Below are positions 1 to 49,344 of a stretch of 49,344 nucleotides of DNA, piece after piece (position 1 is the stretch's first letter; the number at the start of each line of letters is the position of its first letter). The DNA lies in contig JASMLZ010000067.1 of the NCBI GenBank assembly GCA_030748435.1, positions 1 to 49,344 of the forward strand. Reading direction: 5' to 3'. The stretch comes from Gammaproteobacteria bacterium. GTDB lineage: Bacteria; Pseudomonadota; Gammaproteobacteria; Pseudomonadales; Balneatricaceae. Under the pieces are notes generated by a model. That model saw only the letters and a program-made list of their open reading frames with translations, was not told where the DNA came from and did no database searches. Both the position numbers and the translations under genes were made by a program.

Positions 1-783
1 CGGATTAATAACTTCAGCTATTGTGAAATCTTTTCCTAGTTCTTCGGTTTCTATTATTTTAGGGCTATCGGCAACCCCTTGAATCTGTCGATAATCAGAT
101 CCAATGTCTGGTTCAAACTCTTCTACATCACATTCCTGCAATGCATCGCTTAACAGCGATTGAGTCATTCTAAGTTGATCATTCGCTGGGCATTCTTCAA
201 GCATCTCTTTAGCAGCAATATCGGCTTTTATAAATCTCCTTAAGAATTTTTTATAAATATAAGAATCATAACCCTGTTTCAAGCGCTCTATTTCTTTATC
301 CTTTACATCCATAGCATTATGCAAAGACATAAATGCTTCGAGTGTCTGCTCGGATTTTTTATATACTTCCAATTGCAATGACTGTGATTTTGAGATTGCA
401 TCAATAGATTGTTGTTGGTTTTTTTCTACAGTTTGGGAAACGTGAATAAGCACCTTTGCCCACTCTTCAGGCACCATAGTATTTGGTTTGGAAAGGAGTA
501 TTTTTCGCCACTTGTATAAGTAAAAAGAAATAGATACTGATACAATTAAAGCAACAGAAGACATTATTGCATAAACACTTATTGCAAATAGGAGCATCCC
601 ATCATCGTTTGTTTTAGCAGGAGATTCCTCAATAGCACTAGGTTCGACCGCAATCAAACCCGAACTACTCAAATAAACAACCACGAAGGCTATAAGAATA
701 GTAAACAGTACGATCAAGCTAATAATTAATGTTGTTTTTCTTTTTATAATTGACTTAATGAAAATGGTTGCTGCAACTTTCAT
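1..783 (-). CDS. Membrane-anchored GrpE-like protein (3' end outside window)
   Basis: The reading frame starts at ATG 783 and is open to base 1 (261 codons seen, no stop), so the C-terminus is missing. GGAG lies just upstream of the start. Two hydrophobic segments are visible, about residues 15-42 and 62-90, followed by a polar helical region rich in Lys, Glu and Gln (about 105-180) that looks like a coiled coil. The last ~60 residues resemble the GrpE beta domain: an amphipathic helix, then VEEFEPDIGSDY and, after a gap, TIAEVINP. GrpE proteins are Hsp70 nucleotide-exchange factors, but ordinary GrpE is cytosolic and has no membrane segments. It is not the housekeeping grpE, since no dnaK/dnaJ is beside it and AT content is higher than in the neighbouring core genes. 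It lies in an island edge. The GrpE relation is inferred from pattern only. Confidence 0.6.
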   Translation of the reverse strand, partial: MKVAATIFIKSIIKRKTTLIISLIVLFTILIAFVVVYLSSSGLIAVEPSAIEESPAKTNDDGMLLFAISVYAIMSSVALIVSVSISFYLYKWRKILLSKPNTMVPEEWAKVLIHVSQTVEKNQQQSIDAISKSQSLQLEVYKKSEQTLEAFMSLHNAMDVKDKEIERLKQGYDSYIYKKFLRRFIKADIAAKEMLEECPANDQLRMTQSLLSDALQECDVEEFEPDIGSDYRQIQGVADSPKIIETEELGKDFTIAEVINP

Positions 784-869
784 ACCTCGACTCCATCCGA
801 AATCAATATTTTTGTCCGCCTTTATTAGGCAGCAATCTTGAATATACTCCCAGTGGCGTCAAAAAAGTA

Positions 870-884
870 TCAGAATAATTCTGA
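870..884. promoter_or_regulatory. Perfect palindrome upstream of the GrpE-like gene
   Basis: TCAGAATAATTCTGA is a perfect inverted repeat about its central base. It lies 87 bp upstream of the GrpE-like start. On the minus strand a TTGACG hexamer (around 856-861) follows closely, which could be a -35 element. It may be an operator for that gene, or a leftover of the adjoining IS remnant. Confidence 0.3.
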
Positions 885-930
885 AAGTTAGCTCATGGCC
901 TACGAGATTTGTTAACTCCATCCGATTTAT

Positions 931-1062
931 TTAATACATCTGCTCACCGCGTAGCCCTTCCAGAACAGTGCGTATCTTCTCTTCAGCGGAGTATTTTTTA
1001 CGGGTTCTACGGCGTATATCTCGGATGGTCTTTTCTGCACTTCTTTTTTCTGTCGTCATCAT
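931..1062 (-). pseudogene. IS3-family transposase OrfA, N-terminal remnant
   Basis: ATG at 1062, preceded by GAGGAA, opens a 43-codon frame ending in TAA at 931. The product contains KTIRDIRRRTRKKYSAEEKI and VLEGLRGE, the conserved N-terminal signature of OrfA proteins of IS3-family elements, which bind the terminal repeats through a helix-turn-helix. OrfA is normally about 90-100 residues, and here homology ends after GLRGE. OrfB is absent. The element's left end may lie near 1142, where the minus strand reads TGTACCCCGTCAG, a plausible IS3-type terminus; that boundary is a guess. The remnant is inactive. Confidence 0.72.
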
Positions 1063-1234
1063 TTCCTCTCGGATTAACAATGAACTAGAAGTGTCTCTTA
1101 AGCAATCAGTCTATTCGGTCCACATAGGGCTGACGGGGTACAACACATACTATCTTTGGAATAATTTTAGTTTTGAGTGGTTTGCTAATACTTTGGATCG
1201 ATAATTTTTAAGACTGAAGAAAGGAAAACTAACT

Positions 1235-1384
1235 ATGGTTTTGTTCAACTGGCACAAAAAATGGATAGCGCTGTGGAAGGAAATGACTGGGATGTCTGAT
1301 TATGCAATCGTATGGGTTTCCTTTATAAAAGGCATTGCAGTTGGACTTCTAATTTATCATTTGTTTCTAACTACCAGTCATTAA
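1235..1384 (+). CDS. Small single-helix membrane protein, 49 aa
   Basis: ATG 1235 is preceded by AAGGAAA at good spacing. The product starts with a basic, tryptophan-rich amphipathic stretch (WHKKWIALWKEMTGM) and continues into one hydrophobic helix (VSFIKGIAVGLLIYHLFL), ending in TTSH. This is a sensible small inner-membrane protein with the N-terminus inside. Function is not recognised. It is the only intact gene between the IS3 remnant and the integrase remnant. The ribosome site and clean hydrophobic pattern argue that it is real; no regulatory signal is obvious. Confidence 0.5.
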   Translation: MVLFNWHKKWIALWKEMTGMSDYAIVWVSFIKGIAVGLLIYHLFLTTSH

Positions 1385-1499
1385 AGCCAAAGGTGGCTCA
1401 GACTACGAAGGTGACATACTGGAAGCTACAGGACACCTTGACCCAAAAATGCGGAAGGTTTACGACCGGAAAAAGCGCTCAGTTAAGGCGACCAAGTAG
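1383..1499 (+). pseudogene. Tyrosine integrase, C-terminal remnant
   Basis: In the frame ending with TAG at 1497-1499 the sequence encodes SDYEGDILEATGHLDP followed by KMRKVYDRKKRSVKATK. This is the usual end of a phage or island tyrosine recombinase: the GH motif of the catalytic box, then the nucleophile tyrosine in a VYDRK context and a basic tail. An in-frame stop at 1368-1370 shows that the rest of the gene (normally 350-420 residues) is gone. It sits beside a copy of the tRNA-Pro 3' end, where such an integrase would have acted. Confidence 0.6.
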
Positions 1500-1564
1500 A
1501 CTTTTTTCCCCCGTTTTTTCCCTAGTTTTAAATTTAGGATTAACAGGAGATTGTAAGTCATTGA

Positions 1565-1590
1565 TTTAATTGGTCGGACGGCAGGATTGA
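1565..1590 (-). repeat. Degenerate copy of the tRNA-Pro 3' end (att-like direct repeat)
   Basis: 1565-1590 repeats 1747-1774 with two single-base losses: TTTAATTGGTCGG, then ACGGCAGGATT, then GA. The copied part is the T-arm edge, acceptor strand, CCA and the bases just after tRNA-Pro. Integrative elements that use tRNA 3' ends leave such a copy at their far end. With the integrase remnant at 1383-1499, this reads as an old attachment-site scar. Confidence 0.65.
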
Positions 1591-1634
1591 TTAAGCAAAA
1601 GCCTGCTCGACTTTCACTTCCCCTTCGGGCTTCG

Positions 1635-1673
1635 CAGCTGACGCTGCTTGATGCAAAACGCTTACGCGTTTTG
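1635..1673. repeat. Two tandem short hairpins in the att spacer
   Basis: GCAGC-TGAC-GCTGC (1635-1648) and CAAAACGC-TTAC-GCGTTTTG (1654-1673) are perfect short inverted repeats. They lie between the att-like copy and the tRNA-Pro terminator. No coding frame here is convincing. They may be decayed terminators or recombination-associated sequence. Confidence 0.4.
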
Positions 1674-1705
1674 TGAACCTGAATTTAAAGAACAAAAACA
1701 CAGGC

Positions 1706-1753
1706 CCAAAACAATTAAACCCAAAGGGTCTTTCAGACCCCTTGGGTTTAATT
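1706..1753 (-). terminator. Rho-independent terminator of tRNA-Pro
   Basis: On the minus strand, immediately after the encoded CCA, a 19-bp stem with one mismatch (1713-1731 against 1735-1753) closes a 3-base loop and is followed by TTGTTTT. It ends the tRNA-Pro transcript. Confidence 0.8.
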
Positions 1754-1829
1754 GGTCGGGACGGCAGGATTTGAACCTGCGACCCCCTGCACCCCATGCA
1801 GGTGCGCTACCAAGCTGCGCTACGCCCCG
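1753..1829 (-). tRNA. tRNA-Pro (anticodon GGG)
   Basis: The minus-strand 77-mer folds as a standard cloverleaf: acceptor CGGGGCG/CGTCCCG with one G-U pair, D-arm GCGC/GCGC, anticodon stem CCTGC/GCAGG around loop ATGGGGT (anticodon GGG), T-arm GCAGG-TTCAAAT-CCTGC, discriminator A and encoded CCA. It reads the proline codons CCC and CCU. It lies downstream of ihfA, as in Pseudomonas-type genomes, and its 3' end has served as an integration site. Confidence 0.96.
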
Positions 1830-2245
1830 ACAAACTCTCATACCTAGCGGTACTCAAGGAGGCGGTATATTACTGTAATCTTGGGAGATTGTGAAGCACC
1901 TTACGGTGGAAAAGTGATTAATATAAAGGCTTTAGTTTATTTATGTGCAATTAAACTTTGCCACACCTTTAAAGGCCATCAAAGGGGCGTTTTTTACCCT
2001 AGCCTATTGAACATTTGCGGCTTACCTTAAACCACCCATGCAAAAGCCGTCATTGCGATAAGCTTATTAGCGATGCGACAATCTGCAAACGATTGCTGCC
2101 AAGTTATATCAGCTTGTTTCGCTATACTCGCAATAACGGATTTATAAATTTCTCAGGTCTTGCTTAATAGCAACGGAAAAGTAATATAAGATGATATCTA
2201 TATTGCCAGTACACTCGGCAACCAAGCCCATCATACCTTAACCTG
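1830..2245. other. Intergenic region between tRNA-Pro and ihfA
   Basis: No gene with a good start and ribosome site was found in these 416 bases. The stretch holds the tRNA-Pro promoter zone next to 1830 and the imperfect inverted-repeat element at 2047-2139. A merR-like gene commonly found after ihfA in related bacteria is not here. Confidence 0.6.
2047..2139. repeat. MITE- or REP-like element with CCGTCATTGCGA ends
   Basis: The ends CCGTCATTGCGA (2047-2058) and TCGCAATAACGG (2128-2139) are inverted copies with one mismatch. The 93-bp element is non-coding. CGTCATTGCGA-type ends are common in dispersed intergenic repeats of many bacteria, so this is probably one member of a family in this genome. 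Confidence 0.5.
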
Positions 2246-2536
2246 TTAGTCTTCGGACTCAACCCGATCCTTCAGCTTTTGTCCAGGGCGGAAAGTAACA
2301 ACGCGGCGCGCAGAGATGGCTACTTCTTCCCCAGTTTTAGGATTACGCCCAGGACGCGAGCGTTTGTCGCGCAAATCAAAGTTGCCAAAGCCAGAGAGTT
2401 TGACCTGTTCGTTATTAACCAGACAATGAGCGATCTCTTCAAAGAAGCATTCCACCAAATCTTTGGCATCACGCTTACTGAGATTGTGATCGCTGCTTAG
2501 ACGCTCTGCCATGTCGGCTTTCGTCAATGAACCCAT
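2246..2536 (-). CDS. ihfA: Integration host factor subunit alpha
   Basis: The 96-residue product is full length for IhfA. With IhfB it forms the heterodimer that binds and sharply bends DNA at specific sites, acting in transcription, recombination and nucleoid shape. Visible features are the N-terminal helix pair, KLSGFGNF (46-53) and the DNA-binding beta arm [10 protein letters not shown] (61-70), whose proline intercalates between base pairs. GGGGA precedes the ATG. It follows pheT by about 100 bp, as in most gammaproteobacteria, and is probably both read through from pheST and transcribed from its own promoter in the gap. Confidence 0.97.
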
Positions 2537-2635
2537 AAACTTTTCCCCTATGCCATTATTTTTATTAAGGATTCAGAGTAATCAGTGTAACAGGCGGTCC
2601 CAAAAAGTAAAGAGTAGTTTTGTCTGGCTCTAGTG

Positions 2636-5014
2636 CTAACTACGCAAGCTTGCAGCGTATTGTGTTTGCACAGCATCAACTACCTGATCAAACCACTGGT
2701 TTACCTCATCATCGTTGAGCGTGCGCTCCGGATGCTGCCAGGTCAAGCTCAAAGCCAGACTCTTTTTGCCGTCTGCAACACCTTGCCCGGAGTACACATC
2801 AAACAGGCCAACCTGCTGCAGATAGTCGCCTGCATGCTCAGCAATCACGTCTTGCAGTTGGCTTACGGGCAAACTGTCATCAACCAATAGCGCCATATCA
2901 CGCCGTACCTCAGGATGCTTGGAAAGAGCAGTAAATGCCGGCACCACACCTTCAGTAAGCGCAGCCAGATTAAGTTCGAACAAATATACAGGCCCTTGTA
3001 TGCCCAGCTCCTGCTGCAAACCGGGGTGCAAAGCACCAGCATAACCAACCAATATATCCTGCTTATAAATAGCAGCACATTGGCCTGGATGCAGGGCAAT
3101 ATGTTGGGCACTGGCAAAGCTAAAGGCCGCACTCCGGCCGGTCAGCGCCAACAGGCTTTCCAAATCACTCTTCATATCAAAGAAGTCGACACTGTCGTTT
3201 TTGCCGTGCCAGCTTTCCGGGTGGCGTGGACCACAAATCAAGCCGGCAATCACATCTTCCTGTTGCAAGCCATCCGGGCTGGGAATAAAGCGCTGACCGG
3301 TCTCAAACAATCTAACTCGTTGCTGTTGACGGTTCTGGTTATGCTGCAAAGCTTTAACCAGTCCCGGCCAAATACTGGTGCGCATAACAGACATATCAGC
3401 GGAAATCGGGTTAGCCAGTGCTACCGGTGTATGCTGATCATCCATTTTACCCTGCAAGCCCGGCTCGACCATACTGTATGTAATCGCTTCCTGATAGCCA
3501 CGGCTCACCATATGGTGGCGCAACAGGCTGGTTGGGCGTTTGGCTTCTGGCTTGGCTGGAATATCCATGCTGCCTACTGGGTTAGTGCTGGGCAAGTTGT
3601 TATAGCCATAGATACGCGCCACCTCTTCGATCAGGTCAGCTTCGATGGCCATATCAAAGCGCCAGCTTGGTGCTGAAAAGGTCCAACTTTCTGCGTCAGA
3701 GTGCAGCAATTGCAGGCCCAGACGCGCCAGAATATCTTCCACCTGCGCATCATCAAAAGCAAAAGCCAGCAAAGAGCTCAAGCGTTGTTTACGCAACACC
3801 ACTGCATCTGCTTTGGGTAGATGCTGGTCAGAAACCTGTTCAATAATAGGGCCGGCATCACCACCACAGATACTTTGCAGCAGTTGCGTAGCACGGTCCA
3901 TGGCCTGCCGTTGCAGAGCATAATCGACACCACGTTCAAAGCGATGGGAAGCATCCGTATGCAAACCAAAGCTGCGCGCCTTGCCAGCAATAGTAACAGG
4001 GTCAAAGAAAGCGGCTTCCAATAATACATTGCGGGTAGTAGCCGAAACACCGGTCGAATCACCGCCCATAATACCCGCCATACCAATGGCACCTTCGTTA
4101 TCGGCGATCACCAGAATATCTTCATTCAGGGCCACTGTCTGCCCGTTAAGCAGGGTCAGCTCTTCTCCCTGATTAGCCATACGGACGTTAATCGAGCCAT
4201 TTAGCTTGTCCAAATCATAGGCATGCATGGGCTGGCCTAATTCCAACATCACATAAGCGGTGATATCAACAGCGGCATCGATGGGCCGAATATTGCTACG
4301 CCGCAGCCTTTCTTGCAGCCATTGAGGGCTGGGCTGGGTAATATCAACATTGCGTATTACGCGAGCTGTAATGCGTGGGCAGCCTTCAGGGGCACTGACC
4401 TTAACCGGGAAGGTATCTTCTAGTTGTGGAGCCACCTCTGCCATCTGTGGCGGCGTCACATCCACCCCATTCAACACACCTACTTCTCGGGCCAGACCAG
4501 CAATACTTAAACAGTCACCACGATTTGGCGTCAGGTCAACGTCAATAATTTGATCATCCAGTTGCATATATTCGCGCAAATTCATGCCCAAAGGAGCTGC
4601 TGCAGGCAACTCCATTATGCCATCATGGTCATCACTGATTTGTAGTTCAGACGCCGAGCACAGCATGCCAAAGGACTCCACCTGGCGCAGCTTGGCTTTT
4701 TTGATTTTGAAGTTACCGGGCAAGACGGCACCCAAAGTGGCATAAGCAACCTTGATACCTGCGCGCGCATTAGGTGCACCACACACTACTTGCTGGTTGG
4801 TTTGACCATCGGACACAGTACAAACTTGCAACTTGTCCGCATTGGGGTGAGGCTCGGCAGTAATAATTTCACCAATAATCACGCCACTAAATTCGCCCGC
4901 GGCACTTTCAACCTCGTCTACTTCCAGACCTGCCAGAGTAATTTGGGCTACCAACTCGTCGCTGGTAATAGCTGGATTAACCCACTCACGTAACCACTTT
5001 TCACTGAACTTCAT
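2636..5014 (-). CDS. pheT: Phenylalanine--tRNA ligase beta subunit
   Basis: The product has 792 residues, the usual length. It is the beta chain of the alpha2-beta2 synthetase that charges tRNA-Phe in the cytoplasm. Domains in order: the EMAP-like tRNA-binding fold (about 40-150), the B3/B4 editing domain that hydrolyses Tyr-tRNA-Phe (about 210-370), the B5 DNA-binding-like domain (about 400-470), a catalytically dead synthetase fold, and the C-terminal anticodon-binding FDX-ACB domain starting near LSKHPEVRRDMALLVD. It lies 50 bp after pheS in the same transcript. No disruption is seen. Confidence 0.98.
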   Translation of the reverse strand: MKFSEKWLREWVNPAITSDELVAQITLAGLEVDEVESAAGEFSGVIIGEIITAEPHPNADKLQVCTVSDGQTNQQVVCGAPNARAGIKVAYATLGAVLPGNFKIKKAKLRQVESFGMLCSASELQISDDHDGIMELPAAAPLGMNLREYMQLDDQIIDVDLTPNRGDCLSIAGLAREVGVLNGVDVTPPQMAEVAPQLEDTFPVKVSAPEGCPRITARVIRNVDITQPSPQWLQERLRRSNIRPIDAAVDITAYVMLELGQPMHAYDLDKLNGSINVRMANQGEELTLLNGQTVALNEDILVIADNEGAIGMAGIMGGDSTGVSATTRNVLLEAAFFDPVTIAGKARSFGLHTDASHRFERGVDYALQRQAMDRATQLLQSICGGDAGPIIEQVSDQHLPKADAVVLRKQRLSSLLAFAFDDAQVEDILARLGLQLLHSDAESWTFSAPSWRFDMAIEADLIEEVARIYGYNNLPSTNPVGSMDIPAKPEAKRPTSLLRHHMVSRGYQEAITYSMVEPGLQGKMDDQHTPVALANPISADMSVMRTSIWPGLVKALQHNQNRQQQRVRLFETGQRFIPSPDGLQQEDVIAGLICGPRHPESWHGKNDSVDFFDMKSDLESLLALTGRSAAFSFASAQHIALHPGQCAAIYKQDILVGYAGALHPGLQQELGIQGPVYLFELNLAALTEGVVPAFTALSKHPEVRRDMALLVDDSLPVSQLQDVIAEHAGDYLQQVGLFDVYSGQGVADGKKSLALSLTWQHPERTLNDDEVNQWFDQVVDAVQTQYAASLRS

Positions 5015-5064
5015 GTTTCTTACCTAGATTCTTTGCTGTGCTTTATTTGCCGGATGACTCTCAA

Positions 5065-6568
<1,504 letters not shown>

Positions 6569-6593
6569 GATTCTTTCTCCTTACCAGTGACTG

Positions 6594-6788
6594 TTAAATA
6601 TACGGCAACATGCGCTTAACCAGGGGCTTATCTGCAGCACAAATCTGCAAAGTACCACGCAGGTGACGCTTACGCTTGGTAGATTTTTTAGTCAAAATAT
6701 GACTGGTAAAGGACTGCTTATGCTTAAAGCCATTAGCAGTTTTCTTGAATCGTTTTGCAGCACCGCTGCAAGATTTCATCTTAGGCAT
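6594..6788 (-). CDS. rpmI: 50S ribosomal protein L35
   Basis: The 64-residue product is full-length L35 ([20 protein letters not shown]). The start is ATG 6788; an upstream in-frame ATG at 6806 would add six non-family residues (MRGVSE). The protein is small, very basic and a late-assembling 50S component. It sits between infC and rplT in the canonical order. Confidence 0.97.
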
Positions 6789-6882
6789 TTCACTTACTCC
6801 ACGCATTCATTAATTTGTTAACGAAGGCTCACCTTGGGACCTAAACCCCTAAGTGGTCTCCAGTCAAAGCAATTGCGAACAA

Positions 6883-7422
6883 TTACTTTTTCTTCTTTGG
6901 TGCCAGCACCATGGTCAATTGACGGCCTTCCATCTTTGGATACTGTTCCACGGTGCCATATTCAATCAGGTCATTTTCGACCCGCTTCAACAACTCCATG
7001 CCCAGCTCCTGATGAGCCATTTCACGACCACGGTAGCGCAAGGTCACTTTGGCCTTGTCACCGGTTTCTAGGAAACGTATCAGGTTGCGTAGTTTTACCT
7101 GATAATCCCCTATATCAGTTCCGGGACGGAACTTGATCTCTTTTACCTGAATCTGCTTCTGCTTTTTCTTGGCAGCGGCTTTTTGCTTCTTGGCTTCAAA
7201 CACATGCTTGCCGTAGTCCATAACCTTGCAAACTACAGGCTCCGCATCGGCAGCAATCTGCACCAGATCCAGTTTTGCTTCCTCGGCATGACGCAGGGCT
7301 TCTGCCAAGGTAACGATGCCAACTTGACTACCGTCGGCACCAATCAGTCGAACTTCGTTCGCCTCAATATGTTCATTTATTGCAGGGCGTTTAGCTCGAC
7401 CCTTATTGAATTCGCGTTTAAT
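6883..7422 (-). CDS. infC: Translation initiation factor IF-3, AUU start
   Basis: IF-3 binds the 30S subunit, keeps 50S away and proofreads the initiation codon. The start is ATT at 7422, with GGAG eight bases upstream, giving 179 residues: the normal length and N-terminus (IKREFN, then RPAINEHI and [10 protein letters not shown]). The frame has no ATG, GTG or TTG between the in-frame thrS stop (7468-7470) and this codon. TTG 7308 is too far inside. Known IF-3 genes use AUU so that IF-3 represses its own translation. The N-domain (about 10-80), lysine-rich linker ([13 protein letters not shown]) and C-domain ([13 protein letters not shown], then [11 protein letters not shown]) are all intact. 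Confidence 0.96.
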
Positions 7423-7467
7423 TGCGCTATCTCCACTTCTAGTTAGAGTGCAATGGCACTCAGCTTG

Positions 7468-9387
7468 TTAGCCTTGAAAACGGCCTTTCTCTGCTACTGC
7501 TTCGTTAAGCAGTTGGGCGTAAGCTTGCAAGCTCATATTGCCCAAGTCTTCGCCACTGCGTGTACGTACAGTCACAGTGCCAGTTTCCACTTCCTTATCA
7601 CCCACCACGAGCAAATAAGGAATCTTCTGAATTGTATGCTCGCGAATTTTAAAGCCTACCTTTTCGTTTCTCAAGTCTGCAGCGACCCGGAAGCCCATAT
7701 TTGTCAGTTTTTCTGCAATTTCTTCACAGAAAGGGGCCTGTTTATCGGTAATATTCAAAATCACGGCTTGTTTTGGTGCCAACCAAGGTGGCATAGCGCC
7801 AGCAAAGTTTTCAATCAAAATACCCAGAAAACGCTCAAAAGAGCCCAAGGTAGCACGGTGCAACATCACCGGTGTTTCCCTTTCGCCTGCCTCATTAACA
7901 AACTGGGCATCTAACCGACCCGGCATGGAAAAGTCCACCTGTATGGTGCCACATTGCCATACGCGGCCCAAACAATCCTTTAGAGAGAATTCAATCTTGG
8001 GGCCGTAGAAAGCGCCTTCGCCAGGCAAAATATCAAAGGGCAATTGTTTTGCATTAAGTGCTTGCGCCAAAGCCGCTTCGGCACGATCCCAAACCTCATC
8101 CGAACCAACACGCTGTTCCGGCCGCGTAGACAGTTTTAAGATCACCTCATCAAAACCAAAGTCAGCATACACGTTGTACAGGAAGTCAATAAACTTAGCT
8201 ACTTCATCCTGCATCTGACTGGCCGAACAAAAGATATGCCCATCATCCTGGGTAAAGCTGCGCACCCGCATAATGCCGTGCAAGGTACCAGAAGGCTCAT
8301 TACGGTGACAGGAACCAAACTCGGCCATACGTAAAGGCAGGTCACGATATGAGCGCAGGCCCTGATTAAAAATCTGCACATGACACGGGCAATTCATGGG
8401 CTTCACCGCATAATCGCGGTTTTCTGAAGCCGTGGTAAACATCATATCCGAGAACTTGTCCCAGTGTCCGGAACGCTCCCACAAAGAACGGTCTACCACT
8501 TGGGGTGTTTTCACTTCCACATAACCATTGGCATGCTGCATATCACGCATATAGCGCTCTACCACCTGATAGATAGTCCAGCCATTGGGGTGCCAGAAGA
8601 CCATACCCGGCGCTTCTTCTTGAGTATGGAACAAGTCCAGTTTTTTACCCAGTTTGCGATGATCACGCTTTTCTGCTTCTTCCAAACGATGCAAATAAGC
8701 TTTCAAGTCTTTCTTGTCAGCCCAGGCAGTACCATATACCCGCGTCAACATGGCATTATTCGAGTCACCCCGCCAATAGGCACCCGCCACCTTCATCAAC
8801 TTAAAGGACTTGATATGGCCCGTAGAAGGAACGTGAGGACCACGACATAAATCAGTAAATTCACCCTGATTATAAAAAGACAGGTCTTCCTCACCGGGAA
8901 TAGAGTCGATAATTTCGACTTTATATTCTTCACCCAATTGCGCAAAGAACTGCACCGCGTCTGGGCGGCTCATAATGGAGCGGCTAATTGGCAGATTTTG
9001 CTTTACCAGCTCCTTCATACGCTTTTCAATCAGTGCCAGATCTTCCGGAGTAAATGCCCGCTTATAGGCAAAATCGTAATAAAAGCCATCTTCAATTACT
9101 GGCCCGATAGTCACTTGCGCACCCGGGAAAACATCCTGCACCGCTTGCGCCATCAAGTGAGCACAGGAGTGACGAATCACCTCCAGACCCTCGGCATCAC
9201 GGCTGGTGATAATAGCCAGTTGTGCATCATCAGTGATGATATGGCTGGTATCCACCAGCTCACCATCAATCTTGCCAGCCAGAGCGGCCTTGGCCAGACC
9301 CGGACCAATATCATAGGCCACATCATGCACCGACACAGGCGCGGAAAAAGAACGTTGACTAGCGTCAGGAAGAGTAATAACAGGCAT
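7468..9387 (-). CDS. thrS: Threonine--tRNA ligase
   Basis: The 639-residue product is a full-length class II synthetase that charges tRNA-Thr. Domains in order: TGS (1-60), the editing domain that removes serine with its HxxxH motif at residues 73-77 (HSCAH), the catalytic core with the zinc cysteine in MNCPCHV and motif 2 around [15 protein letters not shown], and the C-terminal anticodon-binding domain (about 535-639). It is the first gene of thrS-infC-rpmI-rplT and has a good sigma-70 promoter at 9487-9515. No T-box is present. Confidence 0.98.
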
Positions 9388-9486
9388 GAAAATTCCTTAC
9401 TCAGTGGTGACCCCTACCAAAGGCCACATGGGATAGTGATAAAGCCCCTGCTATGTAGAGCAAAAGCGCAATAAATTTGGAGCGAT

Positions 9487-9515
9487 ATTGTACCTGCTAA
9501 GACTCCCAATCACAA
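9487..9515 (-). promoter_or_regulatory. Sigma-70 promoter of thrS
   Basis: Minus strand: -35 TTGTGA (9510-9515), a 17-base spacer, -10 TACAAT (9487-9492). It predicts a leader of about 90 nt before the thrS ATG at 9387. Confidence 0.65.
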
Positions 9516-9547
9516 GCTATTGTTAGCCTGCCTCTAGGCCCTACAGC

Positions 9548-10252
9548 CTACCCTGCCTGTGGCTGTATTTGTTGCCGCAGCATGTGTGCCGTATGACGAG
9601 CGTGGGCTTGCGCGATACGCTTGGCATTGACACCATCACGTTGCATCAAGGCCATATGCAACTCACTATGATGCCGGTCAACTACCTCCATGCAACCAGG
9701 TTGTTCTAGCATACCTCCAGATAGAGCTGCAAAGATGGTATTAAACATCTTGCTATAGAGCAGCTGACTTAAGGATGCCACAATCAAATTATGACTGGCA
9801 TTGGCAATCAACATATGAAATTTTAGATCAGCCTTGGAGCGTTCAAGCAAAGGCAAATTCGCTGCCCGTTCCAACATACGTTGATACTCAGCGCCTATTT
9901 CAGCCAACTGCTGATCACTGGCACGCTCACAAGCATACCAGGCCGCTTCACCTTCCAATACCTGACGCATCTCCAAAACCGCTAACTGGGCTTTAGAGTC
10001 ATTCATAGAAAGCTGGTTAAGCGGCGGTATAAAGCTTTGCTCAAAGAGATTGCTTACATAGGTGCCAGAACCGTGCTGCACTCGCAACAGGCCACGCCTT
10101 TGCAGCACGCCTACTGACTCACGCAAGGTCGTGCGCGCCACCCCCAGATCTGATACCAACTGACCTTGGGCTGGCAACTTATCACCCGGCATCCATTCGC
10201 CGGCAAGCAACCGCTCCTCTAAATGCTGACAGAGAGACTGCACTTTATTCAT
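9548..10252 (-). CDS. FadR-subfamily GntR regulator, LldR-like
   Basis: The 234-residue product has an N-terminal winged helix (about 10-75, with KLPAQGQLVSDLGVARTTLRE and the wing GLLRVQHGSGTYVS) and a C-terminal FCD effector domain of alpha-helices (about 95-225). The metal-site histidines expected of FCD proteins fit HMLIANASHN and DRHHSELH. The start at ATG 10252 avoids overlapping lutA; longer starts run into it. It is transcribed away from lutABC. FadR/LldR proteins in this position repress lactate genes until lactate binds, which is the likely role. The ribosome site is weak. Confidence 0.88.
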   Translation of the reverse strand: MNKVQSLCQHLEERLLAGEWMPGDKLPAQGQLVSDLGVARTTLRESVGVLQRRGLLRVQHGSGTYVSNLFEQSFIPPLNQLSMNDSKAQLAVLEMRQVLEGEAAWYACERASDQQLAEIGAEYQRMLERAANLPLLERSKADLKFHMLIANASHNLIVASLSQLLYSKMFNTIFAALSGGMLEQPGCMEVVDRHHSELHMALMQRDGVNAKRIAQAHARHTAHMLRQQIQPQAG

Positions 10253-10273
10253 AACTGTAAATACCTGAAATTG

Positions 10274-10283
10274 GTCAGATGAC
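10274..10283. promoter_or_regulatory. Candidate operator between the regulator gene and lutA
   Basis: GTCAGATGAC is a perfect short inverted repeat, within the wider TTGGTCAGATGACTT. FadR-type operators have the form TNGTNNNACNA; this site fits only in part. It lies 22 bp upstream of the regulator gene and about 80 bp before lutA. Confidence 0.3.
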
Positions 10284-10359
10284 TTTACTGCATTTATTCC
10301 CTTATGGCTAGTCAAGTGCTTAATAGCCGCGCATAATAAACCCCCATAAGGAGTATTCA

Positions 10360-11199
10360 ATGTCACTGTCGCCCTACTTACAAGCACCCACGCAACCACC
10401 TAAACAACCCAAGGTGGCACTATTTATCACCTGCCTGGTGGACGCCATGCGCCCCAGTGTTGGCTTTGCTACCGTTAAACTATTAACAGCCGCAGGCTGT
10501 CAGGTGGAAGTACCCGCCCTGCAAACCTGTTGTGGCCAGCCGGCCTATAACTCTGGAGCCAAACAGGATACCCAAAAACTGGCGCGCCAAAATATAAAAA
10601 AATTCGCAGATTTTGATTATGTTATCGCCCCCTCCGGCTCATGTATTGGCATGCTACACCAGTACCCGGATTTATTTACCCAAGGCAGTGCCGACCATCA
10701 AGCCGCCGAAGATTTAGCCCGGCGAGCCTGGGAAATCACCAGTTTTCTGGTGGATGTGATGCAATTCAAACTGCCCCCCTTACAACAGGATATACAGGTG
10801 ACCTACCATGACTCCTGTGGTGGTTTACGTGAACTAGGCATACAACAACAGCCGCGCCAGCTACTTGCCCAAGTCAGTGGCCTGAATATTAATGAAATGT
10901 GTGAAGCGGACACCTGCTGTGGTTTTGGCGGCACCTTCTGTGTCAAATTCCCCGATATATCCAACCGTATGGTAAGCCATAAAACCGCCAACGCCGAACA
11001 GAGCAAGGCACAACTATTATTAGGCGGCGATCTGGGTTGCTTAATGAATATGGCCGGTAAGTTAAAACGAGAAAACTCGGATTTACAAACCCGCCATGTG
11101 ACTGAACTACTGGCTGATATGCTGGCCGCACCCGCCTTGGGCGAAGTGGAGAACACCCCTTTGCGTGCAACTAATACTGATCTGGGCTATAGGGCGTAA
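10360..11199 (+). CDS. lutA: Lactate utilization iron-sulfur protein LutA/LldE
   Basis: The 279-residue protein belongs to the CCG-domain family (heterodisulfide-reductase D-like). LutA, LutB and LutC together oxidise L-lactate to pyruvate in the cytoplasm, at or near the membrane. Two cysteine-rich CCG motifs are visible: QTCCGQPAYNSG (about 47-58) and ADTCCGFGGTF (about 185-196), with SPSCIGML and DSCGG-type cysteines between them. AAGGAG precedes ATG 10360. It is the first gene of a three-gene operon divergent from the FadR-type regulator, and lutB follows after 3 bp. No lactate permease lies in the window. Confidence 0.93.
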   Translation: MSLSPYLQAPTQPPKQPKVALFITCLVDAMRPSVGFATVKLLTAAGCQVEVPALQTCCGQPAYNSGAKQDTQKLARQNIKKFADFDYVIAPSGSCIGMLHQYPDLFTQGSADHQAAEDLARRAWEITSFLVDVMQFKLPPLQQDIQVTYHDSCGGLRELGIQQQPRQLLAQVSGLNINEMCEADTCCGFGGTFCVKFPDISNRMVSHKTANAEQSKAQLLLGGDLGCLMNMAGKLKRENSDLQTRHVTELLADMLAAPALGEVENTPLRATNTDLGYRA

Positions 11200-11202
11200 A
11201 TA

Positions 11203-12633
11203 ATGCAAATCAAGAGCCCACAATTTAAAGATAACGCCCGCATCGCCCTGGCTGATGCCAATCTACAACAGGCACTGGATAATCTTAAGTCTGGCTTTCC
11301 CGGCAAGCGTGCCGCCGCCATTGGACGGCTGCCAGAATTTGACCAGCTGCGCGATCAGGCGAAGAATATCAAAAATCACGCCATCGAAAATCTGGATTTC
11401 TATCTGGAAACCTTTGCCAGCAAAGTACAGGACAATGGTGGTCATGTACATTGGGCGGGTTCCAGTACAGAAGCCTGCCAAACCATATTGGACATCTGCC
11501 GCTCCGTAGGCGCTCGCACTGTGACCAAGGGCAAGTCTATGGTCACTGAAGAAATCGGCCTTAACGAATTTCTGCAACAGCATAGTGTGACCCCCATTGA
11601 GACAGATTTGGGGGAATATATACTGCAACTGCGTGATGACCATCCCAGCCACATTATTGCCCCGGCCATTCATTTAAATTTGCCCGACGTCAGTGAAGTA
11701 TTTGCCGAGAAACATGGCACCGAGCGCAAACATGATCCGCAAGAACTGATGCAGGAAGCTCGCGATGTGCTACGCCAACACTTTGTTGCAGCCGACGTCG
11801 GTATTACCGGGGCCAACTTCTATATCCCCGAAACCGGTAGCACCATTATTGTCACCAATGAAGGCAATGGTGACCTGACCCAAACCCTACCCAAAGTACA
11901 TATTGTGGTGACCAGTATCGAAAAGTGTGTGCCAACACTCGATGATCTAAGCCTGTTTATGCGCTTGCTGGCACGCTCGGCCACGGGTCAGGAATGCACC
12001 GTTTATAACACCCTTTCCACAGGCCCCCGCCAGACTGGTGATCAGGATGGTCCGGAGCAATTTCATGTGGTGCTGGTGGATAATGGCCGCTCTGATATGG
12101 TCGGTGACGACCTGCAGGATATGCTGCGCTGTATTCGCTGCTCGGCCTGTATGAACCACTGCCCCGTGTATAGCCAGATTGGTGGCCATGCCTATGGCTG
12201 GGTGTACCCCGGCCCCATGGGTTCGGTGCTAACACCAAAAATGATTGGCATCCATAATGCCGGCCACCTGCCTAATGCCTCCACCTTTTGTGGCAAATGC
12301 GAATCCGTATGCCCCGTGCATATCCCCCTGCCCAAACTGATGCGCAGTTGGCGGGAAACCCAACACCGACAACAGACCAGCCCCGCCACGGCACGGCTGG
12401 CGATCAGCGGCTGGGCCTGGCTGGCTCGCCACCCCCGACTCTACCAACTGGGCAGTAATATAGCCATTAAGGCCATGCGCTTAATCGGCGGCAAACGAGG
12501 CCGTCTGCATAACTTGCCAGTGGGCCGCGGCTGGACCCTGTGGCGTGACCTGCCAGCCCCTGAAGGTAACAGTTTTCAACAGCAATGGGCGCAACAAAAA
12601 CACCGCCTAAGCGATACCGGAGGCAACCCATGA
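11203..12633 (+). CDS. lutB: Lactate utilization ferredoxin-type protein LutB/LldF
   Basis: The 476-residue product has an N-terminal LUD domain (about 60-290), and then two 4Fe-4S sites: CIRCSACMNHCP (about 310-321) and CGKCESVCPVHIP (about 363-375). A C-terminal DUF3390-type tail follows. Within the LutABC lactate oxidase it carries electrons from lactate towards the respiratory chain. The spacing to lutA (3 bp) and the ATGA overlap with lutC indicate tight coupling. The length and all cysteine ligands are normal. Confidence 0.95.
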   Translation: MQIKSPQFKDNARIALADANLQQALDNLKSGFPGKRAAAIGRLPEFDQLRDQAKNIKNHAIENLDFYLETFASKVQDNGGHVHWAGSSTEACQTILDICRSVGARTVTKGKSMVTEEIGLNEFLQQHSVTPIETDLGEYILQLRDDHPSHIIAPAIHLNLPDVSEVFAEKHGTERKHDPQELMQEARDVLRQHFVAADVGITGANFYIPETGSTIIVTNEGNGDLTQTLPKVHIVVTSIEKCVPTLDDLSLFMRLLARSATGQECTVYNTLSTGPRQTGDQDGPEQFHVVLVDNGRSDMVGDDLQDMLRCIRCSACMNHCPVYSQIGGHAYGWVYPGPMGSVLTPKMIGIHNAGHLPNASTFCGKCESVCPVHIPLPKLMRSWRETQHRQQTSPATARLAISGWAWLARHPRLYQLGSNIAIKAMRLIGGKRGRLHNLPVGRGWTLWRDLPAPEGNSFQQQWAQQKHRLSDTGGNP

Positions 12634-13280
12634 GCCAAGCCAAACACCTGATACTCAGCCGTATTCGCAAAGGTTTGGGCCGTGGTGCCTTGCCTATGGA
12701 ACAGCAGCAACGCCTGCATGCGCGTATGGCACAACCGCAACGTAATCTGGTGCCCCAGCGCGCTCAGGCTCAGGGACAGGCAGCCATTGATATGTTTGTG
12801 GCCATGGCCACCGAAGCCGCAGCGGAAATAATCAATATCAGCCAGCTTGCACAAATACCGGCTTATATTGGCAACCTTATAGACGATGACAGCCGCCCAC
12901 TGCTATTGCCTCAGGAGCCTGAATTAACCAGCCTCGACTGGGCCACCGCCAATATTACTACCGCCACTCGGGTGGCACAAAAAGGTGATTTGATCAGCCT
13001 TACCACCTGTATCGCCGGCGTCGCCGAAACAGGCACTCTGGTGTTAAAATCCGGCCCTACATCCCCCACCACACTTAATCTGCTACCCGATATTCACTGT
13101 GTCGTGTTGCGTAAAGAGCAGATAATTGGTGGCTATGAAGATGCCTGGGATCTGGTACGGCAGGCCAAACTGCCCCGCACAGTGAACTTTATCACCGGCC
13201 CCTCGCGCAGCGCCGATATCGAACAAAAACTGCTAATGGGTGCCCATGGCCCCAAGCGTCTGGTGATCTTTTTATTGTAA
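12630..13280 (+). CDS. lutC: Lactate utilization protein LutC/LldG
   Basis: The 216-residue product is a LUD-domain protein, the third part of the LutABC L-lactate oxidation system. The start is ATG 12630 within the ATGA overlap with the lutB stop; a longer frame from 12585 would lie inside lutB. Family features seen are the central TCIAGVAETGTLVL segment and the C-terminal GPSRSADIEQKLLMGAHGPKRL, where a conserved GPS.T.DIE..L..G.HGP pattern is expected. No iron-sulfur cysteines are present, as usual for LutC. Confidence 0.94.
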   Translation: MSQAKHLILSRIRKGLGRGALPMEQQQRLHARMAQPQRNLVPQRAQAQGQAAIDMFVAMATEAAAEIINISQLAQIPAYIGNLIDDDSRPLLLPQEPELTSLDWATANITTATRVAQKGDLISLTTCIAGVAETGTLVLKSGPTSPTTLNLLPDIHCVVLRKEQIIGGYEDAWDLVRQAKLPRTVNFITGPSRSADIEQKLLMGAHGPKRLVIFLL

Positions 13281-13354
13281 ACATCAGGGCAAAGCTACTG
13301 CCCATCTCACCCGTAAATAGCGCTTAATACTGCAGCCAGCACAATCTGATCAAG

Positions 13355-13385
13355 GCCAGACAGCGCCTTGACGTCTGGCGTATTT
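13355..13385 (+). terminator. Possible lutABC terminator
   Basis: GCCAGAC (13355-13361) pairs with GTCTGGC (13373-13379) around an 11-base loop, then GTATTT. It lies 75 bp after lutC. The U-tract is poor, so this is tentative. Confidence 0.35.
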
Positions 13386-13518
13386 CCTAGCACCACTATT
13401 GCCAATATCATAGTAACGTTTTTACTGTACGGCTGTTCTGGTCAAACAAAATGGGGGAAGCCTGCTATGCTTACAGTCATGATAAAAGATAAATGTACGA
13501 TGAGGCAGGAGAATCAAG

Positions 13519-13881
13519 ATGTATCAAGCAATAAATTTTGAGCAAAAGCTAGCTCGGTTCTCTGATCACTGGGCTCCACGTGTAGTAGCAGAAATGAATG
13601 ATTACCAGTTTAAGCTTGTGAAGATACAGGGCGAGTTTATATGGCATGATCACAAAGAGACAGACGAAACATTTATCGTTATTGATGGCGAAATGTCAAT
13701 TGAATTTCGTGATGGTGCGGTAACACTTAAAGACGGAGAAATGTTTGTCATTCCAAAAGGGGTTGAGCATAAACCAGTAGCAAAACACGAATGCAAAATA
13801 TTGCTTATAGAGCCAAAAGGTACTTCAAATACGGGTGACGAAGGTGGAGAAATGACAGCAAAGAATGACGTATGGATATAG
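13519..13881 (+). CDS. Small cupin-domain protein
   Basis: The 120-residue product is a single cupin barrel. Cupin motif 1 is readable as [18 protein letters not shown] (about 43-60, with the metal-binding His-x-His, Glu pattern) and motif 2 as [13 protein letters not shown] (about 76-88, with the third histidine). Such proteins resemble mannose-6-phosphate isomerase-like cupins, and the substrate cannot be told. AGGAG precedes ATG 13519. It opens a group of four small plus-strand genes of lower GC than lutABC or the mevalonate genes, which may be an acquired cassette. The gaps of 35-80 bp allow a single transcript. Confidence 0.85.
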
Positions 13882-13959
13882 AAAACTGCTATTAACAGCA
13901 TTCGCCCCCCAGCGAGCACCGAAGATGCATGGATTAGTGCCAAAATCTAAAGGCTATAT

Positions 13960-14265
13960 ATGCTTTATATCACTCAGCTGATTTATATACATAAAGGACA
14001 GGAAGAGGCTTTTAATGAATTTGAAGCCCATGCCATTCCCATTATAGCCAACTACCATGGGGAATTGATTTTCCGACTTAGGCCAGAAGCCAGCGCTTTT
14101 ATCGAAACTGGCTCAATGGATAAGCCCTACGAAATACATCTGGTTAGCTTTCCAACAGAAGCTGATTTTGGCGATTTTATGGCTGACCAAGAGAGAAAGA
14201 AATTTCTCCATCTAAAAGAGCAATCAATTAAGGTTTTATTCTTGGTAAAAGGTGAAAAATTGTAG
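13960..14265 (+). CDS. DUF1330/antibiotic-monooxygenase-like small protein
   Basis: The 101-residue product starts MLYITQLIYIHKGQEEAFNEFE and contains HAIPIIANYHGELIFRLRPEA, the two-strand, one-helix pattern of the dimeric ferredoxin-like barrel (DUF1330 or Dabb type). The final helix contains ERKKFLHLKEQSIK. Proteins of this fold act as small dimeric enzymes or heme/quinone-handling proteins, but no active-site signature is clear here, so no function is assigned. It lies 78 bp after the cupin gene and 45 bp before the LysE-type exporter. Confidence 0.7.
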   Translation: MLYITQLIYIHKGQEEAFNEFEAHAIPIIANYHGELIFRLRPEASAFIETGSMDKPYEIHLVSFPTEADFGDFMADQERKKFLHLKEQSIKVLFLVKGEKL

Positions 14266-14310
14266 GCAAACCTCTGAACGTGGTGCCTTGTGTCCTAAGG
14301 TGGTAGATCA

Positions 14311-14907
14311 ATGTTCGAATTAACCTTTACTTTAGTCTTGTTTCTATTTCCATTGGCATACAGCCCTGGCCCCGGGAACATGTTTTTCGCCGCAAATAGT
14401 GCCAGATTTGGCTTCAGGAAAACTATTCCTGCAAATCTCGGTTACCATATGGCGACTTGGGTGGTGACTTTTGTGATTGGCTATGGTTTTTCTGGAACCG
14501 CTGAAAATTATCCAAATATATTTAGATATATTGGTTACGCGGGTAGTCTATATGTTTTTTATCTGGCTTGGCTTTTCCTAAGCGCAGGTAAGACAAACGA
14601 GGCAGTATGCCCTAAAGACATCACTTTTTGGGATGGCGTTATATTACTAACACTAAATCCTAAAGCCTATGTCATAATTTCTGCCATGTTTTCGCAATTT
14701 TTATTGTTAGACAGCAGCATAATGCTCATTATCTGGATTACAACAGTATTCACATTAAATAATTTATTGGCATTTTGTATATGGGGTTATATTGGTGACA
14801 AATTGCTGTACCAGTTTAGAAGCGAAAAGAATGCCAAAGTGTTGAACACCCTGTTTGGAATTATTTTATTGGGTGTAGCTTTGTGGATGTTCCTAAAACT
14901 ACTTTAA
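14311..14907 (+). CDS. LysE/RhtB-family amino acid exporter
   Basis: The 198-residue product has the LysE family start (ELTFTLVLFLFPLAYSPGPGNMFFAANSARFG), in which the PGPG motif lies at the end of the first helix, and about six hydrophobic segments. Members export amino acids or derivatives across the inner membrane. AAGGTGG precedes ATG 14311. The substrate is unknown. It sits between a ferredoxin-fold small protein and an acetyltransferase, which may modify the same compound; that link is only positional. Confidence 0.87.
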   Translation: MFELTFTLVLFLFPLAYSPGPGNMFFAANSARFGFRKTIPANLGYHMATWVVTFVIGYGFSGTAENYPNIFRYIGYAGSLYVFYLAWLFLSAGKTNEAVCPKDITFWDGVILLTLNPKAYVIISAMFSQFLLLDSSIMLIIWITTVFTLNNLLAFCIWGYIGDKLLYQFRSEKNAKVLNTLFGIILLGVALWMFLKLL

Positions 14908-14941
14908 AATAAATCCTAAGCCGGACCTATAGATCAATAGT

Positions 14942-15394
14942 ATGCAAGTAGAACCCATTGAATTAACTGATCAAGCCATTGCTCTGTTGCTGGACGAGGG
15001 ACTCCCCGTTAAGGATCTGCTTGACCCAAATCTGGTGCAGCTATTTGGTGGAAGCATAAATGGGCAGCTTATTGGCATTGTGGGCATAGAAAATTATGGC
15101 AATGTCGGTTTATTGCGTTCCTTGGCAGTCAAACAGACTTTTCGCTCCGGCGGGTATGGACGCAAATTGGTCACCCAAGCAGAAGTATGGGCGTACGCAA
15201 GAGGAATTCAATCGTTATACCTTCTCACCACAACGGCAGTCAATTACTTTGCCCAGCTAGGTTATAAGATTGTGCCCCGTAATCAGGCTCCTGACTCTGT
15301 AGCTAATACGGCACAATTCACTAATTTATGCCCATCGTCAGCGATATTTATGTGCAAAAGACCAGGTGCCAAGCAGAAAGCCAGTAACACCTAA
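14942..15394 (+). CDS. GNAT acetyltransferase, ArsN2-like
   Basis: The 150-residue product matches the ArsN2-type GNAT pattern: EGLPVKDL near the N-terminus, INGQLIGIVGIENYGNVGLL, RSLAVKQTFRSGGYGRKLV (acetyl-CoA-binding motif A, with the Q/RxxGxG/A loop as RSGGYG), YLLTTTAVNYFAQLGY and LCPSSAIFMCK. ArsN2 proteins acetylate arsenic-containing amino-acid analogues in arsenic-resistance operons, but no ars gene is here, so the substrate may differ. It ends one base before the convergent polB stop, with no terminator between them. Confidence 0.82.
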   Translation: MQVEPIELTDQAIALLLDEGLPVKDLLDPNLVQLFGGSINGQLIGIVGIENYGNVGLLRSLAVKQTFRSGGYGRKLVTQAEVWAYARGIQSLYLLTTTAVNYFAQLGYKIVPRNQAPDSVANTAQFTNLCPSSAIFMCKRPGAKQKASNT

Positions 15395-15395
15395 T

Positions 15396-17783
15396 TTACT
15401 CAAATAACCCCAACTGCTGATCAGTTAGGTGTGCAAAGCTGTCCCCCAACAGGTTAAGAATACCATCCACCACGGGCATTAACTGGCGCTCGATATAATG
15501 CTCATAGTCCAAAGGCAAAGGGGGCATATCAACGGATTGGGGGCCGCTTTTGGTGATAATATATTCTATCCAGCCACCATGTTGATAGCGTGACTCCAGC
15601 CCTTGCTCAGCCAGCCATTGTTCGGTTTTATTGGCAGCCTGTACATGGGGTGGGATATTTTTTTGGTATTCAGCCAGAGGGCGGCGGATGCGCTTGCGAT
15701 AGACCAGCTTATCATCCATTGAGCCGGCATAAATATCTGCCACTAGGCCGGTTATCAGTTCTTGATAAGCCTGCTCGGCAAAGACCTTGTCATACAGACT
15801 TTGCTGCAGCTCACGGGCCATCAGGGTCCAGTCTGTACGCACATTTTCCAGCCCTTTAAACAACGTTTTTAAAGAACCATCAGCCTGCACTACCTGCCCG
15901 GCATAACGCTTTTTGCTGCCCACTTCCAGTCCCCGAATGGTGGGCATCACAAAGCGTTTAAACAGGGTTTCAAATTCGATTTCCAGATAGCTGGTAAGGT
16001 TATATTCGGTTTGTAAATGCTCGCGCCACCAGCTATTTAACACGGCCGCCAGAGTCTGCCCTGTGTGGTGTGCTTTTGTCACCGATATCTTTTCATCACC
16101 CAGCCACACAAAGACCGAATCCGTATCGCCATAGATAACCTGATAACCCTGAGCTTCTATTAAGGTCTTGGTTTGCTTAAGAATGGCATGACCGCGCTGG
16201 GTGATGGAGGATGCCAAACGTTGGTCGTAAAAACGGCATCTATTGGAGCCCAAGACCCCATAACAGGCATTCATCACAATCTTAATAGATGTTGACAGGG
16301 GGGTATTCTGTGCGGCCTTGGCCTGATCCCGGGCTTGCCACAGGGTAGCGATAATAGTGGGCAAGATGGCATCCTGACGGCTAAAGCTGGCGCCCTTAAA
16401 GCCTGCCACGGCATCTTGCTGCTCGGCGCCGGTAATCAGCCCCAGTGGATCAATCAAAAAACTGCGAATAATACTTGGGTACAGGCTCTTAAAATCCAGT
16501 ATCAGCACATTGCTATACAGGCCCGGCACCGAGTCCATCACAAACCCACCAGGACTGTCCCCTGCCATGCCTGAAGCAAAGGCAGGTGCCACCCAGCCGG
16601 CCCGATGCAGACGCGGTAAATACAAGTGATCAAAAGCCTGAGCCGAGCCACCAATACGATCCATTGGCAAGCCCGTTAATTGGCTCCGGGCAATGACAAA
16701 ATTAAGTAGATCTGCCTTGGCAAAAATATCCCATACCAGACGACAGTCTTGCAGATTATAAGACACCAGATGGTGTGGCTCTTGGGCATATAAACGCTGT
16801 ATTTCTGCCCCCCGTTCATGGGGTTTGATAATATCCTTACCTCGCCCCAGCAGCTTTTGGGCGACATGTTCCAAGGCAAAGGATTCAAATTGCCAGGTTG
16901 CAGCACGCATCACTTCAATGCCATCCAGCGCCACGCGCCCGGGTATATACAAACGTGCCGGGCGCCCGCCATTGCCGGCGCGCCAGCGTATTTCTTCGCC
17001 CCCACGACCCAAACGCAAACGCACTCCCAGATCTCTGGCACGCTGGCACAAAATGCGGAAATCAAACTGCACCAGACTCCAACCCATAAACACATCCGGG
17101 TCGTAATCCTCCAACCAATGCACCAGCTGGCGCAGCATCTGCCGCTCATTGGGCATCACCTCGGTATACTCCGGCAAGTCCGCGGGCAAGTCTTCCGCTG
17201 GCCAATGCAACCAGACCTTGCGCACTTCACTTTGCTTGTGTCTGGCAAAGAGGGCGATACTATGGATGGTTTGGCCGTCCATAGTGGTTTCTATATCCAG
17301 CGATATACAACGCAAATCAGGTATAAAATCACTGGGTTTGATGCGCGCATTGCTGACCAGACCAAAACCACCCTTTGCCTGATCTTCAGGGGGGCTATCC
17401 AATTGCATGGCACCGGTAATAAAGCGCTCCATCAAAAAGCGCTCCTGAGGGCGAATATCAGCCTCCATCAGCTCCACACCCTGAGCCTGTAGATGCGGGC
17501 GCAACTGACGCCAGACCGTGTCACTTGAGACATATAAAGCTAGGGCTGGATGGCCCGAGAAACACCTTAGCTGCACATTTTTAAGCTGCCACTGCTGCTC
17601 GGCATAGGGAGCCTGCTGCAGGGCCGCAAGAACCAACTGTTGCTGCTGGCTGTCGATAAAGCAAACCTGTTGTTGCTGATTTTGTTGCACGCACACGGCA
17701 CCCTGCTCAGTGGCCAGCCAATACTCCAGTTGCAAGCCCTCGGGCAGGTCATGGTAGTGGCGGGTCAGCACAAAGCCGTGCAT
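15396..17783 (-). CDS. polB: DNA polymerase II (family B)
   Basis: The 795-residue product matches E. coli PolB in length. It is the DNA-damage-inducible repair and translesion polymerase. The 3'-5' exonuclease domain shows ExoI CISLDIETT (about 160) and ExoII around SLVQFDFRI; the polymerase domain shows motif A DFKSLYPSIIRSF (about 425), motif B KIVMNACYGVLGS and motif C IYGDTDSVFVW. All catalytic aspartates are present. The gene starts two bases after the mvaD stop with the same orientation, so it is very probably the last gene of the mevalonate operon. No LexA box was seen before it. Confidence 0.96.
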   Translation of the reverse strand: MHGFVLTRHYHDLPEGLQLEYWLATEQGAVCVQQNQQQQVCFIDSQQQQLVLAALQQAPYAEQQWQLKNVQLRCFSGHPALALYVSSDTVWRQLRPHLQAQGVELMEADIRPQERFLMERFITGAMQLDSPPEDQAKGGFGLVSNARIKPSDFIPDLRCISLDIETTMDGQTIHSIALFARHKQSEVRKVWLHWPAEDLPADLPEYTEVMPNERQMLRQLVHWLEDYDPDVFMGWSLVQFDFRILCQRARDLGVRLRLGRGGEEIRWRAGNGGRPARLYIPGRVALDGIEVMRAATWQFESFALEHVAQKLLGRGKDIIKPHERGAEIQRLYAQEPHHLVSYNLQDCRLVWDIFAKADLLNFVIARSQLTGLPMDRIGGSAQAFDHLYLPRLHRAGWVAPAFASGMAGDSPGGFVMDSVPGLYSNVLILDFKSLYPSIIRSFLIDPLGLITGAEQQDAVAGFKGASFSRQDAILPTIIATLWQARDQAKAAQNTPLSTSIKIVMNACYGVLGSNRCRFYDQRLASSITQRGHAILKQTKTLIEAQGYQVIYGDTDSVFVWLGDEKISVTKAHHTGQTLAAVLNSWWREHLQTEYNLTSYLEIEFETLFKRFVMPTIRGLEVGSKKRYAGQVVQADGSLKTLFKGLENVRTDWTLMARELQQSLYDKVFAEQAYQELITGLVADIYAGSMDDKLVYRKRIRRPLAEYQKNIPPHVQAANKTEQWLAEQGLESRYQHGGWIEYIITKSGPQSVDMPPLPLDYEHYIERQLMPVVDGILNLLGDSFAHLTDQQLGLFE

Positions 17784-17785
17784 GG

Positions 17786-18802
17786 CTAACTATGATTGGC
17801 AGGAAAGGGCTGAATCACTTCCAGAGTGGGAAAGTGCTGCAGCAAAGTGGCAGTGTTGGCAGCCTGAAACAGCAGTTTTAAATTAGGGCCAGCATCCATG
17901 GTCAGGTAGACTTCTACACCCTGTTGCCGTAACCCCCAGACTTGGTGCATGGCGGCCACGGATTCGGGCTGCCAATATACCAGTGGCGGCCAGGCCGCCT
18001 GCATGGTGGCATGCATACTCATGGCATTTTGTTCTGCTGTTTGCCCCAAACCAGTAAAATCATGGTCCATAATGGCCTGCTCAATGATCGCCATATCGCC
18101 CTTGGCTTGTGCTGGCCACTGTTTAAACAGTCCGGATGTTTGCACTGTGCGCCCCATGCCCTCTCTGGAGGATACCGCCTTAACGGCACTGCTAACAGTC
18201 AAAATACCCACTCTTAACTGGGGCCAACGGGCAGGCAAAGCATAAGCCACACTATCATGCCCATTATCTGCTTCACCGGCTTGCCATTTAACAAAGCCAT
18301 GCCATAAGGAACGGCTGGCACTGCCACTACCTAAACGGGCCAAGGCGGAAAGTGATGTATAATCCAAGTGCCAGTCACACAAATCATTACAGGCCAAAGC
18401 CAGAGCAGCATAGCCACTGGCAGACGATGCCAGCCCCGCTGCTGTAGGAATGGTATTGCGCGTATCAATGCGCAAACTAATTGACGCTGGCAGAAACAAA
18501 GCAAGCCAGGCTTTGACCTGCCTGACAAAGCCTGTGTCAGCACCTTGTCTGGCACCATTTAAATAGACTTCATGCTCAGGCTTATCAATCACTTGTAATT
18601 GGGTATGGGTGCCATGATCAGCCAGAGAAATCGATATGGAACCCGTCAGGGGCAAATTAAAATCAGGCTCACGCTTGCCCCAATATTTACTTAAAGCAAT
18701 ATTCGCCGGCGCATAGGCCTTGGCCTGCTCTCGCACAGGCTGCAAACAACGACCTGCCAAAAGTTCTTTTTGCACCCATTGTGCCGGGGTTATGCCTGTC
18801 AT
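17786..18802 (-). CDS. mvaD: Diphosphomevalonate decarboxylase
   Basis: This GHMP-fold enzyme turns mevalonate diphosphate plus ATP into IPP, CO2 and ADP. The 338-residue frame from ATG 18802 (MTGITPAQW) fits the family; a longer frame from 18871 would run into the preceding kinase gene. Signature sequences: APANIALSKYWGKR (about 37-50), the substrate loop LPLTGSISISL, the phosphate loop PTAAGLASSASGYAALALA and LARLGSGSASRSLWHGF, plus a C-terminal VYLTMDAGPN motif. It is fifth in biochemical order and sits 28 bp after the PMK-like kinase and 2 bp before polB. Confidence 0.95.
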   Translation of the reverse strand: MTGITPAQWVQKELLAGRCLQPVREQAKAYAPANIALSKYWGKREPDFNLPLTGSISISLADHGTHTQLQVIDKPEHEVYLNGARQGADTGFVRQVKAWLALFLPASISLRIDTRNTIPTAAGLASSASGYAALALACNDLCDWHLDYTSLSALARLGSGSASRSLWHGFVKWQAGEADNGHDSVAYALPARWPQLRVGILTVSSAVKAVSSREGMGRTVQTSGLFKQWPAQAKGDMAIIEQAIMDHDFTGLGQTAEQNAMSMHATMQAAWPPLVYWQPESVAAMHQVWGLRQQGVEVYLTMDAGPNLKLLFQAANTATLLQHFPTLEVIQPFPANHS

Positions 18803-18830
18803 AATGTCTCTATTTAATACCAGACCACAT

Positions 18831-19805
18831 CTACTGCCATTGCAGCCCCTGAGGACTAATCTGCATGGCAAATTGCCTATGGGGCCAGCCTACCACTTCC
18901 GGCACCCCTAAACCAAGTATACAATCACCCAGCCCAGAACCGGATATTTTTACCGCCACTGGCTGTTTGGGCTCTGATGGTAATTGCCGCCAGGCAGCGT
19001 CTATGGCCTTTTGGGTGCCCTTATCACATACGCCAAGGGCCTCCATTTGCTGCTGATAAGCATTGATAGCAGCAGCCAGACCCAACCAATCGGCCCGAAC
19101 TATAGCCGCCTCTGCCACAGCCACCTGCTCACCCATAGCCTGATATATTTGTGCATAGATTTGTGGTTTAGCCTGAGCCCATTTTGCCACCAAAGCAATG
19201 ACCTCAGGAGTTGGGGTCTTATAACCAGTATAAATAAGACGCAAGGCCGGTAAATCCTTGCCAGGGTCTGTTAGCAAAGTTTGAGCCTGTCTGGACTGGG
19301 CATCGTAGCTAACCAGACCACCATAACAACTGGCAGCAGCATCTGCACCAGAGCCGCGGCCCTGAACCCGGCGAATGAGTGACACTGCATCATCCAGTAT
19401 CACTGCATAGCTATGATCCATCTGCAGCCAGCGGCGCAAACTGGCCACCAGTGCAACGCTTAAGGCCGCCGAAGAACCAAGCCCCATGGTGGCATCAATC
19501 TTTGAGTCAATGTTTATCTGCACACCACAAGGTAATTGACCAAGTGCCGCAAAATGCTGTACAGCGGCAAAAACAAAGCGCAGCGGGTGTCCATCGACAG
19601 GGTTATGGGGCAAATCAGCCAAGCTTGCGCGCCACTCACCCAAAGCAGACTGTATATGCAGCTCATTGCTGACAAGGGGTGTAAGAGTGACCCAAAGTCT
19701 GGCTTGCAGAGCCGCAACCAAAGCAGGATAACCATGTAACACGGCATGTTCACCCATAATCATGGCGCTACCGGGAGCCGAACAAATGATGGAGCTAGTG
19801 ACCAT
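18831..19805 (-). CDS. mvaK2: GHMP kinase, probably phosphomevalonate kinase
   Basis: The 324-residue product starts at ATG 19805, overlapping the preceding kinase by 11 bp. GHMP motif 1 is APGSAMIMGEHAVLHG, motif 2 is TMGLGSSAALSVALVASL and motif 3 is KISGSGLGDCILGLG. The segment GRGSGADAAASCYGG and the Gly-Asp-Cys in motif 3 resemble phosphomevalonate kinases (GSGxDxxxxxYG, then GGDC), while GEHAV in motif 1 is more typical of mevalonate kinase. The assignment to the second phosphorylation step rests on these residues and on gene order, MVK-PMK-MVD. It could instead be a second mevalonate kinase. Confidence 0.68.
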   Translation of the reverse strand: MVTSSIICSAPGSAMIMGEHAVLHGYPALVAALQARLWVTLTPLVSNELHIQSALGEWRASLADLPHNPVDGHPLRFVFAAVQHFAALGQLPCGVQINIDSKIDATMGLGSSAALSVALVASLRRWLQMDHSYAVILDDAVSLIRRVQGRGSGADAAASCYGGLVSYDAQSRQAQTLLTDPGKDLPALRLIYTGYKTPTPEVIALVAKWAQAKPQIYAQIYQAMGEQVAVAEAAIVRADWLGLAAAINAYQQQMEALGVCDKGTQKAIDAAWRQLPSEPKQPVAVKISGSGLGDCILGLGVPEVVGWPHRQFAMQISPQGLQWQ

Positions 19806-20856
19806 AAACCAGCCCCTGTTGCGCACACTCAAAGGTCCAGTACTTATAGCCCACCGGTTCGCATAAAGCCTGTAATTGCTCAGCCTGCACACCCGCTACC
19901 AGCACTAAACCACCAGCCTCTCCGCGTATACTGCCAGCACCACAAATCTTACCGGCGCCCCCTGCCTGCTCTACCTGATAAATAAAATCGGCCACTTTTT
20001 GGGGTACCACCTGCAATGCCTGCAACCAACTATGGTTGGTTTTAATCAGCTCTAACAAGGTGCTATTATCAGCTTCTAACAAGGCCCTTTCCATAGCTTG
20101 CGCTAAGTCTCCAAACTGTTGCCAAAATGCCTTCGAGTGCTGCTGTTGCCGCACCTGATCTACACATTCACCGGTACTGCTTTGGGGCTTACCGGAAGCC
20201 ACTAAAAACCATTGCCGGGGGATATCTACTTGCAGTTTATGGTACTGCTCAGACTGCCAGAATTGCACGCCACCAGTAAGGCAAATATGTGGATCAAGGC
20301 CACTGCAGCGCCCATGTTGCCAATGCTCTGCTACCAGCACCTGCTGATAAAGACTCTGTGTATCAAATGGGCAATCGTTAGCCGCCAACAGAGCGGCCAT
20401 CAAAACCGCCACCATGGAAGCAGAAGAGCCCATACCACCGCCCAAAAGCAATTCGGTTTGCAAGGTAATTTCAAGATGCTGATGAATTTTCAAGCCATTG
20501 GCTGTGATGCCATAACCCAGAGCAGCCAACAGCAACTCTTCGGGGCTAGAAAACAGGCTGGACAAATCCACCTGCCCGGCGAGAAAGGCCTTATGTTGCG
20601 TGGCCACACGCTGCGCCAGTTGTTGTACTTGCACTACGGGTAAACAACGCTGTAACGCCAACTGAGGCATCTTCAGGGTTAACAGAGCAGCCGTGTCAGT
20701 TGCTATCGGCTGATAAGACAAGGTTGCCGTAGAACAGTGGTTAACAGCAACAGCCAAAGCGGGTTGCCCATGCACAACCGCATGTTCACCGGTAATAATA
20801 ACCTTACCGGGTGCCGTGGCCCAGGTCTTACTCCGGGCGTTAACGGGCGGGGTCAT
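19795..20856 (-). CDS. mvaK1: GHMP kinase, probably mevalonate kinase
   Basis: The 353-residue product has motif 1 ATAPGKVIITGEHAVVHGQP (about 13-32), which is mevalonate-kinase type, motif 2 LLLGGGMGSSASMVAVLMAA and HGRCSGLDPHICLTGG, close to the HGxPSGLDP...GG of mevalonate kinases. The C-terminal motif is unusual: GGAGKICGAGSIRGEAGG. It would phosphorylate mevalonate to 5-phosphomevalonate. Its ATG overlaps the mvaS stop by four bases and its stop overlaps the next kinase, so translation is coupled. Which kinase acts at which step was inferred from motifs. Confidence 0.68.
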   Translation of the reverse strand: MTPPVNARSKTWATAPGKVIITGEHAVVHGQPALAVAVNHCSTATLSYQPIATDTAALLTLKMPQLALQRCLPVVQVQQLAQRVATQHKAFLAGQVDLSSLFSSPEELLLAALGYGITANGLKIHQHLEITLQTELLLGGGMGSSASMVAVLMAALLAANDCPFDTQSLYQQVLVAEHWQHGRCSGLDPHICLTGGVQFWQSEQYHKLQVDIPRQWFLVASGKPQSSTGECVDQVRQQQHSKAFWQQFGDLAQAMERALLEADNSTLLELIKTNHSWLQALQVVPQKVADFIYQVEQAGGAGKICGAGSIRGEAGGLVLVAGVQAEQLQALCEPVGYKYWTFECAQQGLVYGH

Positions 20857-22031
20857 CGCGCCTCGTATTGGCGTTTATGTTGGCTAATACCTGCCAGACG
20901 GAAGCGGCCTGTGGTTTGTTCGGGGAACTGGTGGCTAGCGCCATCCTGAGGCACCTGAAAGTCATACATTTTCACATATTCGGCATAGGTAATGGGCTGA
21001 CGTGCTGCCAACATCTGCTGATGCAATGGCGTATGCAACATAGCCTCATAGCCAGCTACCAGCTTACCGGTAAAGAACTCACCCACACTGCCAGAACCAT
21101 AACTAAAAAAGCCGACGCGCTTACCAACCATATCGGCCACATGATCAAGCAGAGAAATAAAGCCAATATACAAGGCCGCAGTATAACTGTTGCCGGTAAT
21201 ACGATTGTAAATCAGGCTGGCATCAATTTGTTGTGCCAAATCATCATGGGTCAGATGATGCTTATGACCATTAGCCAAATGGTTATGGGCTTTTTGCGCC
21301 ATACGACTAAAAGGCAGGTGATAACAGAAATAATCGAAGTCTTTGAATAACAAGCTTGATTGTCGCTGAAAATCCTGCCAAGCCGCCCGCACACTGCGTA
21401 AATACACCTTGGTGGAATACTTGCCGTCTACCAATGCTGTAGAACGGTAGTTTGGGCGCCAGAAATCCATCACATCTTCTGTATGCACGCCGGTTTCAGC
21501 ATCCAGTTCGATAATGCGCGGCTGCGCTGCGATCAACATGGCTGCCGCACCGCAACCCTGCGTCGCCTCTCCCGGAGACTGGCGCTCATAACGGGCAATA
21601 TCGGCAGCAATAACCAGTACTTTTTCCTCTGGCTTGCGGGCCACTAAAGCAGTTGCCATTTGCAAAGCTGCGGTGGCACTATAACAGGCATGCTTAAGCT
21701 CCACTACCCGACAACGGGATGACAAGTTCAAGAGCCGGTGCAAATAAACACCCGCTGCCTTCGACTGGTCAATACCTGTTTCGGTGGCAAATAGCACACT
21801 GGTAATAGCATTAATATCCTCACCCCGTGCTGTCATACCTTCCAGTAATGGCAGACAGGCGTTGGCGGCCATAGTTACTACATCTTCATCAGCACCGGGA
21901 ATACTCATGCGTTCCTGGCCTATACCTACCGTATACTTGGCTGCGTCAGAGCCATTATTATCTGCTAATTCCTGCAGATCCAGGCAAAAGTTCGACGTGT
22001 AAAAACTGATGTCATCAATACCGACAGACAT
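20853..22031 (-). CDS. mvaS: Hydroxymethylglutaryl-CoA synthase
   Basis: The 392-residue enzyme condenses acetyl-CoA with acetoacetyl-CoA to HMG-CoA. The start is ATG 22031 (MSVGIDDISFYTSNFCLDL), since the longer frame begins with TTG inside the gap. The thiolase-fold nucleophile lies in VELKHACYSATAALQMA (about 112-128), the general-base Glu in ATETGIDQSKA and the His in YFCYHLPFSRMAQKAH. GITGNSYTAALYIGF and YGSGSVGEFF fit the C-terminal half. It lies 73 bp after fni and overlaps the mevalonate kinase gene by 4 bp. Confidence 0.95.
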   Translation of the reverse strand: MSVGIDDISFYTSNFCLDLQELADNNGSDAAKYTVGIGQERMSIPGADEDVVTMAANACLPLLEGMTARGEDINAITSVLFATETGIDQSKAAGVYLHRLLNLSSRCRVVELKHACYSATAALQMATALVARKPEEKVLVIAADIARYERQSPGEATQGCGAAAMLIAAQPRIIELDAETGVHTEDVMDFWRPNYRSTALVDGKYSTKVYLRSVRAAWQDFQRQSSLLFKDFDYFCYHLPFSRMAQKAHNHLANGHKHHLTHDDLAQQIDASLIYNRITGNSYTAALYIGFISLLDHVADMVGKRVGFFSYGSGSVGEFFTGKLVAGYEAMLHTPLHQQMLAARQPITYAEYVKMYDFQVPQDGASHQFPEQTTGRFRLAGISQHKRQYEAR

Positions 22032-22104
22032 ATAAGATCTCAATTATTTCCGCTTCCCGCGTTATTTCAGTGTTCGATAGTGGCTGGCGCTTGTCGCCAC
22101 GCCG

Positions 22105-23142
22105 TTAATTGGGCTGGCAATGAGGCATCAGCAACGCATTGTTAAGACGCAAGTCTGCAACATTCTGCACAGATAATAAGAACATGGCGGTGACAAATTC
22201 TTTTTTCAAGGACTCAATGACAGCAACGACTGCCTCAGTCGACTCCATGGCCGGCGCTAACAAGGGTTTTGCTATGCCACCTAAACAGCCGCCTATTATA
22301 ACACTCTTTATTAAGTCTAGCCCATCCCGCAAGCCGCCACTGGCAATAAAGTTGGCCTGCTGCATATAAGGCCTGGCCTGCTGCATAGCAACAGGGGTTG
22401 GGATGCCCCAATCCTGCAGGGTAAAGCCGAGTTGGCCATCATCTTTTCGACGGTGTTGTTCGATGCGAGCCCAGGACGTACCACCCCGGCCAGCTACATC
22501 AAACCATTGGATGCCCTGGCTTATACCCAGTTCAATATCCCTAACACTCAAGCCAGCTCCTACCTCTTTCAACACCACAGGCACAGGCAAAGCAGCCTGC
22601 AATTGACCAATCCGTGCTGCCAAACCAGCAAAGTTGGTATCCCCTTCTGGCTGCACCGCTTCCTGCAAGGGATTAAGATGTAAAAATAGCGCATCTGCCT
22701 GCACCCGCAGCAACATATCTTGCACCTGCTCTGAGGTCACGCCATTGTTCAGTTGAATCGCGCCAAGATTACCCAAGAGTAAAATATCCGGCGCCACGTC
22801 ACGCACTTGAAAACTGGCTTCAGCCTCTGGCTGTTGTAACATCACTCGCTGAGATCCCAACCCCATGGCAACCCCGGTGATCTGAGCAGCAGTTGCAAGG
22901 TTGCGATTGACCTTACGCACCAAATTATCATCGCCGCCAGTCATGGAAGAAATCAGCAATGGAAAACTCAAGGTCTTACCCATCACCGTGACACTTGGAT
23001 CAACATCCTGCAAATCAATTTCTGGCAAGGCCCGATGCTGCAACTGAATAGCATCAAAAAAGCCTCCTTGGCGGTCAACCATTGGATCCCGGTTAATGAC
23101 CTCAATATGTTCACGCTTGCGCTTGGAGATGGTTTCGCTCAT
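22105..23142 (-). CDS. fni: Type 2 isopentenyl-diphosphate isomerase (FMN)
   Basis: The 345-residue product interconverts IPP and DMAPP using reduced FMN, the final step needed by a mevalonate pathway. Signature sequences are RKREHIEVINRD (1-20 region, substrate Arg/Lys/His), SFPLLISSMTGG, GVAMGLGSQR, LFLHLNPLQEAVQPEGD with the conserved NxLQE and His, PVVLKEVGAGLS, and GRGGTSWARIEQHR; the FMN phosphate site is ASGGLRDG. It overlaps the mvaA stop by one base (TAATG). Confidence 0.96.
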   Translation of the reverse strand: MSETISKRKREHIEVINRDPMVDRQGGFFDAIQLQHRALPEIDLQDVDPSVTVMGKTLSFPLLISSMTGGDDNLVRKVNRNLATAAQITGVAMGLGSQRVMLQQPEAEASFQVRDVAPDILLLGNLGAIQLNNGVTSEQVQDMLLRVQADALFLHLNPLQEAVQPEGDTNFAGLAARIGQLQAALPVPVVLKEVGAGLSVRDIELGISQGIQWFDVAGRGGTSWARIEQHRRKDDGQLGFTLQDWGIPTPVAMQQARPYMQQANFIASGGLRDGLDLIKSVIIGGCLGGIAKPLLAPAMESTEAVVAVIESLKKEFVTAMFLLSVQNVADLRLNNALLMPHCQPN

Positions 23143-24188
23143 TAGGCTTTACGCTCCAGTTTCAGGTGAGCTTCCATTAACTCGCCGGGGTTGGTTTGGG
23201 CAGCCAATAGCGACAACTCACCACATAGCACAGTAGCAGCACAGATCTGCGCCAAACGACGGGCATTTTCACCGGCTTCACGTTCTTCTGCACAACCCAA
23301 ACGGGCAAGATTGGCGCTAACAAAATCCAACCCTTTACCATTGCCCACAGTACCCACAATCAAATTGGGCAGAGTACAGGAGAAATACAAATCGTCACCC
23401 CGCACCTCGGCATGGGTCACACCCTGAGAGCCCTCAATGATATTGGCTGCATCCTGACCGGTGGCTAAATAGAACCCCAGTAACATATTGGCATAGTGGG
23501 CATTGGCGCTACGCACACCGCCAGCCATCAAAGTGCCCAGCAGGTTCTTTTTGATATTCAGATCCACGACTTTTTCTGGCGTGGTCAGTAAACGTCTGGC
23601 ACATAACTCACGGGCAATGATGATCTCCGCCACCACATACTTGCCCCGCCCCAAGATACCATTAACAGCGGTGGCCTTTTTATCACTACAGTAGTTGCCG
23701 GAAATAGAACAGTAGCGTAATTGCGGGTGTGCCGCCAATAACCAGTTCATAATATTGTCAGCCGCCTGAGTGACCATATTATGACCAGACGCATCTGCCG
23801 TAGAGAACTCCAACCGCAAATACAACAAGTTACCCACGATCTGGGCATGCATATCGAGCAATTTAGCAAATCGACTATGCTGGCTAACAACTGCCTGCAT
23901 TTGCACTTTACTATTTTGCAGTGCCTGCCAAGCTGCTAAAGCATCAGCGGCAGCATCAGCTTCCAGTAGTATGGAACGGCTCATGCGCTCGTCTACCAGA
24001 GTAGTTTTGATGCCATCACACAGCATCGACACCCTGGCGCCACGGCCCACAGAATGCCATAAAGGCGTTTCGTAGGTCGCCAAAGGCACAGCCACCTTAT
24101 CGTTCCAACCCTGAGCCTGGATATTAAGTGGTCCAACAAAGCGCATGGGTACAGGAGCTTGGGTGACTTTAGGGCTGCTGGTGACCAT
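23142..24188 (-). CDS. mvaA: Hydroxymethylglutaryl-CoA reductase, short class I form
   Basis: The 348-residue enzyme reduces HMG-CoA to mevalonate. All four catalytic residues align with human HMGR: Glu40 in ATYETPLW, Lys170 in GNYCSDKKATAVN, Asp246 in TGQDAANIIEGSQ and His341 in ELMEAHLKLER. These sequences match class I enzymes (NADPH), with GTVGNGKG in place of the usual GTVGGGT. The N-terminus is short: the ENVIG helix that normally precedes PIPVGVAGPL is missing, and an in-frame stop directly before ATG 24188 rules out a longer start. There are no membrane segments. It is the first gene of the operon, with its own promoter at 24244-24272. Confidence 0.94.
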   Translation of the reverse strand: MVTSSPKVTQAPVPMRFVGPLNIQAQGWNDKVAVPLATYETPLWHSVGRGARVSMLCDGIKTTLVDERMSRSILLEADAAADALAAWQALQNSKVQMQAVVSQHSRFAKLLDMHAQIVGNLLYLRLEFSTADASGHNMVTQAADNIMNWLLAAHPQLRYCSISGNYCSDKKATAVNGILGRGKYVVAEIIIARELCARRLLTTPEKVVDLNIKKNLLGTLMAGGVRSANAHYANMLLGFYLATGQDAANIIEGSQGVTHAEVRGDDLYFSCTLPNLIVGTVGNGKGLDFVSANLARLGCAEEREAGENARRLAQICAATVLCGELSLLAAQTNPGELMEAHLKLERKA

Positions 24189-24243
24189 TCAGTATACCTG
24201 TGTAGATAGGGTGGAAGTTCTATCGGCTGGAAAAAGGATGCCA

Positions 24244-24272
24244 ATTTTACCGACCCCTATAAGCTTATGCAA
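24244..24272 (-). promoter_or_regulatory. Promoter of the mevalonate-polB operon
   Basis: Minus strand: -35 TTGCAT (24267-24272), a 17-base spacer, -10 TAAAAT (24244-24249). It lies about 55 bp before the mvaA start and just after the peroxiredoxin terminator, so the operon starts as an independent unit. Confidence 0.7.
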
Positions 24273-24294
24273 TGAATGCCTTATGAGCAGTCAC

Positions 24295-24331
24295 AAAAAA
24301 CCCCGCTTAGATTGATCTAAACGGGGTTTTT
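24295..24331 (-). terminator. Terminator of the peroxiredoxin gene
   Basis: CCCCGTTTAGA pairs with TCTAAGCGGGG around TCAA, with one mismatch, flanked by T-runs on both strands. It lies 48 bp after the peroxiredoxin stop and insulates the mevalonate operon. Confidence 0.9.
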
Positions 24332-24378
24332 CTGCTGCTTACCAATACTGCATGCCGCATTGGTCAGGCAGAGCCGCC

Positions 24379-24984
24379 TTATAGCTTGTCCGCGTTGTCA
24401 GTCAGGTAAGAAGCTACGCCGGATGGCGTATCCTGCATACCGGAATCACCCTTCTGCCAACCAGCTGGACAGACTTCGCCATGCTCCTCATGGAATTGCA
24501 AAGCATCAACTAGGCGTAATAGTTCGTCCATATTGCGACCCAGTGGCAGATCATTAACAATTTGTGAACGTACCTGACCATCACGGTCAATCAGGAAAGC
24601 ACCGCGATAAGCCTTGCTGCCATCCGCCAATTCAACATCATAGGCACGGCAGATATCGTGCGACATATCGGCAGCCAGAGTATACTTAACTGGGCCAATA
24701 CCACCATCGTTTATGGCTGTATTACGCCAGGCATTGTGGGTAAAGTGTGAATCAATTGACACGCCAATGACTTCCACATTACGAGCTTTGAAGTCGTCCA
24801 TACGATGGTCTAATGCGATCAACTCTGAGGGACAGACAAAGGTGAAGTCCAATGGGTAAAAGAACACCAGACCATACTTACCTTTAATGGCTTCAGACAA
24901 GTTGAAATCATCAACAATGGTGCCATCTCCCAAGACAGCTGGTACAGTAAAATCCGGGGCTTGCTTACCTACTAATACGCTCAT
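24379..24984 (-). CDS. Typical 2-Cys peroxiredoxin (AhpC/TSA)
   Basis: The 201-residue product reduces hydrogen peroxide and alkyl peroxides. The peroxidatic cysteine lies in DFTFVCPSELIAL (about residue 51) and the resolving cysteine in GEVCPAGWQKG (about residue 172), both present. It is closer to the Prx1/Prx4 type than to AhpC of enterics. AAGGAG precedes ATG 24984. It lies 48 bp downstream of the monothiol glutaredoxin gene in the same orientation, so the two redox genes are probably co-transcribed. Confidence 0.95.
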   Translation of the reverse strand: MSVLVGKQAPDFTVPAVLGDGTIVDDFNLSEAIKGKYGLVFFYPLDFTFVCPSELIALDHRMDDFKARNVEVIGVSIDSHFTHNAWRNTAINDGGIGPVKYTLAADMSHDICRAYDVELADGSKAYRGAFLIDRDGQVRSQIVNDLPLGRNMDELLRLVDALQFHEEHGEVCPAGWQKGDSGMQDTPSGVASYLTDNADKL

Positions 24985-25032
24985 GTTATTACTCCTTAAT
25001 AGTCAAAATGCAAGAGGTTAAGGCCTCTCTTT

Positions 25033-25365
25033 CTAATTTGTTTCTTCTGCTGCAGGGACCGCAGCGGCAACCATCTCTGCTAACTCACCAGTTTGTGACA
25101 TTTCCACAATAATGTCACAGCCACCGACCAGCTCGCCATTAATCCACAACTGTGGAAAAGTAGGCCAGTTGGCATATTTGGGCAACTCGGCACGAATATC
25201 CGGATGCTCAAGTATATTAACGAAAGCAAAGCGTTCGCCGCAAGCCATTAATGCCTGTACCGCCTGTGAGGAAAAACCACACTGTGGAAACTTAGGCGTG
25301 CCCTTCATATATAACAAAATATTGTTGTTGGTGATCTGATCTTTGATGACGTCAATAGTATCCAT
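25033..25365 (-). CDS. grxD: Monothiol glutaredoxin
   Basis: The 110-residue product has the CGFS active site (about residues 29-32 in FPQCGFSSQAV) and the glutathione-binding WPTFPQLWINGELVGGCDI segment. Monothiol glutaredoxins of this class bind a 2Fe-2S cluster with glutathione and pass it on in iron-sulfur assembly. In gammaproteobacteria grxD often lies beside peroxidase genes. It has an alanine- and glutamate-rich tail (AAVPAAEETN). ATAGGA lies before ATG 25365. Confidence 0.95.
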   Translation of the reverse strand: MDTIDVIKDQITNNNILLYMKGTPKFPQCGFSSQAVQALMACGERFAFVNILEHPDIRAELPKYANWPTFPQLWINGELVGGCDIIVEMSQTGELAEMVAAAVPAAEETN

Positions 25366-25695
25366 TAGCTTATCCTATTCAAGCGGTGCCTGGCCCTAAT
25401 TTCGAGCAAGGCTGATAGTAATTCCCCTACAGAGCAAAAGCACTACAAAATAACATTACAAGTCGGTTATGTTCCCACTCTTTGCTTTATGCCATTTTAT
25501 AATGCTTCTGCTTTAAATAGCATCGCTTTGCCATTTTTCAAGGTGGGCTGGTAAATCCAATAAGGACTATTATAGCCAAGACCAACCAATTTAGTCAGTT
25601 ATTATTTTAGCAAAAGACCCGGATTTACATCTTTTGATTATCTTGCACCAGTGTCTGGAAACACATAGAATGCTCGTTTTACTCAAGCAAAAATT
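25366..25695. other. Divergent intergenic region between grxD and argF
   Basis: This 330-bp AT-rich stretch has no plausible gene. The argF promoter (25643-25671) is the only signal I could place. No ARG box of the TGAATNNNNATTCA form was seen. Confidence 0.5.
25643..25671 (+). promoter_or_regulatory. Promoter of argF
   Basis: TTGCAC (25643-25648), a 17-base spacer, TAGAAT (25666-25671). The predicted start of transcription is only about 18 nt before the ATG, and no Shine-Dalgarno sequence is visible. Confidence 0.65.
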
Positions 25696-26625
25696 ATGAC
25701 CGCCACACAACCACGTCACTTTCTGACCCTGCTGGATCTCAGCCCAGCCGAACTGAACTGGGTTATTCAGCGCGCCATCGAACTAAAAGCAATACGTAAC
25801 GCGGGCCAAATCTACGAGCCCTTTCGTAATCGCGTACTGGGTATGATATTTAGCAAGTCATCGACCCGCACCCGTGTATCTTTTGAAGCTGGCATGGCGC
25901 AACTGGGTGGTCACGCGATCTTCTTATCACCTCGAGATACCCAACTGGGGCGTGGCGAACCCATTGATGACAGTGCCAAGGTTATTTCCAGCATGGTCGA
26001 TATCGTTATGATTCGTACCGATAAACACACTAGCGTGGAAGATTTTGCCGCTAGCTCAAGTGTGCCGGTTATTAATGCCCTCACCGACGACTACCATCCT
26101 TGTCAGTTATTGGCTGATATACAAACCTTTGTCGAGCACCGCGGCAGTATTCAGGGTAAAACGGTAGCCTGGGTTGGAGATGGTAATAATATGTGTCATT
26201 CCTTTATCAATGCCGCTCGACAATTTGATTTTCAACTGCGTATTGCCTGCCCGCAAGGCTTTGACCCCATACCTGAACTGGTAGCAGCCAATAGCGATCG
26301 AGTCAGCATCACTCGCCAGCCTCAAGTAGCGGTAAGTGGCGCTCATCTGGTGGTTACCGACACCTGGGCCTCCATGGGTCAGGAAGCAGAAAAGCAAGTG
26401 CGAGAAAAGGCGTTTACTGGTTATCAAGTAAATGAAGCCATGCTTGATCTGGCCGCTGATGAGGTGGTATTTATGCACTGCTTGCCAGCTTACCGGGGCA
26501 TGGAAATTAGCGAAAACCTGTTTGCAGATCCTCGCTCAGTGGTATTTGATGAAGCTGAAAATCGCTTACACGCACAAAAAGCGCTAATGGAATTTCTATT
26601 GCTACAGCCTGAAGTGGCGACCTAA
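25696..26625 (+). CDS. argF: Ornithine carbamoyltransferase
   Basis: The 309-residue enzyme joins carbamoyl phosphate and ornithine to citrulline in arginine synthesis. The carbamoyl phosphate site [13 protein letters not shown] (about 55-67) and HPCQLLAD (about 134-141), and the ornithine-site [11 protein letters not shown] and [10 protein letters not shown] (about 260-270) are all intact. It is a single-gene unit with its own promoter; the 18-nt leader has no clear ribosome site, which is unusual for a core biosynthetic gene. A metR-like gene follows after about 130 bp. Confidence 0.97.
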
Positions 26626-26714
26626 CTCAAGCACTGGCTAACGATGCCTCCCCTGTATGAGCCAAATTCAACCAGACTTGTAAAATAATCAAACCAACTT
26701 GAATGTTTTTTGTG

Positions 26715-26720
26715 TATAAT
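26715..26720 (+). promoter_or_regulatory. Consensus -10 hexamer before the metR-like gene
   Basis: A perfect TATAAT at 26715-26720 lies 35 bp before ATG 26755. The -35 region is poor, which would suit an activated promoter. Confidence 0.5.
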
Positions 26721-26754
26721 AGCGCTTCAGAAAATCAACCTACAACTTATACAC

Positions 26755-27690
26755 ATGATCGATCTGCGCCATCTGCGTACTATTACCGCCTTGCGTGACA
26801 CTGGCAGTCTGGTTGAGGCCTCGGAAAAAGTGTTTCTTACCCAGTCTGCCCTGTCTCACCAAATAAAAGATTTGGAAGCCAAACTGGGCACCCCTATCTT
26901 TATCCGCAAGACCAAACCGGTGGAATTTACCACCGCCGGCAAACGTCTGATTTTGCTGGCTGATGAAGTGCTGCCACAAATTCGCAATACAGAACGGGAA
27001 ATTGAACGCCTAGCACAAGGTGGCTCGGGGCGTCTGAATATTGCCATAGAGTGCCATAGTTGTTTTCAATGGTTGATGCCTACCCTCGATAACTACCGCA
27101 GTGCCTGGCCGGATATCGAACTGGATATCGCCAGCGGCTTCAGCTTTGCCCCCTTACCAGCGCTGCGCCGCGGTGAACTGGACCTGGTGATTACGGCTAA
27201 CCCAAAATCCCTGTCAGGCATTAGCTATGTACCCCTGTTCACTTATGAATCGGTACTGGCTTTAAGCAATCATCACCCACTGGTTGAGCAGGATTTTATC
27301 CAGCCTAGTGATCTGGCCCATGAAACCCTTATTTGTTATCCAGTAGAACGGGAAATGCTGGATGTGTTCACCCACTTTTTGGAACCTGCCGAAGTGGAGC
27401 CAAAGAGTATCCGCCACGCTGAACTAACCATGATGATGATGCAGTTGGTAGCCAGTGGACGGGGTGTTTGCGCCCTGCCTAACTGGGCACTAAATGAATA
27501 CTCCAGCCGCGGTTATGTCAGTGCCCGGTCTTTAGGGGCAGATGGTGTCTGGTGTACCCTGTATGCCGCAGTGCGTACAGATCAGTTGCCCATGGACTAT
27601 ATGCAAGCATTTTTGCAAGCAGCCAAAGCAACCTCGGCCCGAGCCTTGGTGGGCATTCGCCCGGCGGCGGCTGATATTGAACCGGCATAG
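26755..27690 (+). CDS. metR: LysR-family regulator, MetR-like
   Basis: The 311-residue product from ATG 26755 (MIDLRHLRTITALRDTGSL) has a LysR winged helix (about 1-65, SLVEASEKVFLTQSALSHQIKDLEAKLG) and a substrate-binding domain. SGRLNIAIECHSCFQWLMP and the TMMMMQLVASGRGVCALPNW segment are characteristic of MetR, which with homocysteine as co-inducer activates methionine synthesis genes (metE, metF, metH). An upstream TTG would lie inside the -10 region. No met target gene lies next to it; argF is upstream and class II DAHP synthase downstream. Confidence 0.9.
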   Translation: MIDLRHLRTITALRDTGSLVEASEKVFLTQSALSHQIKDLEAKLGTPIFIRKTKPVEFTTAGKRLILLADEVLPQIRNTEREIERLAQGGSGRLNIAIECHSCFQWLMPTLDNYRSAWPDIELDIASGFSFAPLPALRRGELDLVITANPKSLSGISYVPLFTYESVLALSNHHPLVEQDFIQPSDLAHETLICYPVEREMLDVFTHFLEPAEVEPKSIRHAELTMMMMQLVASGRGVCALPNWALNEYSSRGYVSARSLGADGVWCTLYAAVRTDQLPMDYMQAFLQAAKATSARALVGIRPAAADIEPA

Positions 27691-27820
27691 AATGGGTGAG
27701 AGGCCTTAAAATAGTCAATATAAGGCAAATTTAGCCACTCCCCATAGCCAAGACTAAGCGACCATGTTATAAACCGCCTTTGCTTTTTATTTTTCAACTT
27801 TTACAAAATGCACGGACACC

Positions 27821-29176
27821 ATGAATAACTGGACCCCTGCCAGCTGGCGCAACTTCCCTATTCAACAACAACCCAATTACACTGATGCTGATGCCCTGAG
27901 TAGAGTAGAGCAACAGCTTGGCAACCTACCACCACTGGTATTTGCCGGTGAAGCCCGAGCTTTAAAGCGGCAACTGGCCGATGTTACTCATGGCAAAGCC
28001 TTTTTATTGCAGGGCGGCGACTGTGCAGAAAGTTTTGCAGAATTTAACGCCACCAATATCCGTGATACTTTTAAAGTAATGCTACAAATGGCGGTAGTGC
28101 TTACTTTTGCTGGCAGCTGCCCGGTTATTAAGGTTGGTCGCATGGCGGGCCAGTTTGCCAAGCCACGTTCAGCCGATACTGAAACTATCGACAATATCAC
28201 CTTGCCCAGCTACCGAGGTGATATTATTAATGATCTGGATTTTACCAGCCAGGCCCGCGTGCCCAACCCGGAAAAACTGGTGCAGGCATACAACCAGTCA
28301 GCCGCCACTTTAAACCTGTTACGTGCCTTCGCCCAAGGCGGCTTTGCTGATCTCAACAAGGTACACCAGTGGAATCTGGATTTTGTTGGCAACAGCCCTT
28401 TAGGTGAGCGTTACGAACATCTGGCCACCCAGATCGATCAGTCGCTAAACTTTATGGCAGCTTGTGGAGTAAATTCCAATACTGCTCCGCAACTGCACGA
28501 AACCAGTCTTTATACTTCCCATGAAGCACTATTACTCAACTTTGAGCAGGCCTTAACTCGGCAAGATAGCCTGTCTGGAGACTGGTATGACTGTTCTGCT
28601 CATATGCTATGGATTGGCGATCGTACGCGTCAGGTGGACGGTGCTCATGTAGAGTTCCTGCGGGGCGTCAAAAATCCACTGGGCTTTAAAGCCGGGCCAA
28701 GCATGCAAGTCGATGATTTGTTGCGCCTGCTGGATATACTCAATCCACACAATGAACCAGGCCGCATCAACATTATTGCCCGTATGGGTGCCGATAAGAT
28801 CACGGAGCACCTGCCTGCTCTGGTCAGGGCCGTAAAAGCCGAAGGCCGCGAAGTCTTGTGGAGTTCAGACCCTATGCATGGCAATACGGTGAAGTCATCT
28901 ACAGGCTATAAAACCCGCATGGTTAATGATGTACTGCGTGAAGTGAAAGGCTTTTTTGACGTGCATGCAACTGAAGGCACTTATGCTGGTGGTGTGCACT
29001 TTGAAATGACCGGCCAAAACGTCACTGAATGCATGGGTGGCGCCCATGATATTTCTGCCGAAGACCTACACAACCGTTACCACACAGCGTGCGATCCACG
29101 CCTGAATGCCGATCAGGCTTTGGAATTGGCATTTTTAATTGCCGATACCCTTAAGCAGGCGCGTATCAACCGCTAA
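27821..29176 (+). CDS. aroG: Class II DAHP synthase
   Basis: The 451-residue product condenses phosphoenolpyruvate and erythrose 4-phosphate to DAHP, the first step of aromatic synthesis. It is a class II (plant/mycobacterial/PhzC-like) enzyme, about 100 residues longer than AroF/G/H. Signature sequences: [17 protein letters not shown] at the N-terminus, [64 protein letters not shown] and [17 protein letters not shown], which include the metal and PEP-binding residues. The gene symbol follows mycobacterial usage. It converges on the ferredoxin gene across a hairpin. Confidence 0.95.
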
Positions 29177-29186
29177 TTCAGCCCTA

Positions 29187-29214
29187 AGCCCGGATATTGG
29201 CAAACATCCGGGCT
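29187..29214. terminator. Hairpin between convergent genes
   Basis: AGCCCGGAT and ATCCGGGCT form a perfect 9-bp stem with a 10-base loop between the DAHP synthase and ferredoxin genes. It overlaps the ferredoxin stop codon. There is no U-tract on either strand, so if it terminates transcription it is atypical. Confidence 0.5.
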
Positions 29215-29470
29215 AATCCACCTCAATACTGATCGGCCCGTCGGGCACACAGCAACACGCCAGTACCTCATTGGCCTGCAAGGGCACTAAACTATCCTGC
29301 ACCGCAATTACGTTGCCCCGCTTTAGCTTGATCTTACAGGATCCACAATATCCACCACGGCAACTATAGGTGACAGGCACCTGATGCTGTTCCATGCTAT
29401 CCAGCAAAGAAAATTCATCATCATAGTCGAACACAGTATGCTCGTTGACTATTACCTTGGCATTACCCAT
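29213..29470 (-). CDS. 2Fe-2S ferredoxin, YfaE-like
   Basis: The 85-residue plant-type ferredoxin has the ligand pattern YSCRGGYCGSC (CxxxxCxxC), with the fourth cysteine in VLACCCVP. In E. coli YfaE maintains the di-iron tyrosyl radical of NrdB, and its gene follows nrdB as here (90 bp downstream, same strand), so that is the probable role. The start is set at ATG 29470 (MGNAKVIVNEH); ATG 29491 and the TTG-type start at 29527 give extra hydrophobic residues not in the family. Confidence 0.88.
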   Translation of the reverse strand: MGNAKVIVNEHTVFDYDDEFSLLDSMEQHQVPVTYSCRGGYCGSCKIKLKRGNVIAVQDSLVPLQANEVLACCCVPDGPISIEVD

Positions 29471-29559
29471 ACACACCCAATACCCAAGCATGAAAAAAGG
29501 GCCAGACAAAGTTGTTAACCATAACAACCTCCATTGGCCCCATTGATGCAGATAGCTAT

Positions 29560-30693
29560 TTATAGATCGAAATCGTCGAAATCGGCATCGTCCATATCGC
29601 TATCAATTGCACCAACCAGATAGGAACTTATTTCGGCTTCCTGCGGTGCCACCTGTACATTATCACTCACCAACCAAGCATTCATCCAGGGCAATGGGTT
29701 AGTATTACGACCAGCAAACAGCTCTTCAAAGCCAATCGCCTTGACCCGTACATTGGTAATATATTCTACATACTCTTTCAAGATCTCGGCATTTAAACCA
29801 ATCATGGAGCCATCTTTAAACAAATAACTGGCCCATTCTTTTTCCTGTTCAGCGGCTTCCATAAATATTTGTATTACATCTTCCTTACAAGCCTCAGCAA
29901 TAGCCACCATTTCCGGATCGTCCTGACCCTGAGCCATCAAGTTCATCATATGCTGAGTGCCCGCTAAATGCAGCGCCTCATCACGGGCAATCAACTTGAT
30001 TACCTTGGCGTTGCCTTCCATAATGGCACGTTCGGCAAAGGCAAAACTACAGGCAAAACTGACGTAAAAGCGCACCGCCTCCAGCACATTCACAGAGGCA
30101 ATGGTCAGGTACATCAAACGCTTTAATTCACGCATATTAACAGTGACAGTTTCACCATTAAGGGTATGCTCACCTGCACCCAACAAACTATATAGGTGGC
30201 ATTTAGCAATAAATTCGTCGTAATAACGGGTAACCGACTCAGCCCGCTTGACGATCTCCGGATTGTCGACGATATCGTCAAATACCAAATTCGGATCGGC
30301 TACCACATTACGAATAATATGCGTGTAGCTGCGGCTATGTATGGTCTCACTAAAGGACCAGGTTTCTAACCAGGTTTCCAGTTCAGGCAAAGATACCACT
30401 GGCAGGAAAGCCACATTGGGCGAACGGCCTTGCACACTGTCCAACAGGGTTTGGTATTTAAGATTACTTAAGAAAATATGCTTCTCATGTTCTGCCATGG
30501 CCATAAAATCTTTACGATCCGTGGATAAATCCACCTCTTCCGGGCGCCAGAAAAAAGACAGCTGCTTTTCAATTAATTTTTCAAAAATAGCGTGGCGTTG
30601 CTGGTCATAACGAGCAACATTCACATTTTGACCAAAGAACATGGGCTCTTTTAGCGCATCATTTTTGGTTCTGTTAAAGGTAGAGTAGGTCAT
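29560..30693 (-). CDS. nrdB: Ribonucleotide reductase class Ia, beta subunit
   Basis: The 377-residue product carries the di-iron tyrosyl radical used by NrdA. Iron ligands of the ferritin-like fold are in [28 protein letters not shown], and [12 protein letters not shown]. The radical tyrosine region follows the first helix pair. The C-terminal tail is acidic ([14 protein letters not shown]), the part that docks on NrdA. It lies 93 bp downstream of nrdA and upstream of the ferredoxin gene in one nrdAB-fdx unit. Length is normal. Confidence 0.97.
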
Positions 30694-30786
30694 TAGGTTG
30701 CTCTTTATAGATAGCTAAACTTAAGGAATCTCTGCAAAACTATTGCGCTTGCCAATATGGTGTTAAAAATTGGCTCAATATCATCA

Positions 30787-33045
30787 TTACAACTTGCAGG
30801 CGCCGCCTTCACAGCCGTCATCCTGACCATCATCAGCACCATCACGGGTATTATGGTAGTACAGCGTTTTTACACCATATTTGTAGGCCGTCAACAAATC
30901 TTTAAGCAATTGCTTCATGGGCACTTTTTCGCTGGCAAACCGAGCCGGGTCATAGTTAGTGTTAGCCGAGATGGCCTGGTCAACAAACTTCTGCATAATA
31001 CCAATCAACTGCAAGTAGCCTTCGTTGTCCGGAATACTCCACAACAACTCATAAGCCTCCTTTAGACGCTCAAATTCGGGCACTACCTGCTTTAAAATAC
31101 CGTCCTTGCTGGCCTTGACACTAACATAGCCACGCGGTGGCTCAATACCATTAGTGCTATTGGTAATCTGGCTGGAGGTTTCACAGGGCATCAGTGCCGT
31201 TAGGGTACTGTTACGTAAACCATGTTCAACAATACTATCCCGCAAGGCACCCCAGTCCAAATGCAAAGCTTCGTCACAGAACTTGTCTACATCTTTTTTG
31301 TAAGTATCAATGGGCATTTTGCCCTGCGCATAGAAGGTATCACCAAAGGCGGGACATGCGCCCTGCTCTCTGGCTAAATTATTCGACGCTTTAAGCAGGT
31401 TATACTGCACTGCTTCAAAGGTGCGATGAGTCAAATTATTGGCAGAACCATCGGAGTAGCGGACACCATTTTTCGCCAGATAATAGGCAAAATTGGTCAC
31501 CCCCACACCCAGTGTACGGCGCTTCATACTGGCTTCATAGGCGGCAGGAACAGGATATTCCTGATAGTCCAACAAACTATCCAGTGCGCGTACAATCAAA
31601 TCCGCCAGATTTTCCAGTTCATCCAAGCTTTCTAAGGCACCCAGATTAAAGGCAGATAAGGTACACAGGGCAATTTCGCCATGCACATCATCAATGCCTT
31701 GCAGGGGCGCAGTGGGCAGAGCAATTTCCAGACACAGGTTACTTTGGCGCACCGGCGCCTTAGCCGGATCAAAAGCACTGCGCGTATTACAGTGATCAAC
31801 ATTTTGCAAATAAATACGGCCCGTCTGCGCACGCTCCTGAGCAAACTTGCTAAACAAATCCACGGCCTTTACAGTGCGCTTGCGAATATCAGGGTTGTTT
31901 TCAGCAGCCTCGTAGAGCTTTTCAAACAGATCCTGATCTTCAAAGAAGGTATCGTATAAACCCGGCACATCAGACGGGCTAAACAAGGTGATATTGCCAC
32001 CCTTGATCAAACGCTGATACATCAAACGGTTAAACTGCACACCATAGTCCATATGGCGGGCACGGTTTTCTTCAACCCCACGGTTATTTTTCAATACCAA
32101 CAGAGATTCGACTTCCAAGTGCCAAATAGGATAAAACAAGGTAGCTGCACCACCACGCACTCCCCCCTGGGAACAGCTCTTGACGGCTGTCTGGAAGTGT
32201 TTGATAAACGGAATCATACCTGTGTGGAAGGCTTCACCACCACGAATGGGACTACCCAAAGCACGAATGCGGCCGGCATTGATACCAATACCAGCACGCT
32301 GACTGACATATTTAATAATGGCTCCAGCAGTGGCATTAATAGAGTCCAGAGAATCACCGCACTCAATCAATACACAAGAACTAAACTGGCGGGTTGGCGT
32401 ACGCACACCGGCCATAATCGGCGTGGGCAACGACAGCTTAAACAACGAACAGGCATCATAGAAACGTTTTACATAATCCAGTCGCGTAGCCTTGGGATAG
32501 CCAGAAAACAGGCAAGCACCCACCAGCATATAGAGAATTTGCGGGCTTTCATACATATCACCACTAACCCGGTTCTGCACCAGATACTTGCCTTCCATCT
32601 GCTTGACAGCGGCGTAGCTGAAATTCATATCGCGGCCATGCTGCAAATGGGCATTTAACTGATTATATTCATCCTGTGTGTAATCTGATGACAAGGCCGG
32701 ATCATAGCGCCCGTCAACCACCATTTGTTGTACATGGTCATACAAATGTGGTGGCTCAAATTGGCCAAAGGCTTTCTTGCGCAAATGGAAAATGGCCAAC
32801 CGGGCTGCCAGATACTGATAATCTGGTGTCTCTTCCGAGATCAGATCAGCGGCTGACTTGATAATGGTTTCATGGATATCTTCCGTACGGATAGCATCGA
32901 AAAACTGAATATGCGATTTGATTTCTACTTGAGATACAGAAACGTTTTGCAAACCTTCTGCGGCCCAATGGATCACCCGATGGATTTTTTCCAGGTCAAT
33001 TTTTTCCTGCTCACCATCGCGCTTCGTCACCATTAAATCTTGCAT
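30787..33045 (-). CDS. nrdA: Ribonucleotide reductase class Ia, alpha subunit
   Basis: The 752-residue aerobic enzyme makes deoxyribonucleoside diphosphates. The ATP cone is at the N-terminus (MVTKRDGEQEKIDLEKIHRV), giving allosteric activity control. Redox cysteines are in SSCVLIECGDS and in CTLSAFNLG; the radical cysteine and glutamate are in NLCLEIALPT. The C-terminal shuttle pair is CEGGACKL. All are in place. Two NrdR boxes 32 bp apart lie 130-180 bp upstream. Confidence 0.98.
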   Translation of the reverse strand: MQDLMVTKRDGEQEKIDLEKIHRVIHWAAEGLQNVSVSQVEIKSHIQFFDAIRTEDIHETIIKSAADLISEETPDYQYLAARLAIFHLRKKAFGQFEPPHLYDHVQQMVVDGRYDPALSSDYTQDEYNQLNAHLQHGRDMNFSYAAVKQMEGKYLVQNRVSGDMYESPQILYMLVGACLFSGYPKATRLDYVKRFYDACSLFKLSLPTPIMAGVRTPTRQFSSCVLIECGDSLDSINATAGAIIKYVSQRAGIGINAGRIRALGSPIRGGEAFHTGMIPFIKHFQTAVKSCSQGGVRGGAATLFYPIWHLEVESLLVLKNNRGVEENRARHMDYGVQFNRLMYQRLIKGGNITLFSPSDVPGLYDTFFEDQDLFEKLYEAAENNPDIRKRTVKAVDLFSKFAQERAQTGRIYLQNVDHCNTRSAFDPAKAPVRQSNLCLEIALPTAPLQGIDDVHGEIALCTLSAFNLGALESLDELENLADLIVRALDSLLDYQEYPVPAAYEASMKRRTLGVGVTNFAYYLAKNGVRYSDGSANNLTHRTFEAVQYNLLKASNNLAREQGACPAFGDTFYAQGKMPIDTYKKDVDKFCDEALHLDWGALRDSIVEHGLRNSTLTALMPCETSSQITNSTNGIEPPRGYVSVKASKDGILKQVVPEFERLKEAYELLWSIPDNEGYLQLIGIMQKFVDQAISANTNYDPARFASEKVPMKQLLKDLLTAYKYGVKTLYYHNTRDGADDGQDDGCEGGACKL

Positions 33046-33160
33046 GTTTTGCCCTTGCTTGCTTGGAATTAGATATGGTTTTTATTGTTATTCTTGTCGA
33101 CCTAAAATCGATCTTATACTGTGTCTAACAAGATAGTAAGGTATTTGCAACACGACAGGC

Positions 33161-33170
33161 CTATATTTAG
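33161..33170. promoter_or_regulatory. Possible third NrdR-like core
   Basis: CTATATTTAG matches the core of the NrdR box (CTAxATxTAG), 19 bp from box 1. The flanks do not match well. The spacing is not a whole number of helical turns from box 1, so it may be incidental. Confidence 0.3.
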
Positions 33171-33176
33171 AAAAAA

Positions 33177-33192
33177 ACACTATATATAGTGC
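33177..33192. promoter_or_regulatory. NrdR box 1 upstream of nrdAB
   Basis: ACACTATATATAGTGC matches the NrdR consensus (acaCwAtATaTwGtgt) at nearly all positions. NrdR represses ribonucleotide reductase genes when dATP is high. Confidence 0.88.
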
Positions 33193-33208
33193 AATTACCC
33201 CTTTATCG

Positions 33209-33224
33209 GCACTAAATATAGATT
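33209..33224. promoter_or_regulatory. NrdR box 2 upstream of nrdAB
   Basis: GCACTAAATATAGATT is the second, weaker box. Start-to-start distance to box 1 is 32 bp, about three helical turns, the standard NrdR arrangement. Confidence 0.82.
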
Positions 33225-33650
33225 TTTGGTATAGAAAAATCAAGCAAAAAAAATGTAATTTTTTCACTTGGCCAGCTTGACTTTATGCAACCACAGGCAG
33301 GCCAAGGGCTGAGTAAAAAAGTCTTTAATTGGAATTTTCTGAACGCATGCTTTATCCTAAAAACCTCAGTTGAACACAGAATTTGCGCTGAGAGACAGGG
33401 CCGCAAAACAAGGCGCCGCTCGCAGGCAATGACCTTAGCCCTTGGCAAGAGCGGCAACGATGGTTTGTGATTCTTAATCCAGTGCAAAACGGTGTAGCGT
33501 TTTTGCATTCATCCACTGGGTGAATAGAACAACTCGCCATACTAATGATATTTTAATGTCTTACGCAAGATATAAGCGATCAACTGAGGTTTTTAGGTTT
33601 ATCCTGGATAATTGGTACACCGGTAACAGACAGCCTGCTAGGGCGCTTTC
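33225..33650. other. Intergenic region between nrdA control region and the kinase gene
   Basis: This stretch of 426 bp has no gene with a ribosome site. It contains the structured segment at 33400-33470. Short frames on either strand here are low in hydrophobic pattern and rich in rare residues, so I do not call them. Confidence 0.5.
33400..33470. repeat. Structured non-coding segment, possible dispersed repeat
   Basis: CCGCTC (33416-33421) pairs with GAGCGG (33449-33454), and the flanks GGCCGCAAAAC and GGTTTGTG are partly complementary. Inside lies AAGG...CCTT pairing. The block AAAACAAGGCG...GGCAATGAC...TAGCCCTTGGCAA looks like a palindromic intergenic repeat. Whether it is multi-copy in this genome cannot be seen from one window. 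Confidence 0.35.
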
Positions 33651-34250
33651 TTAACTGTCTTTAAGAACATCACCTGCAATCACCCAGTCAGCTTGGTCCT
33701 GAGTATTATATTGTCTGTGAAACCAAGCCTCCGCAGCCTGCCAATGGTCCATCCAGACCGTATCTGGCTGGGGTCGGGATACCACCCTGTGCTGACAGGT
33801 AACAATGGGAGTAGACACCATTATAGTGGCATCAACCCATGGCATAAAATGCTTATGGGTAGAAAACACCCCATCCATTATCACCACGTCTTGTGGGAGA
33901 ACCTGCTTTATTGGTGACAGGTCTTGTGTTAACCAATCAAGCGCTTGCCAAGTAGCTGCTTGCCCTTGGCACAAAGGTCGCAGCACCTGATTAACAATAT
34001 ACTGAGTTGGCACATAGGCCTGCACCGCGGCCTCGGCACACAATTGCTGCCGTTGCTCACTGGAAAGGGGGCGATAAAAGTCATCCAAAGCAATAATCTG
34101 ACTGGCTGGCAACTGCTGTGCCAACCACGCTGCTAAAGTAGACTTACCGGCCCCGGCATAGCCATCAATAGCCACAATAAATACTGGCTGGTGTTGTTTT
34201 TTGTGATATAAATGCCGTAACTTCTGCAAAAGTTGGTCACATGTAATCAT
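33651..34250 (-). CDS. P-loop kinase of the uridine/pantothenate kinase type
   Basis: The 199-residue product has a clear Walker A, GYAGAGKST (about residues 30-38), LDDFYRPL (typical of uridine kinase/phosphoribulokinase-like ATPases), and VVIMDGVFSTHKHFMPWVDATIMV as the Walker B and lid region. It phosphorylates a small molecule, probably a nucleoside or vitamin, but the substrate cannot be told. The family is sometimes annotated as uridine kinase by similarity only. It is a single minus-strand gene, divergent from yaaA. Confidence 0.82.
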   Translation of the reverse strand: MITCDQLLQKLRHLYHKKQHQPVFIVAIDGYAGAGKSTLAAWLAQQLPASQIIALDDFYRPLSSEQRQQLCAEAAVQAYVPTQYIVNQVLRPLCQGQAATWQALDWLTQDLSPIKQVLPQDVVIMDGVFSTHKHFMPWVDATIMVSTPIVTCQHRVVSRPQPDTVWMDHWQAAEAWFHRQYNTQDQADWVIAGDVLKDS

Positions 34251-34449
34251 CTATTCAGATACTTTATAAAAAATTCGTTGGCGAGGTATAGAACACGCTT
34301 ACATTGGTCTCTACGGGTCTATTGCCGTAATCCAATAACTCTCTAAAACCATGGTTTAAAGATTGCCGCACAATTGCTTCTGGCACAGAAACCAAGTTTG
34401 TTAGTTTAGCAGTAAATGATCCCCCATAAACCAACTTGAGACAAGCTGC

Positions 34450-34455
34450 TATAAT
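34450..34455 (+). promoter_or_regulatory. Consensus -10 hexamer before yaaA
   Basis: TATAAT at 34450-34455, 67 bp upstream of the yaaA ATG. No good -35 is present, which is compatible with activation (yaaA is OxyR-controlled in E. coli). Confidence 0.45.
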
Positions 34456-34480
34456 CTTTAAACTAGCCAACAATAAGTAC

Positions 34481-34498
34481 GAGAGCTGTGCAGCTCTC
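34481..34498 (+). other. 8-bp perfect hairpin in the yaaA leader
   Basis: GAGAGCTG-TG-CAGCTCTC lies in the predicted 5' untranslated region, 23 bp before the ATG and beside the ribosome site. It could affect mRNA stability or translation. Confidence 0.45.
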
Positions 34499-34521
34499 TA
34501 GGTAACGTAAAGAGTAATATT

Positions 34522-35301
34522 ATGATCCTAGTTCTATCACCTGCCAAAACCCTTGACTATGACACCCCTGCCCATGTCAACAGCTATAGCCAGCCAAATA
34601 TGCTGAATCAGGCGCAAGAATTAATTGACCAATTACAGCAATTAAGCCCACAGGATTTGGCTAGTTTGATGAAACTAAGTGACAAGCTGGCATCTCTTAA
34701 TGTGGCTCGCTATGCCTCCTGGCAACAACCATTTAACCCAACTAATGCCAAGCCTGCGGTGCTGGCGTTTAAGGGTGACGTTTATGCTGGTCTGGATGCT
34801 TATCAACTTGATGCTGAAGATTTGGACTGGGCCCAGTCACACCTGCGTATCCTCTCAGGCCTCTACGGCTTATTGCGCCCTATGGATCTAATGCAGGCTT
34901 ACCGACTGGAAATGGGGACCAAATTTGCCAACCACAAGGGCAAGGATTTGTATGCCTTTTGGGATAACCAGATTACTGAGCAACTAAACCGTGAGCTGAG
35001 CAAGGAAACCAACCCTGTGTTAGTAAATTTAGCTTCCAATGAGTACTTTAAAGCGGTCAAGCCCAAGCACTTGCAAGCCGATATTATTACTCCGGTCTTT
35101 AAGGATCAGAAAAACGACCAATACAAGATCATCAGTTTCTATGCTAAAAAAGCCCGTGGGCTAATGGCACGCTGGGCCATCGAACGTCGGGTAAGTGAGG
35201 TCAACCAGCTAAAAGACTTTGCCAGCGCAGGCTATTACCACAGTCCGGAACAAAGTGCCGCTAATAAGTGGGTCTTTTTGCGTGACGAGGTGGATACCTA
35301 A
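34522..35301 (+). CDS. yaaA: Peroxide stress protein YaaA
   Basis: The 259-residue product is a full-length YaaA/DUF328 protein, opening [16 protein letters not shown] and carrying [37 protein letters not shown] and [13 protein letters not shown]. YaaA lowers free intracellular iron and limits Fenton damage during peroxide stress in E. coli. AAGAG precedes the ATG. It is a single gene divergent from the P-loop kinase and convergent with the YqaA-like gene. Confidence 0.97.
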
Positions 35302-35347
35302 AGTTTGCTTCCAGCTAGTTATTCCAGATAGAGCAAATGCAACGGCA

Positions 35348-35779
35348 TCAGGACAACAGCAGCAATAGTAAGGCATAACGACCAGCTTTACCTACCACTA
35401 TCAGCAATAAACTGAGCCAACGAGAGCAGCCCAACATACCAGCAGCCAGGCAAAGGGCATCACCTACCACCGGCAACCAGGACAACAATAGTGGCCAGGA
35501 TCCATAACGCTGCATATAAATCATAATGGTTGCCTTGGGTGGTCGTATGCGCAGCTTTTGCGCTACTTGCCAGGAGGCACCCAGTTGGGCCAGACCAACA
35601 CCCATAAAAAAGGTAATAGCTCCACCAACACTATTGCCCGCAGTCACCGCCAACCACAACCACAACCCTTGGCTCGGATTAGCCAACACCTGCTGAGCAA
35701 ATAACAGTTCTGATGCGCCCGGGAGCAAAGTGGCCGATAACAGACCCGCCACAAATAGGCTGCTGAAGGAAGCAAGCAT
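35348..35779 (-). CDS. YqaA-like small membrane protein (DedA-related)
   Basis: The 143-residue product has about four hydrophobic segments and the family start LFVAGLLSATLLPGASELLFAQQV. The LPGxSE and TAGNSVGGAITFFMGVG patterns mark YqaA/SNARE-associated Golgi-type proteins, distantly related to the DedA flippases. The 1-143 layout is complete for YqaA. Function is unproved. It begins 20 bp downstream of the sbcB stop, so co-transcription with the exonuclease gene is likely. Confidence 0.85.
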   Translation of the reverse strand: MLASFSSLFVAGLLSATLLPGASELLFAQQVLANPSQGLWLWLAVTAGNSVGGAITFFMGVGLAQLGASWQVAQKLRIRPPKATIMIYMQRYGSWPLLLSWLPVVGDALCLAAGMLGCSRWLSLLLIVVGKAGRYALLLLLLS

Positions 35780-35798
35780 AAGATCGATCTAAGCCAAA

Positions 35799-37247
35799 CT
35801 AGTAAGGGTAAATAGATTCAGCATAGGTCGCCAAATCCTGTAACACGGCTTGACTGGCTTTATCTGTATGCTGTTGCGCCAGCTGATTCAATTCCGCTCC
35901 AAATTGCTCAAAGGTACGCACTCCTTGGTGCTGTGCCTGAATTAGGCGTTGCTGGCGAAACACTTCCCACTGTTCAGCTTCACTGGCAGATAGTTGCTGT
36001 GGATAACAACGCCCCTTCATGCGCATCAACATACGTGATAAACGCTTATCATGGAAATCAAATACTTGATCATGCCATTGCTGGGGTGGCGTTTTATGCA
36101 CCTGCTGCTGCATGCGCTTATCATGATCATCAAAAAAACCACCCACATACAAGGCAGCATCCACGTCTGCATCAGGCATAGCTTCACGCTGGCTATAAGC
36201 TGCCACCACAGCCTGCACAAAATCCCCATTGTTCTGTAACCAATGCAGATGGGCCAAACATTGCTGGCGCTCAATACCATAAGTCCTGCCAACCTCTGCG
36301 GGCAGGGTATTAGCAGGTGCCACTATGGGGCACTTATTTACGTGAATCTCTTTTACCGGCAGACGAGGACTATCCCCCAAATCCTGCTGCCGGGTAAACA
36401 TAGCCTGCTGCAATGCCTCAACACTAAACCCTTGCCATTGCTTTGGGTCTTGCCGTAAATCAAAGGCCAGCACACTGTTTTTGTTAACCGGGTGGCTGGC
36501 AATCGCAGCCACCAAGGCCATATAACCCTGCTTACGACCATACATACCCGAGATATGCAAAACCGGCTTGTGCATTTGCAAGTCCAACTGTCCCCAAACC
36601 TGCGCCTTATGTTTCATCTGAAAAGCAAAGTTATATAACCGCGGTTGTGCTTCCCGCAATTTACTGGCTAGGGCAATGGTGGCTCGCACATCGGCCAGAG
36701 CATCATGGGCATCACCATGTTCAATACCATTGGCAGGCGCCAGTTGATCAAGCTTTATAACCAGTTCATTGTCCTCATTACGGGGCCAGTTGATACCTGC
36801 TGGGCGCAGCACCGCAGCAGCCCGCACCAGATCGATCAAATCCCAACGACTATTGCCCCCTTGCCATTCCCGGGCATAGGCATCAAAGAAATTGCGATAC
36901 AGACCATAACGGGTAAATTCATCATCAAAGCGCAGATTGTTATAACCCGCTACACAGGTGCCCGGCTCACTCATAATGGCATTAATACGTGCCATAAACT
37001 CTACTTCCGGCAAGCCTTCCTGCAGAGCTTGTTGTGGTGTAATACCCGTTACCAGACAGGCCGTGGGGGATGGCAGATAATCATCAGCCGGGCGGCAATA
37101 CCACATCACCGGCTCACCGATGGGATTCAACTCCAGATCGGTGCGAATAGCCGCAAACTGTACTGCGCGATCAACCCGCGGGTCAGTACCAAAGGTCTCG
37201 TAGTCATGCCACAGTATGGACTGGGTTTGGTCAGGCTGATAGGCCAC
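35799..37247 (-). CDS. sbcB: Exodeoxyribonuclease I
   Basis: The 482-residue product degrades single-stranded DNA 3' to 5' in recombination and mismatch repair. The DEDD exonuclease motifs are ExoI HDYETFGTDP (about 14-23), ExoII GYNNLRFDDEF and ExoIII HGDAHDALADVRATIALA, followed by the SH3-like and C-terminal helical domains. The start is placed at GTG 37247, with GGAG eight bases before it and the family N-terminus next; the ATG at 37310 would add 21 non-family residues. yqaA follows by 20 bp. Confidence 0.93.
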   Translation of the reverse strand: MAYQPDQTQSILWHDYETFGTDPRVDRAVQFAAIRTDLELNPIGEPVMWYCRPADDYLPSPTACLVTGITPQQALQEGLPEVEFMARINAIMSEPGTCVAGYNNLRFDDEFTRYGLYRNFFDAYAREWQGGNSRWDLIDLVRAAAVLRPAGINWPRNEDNELVIKLDQLAPANGIEHGDAHDALADVRATIALASKLREAQPRLYNFAFQMKHKAQVWGQLDLQMHKPVLHISGMYGRKQGYMALVAAIASHPVNKNSVLAFDLRQDPKQWQGFSVEALQQAMFTRQQDLGDSPRLPVKEIHVNKCPIVAPANTLPAEVGRTYGIERQQCLAHLHWLQNNGDFVQAVVAAYSQREAMPDADVDAALYVGGFFDDHDKRMQQQVHKTPPQQWHDQVFDFHDKRLSRMLMRMKGRCYPQQLSASEAEQWEVFRQQRLIQAQHQGVRTFEQFGAELNQLAQQHTDKASQAVLQDLATYAESIYPY

Positions 37248-37500
37248 GGTAATCGCTCCATAAAGAATAGGCAACCATTGTATAAGGAGATTCCGGCCGA
37301 TACCAGACACATACCCTAATGGGCAGCAAATAATGGGTCAGGCTTATAATGCAGCTGGTACTGGACAGACAACAGCACGACGGAATAAATCTGCTAGGCT
37401 TATAGTCGGGCAGGGTGATGTCTGGGGAAGAAGTAAAGCGCTGTCATGTTAATTATTATTATGGCGTAGCAGGGTAACATAAACATACCGGATTGAACTT

Positions 37501-38280
37501 ATGAAGATAGTTAAAGTTACAAATAAAATTGCCTTGGTTTCTGTCATTGGGCTGATGTATTGGGTCTTTATTTTCGTTTGCACCACAGTATTTGGATTTA
37601 AAGTGTTCCGGGAAAATATGACCGAAATGTTCTTATTAAGCATCTTGGGGATTTTTGCTATTTTAGCCGGCTCAATAATATTGAATATTATGTTTAATCT
37701 TACTGCCATTGCCGAGGAAAAGCGGGCCATCGAAGTTAAAGTTGCAAAACCAGTGCTCTCAATGATCATATTTTTTGGTTCATTCCTGGTGTTATTTTTG
37801 GCATTGCTCTTCGGAGATATTTTAACCACAAGGCAGAAGGAAACGTTTCTTGTTGTCGCTGCCTCAGATTTGGTCAAGGAAGAAAGTGATACTATTTCAA
37901 GGTTGTCAAATTACTCATTCTCAAGAAAATATCTAGATAGCAGCTCACAAAATATCAAACTACTAAGTAGGGTTGAGGAGAAGTTTCCTGCTATTACAGT
38001 AATTGTCAGAGATGAAATTCAAGGTAAACCCTATTTACTGGGCTTTAGTGCTTACAACCACTTCAAGGATAATAAGGAGCCGCAAAAAGCAAACTATATA
38101 CTAAGTACGTCCAGTGAAGAGCGTAAATATTTAAACGCCGTTTTCAGCGAAGATATTAAAGAGCACTGGTTCTCGGCCAATGACGGTAGGTATGAAATAT
38201 ATTTCCCAGTAAAAACCGCAAATGGTGTCATAGTATTGCATTTTTCACAGTATAGTCGCTATGGGAAAATGGGCTCATAA
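37501..38280 (+). CDS. Three-helix membrane protein with a periplasmic domain
   Basis: The 259-residue product is not recognised. Hydrophobic segments lie at about 10-33, 42-66 and 84-106. The remaining ~150 residues are soluble and, if the N-terminus is inside, face the periplasm: an alpha/beta pattern with DIKEHWFSANDGRYEIYFPVKTANGVIVLHFSQY at the C-terminus, reminiscent of a small-ligand-binding PAS/Cache-like fold. There is no kinase, cyclase or methyl-acceptor domain in the gene, so if it is a sensor it signals through a partner. The AT content is higher than in sbcB and gcvT on either side. It is a lone gene and the ribosome site is weak. Confidence 0.75.
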   Translation: MKIVKVTNKIALVSVIGLMYWVFIFVCTTVFGFKVFRENMTEMFLLSILGIFAILAGSIILNIMFNLTAIAEEKRAIEVKVAKPVLSMIIFFGSFLVLFLALLFGDILTTRQKETFLVVAASDLVKEESDTISRLSNYSFSRKYLDSSSQNIKLLSRVEEKFPAITVIVRDEIQGKPYLLGFSAYNHFKDNKEPQKANYILSTSSEERKYLNAVFSEDIKEHWFSANDGRYEIYFPVKTANGVIVLHFSQYSRYGKMGS

Positions 38281-38496
38281 TGGAATAGTCGGTGTTCTAT
38301 AATCTATAGCCTGTCAAAGACCAGACTAGGGATGTTATTGGGCAGTCTGATGTAAGCGAGCAATAGAGAACAATACTGTAGCTGCAAAGTCTCTATAAGA
38401 TAAGAAAGCCATCTAAGCAGCAGACTGCAGTTCAGGTTGATCAATGACAACCACTCCACCAACCCGAATCCGCAATAATCAACGCTGCAGTAGCAA

Positions 38497-39621
38497 TCAA
38501 CCGCGATAATAGCGCTGTGGCACAAACGGCATCGGCGCCACACGACAAGGTAAGAGCTTGCCCCTTACCTGAGCAAATACCTGACTATCCACTGTTGCCG
38601 CTGCGGCATCCACATAGGCCATGGCAATAGGTACTCCCAAGGTTGGGCTAAAGCCACCGGAAGTCACTTTGCCAATAACCTGACCATCGGCATTGACTAT
38701 GTCCACTCCTTCACGCACCGGAGCGCGACCTTCCGGCAATAAACCCACTCGCAACTGAGCGGGCTGGGCAGCCAATTCAGCAAATACCTTGGCGGCTCCC
38801 GGGAAGCCCCCTTCTCGCTCGCCTCCTGGACGGCGGGCTTTTTGCATAGCCCATAGAAGATTGGCGGCAACAGGCGTGGTAGTCTGATCAAGGTCATGAC
38901 CATAAAGACATAGACCCGCCTCTAAACGCAAAGAGTCACGGGCCCCCAAACCAATCCATTCCACCTCATCAAAGGCCAGCAGTGTAGCTGCCAGTGCTTC
39001 AGCACGATCATTGGGTACAGAAATTTCTACTCCGTCTTCACCCGTGTAACCGGCACGGCCAACAAAGCAATCATGCCCTAAAATGGCAACCGGTTTGCCA
39101 TCCATAAAGCGCATATCGGCAACTTCCGGAGCCAAACGAGCCAGCACTTCGACGGCCTTGGGCCCCTGCAAAGCCAGCAAAGCACGATCCGATAGCTCCT
39201 CCATAATAATATCAGCCGGCAGGTTAGCTCGCAGATGAGCTATATCCTGTGCTTTACAGGCGGCGTTAACTACCACATAAAAACCATCCTCTACCCGGGT
39301 CACCATCAGGTCATCCATAATGCAGCCATCAGCATTGGTGAACATGCCATAGCGCTGACGCCCCACAGCCAAATCCACATAATTAGCTGGAATCAACGCC
39401 TCCAGAGCCAGCGCCACAGCCTCTACTGAGGGCCCCGAGAGTTTTAACTGGCCCATATGGGAAACATCAAATAACCCTGCCGCAGCGCGGCAATGCAGAT
39501 GTTCCTGCTTGACTCCCAAAGGATATTGCACCGGCATTTCATAACCGGCAAAGGGTACCATTTTGGCACCAGCTTCCATATGCATGGCATGGAAAGGAGT
39601 AATCAATAGACTATCAGACAT
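38497..39621 (-). CDS. gcvT: Aminomethyltransferase, glycine cleavage T protein
   Basis: The 374-residue product transfers the methylene group from the aminomethyl-lipoyl H protein to tetrahydrofolate, releasing ammonia. Signature sequences: MVPFAGYEMPVQYPLGVKQEH, LFDVSHMGQ, GYTGEDGVEISV (folate-site region) and LGARDSLRLEAGLCLYGHDL. GGGGG precedes the ATG. Unlike E. coli, gcvT is separated from gcvHP and is divergent, with an XRE-cupin regulator gene between. Its promoter carries the palindrome at 39833-39848 between -35 and -10, giving direct repression by the binding factor. Confidence 0.97.
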   Translation of the reverse strand: MSDSLLITPFHAMHMEAGAKMVPFAGYEMPVQYPLGVKQEHLHCRAAAGLFDVSHMGQLKLSGPSVEAVALALEALIPANYVDLAVGRQRYGMFTNADGCIMDDLMVTRVEDGFYVVVNAACKAQDIAHLRANLPADIIMEELSDRALLALQGPKAVEVLARLAPEVADMRFMDGKPVAILGHDCFVGRAGYTGEDGVEISVPNDRAEALAATLLAFDEVEWIGLGARDSLRLEAGLCLYGHDLDQTTTPVAANLLWAMQKARRPGGEREGGFPGAAKVFAELAAQPAQLRVGLLPEGRAPVREGVDIVNADGQVIGKVTSGGFSPTLGVPIAMAYVDAAAATVDSQVFAQVRGKLLPCRVAPMPFVPQRYYRG

Positions 39622-39649
39622 AATGCCCCCAAAAGATTAATTGAGACCT

Positions 39650-39712
39650 TTACACGGTGGTTATTGGACTCTGTGACAGCACTAAAAACGTATTCATTTG
39701 GTTATTTATCAT
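39650..39712 (-). CDS. Possible 20-residue leader peptide before gcvT
   Basis: ATG 39712 opens MINNQMNTFLVLSQSPITTV with stop TAA at 39650-39652, 28 bp before the gcvT start. GAGGGAG (39720-39726) is spaced 7 bases before its ATG, a strong ribosome site. There is no run of glycine or serine codons, so it does not look like a simple attenuation peptide. It may just be a chance frame in the roughly 190-nt leader. Confidence 0.35.
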   Translation of the reverse strand: MINNQMNTFLVLSQSPITTV

Positions 39713-39821
39713 ATCTAAACTCCCTCTTTGCGTGCGTTTTTACCTTGTCACAGAACAAAATACCGGGTCGTGCCAAGACCTCGAAGTGGATTATCAAGTT
39801 CTACTCGCTAAGTTGAGGGCG

Positions 39822-39850
39822 ATTATAGGGAAGTTTCCTATAGGAAACAA
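39822..39850 (-). promoter_or_regulatory. gcvT promoter
   Basis: Minus strand: -35 TTGTTT (39845-39850), a 17-base spacer, consensus -10 TATAAT (39822-39827). The start of transcription would be near 39815, leaving a leader of about 190 nt. Confidence 0.75.
39833..39848. promoter_or_regulatory. Operator palindrome in the gcvT promoter
   Basis: GTTTCCTATAGGAAAC is a perfect 16-bp palindrome. Most of it lies between the -35 and -10 of the gcvT promoter, overlapping the -35. Its 14-bp core recurs at the gcvH promoter. It is the likely binding site of the regulator encoded at 40056-40679. Confidence 0.72.
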
Positions 39851-40055
39851 ATTTTCTTAATAAAAATTTAGTGCTGATGTCTAAACACCATAGTTAAGCG
39901 CACCAATCTGCTCTGGCAAGGGTAATTATCGAAGGGGAGCTAAAAAACATATCAATTCGTCATGGTCAACACAGCAATCCCTGCCCAATAAACCCATAGC
40001 CAGGCAATCACCGTGTTATTATGCTTTGCACGATAAGCAAATTTACGGGCCTTGG

Positions 40056-40679
40056 TTAGCGGGCAACCACCCACAACACCAAAGCATCCTGCTGACTCAG
40101 ACTCACCAGGCCATGCCCCATATTGGCGTCATAATACATACTATCACCAGCTTGCAAGGCGATCGGTTCGTAAAATTCTGTGTACAGGGCCACCTCCCCT
40201 TCAAGTACCAAAAGAAATTCTTCGCCTTCATGACGCACCCAATCAGAAAAATCATCAAAGCTACGCGCCCTTACTCGTGTCTTAAAAGGAATCATCTTCT
40301 TACGTGCCAATTCCGTAGATAATAGCTCGTGTTCGTAGGTACTAGTGGGATGTGAGGTACCCTCACCCGCCCGAGTCAGCACACGGCGACCAGAGGCCAT
40401 AGCGTTCTTTGGCGCAGCAAACAATTGGGGAATATCAATATTTAAACCATTGGCCAGTTTTTGCACCGCCGTAAAGGTCGGTGATATCTGCTCATTTTCA
40501 ATCTTGGAAAGCGTTGACCGAGCCAAACCAGTCTTTTGACTCGCTTCTTCCAGAGTAAGATTCATATTCTTACGAATTTCCCGCAGGCGCTGCCCTAATT
40601 GCAGTGGTTCTACAGTGCTTTCAGCGCCGGATCCGGATTCAATTTTCAGCTCTGGCATATCTGGTTGTTCCGCAGACAT
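40056..40679 (-). CDS. XRE-cupin transcriptional regulator, probable regulator of gcvT and gcvHP
   Basis: The 207-residue product has an N-terminal XRE/Cro helix-turn-helix (about 30-85: LRLREIRKNMNLTLEEASQ is approximately its first part, followed by KTGLARSTLSKIENEQISPT) and a C-terminal cupin (about 125-205: HEGEEFLLVLEGEVALY and LQAGDSMYYDANMGHGLVSL). This architecture is that of PuuR/SutR-type regulators, where the cupin binds a small effector. AGGAG precedes ATG 40679. It sits between divergent gcvT and gcvHP, whose promoters share one palindrome. The effector may be glycine or a one-carbon compound; that is inference. Confidence 0.88.
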   Translation of the reverse strand: MSAEQPDMPELKIESGSGAESTVEPLQLGQRLREIRKNMNLTLEEASQKTGLARSTLSKIENEQISPTFTAVQKLANGLNIDIPQLFAAPKNAMASGRRVLTRAGEGTSHPTSTYEHELLSTELARKKMIPFKTRVRARSFDDFSDWVRHEGEEFLLVLEGEVALYTEFYEPIALQAGDSMYYDANMGHGLVSLSQQDALVLWVVAR

Positions 40680-40804
40680 GATACTCTCCTAAATTCTTAA
40701 GCAAGTGGGCCATAAAGGCAGCACGCATCCTAACACGAGCCGCCACAGAGCGCTATTTAGCTATGCTATATAAGATAACCAGAACATAACTGCATATTAC
40801 ATAT

Positions 40805-40820
40805 GTTTCCTATAGGAAAT
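40805..40820. promoter_or_regulatory. Operator palindrome at the gcvH promoter
   Basis: GTTTCCTATAGGAAAT contains the same 14-bp core, TTTCCTATAGGAAA, as the gcvT operator. It abuts the -35 of the gcvH promoter (1 base between) and also lies upstream of the regulator gene itself, which reads the other way. Confidence 0.72.
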
Positions 40821-40821
40821 T

Positions 40822-40850
40822 TTGTTGATTGAGTTTTCCTGAAATGTTAT
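40822..40850 (+). promoter_or_regulatory. gcvHP promoter
   Basis: -35 TTGTTG (40822-40827), a 17-base spacer, -10 TGTTAT (40845-40850), 69 bp before gcvH. The spacer contains TTTTCCTGAAA, a partial second copy of the operator. It is weaker than the gcvT promoter. Confidence 0.55.
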
Positions 40851-40918
40851 CCTGCCCCCAATTCATTGGCTGTTATTGCCAATGCCTAAATCAACTATTT
40901 AACAGGAAGGAGTATGCT

Positions 40919-41311
40919 ATGAGCAACATCCCCGCCGAATTGCGCTATACCAGCACTCACGAATGGGTCGTCGACAACGGTGACGGCACCGTAACCATTG
41001 GCATTACTGATCACGCCCAAGAACTGTTGGGTGACATTGTGTTTGTAGAAGCTGTTGATAGCGACCGTGAACTGGCAGCTGGTGAAGAATATACGGTCAT
41101 CGAATCGGTAAAGGCTGCATCTGACTCCTACGCCCCCATCAATGGCACCGTTATTGCGTTTAACGAAGCTCTGGAAGATGCACCTGAGACCATTAACGAA
41201 GAGCCTTATACCGATGGCTGGATCGTCAAAATGCAGGTGGCTGATCATGCCGAACTGGATGGGCTGCTGGATGCTGAGGGCTACGCTGAAGTCGTTGCCA
41301 ACGAAGCCTAA
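40919..41311 (+). CDS. gcvH: Glycine cleavage H protein
   Basis: The 130-residue lipoyl carrier shuttles the aminomethyl group between GcvP, GcvT and the dihydrolipoyl dehydrogenase. The lipoylated lysine is in ESVKAASD (about residue 65). Start ATG 40919 (MSNIPAELRYTSTHEW) has AGGAAGG upstream; a frame from 40829 begins inside the promoter. It precedes gcvP by 68 bp in the same transcript. Length is typical. Confidence 0.97.
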   Translation: MSNIPAELRYTSTHEWVVDNGDGTVTIGITDHAQELLGDIVFVEAVDSDRELAAGEEYTVIESVKAASDSYAPINGTVIAFNEALEDAPETINEEPYTDGWIVKMQVADHAELDGLLDAEGYAEVVANEA

Positions 41312-41379
41312 GTAGTCACTAGCACTCACCCTTTGTCTGACACTATTTACGGCCTGATGGCCAATATACGAGGTTTACC

Positions 41380-44271
41380 ATGTCGAACCAGCCGCGCCTG
41401 TCTGATTTGATTCAAGAGCAAGACTTTATCCAGCGTCATATTGGCCCAGGCCAGGACGACACCCAAGCTATGCTGGATTATTTACAGGTATCCAGTGCCG
41501 ACGAACTGCTGCAACAAACTGTGCCCAGCAGTATTCGTCTGTCCCAACCACTGGCCTTACCGAGCCCCGTATGTGAAAGTCAGACGCTCGCCAAGCTACA
41601 GGCTATGGCGGCTAAGAATCAGCTCAAAACCTCCTGTATTGGCATGGGCTACAGCAATACTTTGGTGCCTCATGTTATTCTCCGTAACGTTATGGAAAAC
41701 CCTGCATGGTATACGGCCTATACACCTTATCAACCGGAAATTTCGCAAGGTCGTCTGGAAGCTCTGCTTAATTACCAGCAAATGGTTATGGATCTTACCG
41801 GCATGGAGCTGGCCAACGCCTCCCTGTTGGACGAAGCCACAGCGGCAGCCGAGGCCATGGCTTTATGTAAGCGCGCCAATAAGAAAAAGTCTGTCACCTT
41901 TATGGTGGACGCCAATACCCATCCACAAAACCTGTCAGTTATGCGCGCCCGTGCCGAATACTTTGGTTTTGAGATTGTGGTTGGCAATCCGGCGACCGAG
42001 CTGGATCAGCATGATGTGTTTGGGGTATTGGTTCAGTATCCGGGCAGCAATGGCGACATTGTAGACTTACAAGCCATTTGTGATGCCGCCCATGCTCAAA
42101 ATGCACTGGTAGCGGTCGGGGCCGATATTATGAGTCTGGTACTATTAAAGGCGCCAGGCCATCTGGGTGCTGATGTCGTATTTGGCAGCAGCCAGCGATT
42201 TGGCGTACCTATGGGCTTTGGTGGCCCACACGCGGCTTTCTTTGCCAGCAAAGATAAGTACAAGCGTTCTATTCCAGGCCGCATCATCGGTGTTTCTATC
42301 GATAGTAAAGGCAATCAGGCACTGCGTATGGCCATGCAAACTCGCGAACAGCATATCCGTCGCGAAAAAGCCAACTCCAATATATGCACAGCGCAAGCCC
42401 TGTTAGCCAATATGTCCTCTTTTTATGCGGTTTATCATGGGCCACAAGGTCTGCGCACCATCGCCACCCGTATTCAAGCCTTTACCGCTATGCTAGCCCA
42501 GTTACTGCAAGAACAAGGCTTTGCTGTGGCCAACCAGCATTTCTTTGACACCCTGACCATTAACACTGGCGACCAGACTCAAGCCATTAGCCAACGCGCT
42601 GTAGCGGCTGGCTACAATCTGCGTTGTGACAAGCACGATAGCCTGGGTATCAGTCTGGATGAAACAACACGTCTGGAAGACTTGCTCCAACTGGCTAGTG
42701 TGTTTAGTGATAAACCATGCCAGGCAGACCCCGAAGCTCTGTACGCTGCTGTCAGCGCCAGCCAGCAAGGTATGCCTGCCGATTTACAGCGCCAAGATGC
42801 GATCTTAAGTCACCCGGTATTTAACAGCTACCATAGCGAAACCGATATGCTGCGTTATCTGAAGCAGTTGGAAAACAAGGACTTCTCTTTGGTGCACGGT
42901 ATGATACCGCTTGGCTCTTGCACCATGAAGCTAAACGCCAGTGTACAGATGGCACCGGTAACCTGGCCTGAATTTGCCAATATGCATCCCTTTGCTCCAG
43001 TGGACCAGACTCAGGGTTATATGGAGTTGATTCGCTCTCTGGAAGCACAACTGGTAGAGATTACCGGTTACGACAAGATTTCCATGCAACCCAACTCAGG
43101 GGCTCAAGGCGAGTATGCCGGCCTGATTGCCATTCGCAAATACCAGGCCAGCATTGGCGAAGGACACCGCAATATCTGCCTGATTCCCAGTTCGGCCCAT
43201 GGCACCAATCCAGCCAGTGCCGCCATGGTAGATATGAAGGTTATTGTGACCCGTTGTGATGAACTGGGTAATGTAGACGTTGCCGACTTGCGCGCCAAAG
43301 CCGAAGAGCATGCGGAAAACCTGTCCTGCCTGATGATCACCTATCCATCCACCCATGGTGTGTATGAGCAGGATATCAAAGAAATCTGCGACATTATCCA
43401 CGACAAGGGTGGTCAAGTGTATATGGATGGTGCCAATATGAACGCTCAGGTGGGCATTAGCAAACCAGGCCTTATTGGCTCTGATGTATCTCACCTTAAC
43501 CTGCATAAAACCTTTGCTATTCCCCATGGTGGTGGTGGCCCCGGCATGGGCCCTATTGGTGTGAAAGCCCATCTGGCGCCATTTTTGGCCAACCACCCTG
43601 TGGTACCAGTGCATGACGAACAAAATAGTAATGAGGCCATTTCTGCCGCACCTTACGGCAGTGCTTCTATCTTGACGATATCCTGGGCCTATATCACCCT
43701 TCTGGGTGCTCAGGGGTTGCAGGAATCAACCACCATGGCCATTGTTAATGCCAACTATATGGCGACCCGCTTGGCTGAGCACTTCCCCATCCTCTATCGG
43801 GGTAATCATGACCGCATAGCCCACGAATGTATCGTGGATATTCGCCCGATCAAAGAAGCAACAGGGGTCAGTGAAGAAGATATTGCCAAGCGGCTGATGG
43901 ACTATGGCTTCCACGCACCAACCATGTCGTTCCCAGTGGCTGGTACCTTGATGATTGAGCCTACGGAATCCGAATCCAAGAGTGAAATAGATCGCTTCTG
44001 TGATGCTATGGCTTCGATTCGAGCCGAAATCAAAAAGATTGAAGAAGGCGAATGGAGCCCGAAAGCCAATCCGCTCAAGATGGCGCCGCATACACAAGCC
44101 GATTTGGCCAGTCATGGCTGGAACCGTGGTTACTCTCGCACTGTTGCCGCCTTCCCCAGTGCAGCCACCAAAGCGGCCAAGTTCTGGCCAACAGTAAATC
44201 GTATCGACAATGTCTATGGTGACCGTAATCTGGTGTGCACCTGCCCACCTATTGAGGCTTACGAAGACTAA
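41380..44271 (+). CDS. gcvP: Glycine dehydrogenase (decarboxylating), P protein
   Basis: The 963-residue homodimeric-type P protein decarboxylates glycine with PLP and passes the aminomethyl group to GcvH. The N-terminal half (about 1-460) and C-terminal half (about 461-963) are both PLP-enzyme-like. The PLP lysine is in [21 protein letters not shown] (C-terminal half). [12 protein letters not shown] and [12 protein letters not shown] are other conserved blocks. GAGG precedes the ATG. It follows gcvH in the operon whose control region carries the palindrome shared with gcvT. Confidence 0.98.
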
Positions 44272-44339
44272 GCTATCACAGGCAGTAAATCTTATCTGCC
44301 TAAAATATTGTCATTGTCGCCTTAATGGGCGCCGCGCAA

Positions 44340-44378
44340 CAATCTCTTGCAGTCACTAGTAACCACTGCAAGAGATTG
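44340..44378. repeat. 14-bp perfect inverted repeat after gcvP
   Basis: CAATCTCTTGCAGT (44340-44353) and ACTGCAAGAGATTG (44365-44378) are exact inverted copies around an 11-base loop. There is no U-tract after it, so it could be a non-canonical terminator for gcvHP or a repeat element. A weaker 6-bp stem (AGGCAG/CTGCCT) lies at 44280-44301. Confidence 0.55.
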
Positions 44379-44416
44379 CCGCGTCTCTATGTTCCTCGCA
44401 AACACGTTAGCAGTAA

Positions 44417-44582
44417 TTTAACCTAGATTCCGCAGTTGAATGCGTGTTGAAGCGAGTTTTTTTAACTAGCTTAAACCTGCATAGTGCTTCACCCAACTGG
44501 CGAATGGTACTTCTGTCAAATACTTTTCATGTTCAATACGTTAAAAGACGAATGAACGGTCAACTGCGGAATCTAGGTTTAA
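44417..44582. mobile_element. MITE with IS1380-like ends and TTTAA target duplication
   Basis: The 156-bp element (44422-44577) has perfect 18-bp terminal inverted repeats, CCTAGATTCCGCAGTTGA and TCAACTGCGGAATCTAGG, and is flanked by the direct repeat TTTAA (44417-44421, 44578-44582). CCTAGATTC is the known start of IS1380-family elements such as ISEcp1. There is no coding frame inside. The right-hand TTTAA supplies the stop codon of the adjacent transporter gene. It was probably mobilised by an IS1380-family transposase encoded elsewhere. Confidence 0.82.
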
Positions 44583-45787
44583 GCCTTGCCAAACCGCACC
44601 CAGTACATAAGCGACATGGACAATAAAGAACACACTGCCAACCCCAAAGCCAAAGGTGCCACACTATGGGTAATAGACATACCAATTAGACTGCCAATCG
44701 GAATAGATACCAGAGTCGAACCGGCACCAACAATAGAAGCCCCCATGCCTGCCACCTTGCCCAGCGGTTCCATAGCCAGAGCATTGAGGTTGCCAAATTG
44801 GAAACCAATACCCGAGAAGATAACAAACAGAAAGGTCATATAGTGCATAAGTGGCGGCACCCCAGCATATGCCTCAGTATAAAAATACAGGCTAACAGCG
44901 CCTAACAGCACCAATACATTGGTTATCTGCACCAACCTATACATGCCCCAGCGCATCACCAATTTGGCATTCAGTAAAGACGACACAATATTGGGCAATA
45001 CCAAGGCTGAAAAGTAGATGGGAAAAGCATCTCCCACCATATAAATATCCTGAAAAATCAACTGACTGGAACTTAAATAACCTAAAAAAGCCCCAAAAGT
45101 CATACCACTTACCAGGGTATAACCAGCGGCCACCCGATTGCTGATCACCGTGATAAAAGCCTGCCACAAAGCCGTTGGGTGAATGGAACGACGGTTTTCC
45201 GGTAGCAGGGTTTCATGCAAACGTAAATATACCCAAGTTGCCAACATCACCGCCACACAGATATACATAATAAAGATATACTGCCAAGGGCCCAGCCATA
45301 GCAATGCCTGACCCAGTAAGGGAGCCAACATGGGCGCCAGCATAAACACAGTGCCCACAAAGGACATCACTCGCGCCATAGGCCGCCCGCTAAAACAATC
45401 CCGCACCAGAGCCGACACCATAATCCGCGGGCCAGAAGCACCAACGCCTTGCAGAAACCGGCCCAACAACATCATTTCCAGAGACTCAGAGGCCATGGCA
45501 ATGGCACTGCCCATGGCCAATACCAGCAACCCTGCATAGATACTTGGCAAACGGCCCCAACGATCCGAAACAGGACCATAGATCAGCTGACCCAAGCCAA
45601 AGCCAGCAAATACACTGGTGATCACCAGTTGGATATCACTGCCAGTAACAGCAAAATCACGAGCCATAAAACCCAAGGCCGGCAACACGGCATCAATAGA
45701 TAAGGCCACACAGGACATTAAGCTGGCCACCAGAAAGATAAACTCAAGCATACTAATGCGCTGGGTAGCTACAGAGGAAACAGCCAT
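44579..45787 (-). CDS. Bcr/CflA-family multidrug MFS transporter
   Basis: The 402-residue product has about 12 hydrophobic segments and is a member of the Bcr/CflA drug-resistance family: ALSIDAVLPALGFMARDFAVTGSDIQLV at the N-terminus, then GFGLGQLIYGPVSDRWGRLP, the family version of MFS motif A, and GRFLQGVGASGPRIMVSALVRD. It exports an unknown drug or metabolite by proton antiport. The stop codon (TAA) lies in the target duplication of the MITE at 44422-44577, so the C-terminus is intact despite the insertion. Confidence 0.93.
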   Translation of the reverse strand: MAVSSVATQRISMLEFIFLVASLMSCVALSIDAVLPALGFMARDFAVTGSDIQLVITSVFAGFGLGQLIYGPVSDRWGRLPSIYAGLLVLAMGSAIAMASESLEMMLLGRFLQGVGASGPRIMVSALVRDCFSGRPMARVMSFVGTVFMLAPMLAPLLGQALLWLGPWQYIFIMYICVAVMLATWVYLRLHETLLPENRRSIHPTALWQAFITVISNRVAAGYTLVSGMTFGAFLGYLSSSQLIFQDIYMVGDAFPIYFSALVLPNIVSSLLNAKLVMRWGMYRLVQITNVLVLLGAVSLYFYTEAYAGVPPLMHYMTFLFVIFSGIGFQFGNLNALAMEPLGKVAGMGASIVGAGSTLVSIPIGSLIGMSITHSVAPLALGLAVCSLLSMSLMYWVRFGKA

Positions 45788-46085
45788 AGGGGTAATACAA
45801 TACAGATAGTTAACAAGCCGCCATCATACAGCAAAACCCACGCAAAGAGGGAGATGATAAATGACTGATTGAGTAGGTTTTTAACGCCGCCACAGGACAA
45901 AATAAGCATCGTGCAAAGGTCTCACTATGTCAATCCATATTGCCATACGTTAATATGGGCCAGCTTAAACGCAAGCAATGTAATCTCAGGTCACCAGCAT
46001 AGCCTAAATAAGTAATACTGCAGACTGGTAGCTTGATAGTTGCTTTAACTGATGACAACTTACCTGTTCCATAAAAGCCACCAAT

Positions 46086-47486
46086 ATGCAGCCCTATTTA
46101 GATGTTTTTACCCGCGTAGTTGATGCCTACCTAAGCACACCGCGCCCAGTGATTCAGACACCTCATATAAACCAATTGGCATCGCAGCTCGATTTGGAAC
46201 TGCATGAGAAAGGTGCCGACCTGGCCACCCTTGAGGACTGTCTGCAAGCCTACCTGCAGCACAACCCGGACAGTTCGCAGGTGGGGTTCTTTAAACAACT
46301 CTATGCCGGCCGCAACGGCCCAGCGGTGATAGGCGACTGGATCGCCAGCCTTAGTAATGTCAATATGCATATCTATCAGGTAGGCCCTGTTGCCACCCTG
46401 ATGGAACAGGAAGTTATCAAACAATGGTGCACGCTGGTGGGCTATAAGCAAGGTGATGGCATGATCGTCTCGGGGGGGAGCCAGGCAAACTTAATCGCCA
46501 TGATGCTGGCCCGCCATAAAATCTGCCCCACCTTGAAGACCCAGGGCGCCGATGGCCGTCGTCTGAGAGCCTATGTATCCGATCAGGCCCACTACTCCAG
46601 TCAAAAAGCGGCCAATATACTGGGCCTTGGTACTGATAATCTGATCGGCGTGGCATCAGATGATCAGGGTCGCTTATGCCCACAGGCACTGAGCACACAA
46701 ATTCAGGCTGATTTGGCCCTGGGCTACCAGCCTTTCTATCTGGGCTTAACCGCCGGTACTACCGTCACCGGGGCCTTTGATCCTGTTCAGGCAGGTCGCC
46801 AAATTGCCGACCAGTATGACCTGTGGCTGCATATTGACGGCGCCTGGGGCGCACCGGTGTTATTTTCCCCACAGCATCGCCATCTGCTCCAGCACGCAGA
46901 ACTAAGTGATTCATTTTCCTGGGATGCCCACAAACTGATGGGCGTGCCCCTTACGGCCGCCGCTATTTTGGTAAAACAAGCCGGCCTATTGCCAGCCAGC
47001 TGCGCCGGAGGGGGTGATGATTACCTGTTCCATCCAGATCAATACGCCCACTTGAATCTGGGCCCGGCTTCCCTGCAATGTGGCCGCCGTGCCGATGCCC
47101 TAAAAGTCTGGTTAAGCTGGAAAAGCCTTGGCCATCAGGGCTTTGCCGAAAAAGTGGATAAGCTACAAGCGCTAAAGGACTATTGCGTTAAGCGGATTGA
47201 CACCACAGCAGACCTGCACCGGCTTGCTCCAGCTCCCTATCTGAATATTCTGTTCCAGTTTAAACCGGCTAATATAGACGACGAAGCCACCCTGACAGCG
47301 CTTAATACCGCCATTTGTCAAACCATGGCCCATAATGGCGGCCCCTTTGTCGACTATGCCAGTCACAAAGGCCGCAGTGGTATTCGCTTAATATTGGCCA
47401 ATGATATGACCGCACAAGAGGATATTGACCACTTCCTTAACCAGTGTATCGACACTGGCACCGCACTGCTAACTGATTTTATCTAG
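46086..47486 (+). CDS. PLP-dependent group II decarboxylase
   Basis: The 466-residue product belongs to the glutamate/aromatic-amino-acid/cysteine-sulfinate decarboxylase family (PF00282). The PLP lysine is in SWDAHKLMGVP, the aspartate in LWLHIDGAWGAPVLF and other blocks are ISGGSQANLIAMMLAR-like (IVSGGSQANLIAMMLAR) and LNLGPASLQCGRRADALKVWLSWKSLG. The amino-acid substrate is uncertain; 2,4-diaminobutyrate, aspartate, glutamate and cysteine sulfinate decarboxylases all fit. It is a lone gene with a terminator 33 bp downstream. The neighbours give no pathway clue. Confidence 0.85.
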   Translation: MQPYLDVFTRVVDAYLSTPRPVIQTPHINQLASQLDLELHEKGADLATLEDCLQAYLQHNPDSSQVGFFKQLYAGRNGPAVIGDWIASLSNVNMHIYQVGPVATLMEQEVIKQWCTLVGYKQGDGMIVSGGSQANLIAMMLARHKICPTLKTQGADGRRLRAYVSDQAHYSSQKAANILGLGTDNLIGVASDDQGRLCPQALSTQIQADLALGYQPFYLGLTAGTTVTGAFDPVQAGRQIADQYDLWLHIDGAWGAPVLFSPQHRHLLQHAELSDSFSWDAHKLMGVPLTAAAILVKQAGLLPASCAGGGDDYLFHPDQYAHLNLGPASLQCGRRADALKVWLSWKSLGHQGFAEKVDKLQALKDYCVKRIDTTADLHRLAPAPYLNILFQFKPANIDDEATLTALNTAICQTMAHNGGPFVDYASHKGRSGIRLILANDMTAQEDIDHFLNQCIDTGTALLTDFI

Positions 47487-47518
47487 CAGAGCTCTCTGGC
47501 AGTATCATAAAAGCACAT

Positions 47519-47551
47519 AAAAAAACCCTCATCGGCAACAGGGAGGGTTTT
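47519..47551. terminator. Bidirectional terminator after the decarboxylase gene
   Basis: AAACCCTC pairs with GAGGGTTT around a 12-base loop, with T-runs on both strands. It can end the decarboxylase transcript and that of the convergent dmsBC-type gene. Confidence 0.75.
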
Positions 47552-47783
47552 ATCAGGCCGGGGAAAAGCTACTACGCAGGGCTATACAGCGTTAACATTT
47601 GATTCAACATGCTCAGTTATCGCACATAAACTGCTCTTGAGCCTGCGCCCCCCAAACACCCTGCGGCAGCGGATCGTTACCGGCAATCCCGCAACCACTG
47701 GGCCATGTGCCATTATTTAGGGGCACTACAGCCCTGCCACGCTGGCAATTAATGGTTATTTAGCCTTTGATAATAGAACCAAG

Positions 47784-49344
47784 CTAGCTAATAACTGCCT
47801 TTAATGAGGTTTGGCGTACCGTATTCAATAAGGCCTTAACATCAAATTTATGGTGTCTTTCTGCCTCTACGCCCATTTGTGGCATATTTGACAGCCCTGT
47901 TGCTACGGCATGTTCAGAGAACTTCTTGTTTTTCCAGAAAAATGCACCCGGCATGGTGGTTGGAATAACCAGCGCATAAAACATGATCCTCCCCAAATAA
48001 GCAGTAACCAGCATGGATACCAGGGTAGCAACAAATAACAGGCTACTTGGCAGCACAACCAATACCGCTAAGGCCAATATATTAACCGCCAACATGATAT
48101 TCCTTAGCCTGTAGGTTTTGCCAAAGGTGGTTACCTGTTCGAAGTAGGAAGCCTGCCCTTCGCCGGTATTTTGCAGGTCTTTGCGATGGGCGATATGTCC
48201 TGTGCTTTCGATGATAACACCAAGGCCTGCGACACTCGCCAAGACGGGGATAAAGCCTTCACCTGCAACAAACAATAAGGCCAGAGCACCAAATAGCAGG
48301 CTGCCCAAGGATAATACGGTGCCATAGAAGGCACTGGCGGTTTGCCAGTGATCCCAGAAAGGTCTGGCTTTGATACGGTAGAGTTTATACATATAGTATG
48401 AACCAAGGAAAAAGCCCACCAAGGTAGTAATAAATGCCGTATGTAATAGCCAGTCTAGGTTTAAAATGGAGGCCGCTGGTATCAGTAGCAAACCGCCAAA
48501 GAACAGGGTGACACCGGCAATTTCCCTACTCACGGGTGAATGGCGCAAATTATAAAAACCCCGGTAAAAGAAATGCGGCTTGCCCAGGTGCATATTCAGC
48601 TTAAACATGCCATAGCCAAGCAATACCAGTAATACGCCAAGTATTGGGTAATAGGCACTGGACTGCACAATGCCATTGATAGGTGCCAAATTGAGCCAAC
48701 TGCCCAAAATTAACCACAGGGCACCACCCATAACGGCCTGCGCTGACAAGGTAAAAATGGCATGGGCATTTTCATGTGAGCGCAACAGTGTGGATAGCCC
48801 CCACTGCCGGTCATGGGCGTGCTTTTGCTTATCAACCACAGATTTAAATTCACCATCAGGCTGTTTATGGTATTTAATGGCCATACCATCAGGCCTGACC
48901 ATATCACGTTGTGTTTCTTTGGTTTGTTGAAAACGAATATTGGGATGGGTGATATCCGTGGGAGGAAATCCGGGAATGGATGTTTTAGCCTGCTCCCGGT
49001 TGTCTGGAATATCTTCTACTACACCAAAGTCCAGAGCATTACCCAGACAGGCACTGACACAGGCGGGTTTTAGCCCCACCTCAAGGCGATCAACGCACAT
49101 ATTGCATTTGGACACCTGGCCTTTTACCGGATCCAGTTGCGGGGCGTTGTAGGGACATACCCAGGTACAATAGCCACAGCCAAAACAAATATCAGGATCC
49201 TGTAATACCGCTCCATATTCAGCAAACTTGGTATAAGCACGGGTCGGACAGCCTTTCAGGCACACAGGGTCGGTACAATGGTTACACGCCATGGAAATAT
49301 TTAAGCGTTGATAATCCGGGTAAGTACCCCCTTCCACAAAACCA
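47784..49344 (-). CDS. Fused DmsB-DmsC-type iron-sulfur and membrane-anchor protein (5' end outside window)
   Basis: The frame runs to the window end without its start, so the N-terminus with the first cysteine cluster is missing. The visible first ~110 residues carry ferredoxin-type ligands: CNHCTDPVCLKGCP, CFGCGYCTWVCPYNAP and CNMCVDRLEVGLKPACVSAC, characteristic of DmsB-type subunits of molybdopterin oxidoreductases. From about residue 185 there are eight or so hydrophobic helices of a DmsC-type quinol-binding anchor. A single polypeptide for both is unusual compared with E. coli DmsB and DmsC. The catalytic molybdopterin subunit would lie upstream, beyond the window. The quinol-to-acceptor substrate is unknown. 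Confidence 0.88.
   Translation of the reverse strand, partial: GFVEGGTYPDYQRLNISMACNHCTDPVCLKGCPTRAYTKFAEYGAVLQDPDICFGCGYCTWVCPYNAPQLDPVKGQVSKCNMCVDRLEVGLKPACVSACLGNALDFGVVEDIPDNREQAKTSIPGFPPTDITHPNIRFQQTKETQRDMVRPDGMAIKYHKQPDGEFKSVVDKQKHAHDRQWGLSTLLRSHENAHAIFTLSAQAVMGGALWLILGSWLNLAPINGIVQSSAYYPILGVLLVLLGYGMFKLNMHLGKPHFFYRGFYNLRHSPVSREIAGVTLFFGGLLLIPAASILNLDWLLHTAFITTLVGFFLGSYYMYKLYRIKARPFWDHWQTASAFYGTVLSLGSLLFGALALLFVAGEGFIPVLASVAGLGVIIESTGHIAHRKDLQNTGEGQASYFEQVTTFGKTYRLRNIMLAVNILALAVLVVLPSSLLFVATLVSMLVTAYLGRIMFYALVIPTTMPGAFFWKNKKFSEHAVATGLSNMPQMGVEAERHHKFDVKALLNTVRQTSLKAVIS

Follow-up and report, generated by a model that had tools for sequence, protein, structure and literature searches.

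The window analysed here, a stretch of DNA of 49,344 nucleotides from the genome of a marine gammaproteobacterium of the Balneatricaceae, carries gcvT on one strand and gcvH and gcvP on the other, with a gene for an XRE-cupin protein between them. This arrangement raises the question of how both halves of the glycine cleavage system are controlled and what part the intervening gene has in it. The features that bear on the answer are as follows:

38497 to 39621, minus strand: gcvT, aminomethyltransferase (Pfam; NCBIfam NF010093, 539 bits versus a cut-off of 459)
39822 to 39827, minus strand: putative gcvT -10 hexamer, TATAAT, from the sequence (TATAAT also in the 13 relatives shown, except L049 with TATACT)
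39834 to 39847, no strand: predicted operator 1, TTTCCTATAGGAAA, inside a 16-bp perfect palindrome (39833-39848) and overlapping the gcvT -35 hexamer and spacer
39845 to 39850, minus strand: putative gcvT -35 hexamer, TTGTTT, from the sequence, with a 17-bp spacer
40056 to 40679, minus strand: gene of the XRE-cupin regulator, 207 aa (Pfam, orthologue alignments)
40806 to 40819, no strand: predicted operator 2, TTTCCTATAGGAAA, ending 5 bp upstream of the gcvH -35 hexamer
40825 to 40830, plus strand: putative gcvH -35 hexamer, TTGATT, from the sequence and relatives
40848 to 40853, plus strand: putative gcvH -10 hexamer, TATCCT, from the sequence and relatives, at N17 spacing from the -35
40919 to 41311, plus strand: gcvH, H protein (Pfam and NCBIfam)
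41380 to 44271, plus strand: gcvP, glycine dehydrogenase (decarboxylating) (Pfam; TIGR00461, 1484 bits versus a cut-off of 859)

Matches to Pfam and NCBIfam confirmed the identities of the flanking gcvT, gcvH and gcvP genes and of the XRE-cupin open reading frame, which, in agreement with the original prediction, sits between the two copies of the palindrome and points away from gcvH, towards gcvT. Its product has an N-terminal XRE/HTH_3 domain (residues 32-84; PF01381, 55.4 bits versus a cut-off of 23) and a C-terminal Cupin_2 domain (residues 147-205; PF07883, 45.3 bits versus a cut-off of 27.2) that appears as beta strands in a structure model of mediocre quality (pLDDT 70.7). The recognition-helix region, LARSTLSKIENEQISPTF, was invariant across the 41 orthologues of alignment A2 and showed some changes in a wider alignment of 51 proteins, in all of which the metal-type triad of the cupin (H150, E154 and H189) was identical. 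These residues presumably correspond to those that bind the metal in HppE, an XRE-cupin enzyme that was among the top fold matches of the model, with low TM-scores. The top PDB match by both sequence and fold was 1Y9Q, an XRE-cupin of Vibrio cholerae with bound D-methionine, although the sequence match covered only the helix-turn-helix (residues 27-98) and the fold alignment had a TM-score of 0.33 and 20% identity. A tree of the orthologues had long branches and served for orientation only, and a plasmid search with positions 38400-41400 gave no match.

The exact 14-bp core claimed for both sites was indeed present twice, the positions first given for it, 39833-39848 and 40805-40820, being those of the surrounding 16-mers. 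The window contains no third copy at up to two mismatches; at this tolerance shuffled windows gave a mean of 0.16 matches, and two of 100 shuffles reached two. Throughout the 2.61-Mb genome from which the window comes, the exact sequence TTTCCTATAGGAAA occurs exactly twice, at the gcvT and gcvHP promoters that flank the XRE-cupin gene. Inexact copies were limited to one with a single mismatch (C17, inside a 265-aa open frame) and seven with two, none of which could be recognised by eye as preceding gcv, glyA, sdaA or agcS; one of the seven (C65) falls inside a distant GcvT-family paralogue. The glyA gene of this genome was located, its promoter being covered by the genome-wide palindrome scan only, and agcS was not found in a search run without a positive control.

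Among the best 80 of 362 orthologue loci from a scan of reference genomes, which included records from Vibrio, Photobacterium, Psychromonas, Saccharospirillum, Endozoicomonas and Oceanospirillaceae, gcv genes were present in the flank of 75, with all three in 73; these flanks also held glyA (31 loci), agcS (6) and sdaA (3). Of the 75 gcv loci, 72 had a site with at most two mismatches in the 480 bp preceding the regulator (63 loci), in the 300 bp preceding gcvT (30) or in both regions (21), and two more (L094 and L104) had an exact site before gcvP instead. The palindrome therefore accompanies the regulator at 74 of 75 gcv loci, a strong outcome for the check first proposed, namely that it be kept with the regulator near gcv genes in relatives; these loci are not independent, since many are from related species. 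The one exception, L111, had no site within three mismatches. The other five of the 80 loci (L067, L071, L100, L102 and L108) lacked gcv genes in the flank as well as a site adjacent to the regulator; two of these five genomes (G380 and G382) carry a further copy, which adjoins sdaA and gcvT and is accompanied by sites. When all 16,384 palindromic 14-mers were ranked by their occurrence within 430 bp upstream of 81 regulators, TTTCCTATAGGAAA came first, with 52 loci at up to one mismatch, followed by its variant TTTCCAATTGGAAA with 20; among the 105 half-site permutations used as a control, none other exceeded three loci.

The third palindrome in this ranking was CGCAAACGTTTGCG, found upstream of the regulator in 14 of the 81 loci, which we take to be a PurR-like box; purine control may thus overlie glycine control in some relatives. 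At L094 and L104, from Cellvibrionaceae-type genomes, the gcvP promoter carries a tandem pair of sites 21 bp apart, of which one is exact and the other has two mismatches (L094:2733-2767, L104:2672-2706), and the regulator lies 3 kb off, behind a GGDEF-EAL-type gene. In Aliivibrio fischeri (L109) the orthologue was accompanied by a site with two mismatches. At the Vibrio cincinnatiensis locus, the flank contained a Guanidine-II riboswitch (L064:846-892).

The palindrome was also searched blindly, at up to one mismatch, in an order sample of 95 genomes, 17 of which were regulator-positive, that is, contained an orthologue at E below 1e-70, weaker relatives being counted as absent. This yielded 47 sites (35 for the reversed control pattern), and all five exact ones adjoin the regulator. 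Of the 47 sites, 12 (in nine genomes) lay beside the regulator, 13 were in regulator-positive genomes but away from the regulator, and 22 came from the 78 regulator-negative genomes. Eight of the 13 off-locus sites precede gcvT (G274, G316 and G318), gcvH with a divergent agcS (G272 and G343) or sdaA (G280, G298 and G335), versus none of the 22 sites in regulator-negative genomes (Fisher p 5e-5); the remaining five were near no target (one each in G312, G306 and C17 of the window's own genome, and two in G343). Four regulator-positive genomes with no target site at one mismatch (G341, G355, G312 and G349) had one with two mismatches, and at this tolerance each of the 17 had a site adjoining the regulator or in the promoter of sdaA or a gcv gene. 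In the best 30 loci for each gene, a site with at most two mismatches was found upstream of gcvT in 9 of 13 regulator-positive versus 0 of 17 negative cases, and upstream of gcvH, whose operon frequently begins with another gene, in 4 of 15 versus 0 of 15. Genome G352 (87% complete) had neither orthologue nor site, and the other sampled members of its genus, G274 and G316, have the orthologue.

In a class sample of 274 genomes, exact sites were found in three: the window's own genome, G190, where the site is beside the regulator and gcvT, and G175 (L006), with no regulator or gcv gene in the stretch. The orthologue itself occurred in 6 of 369 class-wide genomes, in two of which (G154 and G195) it lies beside gcvT with a site of one or two mismatches. 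Nineteen named genomes with the orthologue contained 38 sites, versus 10 for the reversed control pattern; 14 of the 38 were near none of the eight query proteins, which implies that background matches exist. One of these 14 is an exact palindrome, at L200:3045-3058 (G366:C116), near a contig end and downstream of a frame named by eye as recG-like, with no glycine gene in the stretch. In G343, gcvT appears in two pieces with TGA stops (G343:C1:2320966-2322065), possibly a broken gene or an assembly error.

Together, these comparisons suggest that the site predicts glycine genes even when these lie far away from the regulator gene, and does so only in regulator-positive genomes, which is the strongest part of the support. 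In relatives the palindrome also precedes glyA, sdaA and agcS, the last encoding an amino-acid carrier, and the predicted regulon is that of glycine uptake and of glycine-to-serine-to-pyruvate catabolism. Our data thus support the idea of the palindrome as a common switch of gcvT and gcvHP, as originally put forward, within a regulon that in relatives appears to be wider.

At gcvT, the palindrome occupies the greater part of the spacer, together with one half of the -35, in the putative promoter TTGTTT-N17-TATAAT on the minus strand, as was anticipated when the operator was placed in the core promoter of this gene. Thirteen close relatives (L037-L049) retain this operator, with one mismatch in L037 and L038, and a few of them differ in having a -35 of TTTATT or a 16-bp spacer. 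The second operator was likewise correctly placed just upstream of the gcvH -35, from which a gap of 5 bp separates it, and this position is conserved across families. A strict consensus scan listed no promoter within 39600-40950, which we attribute to the poor -35 hexamers of both; the putative gcvT and gcvH promoters of the window rest on conservation in relatives. We also scored promoters at site-gene pairs with hexamer frequencies, counting a site between two genes once per gene. For gcvH, glyA, sdaA, gcvP and agcS, removal of near-identical or truncated rows left 70 of 91 pairs, and in 42 of the 70, from Vibrionaceae, Oceanospirillaceae and other families, the best -35 began 19-22 nt from the palindrome start, that is, 5-8 bp beyond its end. 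For gcvT, the best -35 was at -5 to -1, as in the window, in 11 of 38 pairs, the remainder being mixed. Two geometries may be distinguished, one over the -35 and spacer (gcvT) and one in which the palindrome precedes the expected start by about 48 bp (gcvH, glyA and sdaA).

Nine close relatives (L040-L048) combine an exact gcvT site with a gcvH site that has decayed to about a half site, with three mismatches, which suggests that the two operators may differ in strength; what is left at gcvH is TTTCCTAT and a right half resembling GCTA, and the promoter keeps its spacing. The distance from the palindrome centre to the gcvT start is 220 nt in the window versus 58-102 nt in the listed relatives among L037-L049, so that the gcvT leader (39622-39833) is unusually long; no Rfam element was found in it. 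Control of the regulator's own gene through the palindrome, which had also been envisaged, is doubtful: the site is 126 bp from the regulator start, and no regulator promoter could be discerned there by eye. The palindrome was 71-191 bp from the regulator start in 32 of the 35 loci displayed.

In E. coli, transcription of gcvTHP is controlled by GcvA/GcvR, which are LysR and ACT-domain proteins unrelated to the XRE-cupin regulator. We discarded GcvA as an identity for the latter, as LysR-type HTH and substrate-binding domains were not among its Pfam matches. The nearest NCBIfam equivalog is PuuR of E. coli, also an XRE-cupin, but with a different regulon (putrescine), and the score of 56.8 bits versus an NF007408 cut-off of 211 speaks against this identity as well. 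According to PMC3223726, GcvA, HexR and PUR* of Shewanella likewise place gcvTHP transcription under the control of glycine and central metabolism. A functional parallel is GcsR of P. aeruginosa, for which PMC4894688 describes glycine induction of gcvH2-gcvP2-glyA2-sdaA-gcvT2, that is, the same gene set, gcvH-gcvP-glyA-sdaA-gcvT, for the use of glycine. GcsR, however, is described there as a TyrR-like sigma-54 enhancer-binding activator with the site TGTAACG-N4-CGTTCCG, whereas the present system has an XRE-cupin protein, another palindrome, TTTCCTATAGGAAA, and sigma-70-like promoters. By its domains the regulator is not GcsR, having no AAA+ sigma-54 activator domain and only HTH and cupin families among its Pfam matches.

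The XRE-cupin regulators PauR, PsdR, ErfA, PA0535, PA1359, PA1884 and PA4987 of P. aeruginosa, as presented in the main text of PMC7901475, resemble the present one in domain order and palindromic sites, in having targets beside the regulator gene and in acting on the catabolism or uptake of small molecules. The seven with a determined regulon are reported as local inhibitors, most of which bind core promoters, and they are thought to release DNA once the cupin binds a metabolite of the pathway (PMC7901475). The regulons given in that text differ in not including gcv, glyA or sdaA, and a term search of it found neither "glycine" nor "gcv"; the sites are compared here as to their palindromic form. 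The palindromes described here are intergenic and adjacent to the regulator's own gene, and the predicted regulon is small and concerns one pathway of catabolism and uptake (two exact genomic sites; gcv, glyA, sdaA and agcS in relatives). By its domains, palindrome, location and small predicted regulon, the protein would belong to the XRE-cupin local regulators. An XRE-cupin regulator of gcv was not found described, nor the palindrome as text, in a literature search of partial coverage, most subscription journals lying outside it; this widely conserved candidate regulator of glycine catabolism, which comparative genomics supports strongly, is apparently undescribed.

The computed genes, sites and co-occurrence across genomes, unlinked targets included, lead us to infer binding, dimerisation, sign of control and ligand as follows. 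The XRE-cupin protein is probably a local regulator of gcvT and gcvHP acting through the palindromes, most likely as a repressor that glycine or a close metabolite releases. A dimer would bind GTTTCCTATAGGAAAC-type palindromes through the N-terminal helix-turn-helix, with one operator each for gcvT and gcvHP in this genome, and glyA, sdaA and agcS would be under the same regulator in relatives. Transcription of gcvT would be repressed by covering the core promoter, an inhibition that the operator geometry fits directly, and that of gcvHP by blocking access of RNA polymerase just upstream of the -35. Repression is favoured at gcvH on the ground that its expression should change in parallel with that of gcvT, the T, H and P proteins being required jointly. 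Binding of glycine or a close metabolite to the cupin would then make the regulator leave the DNA; the signal would most likely be glycine itself or a close product, as the predicted regulon equals the glycine-induced GcsR set.

The gcvH-type operator keeps a conserved spacing to the -35 that follows it, an arrangement that is also compatible with activation. With regulator and regulon unchanged, gcvHP, glyA and sdaA might be activated when glycine is present, and gcvT activated or repressed separately, as the 42 of 70 pairs with a -35 at 19-22 nt, in several families, and the failure of the window promoters in the strict consensus scan would allow. We consider this unlikely, given that in the window and close relatives the gcvT site covers the -35 and spacer, where activation is not expected, that the T, H and P proteins are required jointly and that the characterised XRE-cupins of P. 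aeruginosa are described as inhibitors in the main text of PMC7901475. There is a similarly small chance that the two operator geometries reflect two modes, repression at one kind of promoter and activation or interference with the alpha subunit at the other, which would set the T:H/P ratio; the conserved triad H150/E154/H189 indicates that the signal could then be a metal chelate of glycine itself. The identity of the ligand admits an alternative that is rather unlikely, in which the XRE-cupin senses serine, folate or redox state and glycine is read elsewhere, for example by GcvA/GcvR. A signal from the serine side would be consistent with sdaA and glyA as targets, but no glycine riboswitch reached the gathering score in the window or at the loci of 11 relatives, and the match of the regulon to the glycine-induced set, as reported in PMC4894688, speaks for glycine. 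The same Rfam result led us to reject a riboswitch or other RNA element as the explanation of the locus.

It is very improbable that the palindrome is the site of a different transcription factor, with the XRE-cupin gene a mere neighbour. Co-location alone cannot prove binding, the region holds further boxes such as the PurR-like palindrome of 14 of the 81 loci, and the exact sites of L006 and L200 are without regulator or glycine gene; yet unlinked targets carry the site only in regulator genomes (8 of 13 versus 0 of 22, and 9 of 13 versus 0 of 17 for gcvT), G352 lacks the orthologue and also the site, and the motif is unlike the GcsR and TyrR sites. An association by neighbourhood only is disfavoured by the unlinked targets and the regulator-negative controls. 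That the palindromes are RNA hairpins, terminators or products of chance is scarcely credible. A consensus scan did give a terminator-like hairpin at 39833-39848 on the plus strand, with six pairs of which three are G-C, this being one found versus 1.2 expected, but gcvT and the regulator, which flank this site, are both on the minus strand, no Rfam element lies at the palindrome, and the gcvH, glyA and sdaA sites are mostly upstream of the best promoter and so are not transcribed from it. Chance was rejected by the window shuffles, the search of 95 genomes and the ranking among palindromes.

It is worth adding that the genome of the window encodes another XRE-cupin (L117:4700-6763; G000:C15), which shares 56% identity with the regulator described above. 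It lies just downstream of sdaA both here and in all 10 relatives fetched, and an orthologue of it, 70-86% identical, was present in 10 of 12 close-relative genomes. It differs from the window's regulator at the recognition-helix region, and the sdaA genes that accompany it lack the palindrome (best matches with 5-7 mismatches at the nine loci with upstream DNA), so that this second protein serves as an internal control. A search for another palindrome shared upstream of these sdaA genes gave nothing clear. The second XRE-cupin appears to have arisen by duplication of the regulator and to have taken charge of the serine deaminase.

In summary, repression of gcvT and gcvHP by a local XRE-cupin protein, relieved by glycine or a close metabolite, is the reading that we favour for this marine bacterium and for related marine groups. 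The glycine cleavage system is very widespread, and its known regulators (GcvA/GcvR, GcsR and riboswitches) are mutually unrelated; the regulator proposed here would add another protein solution, with a site exact enough for target prediction in genomes that bear an orthologue. Furthermore, it would assign a predicted target to genes otherwise known only as XRE-family regulators, account for a gene neighbourhood that recurs in Vibrio, and supply a candidate pair of glycine-responsive promoter and repressor.
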